Below, in pieces: positions 1-64,000 of a DNA stretch of 64,000 nucleotides (its first letter is position 1; every line of letters starts with the position of its first letter). The notes beneath the pieces were generated by a model. It saw only the letters and a program-made list of their open reading frames with translations. It ran no database searches and was not told the origin of the DNA. The stretch is taken from contig JAUSPV010000097.1 of assembly GCA_030652755.1 (NCBI GenBank), positions 36,769-100,768 on the forward strand. The letters are read 5' to 3'. Source of the stretch: Caulobacter sp. Lineage in GTDB: Bacteria > Pseudomonadota > Alphaproteobacteria > Caulobacterales > Caulobacteraceae. The translations under genes and the position numbers were made by a program.

Positions 1-906
1 GCCACGCCCGCCTCCGCCGCGCGGGTCCTCCCGGCCTTCGAACAGGATCGTCAGGCGGTCCTGGCCATGGCAGGAGAGTTCAAGGTCCGCTTCGACTTCC
101 GTGAAACCGCCGCCTTCGTCGCCGACTACACGCCCATCGCGCCCAAGGTCAGCGGTGGCTACGAAGTCGTTCGCGTGATCGAGGACAGCGGTCGGGTCAT
201 CCGCCTGCAGCATCTGCTGGTGGTGGACGGCGGCGACGGCAAGCCAATGGTCATCAAGCACTGGCGCCAGGACTGGGCCTACGAGCCTGCCCGGATTCTG
301 ACCTACGCCGGCCCCGGCAAGTGGGTTCTGAAGGACATTCCCGAGGCCGCCCGCAAGGGTCGCTGGTCGCAGACCGTCTGGCAGACAGACGACTCGCCCC
401 GCTACGGCGGCCTCGGCCGCTGGACCTTCGAGGACGGCGCCACCCGTTGGATCAGCGAGGAGACGCCCCGTCCGCTCGCGCGCCGCGACGCGGTCCGCAA
501 GCCGGTCTACGGCTGGTACGTCGGGACCAACCGGCATGCCCTGACCCCGGCCGGCTGGATCCACGAACAGGACAACGCCAAGATCGGCCTGCGGGACGGC
601 AAGAGCGTCACCTTCGTCCATGAGGTGGTGCTCAATACCTACAGCCGCTTCGGCGGCTTCGATGTCGCCGCCGCCGACAGCTACTGGGCCGGGACCCGGG
701 AGTATTGGGCCGAGGTGCGCAAGGCCTGGGACGAAGCCGCGGCGAAGGGCAAGGGGATCAGCCTGGAAGAGGAAGCCGAGGCAGGTTCGGTTACCGGTCC
801 AACCCTTATGGGTCTCGCCGACGAGATCCTGAAGGGCGAGAAGACGACCAAGGCCGCCATCGCCGAGGCCCGTCAGGTCATCGCCGAGGAGACCGGAGGA
901 CTGTAA
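1..906 (+). CDS. DUF6607 family protein (5' end outside window)
   Basis: Open frame continues upstream of the listed Met to base 1 (ATPASAARVLPAFEQDRQAVLAMAGEFKV...); family resemblance; next to TonB/PepSY iron locus. Confidence 0.75.
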   Translation, partial: ATPASAARVLPAFEQDRQAVLAMAGEFKVRFDFRETAAFVADYTPIAPKVSGGYEVVRVIEDSGRVIRLQHLLVVDGGDGKPMVIKHWRQDWAYEPARILTYAGPGKWVLKDIPEAARKGRWSQTVWQTDDSPRYGGLGRWTFEDGATRWISEETPRPLARRDAVRKPVYGWYVGTNRHALTPAGWIHEQDNAKIGLRDGKSVTFVHEVVLNTYSRFGGFDVAAADSYWAGTREYWAEVRKAWDEAAAKGKGISLEEEAEAGSVTGPTLMGLADEILKGEKTTKAAIAEARQVIAEETGGL

Positions 907-936
907 GCCGCCTCATCCGCGTCGAGATACGGAAAC

Positions 937-966
937 GCCCGCGGCCGGAAGGTCGCGGGCTTTTTT
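937..966 (+). terminator. Rho-independent terminator
   Basis: GCCCGCG-ggccggaaggt-CGCGGGC stem followed by TTTTTT, just after the DUF6607 stop. Confidence 0.8.
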
Positions 967-1015
967 GTCTGTCCATCGGATGGTCCCCGGCCGAAGCCGG
1001 GGATCGCCCGAACCG

Positions 1016-3142
1016 TCAGAAGCGACGCGTCAGGCTGGCGACCACCACCCGGCGCGTGCCGTAGAAGCAGTTGCTGTAGCTGTAGCACCGCGCCACGTAT
1101 TCCTTGTCGGCCAGGTTGCTGGCGGTGAGCGCCAGGCGCCAATCATCGCGGTCGTAGTGGATCGAGCCGTCGAACAGCATGACGGACGGATTGATCATGA
1201 CCGTTGTGAAGTAGGATTCCGGCAGGTTGCCGGCGCTCTTGCTCAGGTAGCGCGCGCCAAGGCTGGCCCCGAGGCCGGCGAACGGACCGTCCTGGAAGGT
1301 CCAGTCGATCAGGGCCGACAGCTTGTGTTCCGGCGTCACGGGCAGCTCGGCGCCGAGCTCGTAGGCCGCGCCCTCGGTCACCTCGGAATCGCTCCAGGTG
1401 TAGGAGGCGTTGAGACTGAGGCGCTCGTTGAAGCGGCCGACGACCTCGAACTCCAGGCCCTTGACCTCGACCTCGCCGACCTGCGCCTGGAAGCCGATGT
1501 TCACGGGGTCATCGGTGAGGACGTTCTGCTGCGTGATCTTATAGGCGGCGGCGGTGGCAAACAGCTTCACGCCCTCGGGCAAGCCGCGGCCATCCCACTT
1601 CACACCGGCCTCGATCTGCTCGCCGGTGGTCGCCTCGAAGGGATCGCCGCCGAAGCCAGCCCCGGCCACGGGCTGGAACGACCGCGCCCAGGAGACGTAG
1701 GGCGTGACGCCGTTGGCGAAGACGTAGGAGGCGCCGGCGCGCCATGACGCCTCGCCGTCATCGGTCTCGGTGTTGGCAAGCCGGTCCTGGGTCTGCACCC
1801 AGTCATAGCGGGCGCCCAGGGTCAGGATCAGGCCGCCCCCGATCTTGATCTGGTCCTGGGCGTAGAGGCCGGTCTGCTTCTCCTCGTAGCTGGAGAAGGT
1901 CACCGGCGGCAGGTTGGGAATGGCCAGGCCGTAGACCGGCGCGAAGACATCGATGTTGGGCATGCCGAAGCCAAAAGCGCTGGCGCCGACATAGTCGTAG
2001 TTGCGGTGGTCCAGCCCGAGCAGAAGGTTGTGGCTGACGCGGCCGGTCTCGATCTTCCCGGTCAGGCGGCTGTCAACGCCGAAGGTCTCGACCTCCTCGG
2101 CGAAGGAGAAGCTGTACCGGGAGACGGTTCGGTAGTCGTCCGGAACGCCGTTGAAGTCGGCGTCGACGAAGCCATTGCCGCCGATCCCTCGCTGATCGCC
2201 GTCGAGGCTGGTGAACTTGACGTTCTGCTCGAAGTCCCAGCTGTCATTGATCTGGTGGCTCAGCTCGTAGCCGAGGCCCCAGTGGGTGCGAACAAAGCGG
2301 TTGTAACTGGTCTCGCCGAGATTGGCGTCCGAGCCGATCTCACCCAGCGGATTGGCGAGCAAGGTGCCTTGGGAGGGCAGAAAGCCGCCGCCATCGCCAC
2401 TGACCGTGTCGTCCTGCCAGAAGCCCAGGACCGTGATCCTGGTGTCGGCGCCGAGGCCGAACGAGACGGCCGGGGCCAGGAAGCTGCGCTCGACACCGAC
2501 GCCGCGCACCTGGGTGCCCTTGTCGCGGTAGAGACCGGTCAGGCGGGCGCTGACGCCCGGCGCGACTTCGCCGGTGATGTCGCCGTTGACCTGCCAGTGG
2601 TCGTTGTTGCCGATCTCCGCCCCGAACTCGCCGCCGAAATCGTCGCGCGGCCGGCGGCTGGTGACGTTGACGATCCCGCCCGGAGGGGCCGAGCCGTACA
2701 GGAACGAGGCCGGGCCCTTGAGGATCTCGACGGTCTGCGCGCCGTAGAGGTCGAGGCCGGTGTTGGTGATCGAACCGATCGAGGCCTGGATGCCGTCGAT
2801 GTACTGCACCGGATTGAACCCGCGCACGGTCAGCCAGTCGACACGCTCGTCGGGGCCGTAGTTCTCGCCATTCACGCCGGCAGTGTAGCGGACCACCTGG
2901 CTGAGCGTGTTCCAGTCGAGCAGGTCGATCTGGTCGCGCGAGATGACGGTGATCGACTGCGGATTCTCGACCAGCGCGATTCCGGCCTTGCCGGCCGCGA
3001 CGCTGCCCTGGGGAACATAGTCGCGGGCGGTGACGATCAGGCCCTCGACGTCGGTGTCCTGGGCAAGGGCGGGCATGGCGGCGGCGAGCGCGGCGGCGGA
3101 GACGCCGGCCAGGGCGAGACAGCGCAGCAGAGGGTGGTTCAC
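1016..3142 (-). CDS. TonB-dependent siderophore receptor
   Basis: 708 aa, signal peptide, plug motifs (VENPQSITVISRDQI; VRGFNPVQYIDGI; LKGPASFLYGSAPPGGIVN), C-terminal aromatic ..SLTRRF. Confidence 0.93.
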   Translation of the reverse strand: MNHPLLRCLALAGVSAAALAAAMPALAQDTDVEGLIVTARDYVPQGSVAAGKAGIALVENPQSITVISRDQIDLLDWNTLSQVVRYTAGVNGENYGPDERVDWLTVRGFNPVQYIDGIQASIGSITNTGLDLYGAQTVEILKGPASFLYGSAPPGGIVNVTSRRPRDDFGGEFGAEIGNNDHWQVNGDITGEVAPGVSARLTGLYRDKGTQVRGVGVERSFLAPAVSFGLGADTRITVLGFWQDDTVSGDGGGFLPSQGTLLANPLGEIGSDANLGETSYNRFVRTHWGLGYELSHQINDSWDFEQNVKFTSLDGDQRGIGGNGFVDADFNGVPDDYRTVSRYSFSFAEEVETFGVDSRLTGKIETGRVSHNLLLGLDHRNYDYVGASAFGFGMPNIDVFAPVYGLAIPNLPPVTFSSYEEKQTGLYAQDQIKIGGGLILTLGARYDWVQTQDRLANTETDDGEASWRAGASYVFANGVTPYVSWARSFQPVAGAGFGGDPFEATTGEQIEAGVKWDGRGLPEGVKLFATAAAYKITQQNVLTDDPVNIGFQAQVGEVEVKGLEFEVVGRFNERLSLNASYTWSDSEVTEGAAYELGAELPVTPEHKLSALIDWTFQDGPFAGLGASLGARYLSKSAGNLPESYFTTVMINPSVMLFDGSIHYDRDDWRLALTASNLADKEYVARCYSYSNCFYGTRRVVVASLTRRF

Positions 3143-3165
3143 TTCGGTATCCTTGGTTTTCAGGT

Positions 3166-3351
3166 TCAGGTGCGGCGGGCCTTCAGGGCCCAGATGATGA
3201 CGAGGACAGGCGCGGCGAGGCCGGCCCAGGAGATCCAGTCGCGAATGCCGTCGCCCAGCAGGGCGCTGACCAGTCCGATGAGGCTGGCCAGGGCGATCGC
3301 CAGCGGCGCGCCGAAGGTGTGCAGGAGGCTCCCGCGGCCGGGCTTGCTCAC
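3166..3351 (-). CDS. Small hydrophobic membrane protein (61 aa)
   Basis: GTG start overlapping the PepSY stop (GTGA); two hydrophobic segments; located between PepSY and TonB genes. Confidence 0.6.
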   Translation of the reverse strand: MSKPGRGSLLHTFGAPLAIALASLIGLVSALLGDGIRDWISWAGLAAPVLVIIWALKARRT

Positions 3352-4505
3352 AGAGCCGCCTCCGGGGCGGCGACGCCGCCGCTCCGCAGCTCGCGCAGTC
3401 GAGCGTCCAGCGGCGCCCGGCGCTTGTCCAGCCAGAGGTACAGCCCGCTGCCCAGTATGATGATGGTGATGATGTCCAGCACCGCCCAGAGGATCTTCAG
3501 CGGCAGTCCGCCGTAGTCCCCGAAATGCAGCGGCTGCGAGAGCAGAAGGGCCTGTGCGTACCAGGGCATCTTGCGCATGGCGGTCAGGTCGCCGGTTTCG
3601 GCGTCGACCAGCGCCGGCGTCAGCAGGGTCTTGGTCAGCGGTGTGTCGCCCTGCATGAAGACGGCGTAGTGGTGCTTGCTGCTGAAATAGCCTCCGGGGA
3701 AGGCCACGAACTGCGGCCGCATGCCGGGCGCAGCGGCCCTGGCGGTCGCGACGGCGGCGTTGATGGAGCCGAGCCTGCGCGGATTCACCGGCGCCATGGT
3801 CTTGTAGGGCGCCGTCATCTCGGCCAGCTGGGTAGCCTGCCAGATCTGGATGATCGGCTGCGACAGGGTGTTGATCACGCCGGTCAGGCCGACCACGCTG
3901 ACCCAGGCCAGCGTCACGATGCCGAGCAGGTTGTGATAGTCGAGCCACTTGAGCCGCCGGGAGCGGCTAGTCCGCACCGTGCCGAAGTCCAGCTTGGCCA
4001 TGAAGGGGCGGTAGACGACCACGCCCGACACCGTGGCCACGAAGAAGAGCAGTCCCATCAGGCCCATGAACAGCAGGCCGGGCAGACCCAGGAACAGGTC
4101 GGTGTGCAGGCGCAGGATGAACTCCATCACGCCGCCGGCCGGCGCGGTCACGACCTCGCCGGTGCGCTGATCCAGGGACTGGAACTGCATGGCGGCCTCC
4201 GGCGCGTCGGGGCGCGGACCGGTCGTGACGTTCACGACCGGACGGTCCTCGTCAAAGCTCATGAACAAGCCGACCTCGCCGGGCCGGTTGGCCAGGGCCC
4301 TGGCCATGATCTCATCGAGGTCGAGCAGCCGGTCACTCGCCACGGGCTTCAGCTCGCCATGCGCGCCGCTCAGCTCGTCGATCTCGTGTTCGAAGATCAG
4401 CGGCAAGCCGGTGACGCACAGCAACAGCAGGAACGCCGTGCAGATCAGGCTCGTCCACTTGTGGACGAGGTACCAGGCGCGGATCGTTCCGCGAGTCATG
4501 GGCAA
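3348..4505 (-). CDS. PepSY domain-containing transmembrane protein
   Basis: 385 aa; VHKWTSLICTAFLLLLCVTGLPLIFEHEI and DYHNLLGIVTLAWVSVVGLTGVINT typical of PepSY_TM proteins. Confidence 0.88.
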   Translation of the reverse strand: MPMTRGTIRAWYLVHKWTSLICTAFLLLLCVTGLPLIFEHEIDELSGAHGELKPVASDRLLDLDEIMARALANRPGEVGLFMSFDEDRPVVNVTTGPRPDAPEAAMQFQSLDQRTGEVVTAPAGGVMEFILRLHTDLFLGLPGLLFMGLMGLLFFVATVSGVVVYRPFMAKLDFGTVRTSRSRRLKWLDYHNLLGIVTLAWVSVVGLTGVINTLSQPIIQIWQATQLAEMTAPYKTMAPVNPRRLGSINAAVATARAAAPGMRPQFVAFPGGYFSSKHHYAVFMQGDTPLTKTLLTPALVDAETGDLTAMRKMPWYAQALLLSQPLHFGDYGGLPLKILWAVLDIITIIILGSGLYLWLDKRRAPLDARLRELRSGGVAAPEAAL

Positions 4506-4523
4506 GCTCCGCGCGCGCCGGGA

Positions 4524-4545
4524 TGAGAATGCGAACGCATCTCAG
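4524..4545. promoter_or_regulatory. Fur-like operator upstream of PepSY gene
   Basis: TGAGAATGCGAACGCATCTCAG; left half matches ATGAGAATG of classical Fur boxes; core ATGCG-AA-CGCAT palindrome. Confidence 0.45.
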
Positions 4546-4614
4546 ATGCACTAGGCGGGATGCCCCACGCTGACAAGTGCCGCGGTGCAACATGTCGCGG
4601 TTGCCGACGCGAGA

Positions 4615-5253
4615 TCAGGGAACGAAGGCCAGATAGACTCCGAGGAACACGGCCAGACTCGCCGCCGTCAGGACCAGGCTGGTCTTCAGCCGGAAGCGCA
4701 GGCTGAAGAAGAGCACATAGCCGATCAGCGACAGGGCCAGCACCAGAACGGCGGTGACATCGATCAGCAGGCGCCACGCCGCGCCGGCGTTCGCGCCCTT
4801 GTGCAGGTCGTTGACGATGCTCGTCGCCGTCGCCGACTGGATCGTCGCCTCGGCGAGCCCTGTCTCGAGGTTCAGGATGACGTCCGTCGCGCCGGTGACG
4901 CCCTCGAGGCGTAGCATCGCTTCTCCGTCGAGCAGTTCGCCGCTTTTGTAGGCGCCGCGCAGTTTGACCCGGCGCGTGACGGCCTCGGCAAGCGCCCGAG
5001 GCGCGTCAGCCGCCTTCAGCGCGGCGGAAATGTCGGCTCCGGGGATCTGGGCGGTCACGGACTGCTCGGCCGGCGCCTCGCCCTGCAGCCAGGTCGGATG
5101 GTTCAGCAGGATGCCCGTGACGCTGAAGAACATCAGCGCCAGGAACGCGAAGGCCGAGATGTAGGCGTGCAGCATCCGGCTGGTGCGGTAGAAGCCGCCC
5201 TTGTCGAAGCCTTTCCTCCCGGGGCGGGCGGAGGTCGCGGTCTCGGCCTTCAC
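4615..5253 (-). CDS. PepSY-associated TM helix protein
   Basis: 212 aa; ISAFAFLALMFFSVTGILLNHPTW and NDLHKGANAGAAWRLLIDVTA signature. Confidence 0.85.
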   Translation of the reverse strand: MKAETATSARPGRKGFDKGGFYRTSRMLHAYISAFAFLALMFFSVTGILLNHPTWLQGEAPAEQSVTAQIPGADISAALKAADAPRALAEAVTRRVKLRGAYKSGELLDGEAMLRLEGVTGATDVILNLETGLAEATIQSATATSIVNDLHKGANAGAAWRLLIDVTAVLVLALSLIGYVLFFSLRFRLKTSLVLTAASLAVFLGVYLAFVP

Positions 5254-6722
5254 CGCTTCTTCCCGTAGCGCAGCGTCACGCCGCCCAGCTCGTCCTTGCC
5301 GGCGATGGCGCTGGTAACCGGAGCAACGCGCAGGTCGAGATCGGTCGACAGATAGCTATGGCCGCCATGTTCACGGACGGCTTCGACATGGATCGTGTAC
5401 CGGCCCTGGGCCACCGGCCGTCCGGCCTGGTCCATGCCATCCCACACAAGGCTGTAGCGCCCCGGGGCGCGGGTCGGACGCGCGACACTTTCCACACCGG
5501 GCGTCTTGCGGCCGTAGCGTCGCCAGAAGACGTAGTTGTCCGGGATCCATTTGGGATTGTCCCCCAGCATGGTGATCACCCGCACCAGCTGCTTGTTCTC
5601 GTCGGTGATCCAGACGGCGACGTAGGGCGAGCGATAGTTGCCGACGGCGATCTTTGGAATCTCGTAGCCGATGGCCACCTCGAACCCCTTGGGCCAGGCC
5701 GGGCCGTCGGCGACGCGGATCAGCCGGGCCCGGGGCTCCTCCGGCGCATCGACCAGAGACCGCCATCCCGCCGACGCCAGTCGGCGGCCGTCGGCGGTCT
5801 GGATCAGCGCCTCGACACCCGCTGTGGCGTCGGCCAGTGCGATCGCGCGTCGGGGCGCCATCACAGCGAAGGCTGTGGAGAGGGCGTCCGCTTCCGCCGC
5901 CGTCCGCGCCGTGACACAGGCGGCCAACACCCCCTCGGCGGGACGACCGGTGACGGGATCCAGCAGATGGCCGGCGGGCGTCCCGTCCACGACATGGTCG
6001 CGGGCGCCCCGTCCGCTGAAGGCCACGGCGCCGTCCGACAGTGTCAGGACCGCCAGGGGCGCGGCATTGTCGGCGACATCGCAACCGTCAGCGACGCCGA
6101 TTCGCCACCCCGCACCGCCGGGCGAGGCGCCCCAGCACCGCAAGTCTCCGCCCAGATCGACCATGACCCCGGCCACGTCCGGAGACGCCGCGCGGGCCGC
6201 GGTGACGGCCCGGTCGATGACGTGGCCCTTGGCGACCCCGTCGAGGTCCACAATCATTCCCACCGGCCGCCGCACCGTGCGCCTGGCGGGGTCCAGAGTC
6301 AGAGCGGCGGGCAGCTGTCGCGCGTCATCCGGCGTCCCGGCTCGCCACGCCAGCGTGACCGCGCCCAGCCGGGCGTCGAACGCCCCGTCGGTCCCTGCCC
6401 GCCAGGCTTCTGCGCTGCTCAGCAGCGAGAACAGTTCAGGGGACGCCACATGCACGTCGCGGGCGTTCAGAGCCGACAGCTCGCTGTCGGCGCGCCAGCC
6501 GCTGAAGATGCGGTCCAGTCGGTCAATCTCGGCCCGAATGGCGTTCGCGGCCAGGGTCGCCGCCACCTCGGTCCGGGCGACGACCGTCACGTCCAGCGAG
6601 GTTCCCAACACGTGGTCGTCGTGGAGCCGCCAGACGGGCGTCACCTCCGAAGTCGCCGGCGGAACCGCCGCGACAGGCGCAAGGCCGGCCAGACCCATGA
6701 GCAGGGTCGGTGAGATCGACAT
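5250..6722 (-). CDS. apbE: FAD:protein FMN transferase (ApbE) fused to C-terminal DUF2271
   Basis: N-terminal ApbE motifs (GAFDARLGAVTLAW, VDLDGVAKGHVIDRA, VDLGGDLRCWG, HLLDPVTGRPAEG); C-terminal VAIGYEIPK...VAVWITDENKQLVRVITMLGDNPKWIPD typical of DUF2271. Confidence 0.85.
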   Translation of the reverse strand: MSISPTLLMGLAGLAPVAAVPPATSEVTPVWRLHDDHVLGTSLDVTVVARTEVAATLAANAIRAEIDRLDRIFSGWRADSELSALNARDVHVASPELFSLLSSAEAWRAGTDGAFDARLGAVTLAWRAGTPDDARQLPAALTLDPARRTVRRPVGMIVDLDGVAKGHVIDRAVTAARAASPDVAGVMVDLGGDLRCWGASPGGAGWRIGVADGCDVADNAAPLAVLTLSDGAVAFSGRGARDHVVDGTPAGHLLDPVTGRPAEGVLAACVTARTAAEADALSTAFAVMAPRRAIALADATAGVEALIQTADGRRLASAGWRSLVDAPEEPRARLIRVADGPAWPKGFEVAIGYEIPKIAVGNYRSPYVAVWITDENKQLVRVITMLGDNPKWIPDNYVFWRRYGRKTPGVESVARPTRAPGRYSLVWDGMDQAGRPVAQGRYTIHVEAVREHGGHSYLSTDLDLRVAPVTSAIAGKDELGGVTLRYGKKR

Positions 6723-6803
6723 CGGGTCACTCCAGAATGGCGTCGCAGCGGATGGGGAAGCCCGGAGCGGCGCCGGCGGACCATAGAAACTCATTCCATC
6801 GAT

Positions 6804-6828
6804 TGCAACTGCGAGCCATTCGCACTAA
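6804..6828. promoter_or_regulatory. Fur-like operator between divergent DUF4198 and ApbE genes
   Basis: TGCAACTGCGAGCCATTCGCACTAA with TGCGA-N5-TCGCA inverted repeat. Confidence 0.5.
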
Positions 6829-6880
6829 TCAACGACGCGCCGGGCCACGCCATTTGCGAGCCCTGAAGGGAGACGAGCCG

Positions 6881-7771
6881 TTGATCACCAGGGACCTGAT
6901 CGTGAAAAGCGCCATCGCCGCGCTGCTGACCGCCGCCGCCGTGGGGTTCGCGGCCGGGCCGGCCCTGGCGCATACGCCCTATATCGTGCCGGTCACCTTC
7001 GCGCCGGACCGCGACTGGGTCGGCGTCCAGGGCGGCATGTCCGAGGAAGCCGCCTTCGTTCCGGATTTCGCGATTCGCGGGGCGGGCGACTGGGTCGTGA
7101 CGGGCCCCGACGGCGTCCAGACCAGAGCCGCGCCCACCACGCTCAAATCCGCCAACATGCTCGACGCCGCCCTGCCGACCGAAGGCACCTACAGAATCAG
7201 CACCGGTGAGCGTCCGGGCCGCGCGGGCAAGGCGGCGAAGGTCGGCGGCGTCTGGCGCGCCGTGCGCCCCGCCCCCGCCGCCGGCGCGCCCGCCGGCCCG
7301 GCCCGCCCGATGGAGGACGACGCTGGGGGCGGCGCCGGTCCGATCAACGCCGTCGACGTGCCGGCCGGCGCCGAGATCATGGACACCCAGAGCTATCTGA
7401 TCGCCGAAACCTACGTCAGTCGCGGCGCGCCCACGCCCGGCGCGCTCAAGCCCGTCGGAAGAGGGCTCGAGCTGGAGCCGATCACCCATCCCAACGAGAT
7501 CTATCTCGACGACGGGTTCACCTTCCGGGTCACGGTCGACGGCAAGCCGGCGTCCGGCCTGCGCGTCACCGCCTATCGCGGCGGAGAAACCTACGACGGC
7601 GAACGCACCGCCATCGAGGCGACTACCGATGCCGACGGCAAGGCGTCGCTCGGCTTCGCGAAAGCCGGCGCCTACTTGCTCGAAACCCACTACCCCGACG
7701 CGCCACCAGCCAGCGCCGCGCCGGCCTCAAAGACCTGGGTCTATACGCTCAGCTTCGAGGTCACGCCCTAG
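6881..7771 (+). CDS. DUF4198 domain-containing protein (exported)
   Basis: TTG start after AAGGGAGA; signal peptide AALLTAAAVGFAAGPALAHTPYIVP; DUF4198-like IYLDDGFTFRVTVDGKPASG..VTAYRGGE. Confidence 0.8.
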   Translation: MITRDLIVKSAIAALLTAAAVGFAAGPALAHTPYIVPVTFAPDRDWVGVQGGMSEEAAFVPDFAIRGAGDWVVTGPDGVQTRAAPTTLKSANMLDAALPTEGTYRISTGERPGRAGKAAKVGGVWRAVRPAPAAGAPAGPARPMEDDAGGGAGPINAVDVPAGAEIMDTQSYLIAETYVSRGAPTPGALKPVGRGLELEPITHPNEIYLDDGFTFRVTVDGKPASGLRVTAYRGGETYDGERTAIEATTDADGKASLGFAKAGAYLLETHYPDAPPASAAPASKTWVYTLSFEVTP

Positions 7772-7882
7772 CGGCAAGATTCCTCACCCGTCTGACCCAG
7801 CGTCAGCGTGGGCCCGTCCGGATAAACCGGGTAGGGATCAACACCGCGCCCGCGCAGACGGGCCGGAGGAGGCCGCACCCGA

Positions 7883-8962
7883 ATGTCCGCCAAGCCTGAT
7901 ATCCGCATGCCCGGCGACGTTGACGCCGCCTGGCTGACCGCCGTGTTGCAGGCCGGCGGCGTCGACGCTGTCGTCAGCAGCTTCACCGCCCGCGGCGTGG
8001 GCACCGGCCAGATCGGCGACAGCGTACGGTTCACGCTCGAGTACGAGCGCGGCGGCGGGACGGCGCCGGCCTCGCTGGTCGGCAAATTCCCCGCCGCGGG
8101 CGACGAAAGCCGCGCCACCGGCGTCGCGCTCGGCAACTACATTCGCGAGGTGCGTTTCTACCAGCAGCTGGCGCCGAAGGCCCTGATCCACACCCCGCGC
8201 TGCTACTTCACCGACGTCGATGAGGCGACCAGCGCCTTCGTGCTGATGATGGAAGACCTCGCGCCGGCCGAACAGGGCGACCAGCTGGCCGGCGTCACCC
8301 TGGACCAGGCGCGGCTGGTGGTCGTCGAGGCGGCCAAGCTGCACGCATCGCACTGGGGCGATGAGAGCCTGGACGCCCTGCCCTGGGTTTCGGGATCCAG
8401 CGCCGCGCCGCCGAGCGTGGCCAACGACGAGATGGTCGGCCAGCTCTGGGCCGGATTCAAGGATCGCTACGGTCCGCAGATGCGCCCCGAATGGGCGGCG
8501 GTCGGGGACCGGATCGCGTCGCGGTTCACCGAGCTCGGCACGCGGCACGACGGGCCGCGCTGCCTCACGCACAACGACTTCCGCCCCGACAACATGATGT
8601 TCGGCAATGCCGCGGGCGGCTATCCTGTGACGGTGCTGGACTGGCAGTCGTTCGCCTATGGCGCCGGGCCGACGGACCTGGCCTACTTTCTGGCCGGCGC
8701 CCTGCCGGGCGATGAGCGCCGCGCCGCAGAGCCGGAACTGCTGGCGCTGTATCACCGCACCCTGACCGCGCACGGCGTCACCGACTACAGCGAGGCCGAC
8801 CTGGCCCGGCACTATGGTCAGGGGGCCTATCTGCTGTTCATGACCGCCTTCTTCGCCGCCATGATCGTCACCCGCACCGAACGCGGCGACGCCATGTTCC
8901 TGCGAATGCTGGGCGGCGCAGCCGAACACATGCTCGATCACGACCCGCTGGTCCGGTCCTGA
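7883..8962 (+). CDS. Phosphotransferase family protein (EcKL/ACAD10-type kinase fold)
   Basis: 359 aa; catalytic CLTHNDFRPDNMMFG and VTVLDWQSFAYGAGPTDLAYFL. Confidence 0.85.
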   Translation: MSAKPDIRMPGDVDAAWLTAVLQAGGVDAVVSSFTARGVGTGQIGDSVRFTLEYERGGGTAPASLVGKFPAAGDESRATGVALGNYIREVRFYQQLAPKALIHTPRCYFTDVDEATSAFVLMMEDLAPAEQGDQLAGVTLDQARLVVVEAAKLHASHWGDESLDALPWVSGSSAAPPSVANDEMVGQLWAGFKDRYGPQMRPEWAAVGDRIASRFTELGTRHDGPRCLTHNDFRPDNMMFGNAAGGYPVTVLDWQSFAYGAGPTDLAYFLAGALPGDERRAAEPELLALYHRTLTAHGVTDYSEADLARHYGQGAYLLFMTAFFAAMIVTRTERGDAMFLRMLGGAAEHMLDHDPLVRS

Positions 8963-9011
8963 CGCCCCTGCCCCCGGCCTGATCAGGGCCAAGGCTGACG
9001 CGCCCCTTGTG

Positions 9012-9025
9012 GAACAGCGTTCGAA
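9012..9025. promoter_or_regulatory. Candidate operator GAACAGCGTTCGAA
   Basis: 13/14 match to 11140..11153; contains GAAC-N3-GTTC inverted repeat; 39 nt upstream of P450 ATG. Confidence 0.4.
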
Positions 9026-9064
9026 GCGCCTTGCTGCTGGCAATATAAGCTTCGGGAGCAGACA

Positions 9065-10330
9065 ATGAGCGACGGATCAGTGGATCTGAGCGGTATTCGG
9101 GACGCCATCTATGCGGCCCCGCTGGAGAGCCTCGACCCGGCCCAGCCGGCGCTGTTCCAGGCCGACACCGTCTGGCCGATCTTCGAACGGCTCCGCCACG
9201 AGGACCCCGTCCACTTCACCGAGGGCGGCGAGTTCGGACCCTACTGGTCGATCACCAAGTACAACGACATCATGGCGGTCGACACCAACCATCAGGTGTT
9301 CTCGTCGGACTTCCTGCTGGGCGGCATCACGATCGGAGGCGGCAACGCCAACTTCGAGCCCCTGCCGATGTTCATCGCCATGGATCCGCCCCGGCACGAT
9401 GTCCAGCGCAAGGCGGTCAGTCCGGCCGTCTCGCCCGGCAACCTGCAGATTCTCGCGCCGCTGATCCGCGAGCGGGCCGGCGCCATCCTCGACAGCCTGC
9501 CGATCGGCGTGGAGTTCGACTGGGTCGACCTGGTCTCCAAGGAACTGACGGCCATGACGCTGGCCACGTTGTTCGACGCTCCGCAGGAGGACCGCCGCAA
9601 GCTGCCCTACTGGTCCGACGTCGTCACCGCCGTGCCGATGCCCGGTGGTCTCGTCGAGACGTTCGAGCAGAAGCTGGAAATCTTCGCCGAATACCAAGCC
9701 TACTTCAACGAGCTGTGGAACCGGAAGGTCAACGCCCCGCCGGCTGGCGATCTGATCTCGATGCTGGCGCACCATCCGGACACCCGGAACATGGCCCCAC
9801 GCGAGTACTTCGGGAACGTGGTGCTGCTGACCGTCGGCGGCAACGACACCACCCGCAACACCATCTCGGGCTCTGTGTTCGAGCTGAACCGCAACCCCGA
9901 CCAATACGCCAAGCTGCGGGCCAACCCCGACCTGATCTCTTCGATGGTTTCGGAGACCATCCGCTACCAGACGCCGCTGGCCCACATGCGCCGCACGGCC
10001 GTGGAGGACATCGAGTTCCAGGGCAAGCAGATCCGCAAGGGCGACAAGGTCGTCATGTGGTACGCCTCGGGCAACCGCGACGAGACGGTCATCGAGAACC
10101 CGAACGCCTACATCATCGACCGGGAGCGGCCCCGGCAGCACATCTCGTTCGGCTTCGGCATCCACCGCTGCGTGGGCAATCGCCTGGCGGAGCTGCAGTT
10201 GCAGATCATCTGGGAAGAGATCCTCAAGCGCTTCCCGGAGATCATCGTCACCGGCGAGCCCAAGCGCAGCTACTCGGTGTTCGTGCGGGGCTTCGAGACG
10301 CTGCCGGTGATGATCCCCCGCCGACTCTAG
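9065..10330 (+). CDS. Cytochrome P450, CYP153-like
   Basis: 421 aa; I-helix VGGNDTTRNTISG, ETIRYQTP, heme loop FGFGIHRCVGNRLAELQL. Confidence 0.9.
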   Translation: MSDGSVDLSGIRDAIYAAPLESLDPAQPALFQADTVWPIFERLRHEDPVHFTEGGEFGPYWSITKYNDIMAVDTNHQVFSSDFLLGGITIGGGNANFEPLPMFIAMDPPRHDVQRKAVSPAVSPGNLQILAPLIRERAGAILDSLPIGVEFDWVDLVSKELTAMTLATLFDAPQEDRRKLPYWSDVVTAVPMPGGLVETFEQKLEIFAEYQAYFNELWNRKVNAPPAGDLISMLAHHPDTRNMAPREYFGNVVLLTVGGNDTTRNTISGSVFELNRNPDQYAKLRANPDLISSMVSETIRYQTPLAHMRRTAVEDIEFQGKQIRKGDKVVMWYASGNRDETVIENPNAYIIDRERPRQHISFGFGIHRCVGNRLAELQLQIIWEEILKRFPEIIVTGEPKRSYSVFVRGFETLPVMIPRRL

Positions 10331-10341
10331 GCGACCGCGCC

Positions 10342-10929
10342 CTACTCGGGGTGATCGATGAGGTAAGCCCCGCCGGCAAAGAGCTTCTGCAGCAGTTCCG
10401 GCGGCGGTTGGCCGCCCGGGTGCGACGCGATGATCGCCGCCATCCCCCGACCGAGCGCCCACAGGGCGTAGGCGGCGTTCTCCTGGTGCCGGGGCGGGAT
10501 GCGCTCGTCGGCCTCGACGGCTGTCTTGTAGGCCAGGAACATGCGGTGCTCGGCCTCGCGCAAGGTGTCATGGCGGGCCAGCAGCCGCTCGCTGCACATC
10601 AGCGAGAACAGCGACGGGCGTGACTGCGCGAAGGCGAAGAAGGCCCGGGCGCCGGCGCGCATCGGCGAGACGGACGGGTGGATCGCCTGGCTGCCCTCGA
10701 TGTCTCGGCGCAGGTCCTCATAGCCCATCAGCGCCAGGCTGAGCAGCAGCGCCTCCTTGCCCGCGAAGTAGTGGTAGATCGAGGCCAGACCGATGCCCGC
10801 CGCCTCGGCGATGGCCCGAAGGTTGAGCTCGTCCGCGCCCTGTTCGGCCAGAATGGTCGCCGCGGCGGTCAGGGCCCTGGCCTTCACACCGGGGACATCG
10901 TGGGCGGTTTGCCGGAGCGTTCGCGTCAT
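10342..10929 (-). CDS. TetR/AcrR family transcriptional regulator
   Basis: 195 aa; HTH LNLRAIAEAAGIGLASIYHYFAGKEALL. Confidence 0.92.
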   Translation of the reverse strand: MTRTLRQTAHDVPGVKARALTAAATILAEQGADELNLRAIAEAAGIGLASIYHYFAGKEALLLSLALMGYEDLRRDIEGSQAIHPSVSPMRAGARAFFAFAQSRPSLFSLMCSERLLARHDTLREAEHRMFLAYKTAVEADERIPPRHQENAAYALWALGRGMAAIIASHPGGQPPPELLQKLFAGGAYLIDHPE

Positions 10930-11139
10930 CCGGCGACAATTGCGTCACGCGGGCGGGAGTCAAGCGGCATGGGCCGCGGCGCCCGCTTGATCCCGAGGTC
11001 TGCTCTTGCACCCATTGTTCTAGAGCTCCGGCCGCGCGGGCAGAATCGCGCGACCGTCGTGGATACTGGCAACGATTCCGAGAGCGCTCGCGCAGAAAGC
11101 TGTGCATACCCGGCCTTCTAAAGCGTGCTGACAGTTGCC

Positions 11140-11153
11140 GAACGGCGTTCGAA
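11140..11153. promoter_or_regulatory. Candidate operator GAACGGCGTTCGAA
   Basis: Matches 9012..9025 at 13/14; upstream of acyl-CoA synthetase and in the TetR/ACS intergenic region. Confidence 0.4.
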
Positions 11154-11206
11154 CGTTCCAGACTTGAGACGCGCCGGGAGTCGTCGGTCTACGTGGAGGA
11201 ATTCTG

Positions 11207-12793
11207 ATGGAGCCCGCCGGGTCCGGACATGATCTTGGCCCTCGTCTGGACGAGGCGGCGCTGTGCGGCATGACGCTGGCGGTGTGGGCGGACGTACAGC
11301 CTGAGAACACCGCCATCTTCGATCCGGACGGCGCAACGCACAGCTTCGCCAAGGTCAACGCCAACGCCAACCGGCTGGTTCGGCTGCTGCGTTCCAGGGG
11401 TCTGGGCGTCGGGGACTCGGTGGCGCTGGTCTGCACCAATCGCGCCGAGTTCGTCGAGGTTCTGGCCGCGACACTCCGCTGCGGGATGCGGCTGACGCCG
11501 GTGAACTGGCACCTGTCGGCGGACGAGATCGCCTACATCATCCAGGACTGCGAGGCCAAGGCGCTGATCTCCGACGCCCGGGTGACGACCGTCCCGGAGG
11601 CGGTCGCGCGCCTGCCGGTCATCACCACCAGGCTGGCCGTCGGCGGCGCAATCGAGGGCTTCGAATCCTACGACGACGCCATCGCAGCCTTCGACGGGTC
11701 CGACATCGCCGACCCGTCGCTCGGCAACAGCATGATGTACACCTCCGGCACCACGGGCAGGCCCAAGGGCGTGTTCCGGCCCAACCCGGCGGTGACGCCC
11801 TACGTCACCTACCAGATGCGCGGCTACGATCCCCGGGCCTCGGTCCAGATGTGCGCGGGACCCGGCTACCACGCAGCCCCGCTGGTCTTCGACATCCGGG
11901 CCGCCATGGGCGGCGGCGCGGCGCTGGCCTTCATCGACCGCTGGGACTCCGAGCATGTGCTGCGGACCATCTCGGAGCGGCGCGTGACGCACTTCCACAT
12001 GGTGCCGATCATGTTCCAGCGGCTGCTGGCGCTGCCGGACGACGTCAAGGCGCGCTACCCGGTCGACCACGTCCAGTTCATCATCCACGGGGCCGCGCCC
12101 TGCCCGCCCGAGATCAAGCGGGCGATGATCGACTGGTTCGGCCCGGTGCTGACCGAGTATTACGCCGGCTCCGAGGGCGGGGCCGGGTTCCTGATCGACT
12201 CCCATGAGTGGCTTGCCAAGCCCGGCAGCGTCGGCAAGCGCCCGGCCCTGCTGCAGGTCAGGATCCTCGATGAAGCCGGGCGCGACCTGCCCAACGGCCA
12301 GTCCGGCGCCATCTACCAGCAGCTGCCGCCGGGCGGCGCCTTCACCTACTTCAAGGACGAGGCGAAGACCCGGGCCTCGCGGGTCGACGACTTCTTCACC
12401 ATGGGCGACGTCGGCTACTTCGACGAGGACGACTACCTGTTCCTGACCGGCCGCAACGCCGAGACCATCATTTCCGGCGGGGTGAACATCTACCCGCAGG
12501 AGATCGACAACGAACTGGTCAAGCATCCCGCCGTGGCGGACTCCGCCACGGTTGGCGTGCCGCACGACGAATGGGGCGAGCAGGTGAAGGCCGTCATCCT
12601 GCTCAAGCCCGGCCATGATCCAAGCGAGGCGCTGGCCGACGAGATCCTGGCCTTCGCACGCGGCAACCTGGCCAGCTTCAAGGCGCCGCGCAGCCTCGAT
12701 TTCGCCGCCGAGCTTCCGAGGTCCGAAGCCGGCAAGATCCAGCGCAACAAGGTGCGCGCGCCCTATTGGGAAGGACGCGCGCGCCAGATCTGA
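11207..12793 (+). CDS. Acyl-CoA synthetase (AMP-binding)
   Basis: 528 aa; MMYTSGTTGRPKGVF, YAGSEGG, GDVGYFDEDDYLFLTGR, RSEAGKIQRNKVR. Confidence 0.92.
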   Translation: MEPAGSGHDLGPRLDEAALCGMTLAVWADVQPENTAIFDPDGATHSFAKVNANANRLVRLLRSRGLGVGDSVALVCTNRAEFVEVLAATLRCGMRLTPVNWHLSADEIAYIIQDCEAKALISDARVTTVPEAVARLPVITTRLAVGGAIEGFESYDDAIAAFDGSDIADPSLGNSMMYTSGTTGRPKGVFRPNPAVTPYVTYQMRGYDPRASVQMCAGPGYHAAPLVFDIRAAMGGGAALAFIDRWDSEHVLRTISERRVTHFHMVPIMFQRLLALPDDVKARYPVDHVQFIIHGAAPCPPEIKRAMIDWFGPVLTEYYAGSEGGAGFLIDSHEWLAKPGSVGKRPALLQVRILDEAGRDLPNGQSGAIYQQLPPGGAFTYFKDEAKTRASRVDDFFTMGDVGYFDEDDYLFLTGRNAETIISGGVNIYPQEIDNELVKHPAVADSATVGVPHDEWGEQVKAVILLKPGHDPSEALADEILAFARGNLASFKAPRSLDFAAELPRSEAGKIQRNKVRAPYWEGRARQI

Positions 12794-12849
12794 CCGGGCC
12801 GGCGACGGCCTTTCCACACAGAACAAGACGAACGTCCAGGAGCAGAGAC

Positions 12850-14049
12850 ATGGCCGATTTTGGCAGTACGGACGCGGAAGCCTTCCGCGCGGAGGCGCGG
12901 GACTGGCTCGCCGCCAACTTCCCGACATCCCTCGTCGGGGTGGAGGTGGCGATGATCAACGCCACCGGACCGGTCGAGGGCGACGCCCTGTTGTGGAAGC
13001 AGCGGGTGGGCGAAAAGGGCTGGGGCACGCCGACCTGGCCCAAGGAATACGGCGGCGGCGGGCTGACCCCGGCGCAGGCGCGCATCCTGCAGCAGGAAAT
13101 GAACCGCATCGGCGCCCGCAATCCGATCGGCGGCATGGGCATCATGATGTTCGGCCCGACCCTGCTGGAGTACGGCAGCGAGGCGCAGAAGCAGCGGCAC
13201 ATCCCGCCGATCTGCCGGGGCGAGATCCGCTGGTGCCAGGGCTATTCCGAGCCGGGCGCCGGCTCCGACCTCGCCGCGCTGCAGACCCGGGCCGAGGACA
13301 TGGGCGACCACTTCCTGGTCAACGGCCAGAAGGTCTGGACCTCCGGCGCCCAGTACGCCGACTGGTGCTTCTGTCTGGTGCGCACCGATTTCACCACCAA
13401 GCACGAGGGCATCTCCTTCGTGCTGTTCGACATGAAGACGCCAGGCGTCGAGGTGCGGCCGATCCAGCTGATCAGCGGCAATTCGCCCTTCTGCGAGACC
13501 TTCCTGACCGACGTGAAGGTGCCCAAGGAAAATCTGGTCGGCCCGCTGAACGGCGGCTGGACCATCGGCAAGCGGCTGCTCCAGCATGAGCGCAACAGCC
13601 TGTCGGGCGGCGGCGGTTCGGCCGGACGGTTCGCATCTGGAACCTCGCTGGACAAGCTGGCGAAGACCTATGTCGGCGTCGACGAGACCGGCCGCATCGC
13701 CGATCCGGACCTGCGCTCGCGGATCATTCGTCACCAGATGGAGGCCAAGGCCTTCATGCTGACCCTGATGCGCGCCCAGGCCGAGGCCAAGGGCGGGGGA
13801 GGGCCGTCGAACGCCACCTCGATCATGAAGAACGTCGGCTCCAAGGTCGGCCAGGATCGCGCCGAACTCGCTGTCGAGATCATGGGCGCCCAGGGCCTGG
13901 GCTGGGAGGGCGAAGGCTTCACCGACAAGGAGCTGGAGCAGACCCGCAACTGGCTGGGCGGCAAGGCCACCACGATCTACGGCGGCTCCGCCGAGATCCA
14001 GAACAACATCATCGCCAAGCGTATCCTTGGCCTTCTTGATCACCAGTAG
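12850..14049 (+). CDS. Acyl-CoA dehydrogenase
   Basis: WCQGYSEPGAGSDLAALQTRAE; GGSAEIQNNIIAKRILGL. Confidence 0.92.
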   Translation: MADFGSTDAEAFRAEARDWLAANFPTSLVGVEVAMINATGPVEGDALLWKQRVGEKGWGTPTWPKEYGGGGLTPAQARILQQEMNRIGARNPIGGMGIMMFGPTLLEYGSEAQKQRHIPPICRGEIRWCQGYSEPGAGSDLAALQTRAEDMGDHFLVNGQKVWTSGAQYADWCFCLVRTDFTTKHEGISFVLFDMKTPGVEVRPIQLISGNSPFCETFLTDVKVPKENLVGPLNGGWTIGKRLLQHERNSLSGGGGSAGRFASGTSLDKLAKTYVGVDETGRIADPDLRSRIIRHQMEAKAFMLTLMRAQAEAKGGGGPSNATSIMKNVGSKVGQDRAELAVEIMGAQGLGWEGEGFTDKELEQTRNWLGGKATTIYGGSAEIQNNIIAKRILGLLDHQ

Positions 14050-14061
14050 GGAGCGCGCGAC

Positions 14062-15198
14062 ATGGCCGTTCTGACCGAAGAACAATCGATGCTGCGCGAC
14101 GCCGCGAAGGCGTGGGTGCAGGAAAAGGCGCCCGTCGGCGCGCTGCGCAAGGCGCGGGACAGCGGCAGCCTGCTGGGCTACGCGCCGGAAGCCTTCGCCG
14201 ACATGGCGGCCATGGGCTGGGCCGGGGTTGTGATCCCGGAAACCCACGGCGGTTCCGAATTCGGCTACCTGAGCCTCGGCCTGGTGCTCGAGGAACTCGG
14301 CCGGACCCTGGCCGCCTCGCCGCTGGCGGTGTCCTCCATGGCCGCGGCCTATGCCCTGGTCCGCGCCGGAACCGATGCCCAGAAGGAAACCTGGCTGTCG
14401 GCCATCGCCGCCGGCGAAGCCGTCGCCGCGCTCGCCGTGGATGAAGGTCCGCGTCACGACCCGGTGCGGACCGCGCTGAAGGCCGAGGCGGCGGCCGGCG
14501 GCTGGCGCCTGTCCGGCGCCAAGGCGTTCGTGGCCGAGGGGATGGCGGCGACAGTCTATATCGTGGCTGCCCGCACCGCCGGTTCGCCCGGGGATGAAGC
14601 GGGGATCTCCCTGTTCCTCGTACCAGCCGATGCGAAGGGCCTCACCCGGTCGCCGCGCCACCTGGCCGACAGCCGCGACTATGCGGCCCTGACCTTCGAC
14701 GGGGTCGAGGTCGGCGCCGACGCTGTGCTGGGGACCGCCGGAGAGGGCTACGCCCCGCTCGAGCGGACGCTGGATGTCGCCCGTATCGCCGTCTCGGCCG
14801 AGATGCTTGGAATGGCTTCCCAGGCCTTCGACGTCACGCTGGACTACCTCAAGACCCGCGTGCAGTTTGGCCAGACCATCGGCAGCTTCCAGGCGCTGCA
14901 GCACCGGGCGGCAAAAATGTTCAGCGAACTGGAGCTGGCCCGGTCCTGCGTCGAGGCGGCACTCGCCGCGATCGACCAGGACGCCGACGACCTGGCCCAG
15001 CAGGCAGCCCTGGCCAAGGCCGTGGCCGGCGACACCCTGAACCTGATCTCCCGCGAGATGGTCCAGATGCACGGCGGCATCGGCATGACCGATGTCCACG
15101 ACGCCGGCCTCTATCTCAAGCGCGCCCGGGCGGTGGAGACGCTGTTCGGCTCGACGGCCTGGCACCGGGACCGCTGGGGCAGGATGCAGGGCTATTGA
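14062..15198 (+). CDS. Acyl-CoA dehydrogenase (short partner subunit)
   Basis: 378 aa; TRVQFGQTIGSFQALQHRAAKM, QMHGGIGMTDVHDAGLYLKR. Confidence 0.92.
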   Translation: MAVLTEEQSMLRDAAKAWVQEKAPVGALRKARDSGSLLGYAPEAFADMAAMGWAGVVIPETHGGSEFGYLSLGLVLEELGRTLAASPLAVSSMAAAYALVRAGTDAQKETWLSAIAAGEAVAALAVDEGPRHDPVRTALKAEAAAGGWRLSGAKAFVAEGMAATVYIVAARTAGSPGDEAGISLFLVPADAKGLTRSPRHLADSRDYAALTFDGVEVGADAVLGTAGEGYAPLERTLDVARIAVSAEMLGMASQAFDVTLDYLKTRVQFGQTIGSFQALQHRAAKMFSELELARSCVEAALAAIDQDADDLAQQAALAKAVAGDTLNLISREMVQMHGGIGMTDVHDAGLYLKRARAVETLFGSTAWHRDRWGRMQGY

Positions 15199-15237
15199 CC
15201 CACAACCCCTTCAGTAGCGTGCGGAGTTCAACCGGCC

Positions 15238-16554
15238 ATGGATGAGCCGGCCAAGGCGGACGCGGCGGATCCCGCCGTCGCGTCCGACGATCTGGCGACC
15301 CGCGAGGCCGCCTACGAGACCTTCATCTGGGCCAATCTGCGCCGGAACTACATCGGCAACTTCGTGCACGGCATGCTGGGCATGACGGGCTTTCGCCTGA
15401 TCAACGCCCCAACCTTCATGCCGGCCTATCTGCACCTGATCTCCGGCTCGAATACCGTGGTCGGGCTGGGCCTGGCGCTTCAGCAGATGGGCGGAATCAT
15501 CTCGCCACTGGTGGCCGGCGCGGCCATCGAACACCGGCCGAAGATCATGCCGATGGCCATCGTGCTGGGCAGCCTCGGCCGGCTGGCCATCCTGGGCATG
15601 GCGCTGACCGGCTGGTTCCTGCGCGACCAGGCGCAGGTCCTGACGCTTCTGATGTTCGTCTTCCTGTTCGGCGTCTTCATGGGGGCCCAGCGGGTGGCCT
15701 TCACCCTGCTGATGTCCCGGGTGATTCCGATCAGCCTGCGCGGACGGCTGCAGGCCTGGCGCAATGCGGTCGGCGGGCTGATCGCGGCGATCCTGGCCTA
15801 CGTCTCGGGCAAATACCTCATCGGCGCCAATGTGCTCGGCAACGGCTACGCGACCACCTTCATTCTGGCCTTCTTCCTGACCAGCGCCGGCCTGTGGTTC
15901 CTGCAGCACCAGATCCGCGAGCCAGTCCCGCCAACCATCCGCGAGCCCGTCAGAATGCGCGACCGGATGCGGGACATCCCGGGCCTGATCGCCGCCAATC
16001 CGGACTATCGTTGGTTCCTGATCATGCAGATGCTGGCGACCTCGGCCCGGATCGCCACGCCCTTCTACATCCTGCATGTCGGCGCCACGATGCATCTGGA
16101 CGGCGCGACGCTGGGTCTGCTCACGCTCGCCTACCTGGGCGCCGACACCGTCTCCAATATTGCCTGGGGATACCTTGGCGACCGGTCGGGCTTCCGGGTC
16201 GTGCTGGTGCTGTCGATCGCGATCTGGATCGCCGCGACCCTGCTGTTGCTGACCATGAGCGCGCCGTGGGCGGTGTTCCTGGCCTTCTTCGGACTCGGCG
16301 CGGCGCTGGCCGGCTACATGATGGCGTCCAACACCATGATCCTGGAGTTCGGGCATCGCGACGATCTGTCGATGCGGATCGGCATCTCGGCGACGGCCGA
16401 GGGGGTCACAGCCACGATCGGACCGCTGATCGGCGGCGCCGTCGCCGACCTGCTCGGCTACAACGTCGTCTTCGGCGCCTCGCTGGGTCTGCTGGCCGCC
16501 GCCCTGCTCACCCTGACCGTGATCAAGGATCCGCGCCGCAGCGCCGTCAGGTGA
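15238..16554 (+). CDS. MFS transporter
   Basis: 438 aa, about 12 hydrophobic segments, WGYLGDRSGFR motif. Confidence 0.85.
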   Translation: MDEPAKADAADPAVASDDLATREAAYETFIWANLRRNYIGNFVHGMLGMTGFRLINAPTFMPAYLHLISGSNTVVGLGLALQQMGGIISPLVAGAAIEHRPKIMPMAIVLGSLGRLAILGMALTGWFLRDQAQVLTLLMFVFLFGVFMGAQRVAFTLLMSRVIPISLRGRLQAWRNAVGGLIAAILAYVSGKYLIGANVLGNGYATTFILAFFLTSAGLWFLQHQIREPVPPTIREPVRMRDRMRDIPGLIAANPDYRWFLIMQMLATSARIATPFYILHVGATMHLDGATLGLLTLAYLGADTVSNIAWGYLGDRSGFRVVLVLSIAIWIAATLLLLTMSAPWAVFLAFFGLGAALAGYMMASNTMILEFGHRDDLSMRIGISATAEGVTATIGPLIGGAVADLLGYNVVFGASLGLLAAALLTLTVIKDPRRSAVR

Positions 16555-17740
16555 GTTCCTCGGACGAGTAGCCCAGGATCTCGCGGGCGATGATCAGCCG
16601 CTGGATCTGGCCGGTGCCCTCGTAGATGTCGCTGATCCGGCCGTCGCGAAGGAACTTCTCGACCAGGTGGTCGTGGCTGACCGACATGCCGCCCAGCAAC
16701 TCCATGGCCGCCTGCGGGATGGTCCGGCAGACCTCGCCGCCCTTGGCCTTGCAGATCGAGCTCTCGAGATTGTTGGGCTTGCGCACGTCGTTCAGCCAGG
16801 CGGCGTGCAGCACCGACAAGGTGGCGGCCTCGGTGTCGGCCTCCATCTCGATCAGCCGCTGCTCCGGCGCGCTGCGCTGGTTGTAGCTGCGGGTCCAGTC
16901 GACCTCGACCCCCTCCTCCGCCAGAGCGGCCCTGGCGAAGTCGAACGCGCCCTTGGCCTTGGCCACGCCCCCCGAAGCCACGGCCGGGCGGGTCATGTTG
17001 AAGGTCTTCATCACCCCCTTGTAGCCGGCCGAGCCGCCGTCCTTGGGCACGGTCTCGTCGCCGCCCAGCAGGGCGTCGCGCGGCACGCGGCAGTCGCGGA
17101 AGCTGTAGGCCGCGGTGTCCGAGGAGCGGATGCCGAGCTTCTTCTCCTGGCGGACCAGTTCGAAGCCAGGCGCGTCCTTCAGCACCAGGAACGACTTGAT
17201 GCCGGCTCGGCCCGCCGACTTGTCGATGGTCGCCCAGACGATGGCGCCGTCGCATTTGACCCCGTCGGTGACGAAGATCTTGTCGCCGTTGATCACCCAT
17301 TCGTCGCCGTCGAGCCGGGCCGTCGCCTGGATAGCCTTTGTGTCGGAGCCGACGTTCGGTTCGGTGATCGACATGGCGAGGAACAGGTCGCCCCACTTGG
17401 CCTTCTGCTCGGGCGTGCCGGCCGACTGCAGGGCGGCGTTGCCCAGGCCGCTGGCCCGGCCGGCCGGCATGGCGAGGCCAAGGCCCCGGGTCACGCCGGT
17501 GGTAGAGCCGCGCGCGATGCTGACCGCCATCATGAAGGTCATCATCGGGGTGTCGCCCGGCTGGCGCTGGCCGAAGAGCGGGAAGACCTCCTCGAAGCCA
17601 CGCTCGCCTTCCAGCCGCGTCGGCGGCGTCTCGTGCTCGTGGTCCTCGTAGTAGCGGGTGTGCCGTGACGTGGACTCGCCGACCTCGACGACCTTGTCGA
17701 GGATCTGCTGGTCGATGGCGGAGAGACGGAAGTCAGCCAT
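16547..17740 (-). CDS. Acyl-CoA dehydrogenase
   Basis: 397 aa; MSITEPNVGSDTKAIQATAR; IYEGTGQIQRLIIAREILG; 3' overlap of 8 nt with convergent MFS. Confidence 0.92.
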   Translation of the reverse strand: MADFRLSAIDQQILDKVVEVGESTSRHTRYYEDHEHETPPTRLEGERGFEEVFPLFGQRQPGDTPMMTFMMAVSIARGSTTGVTRGLGLAMPAGRASGLGNAALQSAGTPEQKAKWGDLFLAMSITEPNVGSDTKAIQATARLDGDEWVINGDKIFVTDGVKCDGAIVWATIDKSAGRAGIKSFLVLKDAPGFELVRQEKKLGIRSSDTAAYSFRDCRVPRDALLGGDETVPKDGGSAGYKGVMKTFNMTRPAVASGGVAKAKGAFDFARAALAEEGVEVDWTRSYNQRSAPEQRLIEMEADTEAATLSVLHAAWLNDVRKPNNLESSICKAKGGEVCRTIPQAAMELLGGMSVSHDHLVEKFLRDGRISDIYEGTGQIQRLIIAREILGYSSEELT

Positions 17741-17752
17741 GATCGAGGCTCC

Positions 17753-18865
17753 CTAGACCGAAACCGGACCGTCGAGGACGGTCAGCGTGCGCGCGTTGCG
17801 AAGCCACATTTCCAGCGGCAGGTCGCGGATGAAGCCGTGGCCGCCGAAGATCTGCAGCGCATCGTCGGCGATCTTCACCGCCTTTCGACGGACATAGTCC
17901 TGGGCCAGCACCGACGCCTTCACGGCGCCCGGATCGTTGTGCTCCAGCAGGCTGGCGGCCTTCCAGACCATCCAGCGCATCGTCTCGCACTCGATATGCA
18001 TGTCGGCCAGCATGAAGGCGATCGACTGCTTCTTGCCGATCGGCTCGCCGAAGGCGACCCGCTCCTTGGCGTAGGGAATGGCGAAGTCGGTCGCCTGGCG
18101 GCACAGTCCGACAGCCACCGCCGCGGCGCCGACGCGGGCCTGGCTGATCAGCCGCGCCGCGTCGATGCCGGCGTCGCCGCCGAGGCGGGCCGACCCGGGC
18201 AGCTCGACATTGTCGAGCGTGATCTTGCCCTTCGGCAGAGGTTTCAGCCCCTGGGTGCCGTTCTCAGGCACGACGGACAGGCCGGCCGTGTCACGCGGAA
18301 CGATGTAGGCCTGCACCGCGCCCAGGCCCGCACCGCCCTCGTCGCGCGCCAGCACCAGGAACGTGTCCGCCCGGTCGCCCAGGGGAACGAGTCGCTTCTC
18401 GCCGTTCAGGACAAAGCCGTTGCCCTTGCGGGTCGCCGTCGTGCGCTGGGCCTCGGCGGCGAAGCCGAACTGGCTCTCCTGCACGGCCAGGCTCGCCGCC
18501 ACCGGCGTCGCGCCGGCGAAGCGGGGCAGGTGCTCTGCCTTCTGCTCCTCGGTTCCGAAGTCGATCAGGGCGCTCACGAACTGGCCCGGCGCCATGATGG
18601 CCGCCGCCTGGCTGGCGCAGCCGCCGCCCAGCGCTTCCAGCGCCACGGCGTTGGTCATGCAGGAGCGGTCGCCGCCGCCCCCGCCGTAGGCTTCCGGGAT
18701 CGCCGCGGCGATCAGGCCGAAGTCCCAGCCCTGCTGGATGATGGTCGCCGGCATCTCGCCGGCCTCGTCGATGGCCCGCGCCCCCGGCGCCAGCACCTCG
18801 GCCGCGAAGCCCTGAAGCGCTTCGCGGATCATCGACTGCTCTTCGTTGAGCTCGAACGTGATCAT
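17753..18865 (-). CDS. Acyl-CoA dehydrogenase
   Basis: 370 aa; ERVAFGEPIGKKQSIAFMLADM; FGGHGFIRDLPLEMWLRNAR. Confidence 0.92.
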   Translation of the reverse strand: MITFELNEEQSMIREALQGFAAEVLAPGARAIDEAGEMPATIIQQGWDFGLIAAAIPEAYGGGGGDRSCMTNAVALEALGGGCASQAAAIMAPGQFVSALIDFGTEEQKAEHLPRFAGATPVAASLAVQESQFGFAAEAQRTTATRKGNGFVLNGEKRLVPLGDRADTFLVLARDEGGAGLGAVQAYIVPRDTAGLSVVPENGTQGLKPLPKGKITLDNVELPGSARLGGDAGIDAARLISQARVGAAAVAVGLCRQATDFAIPYAKERVAFGEPIGKKQSIAFMLADMHIECETMRWMVWKAASLLEHNDPGAVKASVLAQDYVRRKAVKIADDALQIFGGHGFIRDLPLEMWLRNARTLTVLDGPVSV

Positions 18866-18962
18866 TGTTGTCTCCTGCCCGACCCAAGGGATGACAGGGA
18901 GACGGGCCTCAAGGCAAGGGGTCGCGGCGGATTCCAGGAGGAACCCGCCGCGACCGATCGCG

Positions 18963-20381
18963 TCAGCCCTTCCGGACCACGATGGTCTGGGTGTTGGTGT
19001 ACTCGAGCAGGCCGTCGATGCCGTTCTCGACGCCCAGGCCTGACTGCTTGTGGCCAGCGAAGCTGACCAGCGGGCTGAGGTGCTGGGTCTCGTTGATCCA
19101 CACCGTGCCGGTCTGCAGCCGCTCGCCGACCGCCAGGGCCGCGTCGATGTCCGAGGACCAGACCGAGCCGCCCAGGCCGTACTCGCTGGCGTTGGCCCGT
19201 TCGAGCGCCTCCTCGATGCTGTCGACCTTGAGCAGCGGCAAGACCGGGCCGAACTGCTCCTCCTGGACGATGCGGGCGTTCTCCGGCGGATTGTCGAGGA
19301 TGGTGATCGGCACGAAGTAGCCGGGCGCGGTCGAGGCCTCGCCGCCGATCAGGAACGGATAGCCGTTGGCCTTGGCGTCGGCGATCAGCTCCAGCACGCG
19401 CTGGTACTGCTGCTTGTTCTGGATCGGACCCAGCTGGGTGCCCTGCTCGGCGCCGTCGCCCATCTTCACCGTGGCGGCGTAGTCGACGATGGCCTTCTTG
19501 AGCGGCTCGTAGACGTCCTTGTGGACGTACATCCGCTTGCTGGCGATGCAGATCTGGCCGGTGTTGCGGAAGGCGGCCCAGAACAGCTGCTCGGCGACCT
19601 TCTCGACGTCGACATCGGGCATGACGATGGCCGCGTCGTTACCGCCCAGCTCGAGCGTGATGCGCTTGAGACTGTCGGCGGCGCTGGCCATGACCTTGCG
19701 GCCGGTCTGGGTCGAGCCGGTGAAGCTGATCTTGTCGATGCCCGGATGGCCGGTCATCCAGGGGCCGAGACTGTCTCCGCCCGACACGACGTTGAGCACG
19801 CCGGGCGGCAGGACAGCCCGCGCCAGTTCGCCGATCTTCAGCGTGGTCAGCGGCGTGAACGGCGAGGGCTTCAGCACGATGGTGTTGCCGGCCATCAGCG
19901 CCGGAGCGACCTTGAACATGGCCAGGATCACCGGGAAGTTCCAAGGTGCGATGGCCCCGACCACCCCGATCGGCACGTGGCGGGTGATGCTGCGGCGGAC
20001 GTCGGTGTCCTCGTTGACCGTCTCCGGCAGGTCCAGCGTCGAGGCTCCCTGCAGCCAGCCTGCGCCGCCGAGCACGTCGTTCATGGCGTCGGCGTGCGGC
20101 TTGCCCTGCTCGCGGGTCAGCAGGCGCTTGAGGCCTTCGGCGTTGGCGGCGATGGCGCCGGCCAGGGCCAGCACGGCCTTGCGGCGCTCGGCGATCGGGG
20201 TCGCGGACCAGGCCGGGAAAGCCGCGCGGGCGGCGGCGACGGCCTCGTCCAACTGTTCCTTCGAACAGTCGGGCGCCTGGGCGATGACCTGCTCGTTGGC
20301 GGGGTTGAGGACGTCGAAGGTCCCGGCGCCGGCGACGGCCTTGCCGCCGATGGTCATGCTGTAGTCGGTGTCGAAGTCCAT
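18963..20381 (-). CDS. Aldehyde dehydrogenase family protein
   Basis: FTGSTQTGRKVM, LELGGNDAAIVM, NTGQICIASKRMYV. Confidence 0.94.
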   Translation of the reverse strand: MDFDTDYSMTIGGKAVAGAGTFDVLNPANEQVIAQAPDCSKEQLDEAVAAARAAFPAWSATPIAERRKAVLALAGAIAANAEGLKRLLTREQGKPHADAMNDVLGGAGWLQGASTLDLPETVNEDTDVRRSITRHVPIGVVGAIAPWNFPVILAMFKVAPALMAGNTIVLKPSPFTPLTTLKIGELARAVLPPGVLNVVSGGDSLGPWMTGHPGIDKISFTGSTQTGRKVMASAADSLKRITLELGGNDAAIVMPDVDVEKVAEQLFWAAFRNTGQICIASKRMYVHKDVYEPLKKAIVDYAATVKMGDGAEQGTQLGPIQNKQQYQRVLELIADAKANGYPFLIGGEASTAPGYFVPITILDNPPENARIVQEEQFGPVLPLLKVDSIEEALERANASEYGLGGSVWSSDIDAALAVGERLQTGTVWINETQHLSPLVSFAGHKQSGLGVENGIDGLLEYTNTQTIVVRKG

Positions 20382-20397
20382 GGGTCGTTCTCCCTGC

Positions 20398-21630
20398 TCA
20401 GAGCCCCAGCACGGCCTTGGCCATGATGTTGCGCTGGATCTCGTTGGTGCCGGCGTAGATCGAGCCGGCGCGATCGTTGAGGTACTTGGGTGCCACGGTC
20501 CAGCTGTACTCCGGGCCAACCCCGTCGTTGTAGCGCGGCGGCGTGAAGCCCGGCGTCGGGCCGCCGGCGGAGACCATGTGCGGCTGATGAACAGCGGCGT
20601 AGCGACCGGCGGCGGCCAGGGCGATCTCGGTGAGGCGCTGGCTGAGTTCGGTGCCGACCGTCTTCATCATGGAGGACTCCGGACCCGGCGCCTGGCCCAC
20701 CGACAGCGCCGACATGACGCGAAGCTCCACCGCCTCGAGCGCATCGACCTGGACGGCGGCGTCCGCCAGCTGGCGGCGCAGGGCCAGCCCTTCGCCGGTG
20801 GGGTCGCCGTGGGCGTACTCGGCCTCAAGGATGTGGGCGATCTTCGCCATCCGCCCCCGAAAGCCGGGCGTGTAGGCGCTGCCGCCCCGCTCGAACTGCA
20901 TCAGGTGCTTGGCCACGGTCCAGCCCTGGCCGATCGGTCCGACGGCGTTGGCCTTGGGCACGCGGACGTCGGTGAAGAAGACGTGGTTCTGGATATGCTC
21001 CCCCGACAGCGAGATGATCGGCGTCACCTCCACGCCCGGCGTGGTCATGTCGATCAGCAGGAAGGTGATGCCCTTCTGCGGGATGTCCTCACGGGTGGTG
21101 CGGACCAGGCAGAAGATCCAGTTGGCGTGGGCGGCGTGCGTCGTCCACAGCTTGTGGCCGTTGCAGATGAAGTGGTCGCCGTCGTCCTCCTCCGCGCTCA
21201 TCTGCAGGGTCGCCAGATCCGAGCCTGACTGCGGCTCCGAATAGCCCTGGCACCAGAAGTCCTCGCCGCTGAGCATGCGCGGCAGAAAATACGCCTGTTG
21301 CTCGGGCGTGCCGTGGCCGATCAGGACCGGGCCGCACATGCCGATGCCCATCGGCGAGAGCGGCGGCGCCCCGGCGGCGGTCAGTTCGGTGGCGAAGATG
21401 TAGCGCTGGGTGACCGACCAGCCGCAGCCGCCGAACTCGACCGGCCAGGCCGGAACCAGCCAGCCCCTGGCGTGCAGGATCTTCTGCCAGGCCATCTGGG
21501 TCTGATGGTCGCCATAGACGCTGGTCAGGCGCGAGCCGGCCAGCCGCAGCTCCGGCGTCAGCGACGCATCAAGGAACGCGCGAACCTCGTCGCGGAATGC
21601 CCGGTCCTGGGGACTCCATTCGATTCTCAT
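20398..21630 (-). CDS. Acyl-CoA dehydrogenase
   Basis: 410 aa; WCQGYSEPQSGSDLATLQ; AGTNEIQRNIMAKAVLGL. Confidence 0.92.
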   Translation of the reverse strand: MRIEWSPQDRAFRDEVRAFLDASLTPELRLAGSRLTSVYGDHQTQMAWQKILHARGWLVPAWPVEFGGCGWSVTQRYIFATELTAAGAPPLSPMGIGMCGPVLIGHGTPEQQAYFLPRMLSGEDFWCQGYSEPQSGSDLATLQMSAEEDDGDHFICNGHKLWTTHAAHANWIFCLVRTTREDIPQKGITFLLIDMTTPGVEVTPIISLSGEHIQNHVFFTDVRVPKANAVGPIGQGWTVAKHLMQFERGGSAYTPGFRGRMAKIAHILEAEYAHGDPTGEGLALRRQLADAAVQVDALEAVELRVMSALSVGQAPGPESSMMKTVGTELSQRLTEIALAAAGRYAAVHQPHMVSAGGPTPGFTPPRYNDGVGPEYSWTVAPKYLNDRAGSIYAGTNEIQRNIMAKAVLGL

Positions 21631-21729
21631 CCGTCGCTCCCTGCCTGACGCGTTGGCTCGCGTCTGATCTTGCGCGAACTCTGACGCCTTGCCCCAACGT
21701 CCGACCAGAGGGTTTGTCGGGCGCGGCGC

Positions 21730-22632
21730 TCAGCTACGGGAAGACAGCCGCCGCGCCAGGAACTCGGCCAGCACCTCAACCCGCGCCGGTCGCGGCCCGC
21801 CCGGCGGCATGACCAGATGCAGCGCGATCGGCGGCGGCGACCAGTCCTCCATCACCGCCACCAGCTCGCCCGACGCCAGCGCCTGACCGCAAATGAAGTC
21901 TGGCTGCAGCGCGATGCCCCGTCCCGCGATCAGGGCCGGCAGAAGCGCCGTGGCGTTGTTGGCCCGCATCGGCCCGTCGATGCGGATCGACGCCTCCTCC
22001 CCCGAAGGATGGATGAAGCGCCAGGTCTCGGGCGTCGCCAGATAGGCGTAGGCGAGGCAGCAGTGGTCGACCAGCTGGCTGGGATGCCGGGGCGTTCCCT
22101 GCCGCGCGAAGTAGGACGGGGCGCCGACCAGGTGGCGCTTCACCGGCCGCAGTCGCCGGGCCATCAGCGAGGAGTCCGGCAGCGCGGCGATCCGCAACGC
22201 CATGTCGAACCCCTGTCCGATCAGGTCCACCATAGCGTCGCTGAGGTGCAGGTCGACGAAGACCTCCGGATAGTCAGCCATGAACTCCGGCAGGATCGGC
22301 GCAACGTCCGAGAGGCCGAAGGACATCGGGACCGCCAGCCGCACGAGGCCCCGCGGCGCCGCCGACTGCTCCAGGGCGTCCGCCTCGGCCGCCTCGCCCT
22401 CGGCCAACATCCGTGCGGCGCGCTCGACCAGCGCCCGGCCAGCGTCCGTCAGGGCCAGCCGCCGCGAGGTCCGGTTGAACAGACGCGCGCCCAGGCGCGT
22501 TTCAAGACGGGTGACGGCCTTGGACACCGTCCCCTTGGACAGCTTCAGGTCTTCGGCCACGGCGGCGAACGACCGCAGCTCCACCACCTTGGCGAAGATC
22601 GCCAGCCCTTCGAGATCCGGCAGTCTGGACAT
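21730..22632 (-). CDS. LysR family transcriptional regulator
   Basis: 300 aa; HTH RSFAAVAEDLKLSKGTVSKAVTRLETRLGARLFNRTSRRLALT. Confidence 0.93.
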   Translation of the reverse strand: MSRLPDLEGLAIFAKVVELRSFAAVAEDLKLSKGTVSKAVTRLETRLGARLFNRTSRRLALTDAGRALVERAARMLAEGEAAEADALEQSAAPRGLVRLAVPMSFGLSDVAPILPEFMADYPEVFVDLHLSDAMVDLIGQGFDMALRIAALPDSSLMARRLRPVKRHLVGAPSYFARQGTPRHPSQLVDHCCLAYAYLATPETWRFIHPSGEEASIRIDGPMRANNATALLPALIAGRGIALQPDFICGQALASGELVAVMEDWSPPPIALHLVMPPGGPRPARVEVLAEFLARRLSSRS

Positions 22633-22640
22633 GCGTTTTC

Positions 22641-22656
22641 GGAAACAATGAGTTTC
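22641..22656. promoter_or_regulatory. Candidate LysR operator in LysR/pirin divergent region
   Basis: GGAAACAATGAGTTTC with GAAAC-N5-GTTTC inverted repeat, a third GTTTC follows. Confidence 0.35.
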
Positions 22657-22739
22657 AAGAGTTTCTATTTATGCGCCGATCCTGACGCCTATCTTGTCGT
22701 CAAGCAAGAGCGCCGGCGGTCCGGCGCGGAGACAGTACG

Positions 22740-23438
22740 ATGATCGTGCACAAACCCTTCGGGACGCTCGGCGGCGCTGACCACGGTTGGCTGAAGGCCA
22801 AGCACCACTTCTCGTTCGCCAGCTACCACGACCCCCGGAACATGAACTGGGGTTCCCTGCGGGTCTGGAACGACGACGAGATCGCCGCCAACTCGGGCTT
22901 CCCGCCCCATCCCCACGCCGACATGGAGATCATCACCTATGTCCGCGACGGGGCGATCACCCACCAGGACAGCCTGGGCAACAAGGGACGCACCGAGGCC
23001 GGCGACGTCCAGGTGATGAGCGCCGGCAGCGGCATCCGTCACGCCGAATACAATCTGGAGGCTGAGACCACCCGTATCTTCCAGATCTGGATCCAGCCCA
23101 ACCGCACCGGCGGCGCGCCGTCCTGGGGCGCCAAGCCGTTCCCCAAGGGTGACCGGTCCGGAAAGTTCGTGACCCTGGCCAGCGGCTTCGAGAACGACAA
23201 CGACGCCCTGCCGATCCGCACCGACGCCCGCGTTCTCGGCGCGACGCTGAAGGCCGGCGAGACCGTCGAATACGCGCTCGACGCCAGCCGCCACGCCTAT
23301 CTGGTGCCGGCGGCGGGCCGGGTCGAGGTCAACGGTCTCACCCTGGAGGCCCGCGACGGCGCCGCCATCACCGACGAAACGTCGATCCGGGTCACCGCCC
23401 TGGACGACGCCGAACTGGTCCTCGTGGACGCCGCCTAG
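22740..23438 (+). CDS. Pirin family protein
   Basis: 232 aa; [47 protein letters not shown]. Confidence 0.94.
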
Positions 23439-23475
23439 GCGGCGTCCCTCTTTCCCCGATCCAGCAGGAGCACCC

Positions 23476-24075
23476 ATGCCCAGGATTCTCGTTCTCTACC
23501 ATTCGGCCTACGGTCACATCGAAACCATGGCCCAGGCGGTCGCCGACGGCGCCCGCGAGACCGGCGCCCAGGTCGACATCAAGCGCGTGCCCGAGACCGT
23601 GCCGGAAGACGTTGCCCGCGCGGCCCACTTCAAGCTCGACCAGGCCGCGCCGATCGCCACGATCGACGAACTGGCCGACTACGACGCCATCATCATCGGC
23701 GTGGGCACGCGGTTTGGCCGGATCAACTCCCAGATGGCAGCCTTCCTCGACCAGGCTGGCGGTCTGTGGGCCAAGGGCGCGCTGAACGGCAAGGTCGGCG
23801 GCGCCTTCACCTCGACGGCCACCCAGCACGGCGGCCAGGAAACGACGCTGTTCAGCATCATCACCAACCTGCTGCACTTCGGGATGGTGATCGTCGGTCT
23901 GGACTACGGCTTCGCCGGGCAGATGAAGCTGGACGAGGTCACCGGCGGCAGTCCCTACGGCGCGACCACCATCGCCGGCGGCGACGGCTCGCGTCAGCCC
24001 AGCGACAACGAACTGGCCGGCGCCCGTTACCAGGGCCGCAAGGTCGCGGAGACCGCCGCGAAGCTTCACGGCTAA
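23476..24075 (+). CDS. wrbA: NAD(P)H:quinone oxidoreductase, WrbA type
   Basis: 199 aa; [51 protein letters not shown]. Confidence 0.94.
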
Positions 24076-24102
24076 GCAGCCTTCACCTCGGGAAACCGGC
24101 TT

Positions 24103-24133
24103 GACCCCGCCTCGCAGGAGGCGGGGTCTTCCT
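24103..24133 (+). terminator. Hairpin terminator after wrbA
   Basis: GACCCCGCCTC-gcag-GAGGCGGGGTC followed by TTCCTT. Confidence 0.65.
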
Positions 24134-24141
24134 TGTGGAGT

Positions 24142-25185
24142 CTATGGCGTCGACGGCGCCGGATCCTGCCCCAGCCGCAGTCCCATGTTGGCCAGCAGGT
24201 ATTCCTCGAGGACCGTCGCCGTCGCTTCGCCGAAGCGCTTCCAGCTCTCGGGCGTGTCGCGTACGCCCTTGAAGTTGGCCTCGATCTGAAGGCCGCAGAT
24301 CCTGTCGCCGCTCTTGCCGCCGAGCGCCTCCGCCTCGGCGCCGCAGGTATGACGGCTGGTGTTGTAGCCCCCGGCGAAGTAGCGCGCCGATCCTGGACGC
24401 AGGTCCTTGTCGCCCGGAATCGCCGGGAAACCCGCGCGCGCATACAGAGCGCCGAGGCTCGAGGAGCTCCGCAGCATCTGGGACAGGGTGACGCCCTGCT
24501 GCTGCAGCAACGCCCGGATACTCACACGCTCCCTGAGCGAGTCCTTGCCATCGAGCTCCGTGTCGGATGCATTCAGGTCAGCCGACCTGAGCAGGTAGCC
24601 GAGTTCCAGCCGCTGGATCTCGTGGCCGTGGCCATGGATATCCATGAACCACCCCCGGCCGCTGGTCTTCACGACCTCCGCCTTGGCGACATCAATGAAG
24701 GCGTGCCACTCGGCGAAGGCGCGCGCCGCCTCGGCGTTGCCGCACGCCGCCTCGTCCAGCGGACGGTTCGCGTCGAACTTCCGGCGGGCGAGCCGGTTGA
24801 TGATCACATGCGGGTAGGTCCCGAAGCGCCGGAAGTGGGCCTCCCTCATCGCCAGGACGAGCTCGGCGGTGTTGGTGTCGGTCACCAGGACCGCCTCGCC
24901 GCCGCAGGACGCCTTGCTGCGATCCGGGATGCTGTCGGGTCTCAGAGCGCCCCCGTGGGGCGCGGTCAGGATCACCGGCGAGTTCCCGGGGATGTACTGA
25001 ACGTAGCGGTTCGCGCCGAAATAGGTCTTGCCGACCCGGTAGGTCGCGGACTCGATCGGCTGCGGCTCGGCCTGCCGGGCGTTCGCCCCGTTGCTGGCGC
25101 CGAGCAGACCGCAGGCGACCATGGCCATGCCGACGCCCGCGACCCAGGCCGCCCGCTTTCCCGCAAATCCCCACATACCGGACAT
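24142..25185 (-). CDS. Secreted N-formylglutamate amidohydrolase-like protein
   Basis: Signal peptide; VILTAPHGGALRPDSIPDR, VDTNTAEL-like region, FMDIHGHGHEIQRLELGYLL. Confidence 0.6.
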   Translation of the reverse strand: MSGMWGFAGKRAAWVAGVGMAMVACGLLGASNGANARQAEPQPIESATYRVGKTYFGANRYVQYIPGNSPVILTAPHGGALRPDSIPDRSKASCGGEAVLVTDTNTAELVLAMREAHFRRFGTYPHVIINRLARRKFDANRPLDEAACGNAEAARAFAEWHAFIDVAKAEVVKTSGRGWFMDIHGHGHEIQRLELGYLLRSADLNASDTELDGKDSLRERVSIRALLQQQGVTLSQMLRSSSSLGALYARAGFPAIPGDKDLRPGSARYFAGGYNTSRHTCGAEAEALGGKSGDRICGLQIEANFKGVRDTPESWKRFGEATATVLEEYLLANMGLRLGQDPAPSTP

Positions 25186-25314
25186 CCCATGACTCACGAC
25201 GGCCCAACGCGCCGCCTTACCACCATCACGCGCCCCAGCGTGGTCGCTGACACCCCCCGACCACAACAGCAAAGACAGCCGAGAGGTATAGCTCCGCGCT
25301 ATGGCGGCTGAAGC

Positions 25315-26478
25315 CTACGGCTTGGCCAGGAACTCACGCTTGATACGTTTGGCCATCGACCAGCGGTGGACCTCCGAGGGGCCGTCGTAGACCCGGAAAG
25401 CGCGGATATCGCGGAAGATCTGGTGGACGGGCGTATCGTCGGTCACGCCCGTGCCGCCCAGCACCTGGACGCAGCGGTCGGCGACGCGGAACAGCGCCTC
25501 CGACACCGCCACCTTGGCGAGACTGGATTCGGCCGTGCCCGACCCGTGGCCGCCGGCGTCCAGAACGCCCGCGCACCAGTCGATGGTCAGCTCGGCCTGC
25601 TTCAGGTCGATCTCGTTGTCGGCCAGCATGAAGCCGACGCCCTCGTGGTCGACCAGCGGCTTGCCGAAGGCATGGCGGCGGCAGGCGTACGCGACGGCGA
25701 TGTCGTGCGCCCGCCGGGCGGCGCCCCACCAGCGCATGCAGTGGGTCAGCCGGGCCGGGGCCAGCCGCACCTGGGCGTATTTGAAGCCCTCGTTGGCCTC
25801 GCCGAGAATCTGGTCGGCGGAGACCCGGACGTTGTCCAGCTTCACCATGGCGTGGCCGCCCGGCATCGTCCGGTCGATGGTGTCCAGCACCCGGGTGATC
25901 GAGATGCCCGGCGCGGTCATCGGGGCAAGGAACATGGTCGCCCCATGGTCGGTCTTGGCCATGATGATGGCGTGCGCGGCGCCCTCCGCGCCGGTGATGA
26001 GGGTCTTTGCGCCGTTGATGACCCAGTGGTTGCCGTCCTGCACCGCGGTGGTCTTCATCATCGAGGGATCGGAGCCGGCGCCGCCGTCTGGCTCGGTCAT
26101 CATGAAGGCGGTGCGGATGTCGCCGGCGGCCAGCGGGCGCAGCACCTCGTCCTTCTGAGCGACGCTGCCGATCTTCTCGATCAGGCACATGTTGCCCTCG
26201 TCCGGCGCCATCAGGTTCAGCGCGATCGGACCGAGCAGCGAGTAGCCGGCGGCGCGGAAGACGATGGCGATCTCGCGGTGGTTCAGCCCGTGACCGCCGT
26301 ATTCCACCCCGACATGCGGCGCGAGCAGCCCCTGGGCCGCAGCCTTGCGCTGAAGCTCGACGCGCAGGTCATCCGACGGACCGTGTTTGTCGATCCGCGG
26401 GTCGTGCTCGAAAGGGATAACGTGCTCGTGCAGGAATGCGTCAACACGGTTGGCGAGGGCATGGGCGCGGTCGGACAT
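25315..26478 (-). CDS. Acyl-CoA dehydrogenase
   Basis: AFMMTEPDGGAGSDPSMMKTTA; HAFGKPLVDHEGVGFMLADNEID; LGGTGVTDDTPVHQIFRDIRAFRVYDGPSEVHRWSMAKR. Confidence 0.92.
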   Translation of the reverse strand: MSDRAHALANRVDAFLHEHVIPFEHDPRIDKHGPSDDLRVELQRKAAAQGLLAPHVGVEYGGHGLNHREIAIVFRAAGYSLLGPIALNLMAPDEGNMCLIEKIGSVAQKDEVLRPLAAGDIRTAFMMTEPDGGAGSDPSMMKTTAVQDGNHWVINGAKTLITGAEGAAHAIIMAKTDHGATMFLAPMTAPGISITRVLDTIDRTMPGGHAMVKLDNVRVSADQILGEANEGFKYAQVRLAPARLTHCMRWWGAARRAHDIAVAYACRRHAFGKPLVDHEGVGFMLADNEIDLKQAELTIDWCAGVLDAGGHGSGTAESSLAKVAVSEALFRVADRCVQVLGGTGVTDDTPVHQIFRDIRAFRVYDGPSEVHRWSMAKRIKREFLAKP

Positions 26479-26590
26479 CGAAATCTCTCTGGGCAAGTCA
26501 GCGCTGCGCGAGGGCAGGTCGCCTCGCACGGCAGGGGTTTAGAGGAGGTGGCGCGGAACGGCCATCACCGGTGGCCGCCATTTCCGGAGG

Positions 26591-26604
26591 TTGACGCAGA
26601 TCAA
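26591..26604. promoter_or_regulatory. FNR/FixK-type box
   Basis: TTGAC-GCAG-ATCAA, fits TTGAY-N4-RTCAA family consensus; 48 nt upstream of small ORF. Confidence 0.55.
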
Positions 26605-26652
26605 GGCGGGGGTTGGGCCATCGCGCCACCTTGGCGGCACAGGAGACTTCAG

Positions 26653-26790
26653 ATGCTGCAAATCCTCACGGCGCTCCCGCCGATCCACCTCGCCTATCTG
26701 GCCACGGCCGCCGCCGCCTTCAGCCTGTTCGGCGCAACCCTCTGCATTGTCCACGTCTGGACAAACATTCCGACCCGTCGCGGTTCCTGA
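26653..26790 (+). CDS. Small single-TM protein (45 aa)
   Basis: ATG preceded by AGGAGA; MLQILTALPPIHLAYLATAAAAFSLFGATLCIVHVWTNIPTRRGS, one clear TM helix. Confidence 0.6.
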   Translation: MLQILTALPPIHLAYLATAAAAFSLFGATLCIVHVWTNIPTRRGS

Positions 26791-26856
26791 GGCCACGACG
26801 CAGGTCCCCGGGCCAAGGGCTCCCCCGTCACGAGTCCGGGGACCGACCCTTCCCGA

Positions 26857-28464
26857 TCAGTTCACGCGCCGCTCGCGACCGGCCCAGTAGGGTTCGCGGA
26901 GCTCGCGGCGCAGGATCTTGCCGGATGGGTTCCTCGGCAGGGCGTCGATGAAATCCACGCTCTTGGGCGCCTTGAAAGCCGCGATGCGGGTGCGGGCGAA
27001 GGCGATGATCTCTTCGGGGGTCGCTGTCATGCCGGGCTTCAACGCCACCACGGCCTTGACCGCCTCGCCCCACTTCTCGTCGGGGATGCCGATCACCGCG
27101 ACCTCGGCGACGGCGGGATGGCCGTAGACGGCGCTCTCGACCTCGGCCGGGTAGATGTTCTCCGCGCCGGAGATGATCATGTCCTTCACCCGGTCGTGGA
27201 TGAAGAGATAGCCGTCCTCGTCCAGGTAGCCGGCGTCGCCGGTGCGCAACCAGCCGTCCGCGCCGATGGTGGCCTTCGTCGCCTCGTCGAGGTTCCAGTA
27301 GCCGGCCATGTTGGCCACCGAGCGGGTGGCGACCTCGCCCACGGCGCCGGCCGGCACGGCCTCGCCCGTCTCATCGATGATCTTGATCTCGACGCCCGGC
27401 ATCGGCAGTCCCGCCGCCCGCATGCGCGGATTGCCGGCCGGGTCGTGATCCTCCGGCGGCAGGTAGACGATGGTGCCGCAGGTCTCGGTCATGCCGTACT
27501 GCTGGCAAAAGCCGCAGCCGAACACCTCCATGCACTCGCGCAGCAGGTCGAGCGGGATCGGGCTGGCCCCGTAGAGGATGTACTTGAGCCGGCTGTAGTC
27601 GACCTCGCGGGCCCTCGGCTGGCGCACGACGATCTGCATCGCCGCCGGGACCATGAACATCTTGCTGATGCGGTCCTGCTCAATGAAGTCCAGCACCTTG
27701 AACGGGTCGAACTCGCGGGCCACCACGCCCTTGGCGCCGTTGTAGAGACCGACGATGCCCCAGCCGGTGCCACCGATGTGCGAGACCGGCATGGCCACCA
27801 GACTGACGTCGTCCGGCCCCCACTGGTTCCAGGCCATCCGCGCCTCGGCGGCCTGCCGGCGGCCGGCGAGGATGTTGGCGTGGCTGAGCATGGCGCCCTT
27901 GGGCTTGCCGGTCGTGCCCGAGGTGTAGAGCTGGACGGCGACATCCCGCTCGGTGATCGCGACACCCGGATCCGTGTCCGGCGCCGCATCGCGCCAGTCG
28001 GCATAGAGCGGGCGGCCGTCGGCGCCATCGGCCTCCATCGCCACCACCTTGGGGCGATAGGTCAGGTGCGCGGCGACCTCCTCGCTGAGGCCGATGACTT
28101 CCGGACCGACGAAGACGATGGGCGCGCTCGAATCCTCGACGATGTAGGCCACCTCGGGCGGCGCCAGCCGCCAGCCGATCGGCGTCATCACCACGCCCGC
28201 CTTGGCCGCGCCGATCAGCAGCTCGAAGTAGCAGTCGCTGTTCTTGCCGACATAGGCGATCCGCTGGCCCTTGGTCAGGCCTTCGGCGATCAGCGCATTG
28301 GCGACGCGGTTGGTCAGGGCGTCGAACTGCGCGAAGCTCGTCTCGCGCCCTTCGAAAGTCAGGGCCGTGGCGTCCGGCCGCGTGTCAGCGTGGTAGCGGG
28401 CGATGTCGCCCAGGGTCGGCATCCGGTCTAAGTCGACCGCCGTGTCGTTCGCGCTCATCGTCAT
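26857..28464 (-). CDS. Acyl-CoA synthetase (AMP-binding)
   Basis: VQLYTSGTTGKPKGAMLSH, YGMTETCGTI, RTGDAGYLDEDGYLFIHDRVKDMIISGAENIYPAEVE, NPSGKILRRELR. Confidence 0.93.
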   Translation of the reverse strand: MTMSANDTAVDLDRMPTLGDIARYHADTRPDATALTFEGRETSFAQFDALTNRVANALIAEGLTKGQRIAYVGKNSDCYFELLIGAAKAGVVMTPIGWRLAPPEVAYIVEDSSAPIVFVGPEVIGLSEEVAAHLTYRPKVVAMEADGADGRPLYADWRDAAPDTDPGVAITERDVAVQLYTSGTTGKPKGAMLSHANILAGRRQAAEARMAWNQWGPDDVSLVAMPVSHIGGTGWGIVGLYNGAKGVVAREFDPFKVLDFIEQDRISKMFMVPAAMQIVVRQPRAREVDYSRLKYILYGASPIPLDLLRECMEVFGCGFCQQYGMTETCGTIVYLPPEDHDPAGNPRMRAAGLPMPGVEIKIIDETGEAVPAGAVGEVATRSVANMAGYWNLDEATKATIGADGWLRTGDAGYLDEDGYLFIHDRVKDMIISGAENIYPAEVESAVYGHPAVAEVAVIGIPDEKWGEAVKAVVALKPGMTATPEEIIAFARTRIAAFKAPKSVDFIDALPRNPSGKILRRELREPYWAGRERRVN

Positions 28465-28475
28465 GTCGTCCGTTT

Positions 28476-29678
28476 TCAGAGGCCCAGCACCAGCCGCGCC
28501 ATGATGTCCCGCTGGATCTCGTTGGATCCGCCATAGATCGAGGCCGCGCGGTTGTTCAGGTAACGCGGCATGGCGACCAGGCTGTGCTCCGGCCCGACCG
28601 GCGTCTCGTTCGAGCCCGGTTCGCGGGCCCTGGGCTGGTCGACGAAGGCGTAGTAGGCCGCCGTGTCGATCGCCAGGCCGTCGATCTTCTGCGTCATCTC
28701 GGTGGCCTGGGTCTTGAGCATCGACGAGGCTGGACCGGGGTTCTTGCCGGACGACAGCTCGGTCATCACCCGGTGCTCGGTCATCTCGATGGCTTCGAGC
28801 GCGATCTCCAGTTCGGCCAGTCGGGCGCGGAACACCGGATCGTTGGCGAGCGGTTCGCCCAGGTCGCCGCCTTCGGCCGCGGCCATGGCCTTCAACCGGG
28901 CCAGCGACACCTTCAGCCCGGGGGCCGAGCTGCCGCCGCGCTCGAACTCGAGCAGGTACTTGGCCACCGTCCAGCCGTCGTTCTCCTCGCCCAGACGGTT
29001 GGCGACCGGAACGCGGACGTTGTCGAAGAAGACCTGGTTGACCTCGTGCTCGCCGGCCAGGGTGATGATCGGCTTCACCTCGATGCCCGGGGTGTCCATC
29101 TCCAGCAGCAGGAAGGTGATGCCCTTCTGCGGCTTGCCCTCGAAGCTGGTGCGCACCAGGCAGAACATGCGGTTGGCGAAGTGAGCGTGGGTGGTCCAGA
29201 TCTTCGATCCGTTCAGGACATAGTCGTCGCCGTCCCGCTCGGCCTTCATCTGCAGGCTGGCGAGGTCCGAGCCGGAGCCGGGCTCGGAATAGCCCTGACA
29301 CCAGTAGTCCTCGCCGGCCAGGATGCGCGGCAGGTAGAAGGCCTTCTGCTCGGGCGTGCCATAGCGCTGGATACAGGGACCGACCATGCGCAGGCCCATC
29401 GGCGACAGGCCCGGCGCGCCGGCGCGGGCGCACTCCGCCGAGAAGATATAGCGCTGCATCTCGTCCCAGCCGCAGCCGCCGTACTCCGCCGGCCAGCTCG
29501 GCGCCACCCAGCCCTTGGCGTGCAGAATCTTCTGCCAGGGGATCGAGTACTGCTTCTCGACGAAGACGCTCGTCATCCGGCGACCGGCGACCTGCAGGTC
29601 GGGCGGCAGGTTCTCGGCGAGGAAGGCGCGAACCTCGGCCTGGAAGGCGAGGTCGGCGGCGCTGAGTTCGAGATTCAT
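28476..29678 (-). CDS. Acyl-CoA dehydrogenase
   Basis: WCQGYSEPGSGSDLASLQMKAE; YGGSNEIQRDIMARLVLGL. Confidence 0.93.
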   Translation of the reverse strand: MNLELSAADLAFQAEVRAFLAENLPPDLQVAGRRMTSVFVEKQYSIPWQKILHAKGWVAPSWPAEYGGCGWDEMQRYIFSAECARAGAPGLSPMGLRMVGPCIQRYGTPEQKAFYLPRILAGEDYWCQGYSEPGSGSDLASLQMKAERDGDDYVLNGSKIWTTHAHFANRMFCLVRTSFEGKPQKGITFLLLEMDTPGIEVKPIITLAGEHEVNQVFFDNVRVPVANRLGEENDGWTVAKYLLEFERGGSSAPGLKVSLARLKAMAAAEGGDLGEPLANDPVFRARLAELEIALEAIEMTEHRVMTELSSGKNPGPASSMLKTQATEMTQKIDGLAIDTAAYYAFVDQPRAREPGSNETPVGPEHSLVAMPRYLNNRAASIYGGSNEIQRDIMARLVLGL

Positions 29679-29820
29679 CGGGGCCTCACAGGCGGTCCAA
29701 ACGCGAAGCGCGGAGTCAGCATGACTGACCCGGCGGCAGGCTACTATGAAGTTGCCGTCGATTGACGGGGACGCAGTTCGGGGTACCGTCAAGACCAACG
29801 AGACAAGGGAGAGGGACGCC

Positions 29821-30345
29821 ATGCGCACGAGGGGTATCAACCACCTGGCCCTGGTTTGCCGGGACATGCGCGAGACGGTGAAGTTCTACACCGAGGTGCT
29901 GGGCATGCCGCTGATCAAGACCATCGAGCTGCCGGACGGCGGCCAGCACTTCTTCTTCGACTGCGGCGGCGGCTCGTCGCTGGCCTTCTTCTGGTGGGCC
30001 GACGCCCCGCCGGCCGCGCCGGGCATCGCCTCGGTGAAGGCGTTCCCCAAATCGCCCATGTCGGCGATCGGCTCGATGAACCACGTCGCCTTCGACGTCG
30101 ACCCCGAACAGATCGAGGACTGCATCACCCGGCTGACCGCCGCCGGGGTGCCGCACATGCCGGTGGTGGTGAACCACGACGACAGCCCGATGGGGGTCTC
30201 GCAGGAGGTCAACGACGGCGTCTTCGTCCGCTCGGTCTACTTCACCGATCCCAACGGGATCATGATGGAGTTCGCCGCCTGGACCCGCCCGATGCGGCCC
30301 GACGACGTACGGCATGAGCCCAAGGGCGCGGTCGTCCCGGCCTGA
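29821..30345 (+). CDS. VOC family (glyoxalase/dioxygenase superfamily) protein
   Basis: INHLALVCRDMRETVKFYTEVLGMPLIKTIELPD; FTDPNGIMMEFAAW. Confidence 0.9.
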   Translation: MRTRGINHLALVCRDMRETVKFYTEVLGMPLIKTIELPDGGQHFFFDCGGGSSLAFFWWADAPPAAPGIASVKAFPKSPMSAIGSMNHVAFDVDPEQIEDCITRLTAAGVPHMPVVVNHDDSPMGVSQEVNDGVFVRSVYFTDPNGIMMEFAAWTRPMRPDDVRHEPKGAVVPA

Positions 30346-30349
30346 CGGC

Positions 30350-31180
30350 TCAGGCCGCATCCACGGTCACACGGCGCATATGGCGCCGCTGGCCGGGGTA
30401 GTCGTTCAGCGCGAAATGCCAGACCGAGCGGTTGTCCCAGAAGGCGACCGAGCCCGGCTTCCAGCTGAACCGGCAGGTGAAGGCCTCGAACCGGCTGTGT
30501 TCAAACAGGTAGTCGAGCAGCGCTTTCGACTCCCGCCGGCTCCAGCCCTCGATCCGCATCGTGAAGGCCGGATTGACGTACAGGGCCTTGCGGCCGGTCT
30601 CGGGGTGAACCTTGACCATCGGGTGGATGTACTCGCCCACCGCCCCCTCGGCCTCGGCGATCTGCATCGAGCCGCGCTTCTGGGCCGAGGCGCCGGTCGG
30701 GGCGTACTCGCGGCCGGCGGAGTGGACCGCGTTCAGCCCTTCCAGGGTCGCCCGCAGCCCCGGCGACAGCGCGTCGAAGGCGGCGGCCTGGCTGGCGAAC
30801 AGGGTGTCGCCGCCGTAGTCCGGGGTCTCCACGGCGTAAAGGATCGAGCCGATGCTCGGCGCTTCCAGGAAGCTCATGTCCGAATGCCAGCCGCCGCCGA
30901 AGTTGATGCGGTCGGACGGCTCCTTGATGATCTCCATGACCTCGGGATGGTCGGCCATGCCCTTTACGTAGGGATGGATGTTGAGCGGTCCGAAGCGGCG
31001 TCCGAAGGCCAGTTGCTGCTGCGGCGTCAGGGTCTGGTCGCGGAAGAAGATCACCTGATGCTCGACCAGCGCCTTGCGGATCGCGGCGATGGTCTCGTCG
31101 GCGAGCGGAGCGGACAGGTCCACGCCACCGATCTGCGCGCCCAGGGCTCCAGCCACCCGTCTGACGTCAATCCCGGCCAT
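30350..31180 (-). CDS. TauD/TfdA family Fe(II)/2-oxoglutarate dioxygenase
   Basis: 276 aa; FGGGWHSDMSFLEAP (HxD), LDYLFEH.., WDNRSVWHFALNDYPGQRRHMRRVTV. Confidence 0.9.
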   Translation of the reverse strand: MAGIDVRRVAGALGAQIGGVDLSAPLADETIAAIRKALVEHQVIFFRDQTLTPQQQLAFGRRFGPLNIHPYVKGMADHPEVMEIIKEPSDRINFGGGWHSDMSFLEAPSIGSILYAVETPDYGGDTLFASQAAAFDALSPGLRATLEGLNAVHSAGREYAPTGASAQKRGSMQIAEAEGAVGEYIHPMVKVHPETGRKALYVNPAFTMRIEGWSRRESKALLDYLFEHSRFEAFTCRFSWKPGSVAFWDNRSVWHFALNDYPGQRRHMRRVTVDAA

Positions 31181-31240
31181 CGTCCTCTCCCCGCGTTCGT
31201 TGTTTCCGCCATGTTGGGCCGGGCGGGCCGCGGCTGCAAC

Positions 31241-32191
31241 TCAGCCACGCTTCACCGTCCGGAAGCCGACGTGGGAAGAGCCCGTGTCCGGCGGTCCCGG
31301 CTGCCGCGCCGAGGGCCGGTAGCGGAAGCAGAAGTTGTCGGCGCAAAGGAACGAACCGCCCTTGATCAGGTGGCTGCGCGCCGGGTCGCCGGCCGGCCGG
31401 CCGGCCTGGAACCAGTCGCTGGTCCACTCCCAGACGTTGCCGGTCATGTCCGACAGCCCCCAGGCGCTGGGGGCGTAGCAGCCGACCGGCGCGGTGCGGG
31501 CCTTGTAGCCGTCGTCGGCGGTGTCGATGGCCGGGAACACGCCCTGCCAGGTGTTGGCGCGCGGCGCCTTCGGATCGGGCCGCTCGTCGCCCCATTCGTA
31601 GCGCTTGCCGTCCAGCCCGGCGCGGGCGGCGAACTCCCACTCCGCCTCGGTGGGAAGGTCGCGTCCTCTCCAGCGCGCGTAGGCCAGCGCATCCTCGAAC
31701 GCGACCTGCACCACCGGATGGCGCTCGCGGCCCTCAAGGTCGCTGCCGGGACCTTCGGGATGCTTCCAGCTCGCGCCGTCGATGATCCGCCACCAGAGCG
31801 AGGGATCGCCTGACCCCAGCCCGCCGGCGCCGACGAAGACCAGCGATGACGGTTTCAGCTTGTCGGCCGGCACGCCGGGATAGAGCGCCGGGTCGGGCTG
31901 GCGCTCGGCCAGGGTGACGTAGCCGGTCGCCTCCACGAACTGCGCGAACCGGGCGTTGGTGACCTCGGTCCGGTCGATGGAGAAGGGGCCCACAGTCACC
32001 TTGCGGGGCGGCCCCTCCTCGTCGTGCGCCCCGGCGGCGCCGAGCGTGAACGTGCCGCCGGCCAGCCGCACTTCGCCCTCGGGGGCCGGAGATGGACAGG
32101 TCCGGGTCGGTTCGGCCAGCGCCACCGCCGTTTCCGGCGCACGACCGCAAGCGGCCAGCAGCAGGACGGCGGCGAGCACCGCCAGCCTCAC
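31241..32191 (-). CDS. Formylglycine-generating enzyme (SUMF1/EgtB/PvdO) family lipoprotein
   Basis: Lipobox LAAC; LPTEAEWEFAARAGLDGKRYEWGDE; GNVWEWTSDW; GGSFLCADNFCFRYRPSARQPGPPDTGSSHVGFR. Confidence 0.88.
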   Translation of the reverse strand: MRLAVLAAVLLLAACGRAPETAVALAEPTRTCPSPAPEGEVRLAGGTFTLGAAGAHDEEGPPRKVTVGPFSIDRTEVTNARFAQFVEATGYVTLAERQPDPALYPGVPADKLKPSSLVFVGAGGLGSGDPSLWWRIIDGASWKHPEGPGSDLEGRERHPVVQVAFEDALAYARWRGRDLPTEAEWEFAARAGLDGKRYEWGDERPDPKAPRANTWQGVFPAIDTADDGYKARTAPVGCYAPSAWGLSDMTGNVWEWTSDWFQAGRPAGDPARSHLIKGGSFLCADNFCFRYRPSARQPGPPDTGSSHVGFRTVKRG

Positions 32192-32838
32192 CCGGTCGCT
32201 CCGTCCAGCAGGGCCAGCGCCATCCAGGTCATGATCCGCCGCGCCTCGTCCGGCGTCGCGCCCTGGTCGGTGCGCAGGCGCCGCCAGGCCTCGAAGCTGA
32301 CCGCCAGCTCGAGCGCCGCGATCTGCTCACGCCGCGCCGCGAGGGCAGGCGGGACCATGGCCAGCAGAGCCTCGCGCTGCTGGCGCACCAGCCGCGCCCT
32401 GCCCTCCTGCAACGCCGGCGAGCGGTGGCGCTGGGAGTCGGCGGCGATCTGCAGCGGCAGGATCAGCTCGAACAGCCGCGTCCGGCGCGCGATTTCGGCC
32501 TCGAGGTCCTGTCGAGCATCCCCGGTCGGCGGCGGGCCCGCGATCAGGGGCTCGGCCTCGGCCGTGATCACCGCCTGCATGGCGCGATAGACGCCGTCCA
32601 TGTCCTCGAACAGCCGGAACACCGTGCGCAGGCCGACGCCCGCGCGCTCGGCGACCAGTTCGGCCGGCGGCAGGCCGAGGCCCCCCGTTTCGCGGACGAT
32701 GGCGATCATGGCGTCGACGATGCGGCCACGACTGGCTTCCGAACGCAGCCTGCGGCCGTCTGTTGGGATCTTCGTCGGGCTCTGGATCGAATCGCTCACA
32801 TCTAATGAGGGCTCCTCGACGCGTCGGTTCGCAAGCAT
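32188..32838 (-). CDS. TetR/AcrR family transcriptional regulator
   Basis: SRGRIVDAMIAIVRETGGLGLPPAELVAERAGVGLRTVFRLFEDMDGVY; ATGA overlap with FGE gene; start uncertain (ORF opens at 32871). Confidence 0.85.
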   Translation of the reverse strand: MLANRRVEEPSLDVSDSIQSPTKIPTDGRRLRSEASRGRIVDAMIAIVRETGGLGLPPAELVAERAGVGLRTVFRLFEDMDGVYRAMQAVITAEAEPLIAGPPPTGDARQDLEAEIARRTRLFELILPLQIAADSQRHRSPALQEGRARLVRQQREALLAMVPPALAARREQIAALELAVSFEAWRRLRTDQGATPDEARRIMTWMALALLDGATG

Positions 32839-32855
32839 CAAGGCGCCTGGCATTG

Positions 32856-33263
32856 TCAGAGCCCGGTGCACTGGATCAGCAGCTGGCCCGCCAGCCCGGC
32901 CTTTCGGTGGACGCCCAGCGCCTGGACCTCCGGCGAGGTGGCGATGGCCACGAAGGCCGCCCGGCTGGGATACTCCATGATCGCGGCCACATCCCAGAGC
33001 TCCTCGACCTCTCCAATCACCAGGGCGTCGACCCTGGCGTTGAAGCGCATCTTGCCCCCGCCCGCCTCGACGAGCGCTTTCATCGCCTGGCCGTAGAGCA
33101 TGTAGGCCTCGCGCCCGGAAATGTCGGGGTGGCCCGGCTCCTCGTACCGCGCGCGGTCGTGGAACTTCAGCAGGTTGAGCATGACGATCGGCTCGTCACC
33201 GCCCAGGGCGAGCAGGTTCTGGAGCTGGTCCCCTCTGGGAAGGACGGCGTTTTCGACTTTCAT
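32856..33263 (-). CDS. DUF1330 domain-containing protein
   Basis: MLNLLKFHDRARYEEPGHPDISGREAYMLYGQAM; LWDVAAIMEYPSRAAFVAIATSPEVQ. Confidence 0.75.
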   Translation of the reverse strand: MKVENAVLPRGDQLQNLLALGGDEPIVMLNLLKFHDRARYEEPGHPDISGREAYMLYGQAMKALVEAGGGKMRFNARVDALVIGEVEELWDVAAIMEYPSRAAFVAIATSPEVQALGVHRKAGLAGQLLIQCTGL

Positions 33264-33271
33264 GGCGTTTC

Positions 33272-34174
33272 CTATCGCTCGCCCTTGATGAAGGCATTGA
33301 TGACGTCGGCGATCTGGTCGGGGCAGTCTTCCTGCAGGAAGTGGCCGCCGCCCTCGATCGTCACATGCTTGCGGCCCTTCGCGCCCGGCACGCGGGTCTG
33401 GAACACCGCCTCGCCCCCGCCTGTGACCGGATCCTTGTCGCTGAAGGCGGTGAGGAACGGCTTGTCGAACGCCTCCAGCACCGTCCAGGCGGCCTTGTTC
33501 TCCGCCACGGACGCATGCTCGGGCATGACCGGCACGAACGTCGGGAAGATCCGCGCCGCGACCTTGTAGGTCTCGTCCGGATAGGGCGCGTCGTAGGCGG
33601 CGATCTCCTCGGGCGACAACTCGCGCTGGGTCCCCATGTTGACGATCATGCCGGCCGGGAAGACCGGCATCGATTGGCTGAGGTCGAGCCAGGTCTTGAA
33701 GCCGTCGGACATGCCGCTGCCGGTCGGCAGCCCGGTGTTGCCGACGACAACCCGCGCGAACCGCTCAGGGAACGCCGCCACCAGTCGCAGCCCGATCAGG
33801 CCGCCCCAGTCCTGGCAGAACAGGGTGATGTCCTTGAGGTCCAGCGCCAGGAGCCAGGCGCTCATCCAGGCGACGTGGCGCTCGTAGCTGTAGTCTTCCT
33901 TGTCCGCCGGTTTGTCGGAGCGGCCGAAGCCGACCAGGTCCGGCGCCAGCACGCGATGCTCGCCAGACAACCGCGGGATGATCTTGCGGTAGAGGTAGGA
34001 CCACGACGGTTCGCCGTGCATCAGCAGCACCGGCGCCGCGTCGCGGGGGCCCTCGTCGACATAGCCGATCCGAAGGTCGGCGCCTTCGCCGCCCGGAACC
34101 GTCACGTAGTGAGCGGCGAACGGGAAATCGGGCAGTCCGTCGAAACGGTCGTCGGGCGTGCGAAGCACCTTCAC
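33272..34174 (-). CDS. Haloalkane dehalogenase (HLD-I / DhlA-like)
   Basis: GTG start after [37 protein letters not shown] (nucleophile Asp), GGGHFLQED. Confidence 0.88.
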
Positions 34175-34221
34175 CGGGCATTCTCCTGGGCATGCGCGGA
34201 CTTGACCGCCGCGATAACTAA

Positions 34222-34238
34222 TGGCACGAATAATGCCA
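34222..34238 (+). promoter_or_regulatory. Sigma54-like -24/-12 element or palindromic operator
   Basis: TGGCACGAATAATGCCA: GG-N10-GC spacing; also TGGCA-N7-TGCCA inverted repeat. Confidence 0.35.
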
Positions 34239-34276
34239 ATATAATTCCGGCAATCAAGCGGGAAACGGAGACGGGC

Positions 34277-35344
34277 ATGAAACGCATCCTGGCGGGGCTG
34301 ATCGTCCTGGCGCTTCTCGTGGGCGGCGGCCTCTACGCCGTGCGGGGCAAGCTCGCCGTGAAGCTGGTGGAGCGTCGGGTCGCCGAGGGCATGACCAGCG
34401 ACCTGGCCAGCCGGCTGCCCGACGGCCTGCACGTGCTCATCTGCGGCGCGGGCGGCCCCTTCCCTGACGCCGATCGCGGCGCGCCCTGCACCGCCGTCAT
34501 CGCCGGCAAGCGCCTGTTCATCGTCGACACCGGCGAGGGCGCGGGCCGCACGCTCGGCCGCCTCGGCGTCGGCGGCGACTCGGTGGTGCTGCTGACCCAC
34601 TTCCACTCCGACCACATCGACGGCCTGGGCAACATCGCCCTGATGCGCTGGGGCGGCTCCAACCTGACCACGCCGCTGTCGCTCTACGGCGCGCCAGGCG
34701 TCGAGCGGATCGCCGCCGGCTTCAACGAGGCCTACGCCTTCGACAGCAGCTACCGCACCGCCCACCACGGCGCGGAGGTGATGCCGCCGTCGGGCGCCGG
34801 CATCACGCCGCGGCCGATCGTCATCGCGGCGGGCGCCGACTCCGTCGTCGTGCTGGAAGAGGACGGCGTGAAGATCACCGCCTTCCGGGTCGACCACGGC
34901 CCGGTCGAGCCGGCTCTGGGTTATCGCTTCGACTACAAGGGGCGCAGCGTGGTGATCAGCGGTGACACCTCGGTCTCGCCCGTCGTGGCCGCCCAGTCCA
35001 GGGGCGTCGACCTGCTGGTCCATGAGGCGCTGTCGCCCGAGCTGGTCAAGGTGCTGCAGGACGGGGCCATCCGGGCCGGCCGGCCCAAGCGCGCCAAGAT
35101 CATGGCCGACATCCCCAACTACCACACCAGCCCGCTGGAGGCGGCGCGCATCGCCCAGTCGTCGGGCGCCAAGGCGCTTCTGCTCACCCACATCGTGCCG
35201 CCGCTGCCGCTGCGGGCGCTGGAGGGGCCGTTCCTGGGCAAGGCGCGCGACGCCTACGACGGCCCGCTGTGGATCGCCCGCGACGGCGACCTGCTGTCGA
35301 TGCCCGCCGGCGGGAGCCAGATCGACCGCAGGCGTTTGCGCTGA
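34277..35344 (+). CDS. MBL-fold metallo-hydrolase with N-terminal membrane anchor
   Basis: [57 protein letters not shown]. Confidence 0.9.
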
Positions 35345-35370
35345 GACCGCCAATCCCGCCAGCTGCGGCG

Positions 35371-35699
35371 GACAGTTTAGCGACCGCTGAACTGTCTCCA
35401 GTGTCTCCAGCGCCCTCATGACGTGGCCGCGCCTTGCCGCGCCGGCGCGACGATAGGGGGACAGGGCTCGCCCTTCGGCGTCCGCCACGGACGTGGCGCT
35501 GAGGGCGACCGCCCAGGACCAGGCGGCGAAAGTCCTTGGCGGCCTTGGCCTTGCGGGGACTGGGCAGGATGTCGGGAGCGTCGCATTCCACCAGTATGAC
35601 GCCGCCCTGGACCGTGCGGATCGATCAGCCGGGCGGCTCTGGCCGGGATGTCTCGCAAAGGGGCGAAATGTCTCGCTTTGTCTCCGGAGTATATGTCTC
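35371..35699. repeat. Intergenic hairpin plus six TGTCTC motifs
   Basis: GACAGTTTAGCGaccGCTGAACTGTC palindrome; TGTCTC at 35393, 35402, 35649, 35669, 35679, 35694. Confidence 0.5.
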
Positions 35700-35717
35700 C
35701 AGAGTCTCGCGTCCGGC

Positions 35718-36518
35718 TCAGGACGCGGCGGTGCGCAGATGGTGCAGGGCGATGCCCGAGGTGGTCGCCACATTCAGCGAGTCAAAGCCGCCGGCCATCG
35801 GGATCGACACCGTCCGGCAGCGGGCCAGGACCTCCGCCGGCAGTCCCGGCCCCTCGGCGCCCAGCAGCAGGGCCACGCGGGACAGCGGCACAAACCTGTG
35901 CAGCGCCGTTTCGCCGGCCGGACTGAGCGCCACCGGCTCCAGCCCGTGGCGCAGCAGCGTCTCGACCATATCGCCCTGGGCCGTGGCGAACGGAACCGTC
36001 AGGACGCCGCCGACCGAGACCCGGATGGCCTTGCGGTAGAGCGGATCACAACAGGCCCCGTCGAGCAGGACCGCATCGACCCCGAACGCGGCGGCGTTGC
36101 GGAACAGCCCGCCCATGTTGTCGTGGTTGCCGATGCCCGACAGCGCCATTACCAGCGCCCGCTCCCCCAGTGTGGCGAGCAGGTCGTTCGCCGCCACCGC
36201 CGGCGCCCGCTCGGCGATGGCCAGGATGCCGCGATGCAGCTCGAAGCCCGCGATGGCGTCCAGCACAGGCTGGTCGGCCAGGTAGACCGGCAGGTCGTCA
36301 GGCAGGGTCTGGAGAATGGGCTCCAGCTTCAGCCGGCGCTTCGGCGCGATGAGCACGGAGAGGGGTCTGTGGCGCTGCTGGCCGGCCAGGACGCGCAGCA
36401 CCGTCTCGCCCTCGGCGACGAACAGACCCCGGCGACCGACGAGGTCCCGCTCGCGGATGTCGCGATAGGCCTCGATCCGCGGATCGGCGGGGTCGTCGAT
36501 GGAGATGAAGTCAGGCAC
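35718..36518 (-). CDS. TrmH/SpoU family RNA 2'-O-methyltransferase
   Basis: 266 aa; [61 protein letters not shown]. Confidence 0.93.
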
Positions 36519-36600
36519 CGCGCAGCGATAGCGCCCCGCTGGCCCATGGGCCAGCGCATCGGGGCGTCCGGCCAGAAAGGCGACCCGCCGAGGTCGGGGG

Positions 36601-37134
36601 TCAGCCCCCGTCTTCCGCGGCGGGTTCCGGCAGGCCGATCAGCTTGGCCACGGCGGCGGGATCCTCGAGCAGGTTGCCGACGACCTGCTGCAGCACGCGG
36701 GCCGCCTCGCGCAGGCGGACCGGGTCGATGCCCTGGGCCGCCTTGTGCTGCAGGGCGTAGAATACGCGCTTGCCATCGTCGAGCGCGCGAACGCCGGCCT
36801 CGGTGAGGCTGATCCGCACCTGACGGCGGTCTTCCGGCGGCGTCACGCGCACCGCGAGTCCGACGGCCACCAGCTGGTCGACGGTGCGGGTGAGGGTCGT
36901 GCGGTCGACGGCGCTGGCCCCGGCCAGTTCGTTCATCGTGCAGGGTTGCAGCCGGTCGATGATCAGCAGCGCCCGCCAGCTGACCAGCGAAAGGCCCATC
37001 GCCTTCAGGGCCTTGTCGCCGGCCGCGTCGTTGCGGCGCACCGCCTGGAACAGCATCAGGAAGAGGTAGACCGGAACGTCGGCGATGAACTCGCCTTCCG
37101 GGTCGACGGTGGCGAAACGCTCCACCTCGGTCAT
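36601..37134 (-). CDS. MarR family transcriptional regulator
   Basis: TMNELAGASAVDRTTLTRTVDQLVAVGLAVRVTPPEDRRQVRISLTEAG. Confidence 0.9.
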   Translation of the reverse strand: MTEVERFATVDPEGEFIADVPVYLFLMLFQAVRRNDAAGDKALKAMGLSLVSWRALLIIDRLQPCTMNELAGASAVDRTTLTRTVDQLVAVGLAVRVTPPEDRRQVRISLTEAGVRALDDGKRVFYALQHKAAQGIDPVRLREAARVLQQVVGNLLEDPAAVAKLIGLPEPAAEDGG

Positions 37135-37622
37135 GCGCGGCCGACCTTCTCGAAACGCAGGATGCTGTCAGCCCATTCCGGATCGTCGATGACGTTGCGC
37201 ACGACCTTGCGCAGCAGTTCTTCGAGCGCCTGCATTTCGTCGTGGCCGACGCCCTTGAGCGCCTTCTCGTTGAAGCCGATCACCGCCTCGATCGCGATCT
37301 GGTAGGCGCCCAGGCCGGCCGGGGTAAGCGACATGAGCGTCTGCCGACGATCGCGCGAATCCTCCCGGCGCACCACCAGCCCCGCGTCAGCCAACTGATC
37401 GACGGTGCGGGTCAGCGTGGTTCGATCGATGGCGCAGAAGTCAGCCACCAGACCCATGGAGGACTCTTCCAGGCGATTGAGAATGGAGAGAATCCGCCAC
37501 TTGGGGATCGTCAGGCCCAGCCGGCCGAGCACCTCGCCGAGCACCAGCTCCCGCTGCTTCACCAGATGGTACTGCAGATAGAAGAAGTACTCCGGCGGCA
37601 CCAGCGGCTGCGGAAAACTCAT
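37131..37622 (-). CDS. MarR family transcriptional regulator
   Basis: MGLVADFCAIDRTTLTRTVDQLADAGLVVRREDSRDRRQTLMSLTPAG; ATGA overlap with downstream MarR. Confidence 0.9.
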   Translation of the reverse strand: MSFPQPLVPPEYFFYLQYHLVKQRELVLGEVLGRLGLTIPKWRILSILNRLEESSMGLVADFCAIDRTTLTRTVDQLADAGLVVRREDSRDRRQTLMSLTPAGLGAYQIAIEAVIGFNEKALKGVGHDEMQALEELLRKVVRNVIDDPEWADSILRFEKVGRA

Positions 37623-37736
37623 CGCTGTACGCCTCTTCGATCTCTCGGCCGTTACTGACGCCGCCGTCATCGAGCGCGGTTCGGCGATGAGACGACCATG
37701 TTCCCGGCGCGGGGGCAAGTGCAATCACACGTAATG

Positions 37737-37786
37737 CAACAGCAAAAGGTGTATTACCCGATATATGCATTTGCACCTTTTTGTTG
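37737..37786. promoter_or_regulatory. AT-rich inverted repeat upstream of MarR pair
   Basis: CAACAGCAAAAGGTG ... CACCTTTTTGTTG arms (one inserted base) around an AT-rich loop. Confidence 0.5.
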
Positions 37787-37812
37787 ACACCGGTGTTCGG
37801 TGGACATATCAG
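37784..37812 (+). promoter_or_regulatory. Sigma70-like promoter
   Basis: TTGACA-17 bp-TATCAG on + strand. Confidence 0.35.
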
Positions 37813-37934
37813 GCCCGCCAGTAGCGTAGGTTTGCGCCCGGGGACGCGGGGCGCACGCCGGTGTCCGCGTCGATGTTGCGGGGGATCTCCCACTGTCCAC
37901 GCTTGCCGACCCTGCCCTGGCTGACGATCTTCGC

Positions 37935-38252
37935 GTGCGGCTCGACGCGCTGGATATCGATGTCAGCTGCGCGCTGAGCTTCTCCCGCGCGACGCTCTGC
38001 GCCCTGGCGGCGATGTCGCGAGAAGCCCGGGACGCCATCGACCGTTGCCTGGGCGACGAGGCCGCCATCGTTCGGATCGAGGACCTCGACGGCAGCGCCG
38101 CCGTGGCCGCCACGCTCAACGAGGCCCGCCACCAGATCCGCTCCGTCCGCGACGACCTGTCGGCCGGGGCGACGCGAGACCTTGAGCGCGTGCTGGTGGA
38201 AAGCGCCGCCGACCTGCGGAGCGCGCGAGCCCCGGCGGCCGGTCTCGACTGA
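37935..38252 (+). CDS. Hypothetical protein
   Basis: 105 aa from GTG; acidic/helical composition; start uncertain. Confidence 0.35.
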   Translation: MRLDALDIDVSCALSFSRATLCALAAMSREARDAIDRCLGDEAAIVRIEDLDGSAAVAATLNEARHQIRSVRDDLSAGATRDLERVLVESAADLRSARAPAAGLD

Positions 38253-38324
38253 AATCCCAGAGGTTCCCCGGACGGCCCCAACAGGCCGGTCTGGATCCGG
38301 CTATCCCCCCAGCAGCCGGGTCCT

Positions 38325-38355
38325 GCTCTCCGGTCCGCGTCCGCGGGCCGGAGAG
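38325..38355. terminator. Strong hairpin between convergent hypothetical and cheE
   Basis: CTCTCCGGTCCGCG-tc-CGCGGGCCGGAGAG; no T-tract. Confidence 0.4.
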
Positions 38356-38376
38356 TCGGGGGCGATCATGCGTGAC

Positions 38377-38838
38377 TCAGGCTTCGGCCGGCGTCTCGCC
38401 CGCCAGACGCTTGTTCATCTCTTCCAGGGACGCCAGCATGCCTTCCTGTGACGCGACCGGATCGGTGTCGTCCAGCAGGCGGCCGATGGCGTTGCCGTAG
38501 AGCGCACCCAGTTCGGGTCTCCAGCGGTCGCCCATCAGGTCGACGGCATGGGCGAACAGTCCGCCGCAGCGCGACAGCCGCACCATCCCCGCCGCGCCGC
38601 CGACGCCCAGGATGCCGTTGGCCAGCCAGCTGAGCCGCGCCTTGTCGGGATCAGGCTGTTCGCTGAGCCGCATGATCTCGGCGACCCAGTCCTTGACCGA
38701 TTTGCGCATGTCGGCGCCGGCGTCGAGGACGACCTGCCCGCCGCGGTCCGCCGCCGTGTCGACGCTGAGGCCGAAGCGGACATCGACGGAGTCGGCGAGC
38801 CGGTTGGCCGGCTTGAAGAAGCGTGCAGCGCTGGTCAC
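38377..38838 (-). CDS. cheE: CheE-like chemotaxis operon protein
   Basis: Last gene of che operon, GTGA overlap with preceding gene; called from synteny with Caulobacter che operon. Confidence 0.65.
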   Translation of the reverse strand: MTSAARFFKPANRLADSVDVRFGLSVDTAADRGGQVVLDAGADMRKSVKDWVAEIMRLSEQPDPDKARLSWLANGILGVGGAAGMVRLSRCGGLFAHAVDLMGDRWRPELGALYGNAIGRLLDDTDPVASQEGMLASLEEMNKRLAGETPAEA

Positions 38839-39446
38839 AGTTTCACCCTCGTCGGCTTCATGAGCAAATCGATCTCGTTCTGGGACATGTTCGGTTCGAC
38901 CGCCGCCCCGATTTTCGCGTTCAGGTCGTCGTGACGGCGCCCCTTGGTCCCGACCGGCGGACCGAAGGCCTTGAAGCGCCGGTCAGGGCCGCAGTAGCCC
39001 TCCGCCTCGACGAACAGCCGCTTGTCGCGACCCAGCCAGATGATCCGCTGCAGCAGGACCGGCGGCGTCACCGGCTTGGCCAGCACGAAGTTCGCGCCGC
39101 TGTCCCGGGCCTTGTGGACCTGGTCCATCCGCGTGCCGCTGGTGACCACCAGGACCGAGGTGGCGCGGTTGAAATCCGGTCCCTCGCGGCGCAGCCAGCG
39201 AATGAAGTCAAAGCCGGCGCCGTTGGCCAGCGCGGCCTCGACCAGGATGAGGTCGAACTCCGACCCGCCGGCCGCCGCCTTGGCGTCGCGCAGGTTGCCG
39301 ACCTTGGTCTGACGGCGCAAGTCAAAGCTGCCCAGCACGTTGGACAGCAGGTTCAGGTGCACCTGGTTGTCGTCGAGCAACAAGGCTCGGGCTCGGGTCA
39401 GGTCGACCTTGGCGGTGGCGGCGACGGGGCTCTGCGTTTCGTTCAT
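38835..39446 (-). CDS. CheY-like receiver protein with C-terminal extension (CheYIII position)
   Basis: Receiver: LLLDDNQVHL, DLILVEAAL, VVTSG, LAKPVTP; Arg-rich tail and NMSQNEIDLLM. Confidence 0.85.
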   Translation of the reverse strand: MNETQSPVAATAKVDLTRARALLLDDNQVHLNLLSNVLGSFDLRRQTKVGNLRDAKAAAGGSEFDLILVEAALANGAGFDFIRWLRREGPDFNRATSVLVVTSGTRMDQVHKARDSGANFVLAKPVTPPVLLQRIIWLGRDKRLFVEAEGYCGPDRRFKAFGPPVGTKGRRHDDLNAKIGAAVEPNMSQNEIDLLMKPTRVKL

Positions 39447-39453
39447 CTGCGCC

Positions 39454-39837
39454 TCAGAAGAGGTCAAAGTCTCCGGACTCGAACACATCGGCCGGGGCCT
39501 CCTCGTCCGCGGCGTGCGCGGTGAGACGGTCAGCCATATCCTGAAGCGGAATGGCCCCCAGAGCGGCGGTCAGGTCCACGGCTGGATCGAACGCTACTGT
39601 CGCCACGACGTGGCGGATGAAATGGGTGAGCACGCCGAGGCGTTGCGACACCAGGTCGAGGGTCTGCAGCTCGCGCACCAGGACCGCGTCCAGGTGGGCG
39701 GCGTGCTCGGGCACATGGCAGATGCTCTGTACGCGCAGCAGATGCGCCTCCAGGAGCGCCAGCTCGTGGGCGACGCCCCCGAGCGCGCCATTGAGGCCGT
39801 GCGGCAGATCCTGTGCTGGACGGGCGACCGCGGACAT
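39454..39837 (-). CDS. cheU: CheU-like chemotaxis protein
   Basis: Between cheD and cheYIII, ATGA overlap with cheD; 127 aa ending ESGDFDLF; called from synteny. Confidence 0.6.
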   Translation of the reverse strand: MSAVARPAQDLPHGLNGALGGVAHELALLEAHLLRVQSICHVPEHAAHLDAVLVRELQTLDLVSQRLGVLTHFIRHVVATVAFDPAVDLTAALGAIPLQDMADRLTAHAADEEAPADVFESGDFDLF

Positions 39838-40397
39838 CAGAACAGCTCCAGATCGCCGGTGTTGTCGGCCGGCGGCGGCACGGCCAGCTTGCGCTCGCGG
39901 ACGAACACCGACGGATCGGCGTCGGTCAGCAGCCGCTGCATCGCCTGGCCGGTCGTGGGGCGGTAGCGGATGCGGCGGGCGCAGGTCCCGCCGGTGTCTC
40001 CGCCGATCACGGCGATGCCTTCGGCCTGCAGGAAGCGCTTGGCGAAGGCGGCGTTTTCCGCGCCGATGTTGCGCAGCCGGTCGAACATGCTGGCGCCGCC
40101 GAACAGTTTGGCTTCCAGCCGGTCGCGGCGCGCGCCGGCGCGCAACAGGCTGTTGATCAGAATTTCCATGGCGTTGACGCCGTAGCGCTTGGCCTCTTCG
40201 GCATCGCCGCTGCCGTCACCGTCAGGGAGGAGGAAGTGGTTCATGCCGCCCAGACCCCGTTCGGGATCCCGGATGCACGCGGCGATGCACGAGCCGAGCA
40301 CGGTGCTCATCACCACGTCGGAAGAATCCGACACATGATGCTCGCCCTGCCCGACATGCAGCGTCCGCTCGCCCGTTCCGTCCAACCCAATGCTCAT
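39837..40397 (-). CDS. cheD: Chemotaxis protein CheD (receptor glutamine deamidase)
   Basis: STVLGSCIAACIRDPERGLGGMNHFLLP, GGASMFDRLRNIGAENAAFAKRFL. Confidence 0.94.
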   Translation of the reverse strand: MSIGLDGTGERTLHVGQGEHHVSDSSDVVMSTVLGSCIAACIRDPERGLGGMNHFLLPDGDGSGDAEEAKRYGVNAMEILINSLLRAGARRDRLEAKLFGGASMFDRLRNIGAENAAFAKRFLQAEGIAVIGGDTGGTCARRIRYRPTTGQAMQRLLTDADPSVFVRERKLAVPPPADNTGDLELF

Positions 40398-40783
40398 GTG
40401 AGTGCGCCGAACACGCCTTCGATTTTTTCCTTCAGCACTTGAACCGTAAAAGGTTTCACCAAGTAGTTATTGACGCCGAATTGAACCGCCCTTTGCACCA
40501 GATCGGAGTCGGCGCGGCCGGTCAGCATGATGAAGGCGATGGTCTTGAACGGCGGGTGCGCGCGCACGGCGCGCAGCAGGCCCAGGCCGTCCAGCTTGGG
40601 CATGTTGTAGTCCGAGATCACCAGGTGGGCCGGCTGGGTCAGCAACAGGCGCAGGGCGGCTTCGCCGTCAGGCGCCTCCCGGATGTCCTTGAAGCCGAGC
40701 TGCTGCAGGCCTGATCGCACGAGGGTGCGGATCGTCATCTGGTCGTCAACCACGAGCACTGAAATGGCGGAGGCGGCGGGCAT
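40394..40783 (-). CDS. cheY: Chemotaxis response regulator CheY
   Basis: VLVVDDQMTIRTLVR, LVISDYNMPKLDGLGLL, IMLTGRAD, YLVKPFTVQVL. Confidence 0.94.
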   Translation of the reverse strand: MPAASAISVLVVDDQMTIRTLVRSGLQQLGFKDIREAPDGEAALRLLLTQPAHLVISDYNMPKLDGLGLLRAVRAHPPFKTIAFIMLTGRADSDLVQRAVQFGVNNYLVKPFTVQVLKEKIEGVFGALT

Positions 40784-40788
40784 CTTGT

Positions 40789-41826
40789 CTATCCCTCGGT
40801 AGACACGGCACAGGCGCTCAGCAGGTGAGCTCCGATGCGCGTGATGGGGTACTGGCGCTCCACAGCGCCGATTTCGAAGGCCGCGCGCGGCATGCCGTAG
40901 ACGACGCAACTTGCCTCGTCCTGGCCGAGGGTCCGGGCGCCGGCCTCGCGCATGGCCAGAAGGCCCTTGGCGCCGTCCCGGCCCATGCCGGTCAGGATCA
41001 CGCCGGCGCTCCTGCCGCCGACGGCCTTGACCACCGACTCGAAGAGGACGTCGACCGACGGAGCATGGCCGTTGACCGTCGGGCCTTCGCGCAGGCGGCA
41101 GCGAAGCTGGCTTCCGGTGCGCTCGACAGCCAGGTGCCGCTCGCCGCCCGGGGCCAGGAAGACGCGGCCGACTTCCAGCAGATCGCCGTCTTCCGCCTCG
41201 GTCACCGTGGCGCCCGAGCAGTTGTCGAGACGCTTGGCGAAGCTCTTGGTGAAGGTGGCCGGCATGTGCTGGGTGATCACCGTCGGCGGACAGTTGGCCG
41301 GAAAGCCCGAGATGACCTGGATCAGGGCCTCGACGCCGCCGGTGGACGAGCCGATGGCCGCGATATTGCCATTGGGACGGTAGGCGGCATGGCTCGACGC
41401 GCTGGGCCTGGGCGCGTCGCTCAGCGGCCGCAGGCGGGACCGGGCGGCGGCCTTGACCTTCTCGGCCAGATTTCCGAAGGCGTCGTTGGCGGTCACGCCG
41501 GGGCCCGGCTTGCCGACACAGTCGACGGCGCCCAGGGCCAGGGCCTCGATGGTGGTGTCGGCGCCGGCCTGGGTCAGGGTCGAGATCATGATCACCGGCG
41601 TCGGCCGCAGGCGCATGATCCGTTCCAGGAACTCGATGCCGTTCATGTTCGGCATCTCGACGTCCAGCGTCACCACGTCGGGGTTCAGGCGCTTGATCGC
41701 CTCACGGGCTTCGAGCGGATCGCCCGCCGAGCCGACCACCTCGATCTCCGGGTCGCGGCGCAGCACCGCGGCGATGACGCCGCGCATGGTGGCGGAGTCG
41801 TCGACAATGAGAACGCGGACGCTCAA
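40789..41826 (-). CDS. cheB: Chemotaxis protein-glutamate methylesterase CheB
   Basis: [57 protein letters not shown]; probable TTG start overlapping cheR. Confidence 0.94.
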
Positions 41827-42698
41827 AGCTGCCCCCCGACCTTGTAGACCGTCAGCCCGTCGCTGGTCAGCCGTCCGCCGTCGCCGGTCACCCGCTCGGA
41901 GTGGCCGATGTAGAGGCGGGCGCCGGGGCTCATCACGTCGATGAACTTGCGCCAGACCTGTTCCTGGGTGGCGTCGTCGAAATAGATCACCACGTTGCGG
42001 CAGAAGATGACGTCGAACCGGCCCTTCATCGGCCAGGGCTTGATCAGGTTCAGCTCGCGGAAGGTAATCAGCGCCTGCGTCTCTTCCGACATCCGCCACA
42101 TGTCGACGCCGGCCTCCGGCGCCTTGCGCAGATGCTTGCGGTCGCCGGCCGGCACGGCGTCGAGCGCTTCACGGTTGTAGACCGCCTCACGCGCCGTCTG
42201 GACGACGTTCGGGTCGATGTCGGTGGCCAGGATCCTGACGTCGTGGCGCGCCGCGTCGGGAAGCGCGGCCAGCACGCTCAGCGCCATCGAATAGGGCTCC
42301 TGCCCCGTGGAGCAGGCGGCCGACCACAGGCGCACGCGGCCGCCGGCCCGGGCCCGGGCGGCGAGCGCCGGCATCACGGTGTCACGCAGGTGCTCGAAGT
42401 GGTGCGGCTCGCGGAAGAAGCGGGTGACGTTGGTGGTCAGGGCCGCCAGCATCGCCTGACGTTCGTCGACGCCCTGCTGCCCCTGGATGAGCGCGCAGTA
42501 GTCGCGGAAGCTGGACAGGCCCAGCAGGCGCAGCCGCTTGGCCAGCCGCGAGTAGACCAGCGTCGCCTTGGTGTCGGGCAGGTAGATGCCGGCGTCGCCG
42601 TGAAGCACCGCGGCGATCGTACGGAAGTCCTCGGTCGTGAAGGCGAATTCACGGCCCGCGTCCCTGGGTGCTGTCGAGGCGAGTTCTGCGCCGGCCAT
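41823..42698 (-). CDS. cheR: Chemotaxis protein methyltransferase CheR
   Basis: [50 protein letters not shown]. Confidence 0.95.
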
Positions 42699-42702
42699 GG
42701 GT

Positions 42703-43176
42703 TCAGGCCGCCTCCGCCTGGTGGGTGTCCAGCACCAGGCCCAGGTCGATCAGGCTGATCATCCGGCCATCGATCGCGATCAGGCCCTTCACGAAGTTCT
42801 GCATGTGGTCGCCGGCCAGGTCCGGGGTCTTCTGGACGGTGTGATCGGCCGTCGACAGGATGTCGCAGACGGCGTCGACCAGGAGGCCGACGATGCGGCT
42901 GCCGATCTGCACCACGATGATGACATGGCGGGCGGTCTCGACCGCCGTGCCCAGGCCCAGCCGGTCGGCCAGGTCGATGACCGGCAACACCGCGCCGCGC
43001 AGGTTGATCACGCCGCGGACGAAGCGGGGCGAGTGGGGCACCGGCGTGGCCGGGGTCCAGCCGCGGATTTCGCGCACGGCCATGATGTCCACGCAGAACT
43101 CCTGTTCGCCGATGCGGAAGGAGATCAGTTCGCTGCCGTCTCGGCCGTCGAGGGAAAGCTCGGTCATGGTCATCAT
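42703..43176 (-). CDS. cheW: Chemotaxis coupling protein CheW
   Basis: ELISFRIGEQEFCVDIMAVREIRGWTPATPVPHSPRFVRGVINLRGAVLPVIDLADRLG. Confidence 0.95.
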   Translation of the reverse strand: MMTMTELSLDGRDGSELISFRIGEQEFCVDIMAVREIRGWTPATPVPHSPRFVRGVINLRGAVLPVIDLADRLGLGTAVETARHVIIVVQIGSRIVGLLVDAVCDILSTADHTVQKTPDLAGDHMQNFVKGLIAIDGRMISLIDLGLVLDTHQAEAA

Positions 43177-45485
43177 CCAGTCATGGCCAGGGTGTCGGCG
43201 CGGGGCGGCGCCTTGCGATGGGCCGTCACCAGCCCGTCGATATCGAGGATCAGCGCGACGCGGCCATCGCCCAGAATGGTGGCGGCGGCGACGCCGTCGG
43301 TCGGCCTGTAATTGGTCTCGAGGCTCTTGATCACGACCTGGCGCTGGCCCTGGATGTGATCGACCATCAGCGCGACCTGCCCGGCGACCTCGCTCTCGAC
43401 CAGCAGGGCGACGCCCTCGGTCGGGTCGAACTTCGACTTGCCGAAGCCCAGCGCCGCGCCGGTGTCGATCAGCGGCACGAAGGCGTCGCGGATCTTGAGC
43501 ACGAAGTTGTTGGGACCCAGCGGACGGACATCGCCGGCGCGAGGCTTGAGGCTTTCGATGATCGTGGTCAGGGGCGCGACCAGGGTCTGGTCTCCGACCG
43601 TGACCACCATGCCGTCGAGCACCGCCAGCGTCAGCGGCAGGCTGAGCGAGAAGCGCGAGCCCTGGCCGGGCGTCGAGATGATGGTGATGCGTCCGCCCAG
43701 CGCCTGGACCGAGCGCTTGACCACGTCCATGCCGACGCCGCGGCCCGAGATGTCGGACACGCTGGCGGCGGTGGAGAAGCCGGGCGCGAAGATCAGGTTG
43801 TCGATCTCCTCGTCGGTCATCTGGGCGTCGGCGGTGATCAGGCCCTTCTCGATGGCCTTGGCCTTGACCCGCACGCGGTCGACGCCGCGTCCGTCGTCGG
43901 AGACCTCGATGACGATCCGGCCGCTGCGGTGGGCGGCGGTCAGGCGCACGACGCCCTCGGCCGACTTGCCGGCCGCCTCGCGCTCGGCCGGGGTTTCCAG
44001 GCCGTGATCGATGGCGTTGCGGATCATGTGTGTGATCGGGTCGGACAGCTTCTCGACCACGGTCTTGTCGACCTCGGTGCCCTCGCCCTCGGTGACCAGT
44101 TTCACGCGCTTGCCGGTGGCCTCGCCGACTTCGCGGACAAGGCGCGGCATGCGCTGGAAGACCGACTTCACCGGCTGGGCGCGGATGGCCATCACGCTGT
44201 CCTGGATGCCGCGGGTCAGCAGCTCCAGATCGGTCAGGGCCAGGTTGACGTCGGTCGCCTTGCCGGCGCCGCTTTCCATGACCCGCTGGGCCAGCATGGC
44301 CTGATTGATGACCAGTTCGCCGACCAGGTTGATCAGCCGGTCGACCCGGTCGAGGTCGACGCGAATGGTCTGCGGCGGCGGCGGCGCGGGCGGCGCATTT
44401 GCGGCCTGCTGGGGAGCCGGAGCCGAGGGCGCCGATTGGGTGAGTTCATCCACGTGCGGCGCCAGATCCATCAGGTTGAAGGGCTTGTCCGGCGCCGGCG
44501 GGGCCGCAACCGCGACGGGGGCGGCCGCCGGCGCTTCCACGGCGCCTTGCAGGAGCGAGGAGAGCAGGTCGACGGGCTCGTCGACCGACGGCGCGGGGTC
44601 GGCGGCGCCGGCCAACAGGGCCGCGATGTCCGGTCCGGCCTGGGCGCCGCCCTCGCGGGTGATTTCCAGGTCGCAGTCCTCGTCGACAAACGCGAAGGCG
44701 TCGCGAATGTCGTCCTCGGGAACACTGCCGGGCAGCCGGACCGTCCAGCCCAGATAGGCGCCGGCCGGGTCCATCTCGTCGAGGGTCGGCAGCGCCTCGT
44801 CGTTCACGGTGATGACCGCCTCGCCCAGGCTGGCCAGTTCGCGGAGCACGAGGGCGGAGTCATTGGCCTTGGCGTAGAGCGACGCGTGCGGCGCGAAGTG
44901 GACGACCCAGCCGCCCTCCTCGTCGTTGGCGACCGCCTCGCCGGCCGGCTCGGCGGCGGCGCTGGCCAGCAGGGCCGAGATGTCGAAGTCGGCCGCCGGC
45001 TCCGCCGCCGGCAGGTCCAGCGAGATCATCTGCGGCTTGAAGTCGATACCTTCGATCTCGGCCGGCTCGGGTTCATAGGCCCCCGTCGCCGAACCGCCGA
45101 TGGTGTGGGACATGATCGCCGCGGCGATCTGCTCGGAGCGGGCCTCGTCGACCCCGCCGCCGTCACGGGCGGCGCTGACGTGATCGGCCAGCATGTCGGC
45201 GGCGCGCAGCAGCGTAGCCACCACTGCCTCGGTCGGCTCGACCTGGGAGGAGCGGATCTGGTCGAGCAGGGTCTCGAAGACATGGCTGAAGCGCACGAGC
45301 GGATCGAGGCCGAAGGCCCCGCCCCCGCCCTTCACCGAGTGCACCGCGCGAAACACCGAGTTGATCGTCTCGGAGTCCGCCGATCCCTCCTCCATGGCCA
45401 TCAGGCCTTCCTCGAGTTGGGCGAGAAGCTCGTCGCACTCGATGAAGAAGGTCGTCCGGATGGCGTCCATCGGATCCATAGGCAT
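43173..45485 (-). CDS. cheA: Chemotaxis histidine kinase CheA
   Basis: P1 FRAVHSVKGGGGAFG; HMIRNAIDHGLETPAER; SDISGRGVGMDVVKRSVQALGG; CheW-like C-terminus. Confidence 0.96.
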   Translation of the reverse strand: MPMDPMDAIRTTFFIECDELLAQLEEGLMAMEEGSADSETINSVFRAVHSVKGGGGAFGLDPLVRFSHVFETLLDQIRSSQVEPTEAVVATLLRAADMLADHVSAARDGGGVDEARSEQIAAAIMSHTIGGSATGAYEPEPAEIEGIDFKPQMISLDLPAAEPAADFDISALLASAAAEPAGEAVANDEEGGWVVHFAPHASLYAKANDSALVLRELASLGEAVITVNDEALPTLDEMDPAGAYLGWTVRLPGSVPEDDIRDAFAFVDEDCDLEITREGGAQAGPDIAALLAGAADPAPSVDEPVDLLSSLLQGAVEAPAAAPVAVAAPPAPDKPFNLMDLAPHVDELTQSAPSAPAPQQAANAPPAPPPPQTIRVDLDRVDRLINLVGELVINQAMLAQRVMESGAGKATDVNLALTDLELLTRGIQDSVMAIRAQPVKSVFQRMPRLVREVGEATGKRVKLVTEGEGTEVDKTVVEKLSDPITHMIRNAIDHGLETPAEREAAGKSAEGVVRLTAAHRSGRIVIEVSDDGRGVDRVRVKAKAIEKGLITADAQMTDEEIDNLIFAPGFSTAASVSDISGRGVGMDVVKRSVQALGGRITIISTPGQGSRFSLSLPLTLAVLDGMVVTVGDQTLVAPLTTIIESLKPRAGDVRPLGPNNFVLKIRDAFVPLIDTGAALGFGKSKFDPTEGVALLVESEVAGQVALMVDHIQGQRQVVIKSLETNYRPTDGVAAATILGDGRVALILDIDGLVTAHRKAPPRADTLAMTG

Positions 45486-45493
45486 CGTCCCTT

Positions 45494-45859
45494 CTAGGCC
45501 GCGACCCGGCGGATGGCTTCGACCAGCTTGACCGGATCGAACGGCTTGACGATCCAGCCCGTCGCGCCGGCGGCGCGGGCGCGGGCCTTCTTTTCGGGCT
45601 CGCTCTCGGTGGTCAGCACGAGGATGGGCGTGGTCCGGGAAGCCCCTTCGGCGCGCACCGCCTCGATGAAGCCGAAGCCGTCCAGCCGGGGCATGTTGAT
45701 GTCGGTGACGATCACGTCCGGACGCTCGGTCTGCAGGACTTCCAGCCCATGCACGCCATCCTCGGCGGTGATGACCTGATAGCCGGCCTGGCGCAGGGTG
45801 TGACCGAGCATCTCGCGGATGGTTCGGGAATCGTCGACGGCAAGGATCGTCAGGCTCAC
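45494..45859 (-). CDS. cheY: Chemotaxis response regulator CheY
   Basis: LAVDDSRTIREML, DVIVTDINMPRLDGFGFIEAVR, ATGWIVKPFDPVKL. Confidence 0.95.
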   Translation of the reverse strand: MSLTILAVDDSRTIREMLGHTLRQAGYQVITAEDGVHGLEVLQTERPDVIVTDINMPRLDGFGFIEAVRAEGASRTTPILVLTTESEPEKKARARAAGATGWIVKPFDPVKLVEAIRRVAA

Positions 45860-46146
45860 GGGAGGAAGTCCTCTTGCGGGCGGGTCCAGTCAGGGGCGCC
45901 GAGCTGCGCCAGACCGTTCTCGAATGCGGGTGAAGCGTTGGTGAATGCGAAGGGCTGGCCGTCAGCGTCCCAGGTCAGCCTGGCCGAGGCCAGCACCTGG
46001 AAGCACGGCCCGCTGAGGCGTTCGACGTCCGACGCGTCCACGCACAGCGGCGACCCGCGTCGGGTCAGCAAGGCCTCGCGCAGCGGGCCCGCCTGGTCGA
46101 GACTCAGGTTGGACCCGAGCCTTAGTGGTTCAGTTTCAGAGATCAC
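45856..46146 (-). CDS. STAS-domain protein (Caulobacter CheX position)
   Basis: 96 aa; LSLDQAGPLREALLTRRGSPLCVDASDVERLSGPCFQVLASA; ATGA overlap with cheY. Confidence 0.8.
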   Translation of the reverse strand: MISETEPLRLGSNLSLDQAGPLREALLTRRGSPLCVDASDVERLSGPCFQVLASARLTWDADGQPFAFTNASPAFENGLAQLGAPDWTRPQEDFLP

Positions 46147-46763
46147 CCCGCCCCCTCCTTCTAGAACGCTGCCCGGCCCGCGGCGCGAGCTGGCCTTTGC
46201 GGGATGTCGGGATCAGACGATTGGCATTCTGCGGCGTGACTTGATCCATCTGGTTAACGGCGGCGTTTACAGCGCTCGGATCGCCGATCTTGCGGCGCGC
46301 GATGGGCGACATCATCGCCCCCTGGCCGTCGCCCGCGCCGGAAGCCGCGATCACAGGCGACAGCGGGCCGGCATTTTTCCTATGGAATTCGAAGGCTTGC
46401 CAGACTTCGCAGGCGGCGGCGCCGGGCCTGACGCGCGCCGGCGGGGAGGCCCGCCTGCGGTTTCGGGCGAGGTCGCCGATCACACCCGGAGTCGCCGGGA
46501 CGCGGTCCGCGACCTCCGACGGCCGCACCGGCCGGGTTCCGGAGTTAAGGGGCGGGAGGCCGGTCGCGGGCGCGCGGGGGCTCGCCGCCCCTTCGCGCAC
46601 CTTCGACAACGACGATGAAAACAGCATGCCCCGACGCCCGTGCCCATTCCCTGATGGCATCGGTCCCAAGCTTCGGAAAATATTTGGTTAAACTGGAGAA
46701 CACCCGGACCGGCGATCAGATGGTCATCGGAAAGTCGATGCAGGTTTCGACCCGGCCGGAAAC

Positions 46764-47378
46764 TCAGACCCGACTGTCCCCGGCGAGCACCAGCAAGGCT
46801 TTGCAGGGCGCCCCGGCATCCTTGACCAACGCATACCCGGCGCGGGCGTCGAAATAGACGCCGTCGCCCGCGACGAGATGTAGCGGGGCGTAGAGCTCCG
46901 AATGCAGCGACAGCGCACCGTCCAGAACCGTGAGCCAGGCTTCGCCGTCGCTGTAGCGGAAGCCGCCCTGGGCCTCGACCGAGAGCGCCTCGACCTCGCA
47001 GGTCACCGGCGTGAAGGCCTTGCGGATCAGGTCCCCGGCGCCGATCCGGCCGGGACCCCAGGGCAGGTCGACCGCCTCGCCCTCGCCCGCCCGCACCACG
47101 GCCCGTCGGCCCAGCGCCACGGGCGGCGCCGACGGCGCGGAGGTCGACCCGAGCATGCCGTCCGCCTCCGCGCCGATCAGCCGGGCCATGTCGATCTCGA
47201 GGCCCTTGCAGATGCGCAGCAGGTTCTCGTAGCTGAGCGAAGTCTGACCCAGCTCGACCTTCGACAGCGTCGACAGCGGCACACCGGACCGCTCACTCAA
47301 CTGGGCGAGCGTCCAGCCGCCCGCGAGCCGAAGCTTGCGGATGGCCAGGCCGGCCTTTGCGGAAAGACGCGAACTCAT
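46764..47378 (-). CDS. XRE family regulator with C-terminal cupin-like domain
   Basis: IRKLRLAGGWTLAQLSERSGVPLSTLSKVELGQTSLSYENLLRI. Confidence 0.92.
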   Translation of the reverse strand: MSSRLSAKAGLAIRKLRLAGGWTLAQLSERSGVPLSTLSKVELGQTSLSYENLLRICKGLEIDMARLIGAEADGMLGSTSAPSAPPVALGRRAVVRAGEGEAVDLPWGPGRIGAGDLIRKAFTPVTCEVEALSVEAQGGFRYSDGEAWLTVLDGALSLHSELYAPLHLVAGDGVYFDARAGYALVKDAGAPCKALLVLAGDSRV

Positions 47379-47468
47379 TGCACCCTACAATTCACGACCC
47401 TGTCCGGGCCGCCACAGACCATGAGTCGATGACGGCCCCAATGCCGCAGACTGTTTAAATGCAACTCA

Positions 47469-48365
47469 TTATCGAGAAGCAAGCGCCCGTTCGAAGAACA
47501 GGGCGGCGCGGTTGCGGACATCGGCCGTGGCCTTGGCGTTGAGCTCGACGCTCTGGGTCTTGCGGCCGGGCTCATCAAACCCGTGGCCGACGCTGTCATA
47601 GAGGGTCAGCTCGATATCGCCCCCGGCCTTGCGGCTGCGGTCAACCAGCGCCTTGCAGGCCGTCGGCGACGCACCCTTGTCGGCGCCCCCCATGAACACC
47701 CGCACCGGCGCGTAGGGCGTGTAGCCCTTCTTGTCGAAACGCTTCTTCAGAACGCAGCCGGGATAGAGGGCGACGGCGGCGCGGAAGCCGAGCTTGCGCA
47801 TGTCGCCGGGCTTGTCGTCGGCCATGGTCGCCAGGGCGGCGCCGCCGCCGTTGGAGAAGCCCATCAGCCCGACCCGGTCGCCGTCCACCTCCGGCAGGGC
47901 GCGCAGGTACTGCAGCGCGCCATAGGCGTCGAGCGGTCGGACGTCGACGTCATCGACACTGGCCGGCCTGTCGCGGACCGGGGTGTCGCCGAACCCCTGC
48001 GGGAAGCCGCGCGCGCCGTAGCTGTCGACGAGCAGCACGTAGTAGCCGCGAGACGCCCAGTACTGGCCCCAGAACTTGAAGCGCGGCGTCAGGGTCGTGG
48101 CCCGGTAGTCGCCGCCGGACCGGCTGGAATAGGCGCCGTCCTTGGTGTGCATCAGTACGACGGCCGGGGCCTTGCCGGCCGCCGCCGACGGCTTGAACAG
48201 ATAGCCGGTCAGCATCGGCTTGCCTTCGGCGAGGCTGCGGACGGAGACCTGCTCGACCGGCGCCCGGCCGGCCGGGCTGGCGGGCCCGTCCTCGTCCTGC
48301 GCCCGGGCCGGAAGGGCCGCCAGCGTCAGGCTGGCGAGGATGGCTGTAAGGGTGATGCGGATCAT
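47469..48365 (-). CDS. Dienelactone hydrolase family protein (alpha/beta hydrolase, exported)
   Basis: Signal peptide; GYYVLLVDSYGARGFPQGF; VGLMGFSNGGGAAL. Confidence 0.88.
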   Translation of the reverse strand: MIRITLTAILASLTLAALPARAQDEDGPASPAGRAPVEQVSVRSLAEGKPMLTGYLFKPSAAAGKAPAVVLMHTKDGAYSSRSGGDYRATTLTPRFKFWGQYWASRGYYVLLVDSYGARGFPQGFGDTPVRDRPASVDDVDVRPLDAYGALQYLRALPEVDGDRVGLMGFSNGGGAALATMADDKPGDMRKLGFRAAVALYPGCVLKKRFDKKGYTPYAPVRVFMGGADKGASPTACKALVDRSRKAGGDIELTLYDSVGHGFDEPGRKTQSVELNAKATADVRNRAALFFERALASR

Positions 48366-48375
48366 GACTGTCTCC

Positions 48376-49086
48376 CTAGAACCCCTGGCTCTTCTTCCAG
48401 GCTTCGTAGCGGCCTTTGGTTTCCTCGTTCGCGGGGTAGAGCCCCGGCAGCGGCACGCCGCGCTCGACTTCCGAGACGATCCAGCCCTCGAGCCGCTCCT
48501 GCTCGACGCCTTCCTCGGCGACCTGCGCGACGAGATCGGCCGGGATGACGACCGCGCCGTCCTGGTCGGCGACGATGACGTCGTCGGGGAAGATGGCCAC
48601 GCCGCCGCAGGAGACCGGCTCCTGCCAGCCGACGAAGGTCAGGCCGGCGACCGACGGCGGGGCGGCGACGCCGGCGCACCAGACGGGCAGGCCCGTGGCC
48701 TTCACGCCGACCGCGTCACGCACGACGCCGTCGGTGACCAGGGCGGCCACGCCGCGCTTGACCATCCGGGCGCAGAGGATGTCGCCGAACACGCCGGCGT
48801 CGGTGCAGCCCAGGCCGTCGATGACCACCACCACGCCCTCCGGCATGTCCTCGATGGCCGCGCGGGTCGACCGGGGCGAGGCCCAGGAGGCCGGCGTCGC
48901 CAGGTCCTCGCGGGCGGGCACGAAGCGCATGGTGAAAGCCGGACCGGCGACGCGGCCCTCGGCGGCGGCGTAGGGCAGCGCGCCGCGCAGCCAGACGTTC
49001 CGCAGGCCCTTCTTGAGCAGGATGGTGGTCAGGGTGCCGGTCGAGATGGTCTCGAGCGTGGCCTTGAGCTTGGGGTCGAGGGGCAT
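48376..49086 (-). CDS. RraA family protein (HMG/CHA aldolase-like)
   Basis: VVVIDGLGCTDAGVFGDILCARMVKRGVAALVTDGVVRDAVGV; PDDVIVADQDGAVVIPADL. Confidence 0.88.
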   Translation of the reverse strand: MPLDPKLKATLETISTGTLTTILLKKGLRNVWLRGALPYAAAEGRVAGPAFTMRFVPAREDLATPASWASPRSTRAAIEDMPEGVVVVIDGLGCTDAGVFGDILCARMVKRGVAALVTDGVVRDAVGVKATGLPVWCAGVAAPPSVAGLTFVGWQEPVSCGGVAIFPDDVIVADQDGAVVIPADLVAQVAEEGVEQERLEGWIVSEVERGVPLPGLYPANEETKGRYEAWKKSQGF

Positions 49087-49115
49087 GGCGCGGGCTTTCT
49101 CAGGCGGAGGCGAGG

Positions 49116-49901
49116 CTAGATCGAGGCGATTTGGCCGCCGTCCACGCGGACGGTCGAACCGGTGACGTAGGAGGCGCGGGTCGAGGCGAGGAAGGCGACG
49201 ACGTCGGCGTATTCGCGCGGGTCGCCGTAGCGGCCGGCGGGGATGGCCCCCAGGCTGGCGGCCTCGACCTGGTCGACGGGGCGGCCCTCGCGCTCGGCGC
49301 GCTTCTCGTCGAGGAAACGGGTGCGGTCGGTGGCGATCCGGCCGGGCACGACGACGTTGCAGGTCACGCCGTCGCGGGCGACCTCGCGGGCCAGGGTCTT
49401 GGACCAGCCGACCAGCGACAGCCGCAGGGCGTTGGAGATGGCCAGATTGGCGATCGGCGCGATGACGCCCGAGGAGGTGCTGGTGATGATCCGCCCCCAG
49501 CGCCGGGCGATCATGCCGGGGAGCACGCGGTCCGTCGTGGCGATCACCGAGGCGACCATGGCCTGGAACTGGGCGGTCCAAAGGTCCGTCGACTGGCCCG
49601 AGGCGGTGGTCGGCGGCGGTCCGCCGGTGTTGTTGATCAGGATGTCGATCGCCCCGAGCGAGGCCTCGATCGCGGCGACGTTGGCGTCGATCACCGACAG
49701 ATCGGCCAGGTCCCAGCGCACCGGAAGCGCGCGGACGCCAAGCGCCTCGATCTCGCCGGCCAGGGCGGCCAGGGCGGATTCATTGCGGGCGGCGACGGCG
49801 ACGTTCGCGCCCTCGGCGGCCAGGCCCAGCGCGATGGCGCGGCCCAGTCCGCTGGAGGCGCCCAGCACGAGCGCGGTCTTGCCGGTAAGTCCTAGGTCCA
49901 T
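49116..49901 (-). CDS. SDR family oxidoreductase
   Basis: LVLGASSGLGRAIALGLAAEGANVAV; LINNTGG; YVTGSTVRVDGG. Confidence 0.93.
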   Translation of the reverse strand: MDLGLTGKTALVLGASSGLGRAIALGLAAEGANVAVAARNESALAALAGEIEALGVRALPVRWDLADLSVIDANVAAIEASLGAIDILINNTGGPPPTTASGQSTDLWTAQFQAMVASVIATTDRVLPGMIARRWGRIITSTSSGVIAPIANLAISNALRLSLVGWSKTLAREVARDGVTCNVVVPGRIATDRTRFLDEKRAEREGRPVDQVEAASLGAIPAGRYGDPREYADVVAFLASTRASYVTGSTVRVDGGQIASI

Positions 49902-49904
49902 GGT

Positions 49905-50837
49905 TCAGCTGTCCTGGGCGGCGCGGCGGTCGAAGCGGGCCAGCCGGGCGAGGAGGTAGTCGACCTCGGCCCGGGCCTTTTCGCTCAGCGCGACCGCCGG
50001 CTTGCGTTGATGGTCGCTGGCGATGACGCCGCGCTTCCTGAGGATGTATTTGCGGACGGCCAGGCCGACGCCCTGCTGGTGCTCGTAGCGCAGCAGCGGC
50101 AGGTGGGCGTCGAACAGGTCGTGGGCGGCGTCGCGGCGCCCGGCCCGGGCGTGCTCCACCAGTTCGACCAGCATGTCGGGGAAGGCATAGCCGGTCATGG
50201 CGCCGTCGGCCCCGCGCTCGGTCTCGAAGTCGAGGAACAGCCCGCCGTTGCCGCACAGGATCGAGATCGGCCGCATCGAGCCGTCGGCCTGAAAGCCGCG
50301 CAGGGTGGTGATCTTCTCCAGCCCGGGCCAGTCCTCGTGCTTGAGCATCACGCAGCCGGGATTGTCCTGGACGATCCGGCGAATGACGCCGGCGGTCATC
50401 TGGACCGACAGGACCAGCGGATAATCCTGCAGCACCCAGGGGGTGTCCCGCCCGACCGCCTCGGCGGCGCCGGCGAAGTAGCCGACGATCTGGTCGTCAG
50501 TGCGCAGGTTCGGCGGCGAGCCGATCATCACGCCCGCCGCGCCGACGTCCATCACCGCCCTGGCCAGCGAGCCCATGGCCGCGAAGCCCGGCGCGGAGAC
50601 CCCGACCACGACGGGCAAGGCGGTCCGCTTGATGACCCGGGTGGCGAAGGCCAGGGCCTCGGCCTGGTCGATCTTGGGCGCCTCCCCGAGGATCCCAAGG
50701 ATCGTCAGGCCGTCCACGCCGACGCCTTCGTAGAAGTCGACCATGCGATCGACCGAGGCGTCGTCGATGGCGCCGTCGGGCGTAAAGGGCGTCACGGCGA
50801 TGGCGTAGACGCCCCGCGTGCTTGCGTTGAACGACAT
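49905..50837 (-). CDS. Dihydrodipicolinate synthase family protein
   Basis: VYAIAVTPFTPDGAIDDASVDRMVDFYEGVGVDGLTILGILGEAPKI; MIGSPPN; LVLSVQM. Confidence 0.9.
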   Translation of the reverse strand: MSFNASTRGVYAIAVTPFTPDGAIDDASVDRMVDFYEGVGVDGLTILGILGEAPKIDQAEALAFATRVIKRTALPVVVGVSAPGFAAMGSLARAVMDVGAAGVMIGSPPNLRTDDQIVGYFAGAAEAVGRDTPWVLQDYPLVLSVQMTAGVIRRIVQDNPGCVMLKHEDWPGLEKITTLRGFQADGSMRPISILCGNGGLFLDFETERGADGAMTGYAFPDMLVELVEHARAGRRDAAHDLFDAHLPLLRYEHQQGVGLAVRKYILRKRGVIASDHQRKPAVALSEKARAEVDYLLARLARFDRRAAQDS

Positions 50838-50848
50838 GGCCTTTGGTC

Positions 50849-52597
50849 TCAATTCAAGGGTGCGACAGTCCTGGCGACGCCTTCGCGGCGGGAGTCCGCG
50901 CCGCCCACGAGGACGCCGTCGACGACCATCACGCCATGGATGCCGCTCTCCTCGCCGGCGCCGCGCTTGACGTCGACGCCGCGGGCCTTGAGGCCCTCGA
51001 CCACGCCGGGCGCGAACTTGTGGGCCTCGCCGTTGAAGTCCGGCCCCCGGGCCACGAGGTTGGGCAGGTCCATCGCCGCCTGCATCGGCAGTTTCCAGTC
51101 GAGGACGCCGATGAGGGTCTTGGCGACATAGGCGGGGATGGCGTTGCCGCCGGGCGAGCCGACCGCGCCGACGAACCGGCCCTGTTTGTCGAGGATGATC
51201 ACCGGCGTCATCGAGGATCGGGGACGCTTGCCGCCGGCGACGGCGTTGGCGGCCCGCGCGCCGTCCTTCTCGCGCGGATTGAACGAGAAGTCGGTCATCT
51301 GGTTGTTGAGCAGGAAGCCTTCGACCACGCGGCCGGATCCGAAGTAGGTCTCCACCGTCGTGGTCATGGAGACCACGTCGCCGTCCTTGTCGACGACGAC
51401 GAAGTGGGTGGTGCCGGACGGCTCGTCGGTCATGTCGATGCCGGCCATCACCGCGCCGGCCGGCTGTCCGGCCCGCGGCGGGCTGGACGACGCCTTCTTG
51501 CCGATCAGGCGGGCGCGCTGGTCCAGATAGGCGGGATCGAGCAGGCCGGCGACCGGAACCTGGACGAAGCGCGGGTCGCCGACATAGCGGTCGCGGTCGG
51601 CGTACATCACGCGGCTGGCCTCGGCGAACAGGTACCAGGCCTGGGGGTCGGCCGGGCCGCGCTGGTCGATGTCGGTGCGCTCCAGCAGTCCGAGAAGCTC
51701 CAGAAGCCCGACGCCGCTGGCCGGCGGCGACGGTACGCAGACGATATGCACGCGGTAGGGCTTGCAGAGCGCCGGGATCTCCTGCGGCTGGTAGCCGGCC
51801 AGATCGGCCAGGGTCATCGCGCCGGCATAGGGCGCGGCCGTGGTGCGGGCGACGATCTTCTCGGCGATCGGACCGGTGTAGAGCACCCTGGAGCCTTCGC
51901 CGGCCATCCGGCGCATGACGCCGGCGTAGGGGGCGTTGCGGTACGGGTCGCCGGTCCGCAACGGCGTGCCGTCCGGTCGCGCGAACAGGGCGCGGGCGTC
52001 CGGCGTCAGGTCGGTCGCCGCGTAGCGCTCGATCTGTTCGGCCATGCGCGGGGTGATCGTGAAGCCCTGCTCGGCCGCCGCGGCGGTGTCCTCGAACAGG
52101 GTGTTCCAGGGCAGCTTGCCGTGGCGCTTCTGAACCGCCTCCAGCATGGCCATGGCGCCGGGCACGCCGGTCGCCCGGCCGCTGCGCATGGCGTCGACCC
52201 GCTTCAGCGGCGCGCCGTCATCGTCGAGGAACATGGTCGGCGAAGCCGCGGCGGGCGCGGTCTCACGGCCGTTCCAGGCGGTCACTTCACCGGTTTCGCT
52301 GTCGTAGTGCATCAGGAAGCCGCCGCCGCCGATGCCGCTGGCCTGCGGTTCGACCAGGCCCAGCATCACCTGCACCGCCACCGCCGCGTCGGCGGCGCTG
52401 CCGCCCCGGCGAAGGACGTTCAGACCCGCCTCGACGGCCATCGGATTGGCGGCCGCCACGAAACCTCCCGACGCCTGCGCCGCCGCGGGAGCGGGCGCGG
52501 TCGGCGCGACCTGTGGGGGGGTCGCGCCGCCCGGCCCGGCCGCCAGGATCGCCGTGATGGCGAAGCCGGCGGCGGTCCGGCGCAGCAGGCCGCTCAC
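50849..52597 (-). CDS. ggt: Gamma-glutamyltransferase
   Basis: SGTTHFVVVDKDGDVVSMTTTVETYFGSGRVVEGFLLNNQMTDF; GAVGSPGGNAIPAYV. Confidence 0.93.
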   Translation of the reverse strand: MSGLLRRTAAGFAITAILAAGPGGATPPQVAPTAPAPAAAQASGGFVAAANPMAVEAGLNVLRRGGSAADAAVAVQVMLGLVEPQASGIGGGGFLMHYDSETGEVTAWNGRETAPAAASPTMFLDDDGAPLKRVDAMRSGRATGVPGAMAMLEAVQKRHGKLPWNTLFEDTAAAAEQGFTITPRMAEQIERYAATDLTPDARALFARPDGTPLRTGDPYRNAPYAGVMRRMAGEGSRVLYTGPIAEKIVARTTAAPYAGAMTLADLAGYQPQEIPALCKPYRVHIVCVPSPPASGVGLLELLGLLERTDIDQRGPADPQAWYLFAEASRVMYADRDRYVGDPRFVQVPVAGLLDPAYLDQRARLIGKKASSSPPRAGQPAGAVMAGIDMTDEPSGTTHFVVVDKDGDVVSMTTTVETYFGSGRVVEGFLLNNQMTDFSFNPREKDGARAANAVAGGKRPRSSMTPVIILDKQGRFVGAVGSPGGNAIPAYVAKTLIGVLDWKLPMQAAMDLPNLVARGPDFNGEAHKFAPGVVEGLKARGVDVKRGAGEESGIHGVMVVDGVLVGGADSRREGVARTVAPLN

Positions 52598-54324
52598 GGG
52601 GCCACCGCCAGCGCGCCGGGCCTGCGCGGGTCGGCGGCGCCGAGGAACAGGCCCTTGTCGATCATGATGGACTGGGCGCTGCCCATGGTTTCGGCGGTCT
52701 TCACCGGATGCCCCTTGGCGCGAAGGGCCGCGACGGTGTCGGGGTTAAAGTTGGGCTCGACCTCGAGGGTGTCCGTCGCCGCCTGGAAGATGCGCGGCTG
52801 GTGGGTCGCCTCGGCCACGTTGAGGCCGAAGTCGACGACGTTGACGATGACCTGCAGCACCGTGTCGATGATCGTGCTGCCTCCGGGCGTGCCGGTGATC
52901 AGCCAGGGCTTGCCGTCCTTGAAGACGATGGTGGGCATCATCGTCGACAGCATCCGCTTGCCGGGCGCCATGGCGTTGAGCGGCGCCGGTCCGCCCGTCC
53001 GCGTCGCTTCGAACGCCTGCTCGTGGCTGTAGTTGTTCATCTGGTTGTTGAGGACGAAGCCGGTCCCCTCGATCATCACGCCCGAGCCGAAGTCGGCGCC
53101 CAGGGTGTAGGTGGTGCTGACCACATTCCCCGCCGCGTCCGCCACGCTGTAGTGGGTGGTGCTGGGGCTCTCGAATTTCCACGGATCGCCGGCGCCGAGC
53201 GCCTTGGCGGGCTTGGCCTTGTCGGCGTCGATCAGCCTGGCGCGCTCGGCGCCGTAGGCCTTGGAGGTGAAGCCCTTCAGCGGGACCTTCACGAAGTCGG
53301 TGTCGCCGAGGAACTGGTAGCGGTCGGCGTAGGCCAGCTTCATGGCCTCGGCCATCACGTGCAGGGCTCCGGAAGAGCCCGCGCCGCCGAGCGCCTTGAG
53401 GTCGAAGTGCTCCAGGGTGTTGAGCATCTGCAGCAGGGTGGCGCCGCCCGCGCTGGCCGGCGGCGTGGTCGCCACCGTGTAGCCGCGGTAGGTTCCCATC
53501 AGCGGCTCCCGCACCACGGGCTTGTAGGCGGCCAGATCCTCCAGGGTGATCAGGCCGTTGTTGGCCTTCATGTCGGCGGCGAAGCGGCGGGCGATCTCGC
53601 CCTTGTAGAAGGCGTCGGCGCCGTGGTCGGCGATCTGCCGCAGCGACCAGGCGAGGTCAGGCTGCTTCAGCGTCTCGCCGGCTTTGTAGAGCTCGCCGCC
53701 CGGCTTGTAGAAGGTCCGCTGGCCGGCGACGCTCTCGGTCATCCGCTCCTGGGCCCAGCTGAAGACAAAGGCTTCGTCAGGGGTCAGCACGACGCCTTCG
53801 GCCGCCAGCCGCCAGGCCGGCATGACGACGTCCTTCCAGGGCAGCTTGCCGTACCGCCTGTGGGCCAGGGCCAGGCCGGCGACCGTGCCGGGCACCGCCG
53901 GGGCGCGGTAGCCCCGCGACGCCCGCGCCGTTTCCTCGCCGTCCTTGTCGATGAACATGTCCGGCTTGGCGGCGGCCGGGGCGACGGAGCGGAAGTCGAG
54001 CACCACCGTCTTGTCGGTCTCGGCCACGTACACCAGCATGAAGCCGTCGCCGCCGATGTTGCCGGCCCGCGGCAGGGTGACCGCGAGGGCGAAGCCCACG
54101 GCCACGGCGGCGTCGACGGCGTTGCCGCCCTTGCGCAGGATCTCGGCCCCGACCTCGGTGGCGATCGCGTTCTGGCTGACCACCATGCCCCGCGTGCCCA
54201 CTACCGGATGGTGGATGGACGGATACTCGAGGAGTTGGCGGCGTTGCGGCTGGGCCTGCGCCAGCGGCGCGAACGCCACCGACAGGGCCGCGAGGGCCGT
54301 CAGCCAGAACCGGATCATGCGCAT
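52594..54324 (-). CDS. ggt: Gamma-glutamyltransferase
   Basis: PSTTHYSVADAAGNVVSTTYTLGADFGSGVMIEGTGFVLNNQMNNYS; LITGTPGGSTIIDTVLQ; ATGA overlap with second ggt. Confidence 0.93.
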   Translation of the reverse strand: MRMIRFWLTALAALSVAFAPLAQAQPQRRQLLEYPSIHHPVVGTRGMVVSQNAIATEVGAEILRKGGNAVDAAVAVGFALAVTLPRAGNIGGDGFMLVYVAETDKTVVLDFRSVAPAAAKPDMFIDKDGEETARASRGYRAPAVPGTVAGLALAHRRYGKLPWKDVVMPAWRLAAEGVVLTPDEAFVFSWAQERMTESVAGQRTFYKPGGELYKAGETLKQPDLAWSLRQIADHGADAFYKGEIARRFAADMKANNGLITLEDLAAYKPVVREPLMGTYRGYTVATTPPASAGGATLLQMLNTLEHFDLKALGGAGSSGALHVMAEAMKLAYADRYQFLGDTDFVKVPLKGFTSKAYGAERARLIDADKAKPAKALGAGDPWKFESPSTTHYSVADAAGNVVSTTYTLGADFGSGVMIEGTGFVLNNQMNNYSHEQAFEATRTGGPAPLNAMAPGKRMLSTMMPTIVFKDGKPWLITGTPGGSTIIDTVLQVIVNVVDFGLNVAEATHQPRIFQAATDTLEVEPNFNPDTVAALRAKGHPVKTAETMGSAQSIMIDKGLFLGAADPRRPGALAVAP

Positions 54325-54327
54325 GGG

Positions 54328-55632
54328 TCAGACATCCTTCGAAGACTTGTAGATCTCGACATCGATCTCGTTCTCCCAACGGGCCACCACCGTCGCCACG
54401 GCGAGGTCGCTGGTGTTGTTGGGAACCGTCCGGATCATGTCGAGGACCCGGTCAAAGGGCAGAATGAAGCCGACCAGAATAGCGGTCTGCTCGGGTGTGA
54501 TGCCGAACGTGGTCAGCACGCCGGCCAGCATGAACAACGACGCCGACGGCACCGGCGCGGTGCCGACCGCGACCATCACCGTGGTGACGCCGATCAGCAG
54601 GTACTGGTCGAGGGTGAGCTGAACGCCGAACGCCTGGGCGGCGAAGGTGGCGAGCAGGCCGATGTAGAGCGCCGTGCCGTCCATGCTGACCGTGGTGCCC
54701 AACGGCAGGGCCGTTGAGACGACCGCCGGCTTGATTCCGAGGTTCTCCTCGGCCACGCGCATCGCCACCGGCAGGGTGGCCGAGCTGGAGGAGGTGGAGA
54801 AGGCGACCAGCATGGCGTCGGTGATGCCCCGGAAGAACGGAACCACCGGCAGCCAGGCCATCAGCCGCACCACCAGACCGTGGACGATGAAGCTCTGGAA
54901 CATCGAGCCGCCGAGAACGCAGAGCGCCAGGACGCCGATGCTGGCGAACACGCCCAGGCCCGTCGTGCCCATGACCGTGGCGATCAGGGCGAAGACGCCG
55001 AAGGGCGCCAGCTCCATGATGATGGCGACGACCTTGAGCATCACCTCGGACGCCGCCTCGAACAGCGAGGCCAGGGGTTTGGCCTTCTCGCCGGTGGCCA
55101 GGATCGCCGATCCCAGCAGCAGGGCGAAGAAGATGGTCGGCAACAGCGCGCCGTCGGCCAAGGCCTTGAAGACGTTGGCGGGCACCACGTCGGTGATCTT
55201 CAGGCCCACCGATTCGGTGGTGTTCAGCACCTGCGGCGTGGCGGCCGAGAAGTCGGCGCCGAGGCCCGGCTGCGCCACCGCGCCCAGCGACAGGCCGACG
55301 ACCACGGCGATGGTCGTCGTGAACAGGTAGAGCAGCAGCGTCTTGACCCCGATGGAGCCGAGGCGGCGGGGGTCGCCGAGCGCCGCGACGCCGGAGACGA
55401 TGGTCACCAGAACCAGCGGGATCACCGCCATGCGGATCAGCAGCACGAACAGGTCGCCGATCCACTTGATCGAGGCGGCGCCGGGGCCCCAGAGGTAGCC
55501 GACGACGCCGCCGATCAGCAGCGAAGCGATGATGCGCTGCCAGAGCGGAATGGCGAACCACAGGCCGGCGACGCGGCCCAGGGGGCCGGGCTTCTTCGGC
55601 TGGTCCGCGGGGGGATTGGAGACTTCGGTCAT
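54328..55632 (-). CDS. Dicarboxylate/amino acid:cation symporter (DAACS)
   Basis: FSTSSSSATLPVAMRVAEENLGI; PLGTTVSMDGTALYIGL; PFDRVLDMIRTVPNNTSDLAVATVVARWE. Confidence 0.95.
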   Translation of the reverse strand: MTEVSNPPADQPKKPGPLGRVAGLWFAIPLWQRIIASLLIGGVVGYLWGPGAASIKWIGDLFVLLIRMAVIPLVLVTIVSGVAALGDPRRLGSIGVKTLLLYLFTTTIAVVVGLSLGAVAQPGLGADFSAATPQVLNTTESVGLKITDVVPANVFKALADGALLPTIFFALLLGSAILATGEKAKPLASLFEAASEVMLKVVAIIMELAPFGVFALIATVMGTTGLGVFASIGVLALCVLGGSMFQSFIVHGLVVRLMAWLPVVPFFRGITDAMLVAFSTSSSSATLPVAMRVAEENLGIKPAVVSTALPLGTTVSMDGTALYIGLLATFAAQAFGVQLTLDQYLLIGVTTVMVAVGTAPVPSASLFMLAGVLTTFGITPEQTAILVGFILPFDRVLDMIRTVPNNTSDLAVATVVARWENEIDVEIYKSSKDV

Positions 55633-57254
55633 GCAGGGCACTTCCATTCGGGATGGACGGGACGGCGCAGGCCCTTGCCAGCGAGCGCCAGAGTCGGACG
55701 TCCATCTTCGATTGCCGGGCGGCCATTGACGAGGGCCCATCGCACCCCCGTCGAAAGCCGGGTCGGATGCTCGTAGTCGGCCCGGGCGGCGAAGGTCGCC
55801 GGATCGAAGACCACGACGTCCGCGAACTTGCCCGCCGCGAGATAACCGCGACCCTCGAGGCCAAAGGTGTCGGCGACCAGACCGGCGCTGCGGCGCACGT
55901 ACTGCTCCGGAGTCAGCAGCCGCCCCTCGGTCACGAACCGCGTCCAGGCCAGCGGAAAAGTCCCGTACTTGCGCGGGTGGCCGGGGCTGCCGTCCGAGCC
56001 GGTCATGACCCAGGGCTGTACGGCGAAGGCCGATATGTCGGCGTCGGTCATGTTGAAGCTGGCCACGCGGGCGTCGCCCTCGTCACGGACGACCCGGATC
56101 GCCGCCTCGACCGGATCGACCTTCCAGGCCGCGGCCAGCTCGCCGAGCCGCTGGCCGGCGAAGGGGCCCGACGTGAGCAGCAGCGAGGTTGGACCCCCAC
56201 GCCGGCGGAGATTGTCGGCGATGTCGGCGACCAGCCGGTCGCGCAGGGCCGGATCGGCCAGCCGCGCCTTCAGCGCCGCCTCGCCGCCGTCCATCGCCCA
56301 GCGGGGCATGAGGGCGTTGGAGACCCGGGTGCCGGAGGCGGACCAGGGATAGTGGTCGGCGGTGACGCTGCGCCCCTTCGCCCGTTCGGCCTCGATCAGG
56401 GCGATGACCTCGGCGGCCTTGCCGTGAACGTCGACGCCGAGGGCCTTGATGTGGGCGAAGTGGACCGGCATCCCCGCCTCGCGACCCACCCGCAGCGCTT
56501 CTTCCACGGCGGCGAGCAGGCCGATGTTGTCGGAGCCTTCATCGCGCAGGTGACTGTCGTAGACGCCGCCCCGCGTCGCCGCCTCGCGGGCCAGGGCGAT
56601 GACCTCTTCGGTGGTCGAGAAGCTTTGCGGCGCATAGTAGAGGCCGGTGGAGAAGCCGACGGCGCCCTCGCACATCGCGCCGGCGACCAGGGTCTTCATC
56701 CGCGCCAGTTCGGCGGGCGTCGGCGCGCGGTCCGCCTGGCCCACGACGGCGCGACGCACCGCGCCGAACCCGACGAAGGCGGCGACATTCACGCCCACGC
56801 CCTGCCGCTCGGCCTGGCTGGACCTTACGGCGATGTCAGGCTGACCGTCGCCGTCGTTGCCGATGAAGACGGTGGTCACGCCCTGGGTGAGGTAGTTGAT
56901 GTTGGCCCTGATCGCCGGGTCGTCGGCGGCGAGGTCGGAGCCGGCATGGGTATGGGGATCGATGAATCCCGGCGCCACGATCAGGCCGGCGACATCGATA
57001 ACCCTCGCCGCCTCCCGGCCCGCGGCGTCGCCGACCAGGACGATGCGGTCGCCGATGACGCCGACATCGGCCCGGCGGGCCGGAGCCCCGGTCCCGTCGA
57101 TCACCTGCCCGCCCCGCAGGAGCAGATCGAGGCGGGGTCCACCCGCCTCTACAGCGCCGCCGTGCGACCCGCCGAGGGCCAGGGCCGTCGCGATGACGGC
57201 GCCGATCCACGGCAGGCGCACTTCGGGCGTTCCTCGGCGCGAGGGCCGGACCAT
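55629..57254 (-). CDS. N-acyl-D-amino-acid deacylase (D-aminoacylase family)
   Basis: LLLRGGQVIDGTGAPARRADVGVIGDRIVLVGD; APGFIDPHTHAGSDL; YDSHLRDEGSDNIGLLAAVEEAL; TGSDGSPGHPRKYGTFPL. Confidence 0.9.
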   Translation of the reverse strand: MVRPSRRGTPEVRLPWIGAVIATALALGGSHGGAVEAGGPRLDLLLRGGQVIDGTGAPARRADVGVIGDRIVLVGDAAGREAARVIDVAGLIVAPGFIDPHTHAGSDLAADDPAIRANINYLTQGVTTVFIGNDGDGQPDIAVRSSQAERQGVGVNVAAFVGFGAVRRAVVGQADRAPTPAELARMKTLVAGAMCEGAVGFSTGLYYAPQSFSTTEEVIALAREAATRGGVYDSHLRDEGSDNIGLLAAVEEALRVGREAGMPVHFAHIKALGVDVHGKAAEVIALIEAERAKGRSVTADHYPWSASGTRVSNALMPRWAMDGGEAALKARLADPALRDRLVADIADNLRRRGGPTSLLLTSGPFAGQRLGELAAAWKVDPVEAAIRVVRDEGDARVASFNMTDADISAFAVQPWVMTGSDGSPGHPRKYGTFPLAWTRFVTEGRLLTPEQYVRRSAGLVADTFGLEGRGYLAAGKFADVVVFDPATFAARADYEHPTRLSTGVRWALVNGRPAIEDGRPTLALAGKGLRRPVHPEWKCPA

Positions 57255-57283
57255 AGCCAACTCCTTGGACCTGAGACCGGGCG

Positions 57284-60200
57284 CTAGAAGCGCTTGCTCA
57301 GCGACGCGTACCAGTAGCGGCCCGTCGCGCTGTGCAGCGAGCCGAGGTACCCGAAGTTGTTCGAGGCCAGCGGCGGATCCTTGTCCTCGAGGTTGCGGAC
57401 GCCGACGCGGACGGTGGAGCCGTCAAACACTCCGTCCTTGAAGGCGTACTGTCCGTAGAGGTTGACGGTCGTCCAGGCGTCGAGCTCGTAGTAGCGACCG
57501 TTCACCTGCGCCGGACCGGTGTCGTAGACCGAGCCGACGTGGTTCACGAAGATGCCCGCGCCCCAGCCGTCCTTGCGCCAGGTCAGGGTGGCGGTCGCCC
57601 GGAACTCCGGATAGCCGTCCATCTGCACCTGATTGCCGGCGCTGGAGACAGACGGACCGATCAGAGTGCCGTCGGCGATCGCCGCGATCAGGATCGCCTC
57701 GGTCTCGCCGGGGCTCTGGTCGTAGGCGATCAACTGGGCGACGTTGAGCTTGAAGTTGAAGTCGCCCAGAGGCGTGTCGTCGAGATCGTACTCAACGGTC
57801 ACATCGACGCCCTCGATCATGCGCGGCTGCAGGTTCGTATAGACGTCGTTCACATAGTCGATCGTGCCGACGATGTTGGTTCCGGTGGGAGCGTTGCGGA
57901 CCACGTTCGGGTTGGAATCGCCGTTCAGCCGCAGCAGATAGTCGTAAGAGATCTGGTTGGCCGCGCCGAGGATGCCGATGATGTTCTTCTGGCGGATCTG
58001 CCAGTAGTCGGCCGTGATCAGCAGTCGACCATACTCGATCGGAATGAAGGACGGCTCGTAGACGAAGCCGACGGTGGCGTTGTCGGCCTCTTCCGGCGTC
58101 AGGTTCTGGTTGCCGCTCCGCACTTCCAGGGTGCTCGAGGCGGTGCAGGCGGGCGGCGCGGCCGGCGGCGGGGCCGGCGGGTTGTTGATCCGGCAAGCGG
58201 CCCAGTCGGTCCGGCTGTTCGAGACGGTCGTCCCGTCGCTGTAGAACTGCGGCAGGTTCGGAGCCCGGAAGCTCTGCGAGACCGAGCCACGCAGCGCGAA
58301 GCCGCCGCCGACCTTCCAGAGCAGGGCGACCTTCGGCTTCAGGACGTTGCCGAAGTCCGAGTAGTACTCGTCGCGCGCCGCCAGCTGCAGGCTGACTTCC
58401 TCGACAAGCGGGATGTTCATCTCGGGCGAGACCACCGGAATCGCGAGCTCGAGGTAGGCCGAGGCGATATTGCGATCGCCCTTCACGTCCGGGGATCCGC
58501 TCGCGCCCATGACGTCGGTGCCATAGGTGATGCCGGAAACCAGGTTGGTGTAGGTGATGGTGCCGTCGAGGCGGTCGTCACGGTCGTCCACGAAAGTCTC
58601 GCGACGGACCTCGACGCCCGCCGCGATGCCAACCGGCCCGGCCGGCAGTTCGTAGAGATCGGGGTTGGAGACCTTGAAGTCCCAGAGGGCCAGCGAGGTT
58701 TCGCTGATCCGGTAGACGTTGATCAGGAACGAGTCGATCGTCGCCTGGCTGTTGGGCGTCCCGTCACCGAGCGAAAAGGCGTCCTGCGAGCCGCCGTTGA
58801 AGGGGTTGTAGGCGTCGGCCGTGGTTCGCGACACCGCCTGCGCGAAGAGCGTGTTGCTGATCGCGTTGCGGGTCTGGTCCTTGGTGCGGGCCTCCGAATA
58901 GATGATCGCCGTATCCCAGTCCCAGCCGTGCCAGTTTCCGCGCAGGCCGCCGAGCAGGCGAAGGCTGTCGTCGGTCACCGTGTAGTCGCGGGGACCGGTG
59001 TCGACCGGCCTGTAGGTGGTCATGTTCAGCGCCAGGCCGCCGACCGGAACGTTGGTCAGATTGGGCAGGCGATTGGGGCTGCCGGTGGGACCGAACGGGT
59101 TCCAGTAGGCGTTGGCGGCGATGCTGATCGGCGCCGAAGACAGCGGCGCCGACTGCTCGCGGCTGCCGTTGAAGAGCGAGTGATAGAATCCGACCTCGCC
59201 GTAGAGCAGGATGTCGGGCGTGAGATCGTGCTCGATGGTGCTGAACAGGTTGGTCCGCTCGACACTGCCGCGCAGCGTGCGGTCGGGGTTCTCGTCATAG
59301 CGCAGCGGGCGTTGGGCGGTGTTGGTGATGGTGCCGGTGCGGATACAGATGTCGCCGGCGCCGAACAGCGTGCTGTTGCAGCCGCCGGTCTGGGTCAGGG
59401 CGTTCGCGACCGGTTCGATGTGGAACACGCCGCTGGCCGTCAGGTTGACGCCGCTCTGCTTGACCTGAAGGGCCGAGCTGCTGGAGGTCAGGCCACGAAC
59501 GCTGAAAGAACCCCAGGGGCTGGACGTCGATCGGTTGTCGAACGAGGTGCTGCCTTCCCACGGCGTCCCGACAACGCCGGGACGGTGGTCTTCGCTGGCG
59601 GCGTAGTCGCGCTCCGTGGCGTTCAGGCGCGTGCGGCCGGTGTAGCTGCCGAAGAAGGTCACCCGCGTGCCGTCGGCCAGCTTGGTCCCCGCCTTCACCG
59701 TGAACAGACCCTCGTGGTAGCCGGTGCCTTCCGAGGCGCCGCCCTGCAGTTCAACGCGCAGGCCCTGGAAGCGGGTGTCGAGGACGGTGTTGACCACGCC
59801 CGCGACCGCGTCGGTGCCGTAGATGGCGGCGGCGCCATCGCGCAGCACTTCCACCCGCTTCACGCCGGAGACCGGGATGGAGTTGGTGTTGGGCGTGGTG
59901 ACGGGAACGAAGTTCTCGGTCTGGGTGCCCGGGTGCATGACGGAGCGGCGACCGTTCAGAAGCATCAGCGTGTTGCCGGTGCCGAGACTGCGCAGGTTCA
60001 ACGACGCGACGTCGCCTCGGGCGTCGTTCAGGTTGCCGGTGGTCCGGGCTTCCTGGAACTGGACGTCACCTGCCTGCGGGATGGCCCGGAAAAGCTCGTC
60101 GCCCGAGACCGCGCCCGTCGCGACGATATCTTCCTCGCTGACCAGGGTCACCGGAAGGGCCGTATCGACCTTCGCCCCCTTGATCTGGCTGCCGATGACG

Positions 60201-60316
60201 GTGATGGCCTCGACTTCGGTGCCCTCGGATCCGTCCTGGGCGAACGCCGAGGTGGCGATCAGAGACGCCCCCGCGAGCAGGGCGAACTTAAAGGTCGTGA
60301 TGATTCTATGGGACAT
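57284..60316 (-). CDS. TonB-dependent receptor
   Basis: 1010 aa; signal peptide; TonB-box-like EAITVIGSQI; VEVLRDGAAAIYGTDAVAGVVNTVL; C-terminal ..YWYASLSKRF. Confidence 0.95.
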   Translation of the reverse strand: MSHRIITTFKFALLAGASLIATSAFAQDGSEGTEVEAITVIGSQIKGAKVDTALPVTLVSEEDIVATGAVSGDELFRAIPQAGDVQFQEARTTGNLNDARGDVASLNLRSLGTGNTLMLLNGRRSVMHPGTQTENFVPVTTPNTNSIPVSGVKRVEVLRDGAAAIYGTDAVAGVVNTVLDTRFQGLRVELQGGASEGTGYHEGLFTVKAGTKLADGTRVTFFGSYTGRTRLNATERDYAASEDHRPGVVGTPWEGSTSFDNRSTSSPWGSFSVRGLTSSSSALQVKQSGVNLTASGVFHIEPVANALTQTGGCNSTLFGAGDICIRTGTITNTAQRPLRYDENPDRTLRGSVERTNLFSTIEHDLTPDILLYGEVGFYHSLFNGSREQSAPLSSAPISIAANAYWNPFGPTGSPNRLPNLTNVPVGGLALNMTTYRPVDTGPRDYTVTDDSLRLLGGLRGNWHGWDWDTAIIYSEARTKDQTRNAISNTLFAQAVSRTTADAYNPFNGGSQDAFSLGDGTPNSQATIDSFLINVYRISETSLALWDFKVSNPDLYELPAGPVGIAAGVEVRRETFVDDRDDRLDGTITYTNLVSGITYGTDVMGASGSPDVKGDRNIASAYLELAIPVVSPEMNIPLVEEVSLQLAARDEYYSDFGNVLKPKVALLWKVGGGFALRGSVSQSFRAPNLPQFYSDGTTVSNSRTDWAACRINNPPAPPPAAPPACTASSTLEVRSGNQNLTPEEADNATVGFVYEPSFIPIEYGRLLITADYWQIRQKNIIGILGAANQISYDYLLRLNGDSNPNVVRNAPTGTNIVGTIDYVNDVYTNLQPRMIEGVDVTVEYDLDDTPLGDFNFKLNVAQLIAYDQSPGETEAILIAAIADGTLIGPSVSSAGNQVQMDGYPEFRATATLTWRKDGWGAGIFVNHVGSVYDTGPAQVNGRYYELDAWTTVNLYGQYAFKDGVFDGSTVRVGVRNLEDKDPPLASNNFGYLGSLHSATGRYWYASLSKRF

Positions 60317-60415
60317 GTCCCGTAACCCCCTTTGTGCGCGGAGGCGGGCATTCCGCCCTGTCCCCCGCCGTCTCCCTCAGGATCGCTGTTCGTCCGATCC
60401 CAGCCAATAACCAAA

Positions 60416-60439
60416 GCCTTTCCGACGCTTGGGAAAGGC
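60416..60439. promoter_or_regulatory. Hairpin upstream of TonB receptor
   Basis: GCCTTTCC-gacgcttg-GGAAAGGC perfect 8-bp inverted repeat between TonB receptor and epimerase genes. Confidence 0.4.
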
Positions 60440-60459
60440 ATAACCCAGCCCTATACGTC

Positions 60460-61452
60460 CTATCCGGGTTCTCCCCAGAACCCCCGGGCCGGCGGCGTCA
60501 TCCAGCCGCCCTCGACCTTGACGCCGCAGGGCCAGTCGCCGGCCAGCCACCACGGGCCGTCGAGGTCGGCGAAGTCCGAAGCGCCGGCGATATGCAGGGC
60601 CGGCGCGATGGCCATGGAAGAGCCGACCATGCAGCCGGTCATCACGATGAAGCCGAGCCGCCGGGCCTCGCCCAGCAAGGCGATGGCCCCGGTCAGACCG
60701 CCTGTCTTGTCGAGCTTGATATTGATGGCCTGATAGCGATCCTTCAGGTCGGCCAGCTGGTCCGCCGTATGGACCGACTCGTCGGCGCAGACCGGGGCGG
60801 GCGGATCGAAGCCGGCCAGCGCGTGGTCGTCATCGGCCGGCAGCGGCTGCTCAATCAGAGCGATATTCAGGCGCGCCAGCAGGGGGCGGACATCGCGCAG
60901 AATGTCGATGGTCCAGCCTTCGTTCGGATCGATGATGAGTCGGGAATTGGGCGCCGCCTGCCCTACGGCGAGCAGACGCTGTTCGATCAACTCGCCGTCC
61001 AGCTTGATCTTGACGACCGGCGCGTCGGCGATGGCGCGCGCCGCCGCCCCCATGGCCTCCGGCTCGTCCAGGCTGACCGTCACCGCGCAGGCCAGCCGCT
61101 CGGGCCGCGCCAGTCCGGTGATCTGCGCCACCGTGCGGCCGGTCTCCCGGGCGCGAAGGTCCCACAGGGCGCAGTCCAGGGCGTTGCGGGCGGCGCCGGC
61201 GGGCAGCAGGGCGGTCAGCGTCTCGTCCGGCATCCCGGATTCAAACGCGCCGGCCACCGCTTCCAGGTGGGCGACGACCGCGTCGACGCTTTCGCCGTAG
61301 CGCGGATAGGGGACCGATTCCCCCCGGCCCACCGCCGCGCCGCGCCGCAGCTCGACCATCACCGTGTCGGCGGAAGTCTTGACGCCCCGCGAGATGCGGA
61401 AGGGCGCCTTCAGCGGCCAGCGGCGGCGTGAGACGTCGAAGCTTCGAAGCAT
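60460..61452 (-). CDS. dgcA: Dipeptide epimerase-like enolase superfamily protein, DgcA-type
   Basis: Catalytic VVKIKLDGE and INIKLDKTGG lysines; IALIEQPLP; adjacent to DUF1611 gene. Confidence 0.82.
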   Translation of the reverse strand: MLRSFDVSRRRWPLKAPFRISRGVKTSADTVMVELRRGAAVGRGESVPYPRYGESVDAVVAHLEAVAGAFESGMPDETLTALLPAGAARNALDCALWDLRARETGRTVAQITGLARPERLACAVTVSLDEPEAMGAAARAIADAPVVKIKLDGELIEQRLLAVGQAAPNSRLIIDPNEGWTIDILRDVRPLLARLNIALIEQPLPADDDHALAGFDPPAPVCADESVHTADQLADLKDRYQAINIKLDKTGGLTGAIALLGEARRLGFIVMTGCMVGSSMAIAPALHIAGASDFADLDGPWWLAGDWPCGVKVEGGWMTPPARGFWGEPG

Positions 61453-62447
61453 GACAGCAGGTTGTCCACGATCTGGTCGACGCCCATCCGGACAGGGTCC
61501 TGGCAGGGCAGATTGAGCTCGGCGGCCGCCTCGGCGCAGAGGCGGGCGGCGTCCTCATCGCTGAAGGCCGAGGTGTTGAAGGCCACGCCCACGGCGATGA
61601 CCGCCGGGTTGGTCAGGCGGGCGGCCTGGAGGTTGCGCTCGAGGGTTTCCTTCAGGCCCGGCACCGGATGGCCCGGAACGCCGCGCATGTGCGGCCGGCC
61701 GGGCTCGTGGCAAAGCACCAGGGCGTCGGGCTGGCTGCCGTGCAGCAGGCCCAGCGACACCCCGGCGTAGGATGGGTGGAACAGGGAGCCCTGCCCCTCG
61801 ATGATGTCCCAGCCGCCGTCGTGGCGGGCGGGCGAAACCCGCTCGGCGCCGCCGGAGATGAAGTCGGCGACGACGGCGTCCACCGCCACCCCCTCGCCGG
61901 CGATCAGGATGCCGGTCTGGCCGGTGGCGCGGAAGTCGGCCTTCAGCCCCCTGCCCTGCATCTCCCGTTCCAGGGCCAGCGAGGTGTACATCTTGCCCAT
62001 CGAGCAGTCGGTGCCGACGGTCAGCAGCCGCAGGCCCGCGCGGGGCGTACCCTTGCCGACGCCGAGATCGGCCGGCGGCCGGCGCACGTCGAACAGCTTG
62101 CGGCCGTTGCGGTCTGCGGCCTCGCGGATGGCCGGCACATCGCCCAGCCGCTGGTGCAGGCCGCTGGCCACGTCCAGCCCGGCCTCCAGCGCGGCGACGA
62201 TCTCGGGAATGGCGGCGGCGCTGAGCACGCCCCCGGCGTTGGCCTCGCCGATGATCATCGTCTTCGCGCCGCGCGCCGCAGCCTCGGCGACGGTCAGGTC
62301 CTCGAGGCCCAGGGTGACCTCGCAGCCCGGCAGCCGGCGCTGGCCGACGCAGAGTTGCGGTCGCCACTGCGCCACGCCGCGCGCGGTCTTCACGGCCAGC
62401 GGGTCGGTCGCGGCCCCCAGGTACAGGAGGTAGGGAGAGGAAATCAT
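61410..62447 (-). CDS. dgcN: DUF1611 family protein, DgcN-type (D-glutamate N-acetyltransferase-like)
   Basis: TVGTDCSMGKMYTSLALEREM P-loop-like; EGQGSLFHPSYAGVSLGLLHGSQPDALVLCHE; 43-nt overlap with epimerase. Confidence 0.82.
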   Translation of the reverse strand: MISSPYLLYLGAATDPLAVKTARGVAQWRPQLCVGQRRLPGCEVTLGLEDLTVAEAAARGAKTMIIGEANAGGVLSAAAIPEIVAALEAGLDVASGLHQRLGDVPAIREAADRNGRKLFDVRRPPADLGVGKGTPRAGLRLLTVGTDCSMGKMYTSLALEREMQGRGLKADFRATGQTGILIAGEGVAVDAVVADFISGGAERVSPARHDGGWDIIEGQGSLFHPSYAGVSLGLLHGSQPDALVLCHEPGRPHMRGVPGHPVPGLKETLERNLQAARLTNPAVIAVGVAFNTSAFSDEDAARLCAEAAAELNLPCQDPVRMGVDQIVDNLLSCFEASTSHAAAGR

Positions 62448-62565
62448 GGAACGCTCGGGCGGCTGGTGTCGATGGCGGGACCATCGCGACCGAGCCGCCC
62501 GGCGTCGAATTCAGATGCGGGCCTGACCTACCAAGAAAAGCTATGGGTGAGCGGCCGCGGGGGCG

Positions 62566-63462
62566 CTATCCCCCGCTCTTCTCCGCCAGCACCTGGCTCA
62601 TGGTCTTGATGAAATTCTCGGACAGGTGCGACAGCGGCCGGTCCTCCAGGTGCATGCAGTAGACGCCGAACCTGAGCGGCGGATCCAGCGGCCGGAACTC
62701 GACCTTGTCAGAGGGATCGGCCCGGGCGGTGAACTCGTCGACCACCGCCACCCCGACGCCGTTCCGCACCAGCGAGGCGGCCATGTAGAAGGTGCTGCAT
62801 GTGACCGGCTCGTTGATCGTCAGCCCCCGCTCCTCGACCTCGGCGGAGAAGATCTCGCTGACCGGCCCCGTGGCGCCCGAGCCGATGTATTCGCGCGTTT
62901 CGAGCTCGGCCAGGTCCAGGCGCTCGGCCGCGTTCTCACCGAACTCGCCGCGCGGGAACATGAGCATCAGTTCGCCTGCCCCGATCTGGAAGTTGGCGAT
63001 GCGCGGGTGCTGGATGGCGTCATAGGCCAGGGCCATGTCGACCTCGTGCTCGTACAGCCCGCGCAGCACCTCGTCGTAGTGCAGGGTGCGGAAGTCGAAG
63101 GTCACCGTCGGATGCGCCGCCCGGAAGCGGGCCACCGCCTCGGGCGCGACGCCCAGGCCCAGCGCCGGCAACACGGCGGCGCGGATGTGACCGCCCTCGC
63201 CGAGCCTGAGGTTGCGGGCGGCCTGCTTGAGCGAGTCGAGCCGCTCGAAGACCTCCTTCACCTCGCGAAACAGCGCGTGCGCCTCGTCGGTCGGCGCCAG
63301 CCGCCCCTTCACCCGCCGGAACAGGTTGAATCCGAGCTGGTCCTCGGCGTGCTTGAGCACCTTCGAAACCGACGGCTGGGACACGTTCAGCGCCCGCGCC
63401 GCGGTCGAGATCGACCCGTGCGCGTACACCGCGTGGAACACTTCAATATGCCTTAGACGCAT
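62566..63462 (-). CDS. LysR family transcriptional regulator (possible DgcR)
   Basis: MRLRHIEVFHAVYAHGSISTAARALNVSQPSVSKVLKHAEDQLGFNLFRR; adjacent to dgcN/dgcA. Confidence 0.92.
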   Translation of the reverse strand: MRLRHIEVFHAVYAHGSISTAARALNVSQPSVSKVLKHAEDQLGFNLFRRVKGRLAPTDEAHALFREVKEVFERLDSLKQAARNLRLGEGGHIRAAVLPALGLGVAPEAVARFRAAHPTVTFDFRTLHYDEVLRGLYEHEVDMALAYDAIQHPRIANFQIGAGELMLMFPRGEFGENAAERLDLAELETREYIGSGATGPVSEIFSAEVEERGLTINEPVTCSTFYMAASLVRNGVGVAVVDEFTARADPSDKVEFRPLDPPLRFGVYCMHLEDRPLSHLSENFIKTMSQVLAEKSGG

Positions 63463-63510
63463 GGACGGGGATAGAAAGCCATGCGGCGGGGTTATGCAAG
63501 GGGGAGCCGT

Positions 63511-63619
63511 GCGTCCTTCGACACGCCGCTTCGCGGCTGCTCAGGATGACGTCGATTGAAGACCACCTCTTCACGTCATGCTGAGCAGCACCCGCAGGGT
63601 GCGTGTCGAAGCACGCAGG
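63511..63619. repeat. Pair of inverted about 42-bp palindromic intergenic repeats
   Basis: CGTCCTTCGACACGCcgcttcgcggcTGCTCAGGATGACGT versus reverse complement CGTGCTTCGACACGCaccctgcgggtgcTGCTCAGCATGACGT. Confidence 0.65.
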
Positions 63620-63621
63620 AC

Positions 63622-64000
63622 CTAGAAGCTCTTCGGCATCCCCAGCACGTGGGTGCCCACATGGCTCAGGATCAGGTTCGTGCTGATCGGGGCCACCTGG
63701 TAGAGCCGCGTCTCGCGGAACTTGCGCTCGACGTCGTACTCCTCGGCGAAGCCGAAGCCGCCGTGGGTCTGGATGCAGGTGTCGGCCGCCGCCCACGAGG
63801 CTTCACTGGCTAGCAGTTTGGCCATGTTGGCCTCGGTGCCGCAGGGCTGGCCGGCCTCGAACAGCGCGGCGGCGTGGTCGACCATCAGGGCGGCCGCCGA
63901 CAGCTGGACATGGTTGCGGGCGATGGGGAACTGCACGCTCCGCCGGGTAAGAGAAGCGCTGGCCTGACAACCCCGCCGCCGCCCGCTATGCAGGCGGCAT
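63622..64000 (-). CDS. Acyl-CoA dehydrogenase, C-terminal part (5' end outside window)
   Basis: SVQFPIARNHVQLSAAALMVDHAAALFEAG...THGGFGFAEEYDVERKFRETRLYQVAPISTNLILSHVGTHVLGMPKSF; frame open to window edge. Confidence 0.75.
   Translation of the reverse strand, partial: CRLHSGRRRGCQASASLTRRSVQFPIARNHVQLSAAALMVDHAAALFEAGQPCGTEANMAKLLASEASWAAADTCIQTHGGFGFAEEYDVERKFRETRLYQVAPISTNLILSHVGTHVLGMPKSF

Follow-up and report, generated by a model that had tools for sequence, protein, structure and literature searches.

Within the che cluster of the window (the whole stretch of DNA analyzed, 64,000 nucleotides), one gene encodes a CheY-like protein, predicted to be controlled by c-di-GMP, that ends in a putative docking peptide of the kind found at the N-terminus of FliM and at the C-terminus of CheZ. 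The peptide, MSQNEIDLLM, was located by sequence comparisons at residues 201-210 (38859-38888, minus strand), and judged from these comparisons it is real, conserved, and so far unremarked. No report of CheY-like proteins, Cle included, that carry a FliM-like peptide was found in the open-licence literature searched; the kind of peptide is already known, and within that literature its placement on a Cle protein is new. The explanation favored overall, with a probability of about 0.5, is that the tail would be a docking peptide acting first in cis, on the receiver of the protein that carries it, and possibly also in trans.

The Cle-Type Gene of the Window

The gene lies at 38835-39488 on the minus strand and codes for 217 amino acids, its assignment as a cleA/cheYIII-type gene being based on the translation, the Response_reg match, alignments, and the synteny of the che cluster. 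The receiver domain covers about residues 30-155 (PF00072, Response_reg, E 1.2e-13 over residues 36-149). It is followed by a predicted arginine-rich c-di-GMP-binding region (ARR), YCGPDRRFKAFGPPVGTKGRRHDD, at residues 165-188 (38925-38996, minus strand; motif definition in PMC5677366), by a linker at about residues 190-200, and by the FliM-like tail (200-212). The first copy of the ARR motif [YF]xGP[DE][RK]R is exact (YCGPDRR) and the second is degenerate (GPPVGTKGRR), a degeneration also found in proteins whose residues match the published CleA numbering. The domain search of this protein gave no match to a FliM domain or to a CheZ phosphatase domain. The first ATG of the gene lies inside cheU (39446-39488, minus strand, a 35-base overlap), and translation may actually begin at a second in-frame ATG, at codon 15.

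The gene order cheYII-cheD-cheU-window gene-cheE is shared with the che clusters of Caulobacter and Phenylobacterium, in which cheYIII/CC0440 occupies this place. By synteny and published naming, the product originally called a CheYIII protein is not simply a third CheY. CC0440 has been renamed CleA and is one of five CheY-like c-di-GMP binders of Caulobacter crescentus, which bind the nucleotide through a C-terminal ARR with tandem [YF]xGP[DE][RK]R motifs (PMC5677366). By sequence, the window protein is an ortholog of Caulobacter CleA, that is, a Cle-type c-di-GMP effector and not a plain CheY. The two are alike in the receiver, the [YF]xGP[DE][RK]R region, the C-terminal region (CTR), the arginine of helix α4, and the operon place between cheU and cheE. 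This arginine, Arg128 (39105-39107, minus strand), corresponds to R111 of C. crescentus CleA, which is needed for polar localization (PMC5677366), and it is Arg in all 141 distinct homologs. The Caulobacter homologs in the collected set fit the published CleA numbering exactly (D67, R111, R153/R154).

The canonical CheY residues Asp57 and Tyr/Trp/Phe106 are absent from the window protein. In the alignment, Glu84 (39237-39239, minus strand; context LILVE) replaces the phospho-acceptor Asp57 of Escherichia coli CheY, Val stands at position 106, and Arg148 (39045-39047, minus strand; alignment of Cle homologs) stands at the position of Lys119. The window clade has Glu at the phospho-acceptor position, as do some other Cle proteins (16 of the 108 that bear the tail motif), and others have Asn, Ala, Ser, or Gly. 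That the phospho-Asp is already Glu here is in line with the phosphorylation of C. crescentus CleA being dispensable, if the two proteins work alike.

The CleA of C. crescentus interacts with residues 2-65 of FliM, an interaction that is lost with the ID57WA mutant, needs an intact c-di-GMP site, and tolerates D67A; CleA antagonizes CheYII, which leads to fewer reversals (PMC5677366). In the same work CleD required c-di-GMP to bind the FliM peptide, the ARR was proposed in 2017 to remodel the α4-β5-α5 face, and the CTR was called variable and possibly partner-recruiting, with no function given and no mention of a likeness to FliM (PMC5677366).

The FliM-Like Tail and Its Distribution

The C-terminus of the window protein reads VEPNMSQNEIDLLMKPTRVKL (translation of 38835-39488, minus strand), with the tail peptide EPNMSQNEIDLLMKP; the stretch first quoted, NMSQNEIDLLMKP, corresponds to bases 38853-38891. 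The N-terminus of E. coli FliM is MGDSILSQAEIDALLN, and FliM from the same genome as the window reads ERILNQDEIDSLLGF, with the docking stretch ILNQDEIDSLL, a form common to all sampled FliM of Caulobacteraceae (31/31 with ILNQ[DE]EID[SN]LL). The tail M201-S-Q-N-E-I-D-L-L-M210 aligns over ten positions, in register, with L6-S-Q-A-E-I-D-A-L-L15 of E. coli FliM and follows the register [LM][S/N/D]Qx[E]I[D]x[L][LM] of FliM-N/CheZ-C peptides, sharing the S/N cap, Q, E, I, D, L, and L. In FliM the peptide is N-terminal on a switch protein, whereas here it is C-terminal on a receiver protein, ending 7 residues before the C-terminus and preceded by a linker (about 190-200) of low pLDDT.

A match as short as this, in tails of low complexity, might be a chance resemblance within a disordered acidic stretch. 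Against a matrix built solely from FliM N-peptides, the window tail outscores all of 20,000 shuffles (p = 5e-5), and with the same matrix p ≤ 0.01 is reached by 91% of 104 distinct motif-bearing homolog tails and by 9% of tail-less paralogs. The strict motif is expected about 5e-7 times per random 25-residue stretch, and a six-frame scan of the 3.5-Mb assembly for QxEIDx[L/I/M/V/F] gave only 7 matches, FliM and the window protein among them. The shuffles, a conservation that persists at about 40% identity, and the comparison with paralogs that have no tail leave chance a negligible probability, and the FliM-like motif originally claimed for these bases is borne out.

Conservation was analyzed among 146 Cle homologs (141 distinct), drawn from the family, the order, and the class. 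Of the distinct proteins, 108 retain the motif, 10 show a degraded version, and 23 are without it, so that the conservation of SQxEID in orthologs, on which the original prediction had been made to depend, is confirmed, close orthologs included. Among 95 distinct motif stretches, Q is found in all 95, I in 81, D in 83 (with Asn in 12), and M or L before the cap in 93, the cap being mostly S or D. The allowed substitutions parallel those of FliM: a hydrophobic residue, an S/D/N cap, Q, I/V/L, D/N, then L/M and L/M/F. PNMSQ.EID and KP.RV show no variation in an alignment of seven sequences that includes Hyphomonadaceae-type orthologs of 38-44% overall identity. Where whole proteins are about 38-66% identical to that of the window, their tails are 61-78% identical to its tail (11-14 of 18 residues). 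The receiver tree requires 10 or more changes on its well-supported branches, so that the tail has nonetheless been lost (or gained) repeatedly, although its presence is clustered. The window's own genome has two more Cle-CheE pairs (L002 and L003), one with a tail, NMSQDEIDSVMKP, and the other without. In the Caulobacter proteins that fit the CleA numbering the tail is LSDDEISNMM, lacking Q and D, and this decay in contrast to the intact tail of the window protein may be the reason why the resemblance was missed.

The distribution of Cle proteins follows that of FliM. A Cle homolog is present in 92 of 131 genomes with FliM versus 1 of 18 without it (149 genomes of the family, p = 1.3e-7), and the single homolog from a FliM-less genome has no tail. 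Relatives in other alphaproteobacterial families were found with a profile of the post-receiver region. These distant proteins with a receiver and an ARR end in LSQDEIDALFK, AMSQDEIDNMFT, AMSQDQIDSLME, GLSQSEVESLLGG, AMSQEEVEALMNS, ALSQDDVNALFD, or GLSQDEVNALLS, their linkers vary in length and sequence, and a CheE relative is mostly found downstream. An end word that is kept while its tether drifts is the pattern expected of a docking peptide.

CheZ provides the closest parallel. Its short C-terminal helix on a flexible tether is the main source of affinity for CheY~P (PMC1447658), and CheZ binds CheY on a face also used by FliM (PMC3774744). E. coli CheZ has the C-terminus SQDQVDDLLDSLGF, ending in VVASQDQVDDLLDSLGF, and all of 30 sampled alphaproteobacterial CheZ end in a FliM-like peptide (e.g., LSQEDIDKLFD and ISQADIDALFD). 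Hence, the original remark that no described function was known for such a tail is right for Cle proteins and not for this type of peptide, already known from CheZ. The CheZ and Cle peptides are both C-terminal on a flexible tether and nearly identical, as in CheZ QAISQDEIDAMFD versus Cle AMSQDEIDNMFT, and in three genomes (L159, L163, and L171) CheY, a CheZ-like protein, Cle, and CheE are encoded in one operon in which CheZ and Cle are both tailed. There the CheZ-like proteins end in LDQDAADALF or LSQDAADLLF, and the Cle proteins in MSQNEIDNIFG, MSQDEIDSVFG, or MSQDDVDALFG. The Cle carrier differs in lacking the CheZ phosphatase domain and in having itself a CheY fold, so that self-binding is possible, unlike in CheZ. 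No CheZ was found in the window's own genome.

Candidate Roles of the Tail

That the tail of Cle proteins is a CheY-docking peptide of the FliM-N/CheZ-C type is very probable, and it is most naturally read as a ligand of the protein's own receiver or of another CheY. It would bind the α4-β5-α5 face of a CheY-family receiver and thereby compete with FliM. Asp12 of FliM forms a salt bridge with Lys119 of CheY (PMC7012829), and D207 of the window tail corresponds to this residue of FliM. At the position of Lys119, all 146 of the Cle receivers have Arg, the CheYII of the window has Lys, and CheYI has Ala; Cle receivers and CheYII are thus both plausible partners of the tail, and CheYI less so.

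At low c-di-GMP, the flexible tail would serve as a pseudo-ligand that occupies the FliM-binding face of the CleA receiver itself. Once c-di-GMP is bound by the neighboring ARR, the tail would be pulled off and the face left free for FliM, and the same tail could also hold CheYII~P in trans. A ligand-binding protein that carries the same ligand word on a regulated tail has the usual layout of pseudo-ligand autoinhibition. This layout, together with the place of the tail just after the c-di-GMP-binding peptide, favors gating in cis over trapping in trans, and we give such gating somewhat less than an even chance of being the main job of the tail. More tentatively, tailed Cle effectors might be pseudo-ligand switches in which c-di-GMP replaces phosphorylation as the activator, the peptide then competing with FliM and CheZ for CheY~P.

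Some observations stand against these proposals. Many Cle paralogs have no tail, although the binding of the FliM peptide by C. crescentus CleD needs c-di-GMP; the published CleD data indicate that gating by c-di-GMP can exist elsewhere in the family, and the tail may not be needed for it generally. Moreover, the tail is degraded in the C. crescentus-like clade, yet CleA works there. Owing to this decay, tail-deletion tests in the model species could mislead. The AlphaFold model of the window protein (7 sequences) is good for the receiver and has a helix at 203-210 with a pLDDT of about 50, without coordinates in which docking in cis would be visible, covariation between tail and receiver resolved neither cis nor trans with only 6-8 independent pairs, and a PDB sequence search with the bare peptides, queries too short for this purpose, gave no match.

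A conserved FliM mimic beside the ARR offers a concrete, testable mechanism by which c-di-GMP could turn a CheY fold into a FliM binder, and the docking reading gives a function to the unexplained C-terminal region of Cle proteins. It suggests a single docking word for CheY receivers that is common to the motor, a phosphatase, and c-di-GMP effectors. If true, a tail that plugs the motor-binding face of its own protein or of CheY would let c-di-GMP choose who reaches the motor, and one ten-residue word would link c-di-GMP to chemotaxis.

The tail might instead work chiefly in trans, binding CheYII~P as a CheZ-like tether without phosphatase. It would then either reduce the amount of free CheYII~P or act as its escort, adding to the competition of CleA for FliM and giving fewer reversals. 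The peptide is the same as that of CheZ tails, whose partner is CheY~P (PMC1447658) on the face shared with FliM (PMC3774744), the antagonism between C. crescentus CleA and CheYII (PMC5677366) fits, and the canonical CheYII-type CheY of the window (40394-40780, minus strand), the likely partner in trans, keeps the equivalents of Tyr106 and Lys119. However, CleA's own receiver binds the same class of peptide and is tethered to the tail, which gives cis binding an advantage in concentration, and the competition for FliM is enough to account for the published phenotype. Trapping as the main role is rather unlikely.

It is less likely still that the tail serves c-di-GMP binding, the CTR folding back to complete the site and the likeness to FliM being secondary. 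In C. crescentus CleA the ARR alone does not bind c-di-GMP and the ARR with the CTR does (PMC5677366), but the GRR part may belong to the CTR of that construct. The residues kept in the tail are those of FliM and not the Arg and Gly of c-di-GMP ligands, CheZ ends in the same peptide without having a c-di-GMP site, and C. crescentus CleA binds c-di-GMP despite its degraded tail.

CheE, CheU, and CheD

CheE (38377-38838, minus strand) is a conserved neighbor of Cle: cheE follows nearly every cle gene, with an overlap of 4 bases at the cle stop in nearly all loci, the window included. It has no Pfam match and is predicted to be a helical bundle of the CheA-P1/Hpt kind (AlphaFold model with a mean pLDDT of 82; the closest PDB entries are CheA P1/Hpt domains, with 1i5n at probability 1.0, E 0.02, TM 0.59), so that from this model CheE may pair with Cle receivers as a pseudo-Hpt protein. 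Two loci (L212 and L220) carry natural one-chain fusions of a receiver, an arginine-rich region, and a CheE-like domain, which support a physical partnership between CheE and Cle proteins. The regular overlap and these fusions might suggest that the tail docks CheE, a very improbable explanation, as CheE is equally regular after tail-less paralogs (20 of 23), which rules it out as the reason for the tail, and as FliM and CheZ bear the same peptide without CheE. A phosphorelay pair of CheE His and CleA Asp was also considered and rejected: Glu57 and a CheE Tyr coincide only in the small clade of the window (5 sequences), and 10 other Glu57 proteins keep the CheE His, which indicates no general link.

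Upstream of the cle gene, cheU (39454-39837, minus strand) codes for a relative of CheT, a family of CheY phosphatases (PMC12654446). It matches the CheT family NCBIfam NF047973 with E 6.6e-7, below the family cut-off, and the DxxxQ motif reads DLVSQ. From this similarity, CheU may be the likely CheY phosphatase of this CheZ-less genome. The next gene, cheD (39837-40397, minus strand), was assigned from domain and family matches. CheD ends in NTGDLELF and CheU in ESGDFDLF, with a C-terminal word G[DE]x[DE][LF]F common to both in about 25 orthologous loci. The word is not FliM-like, and its sharing suggests a common docking partner for the two proteins.
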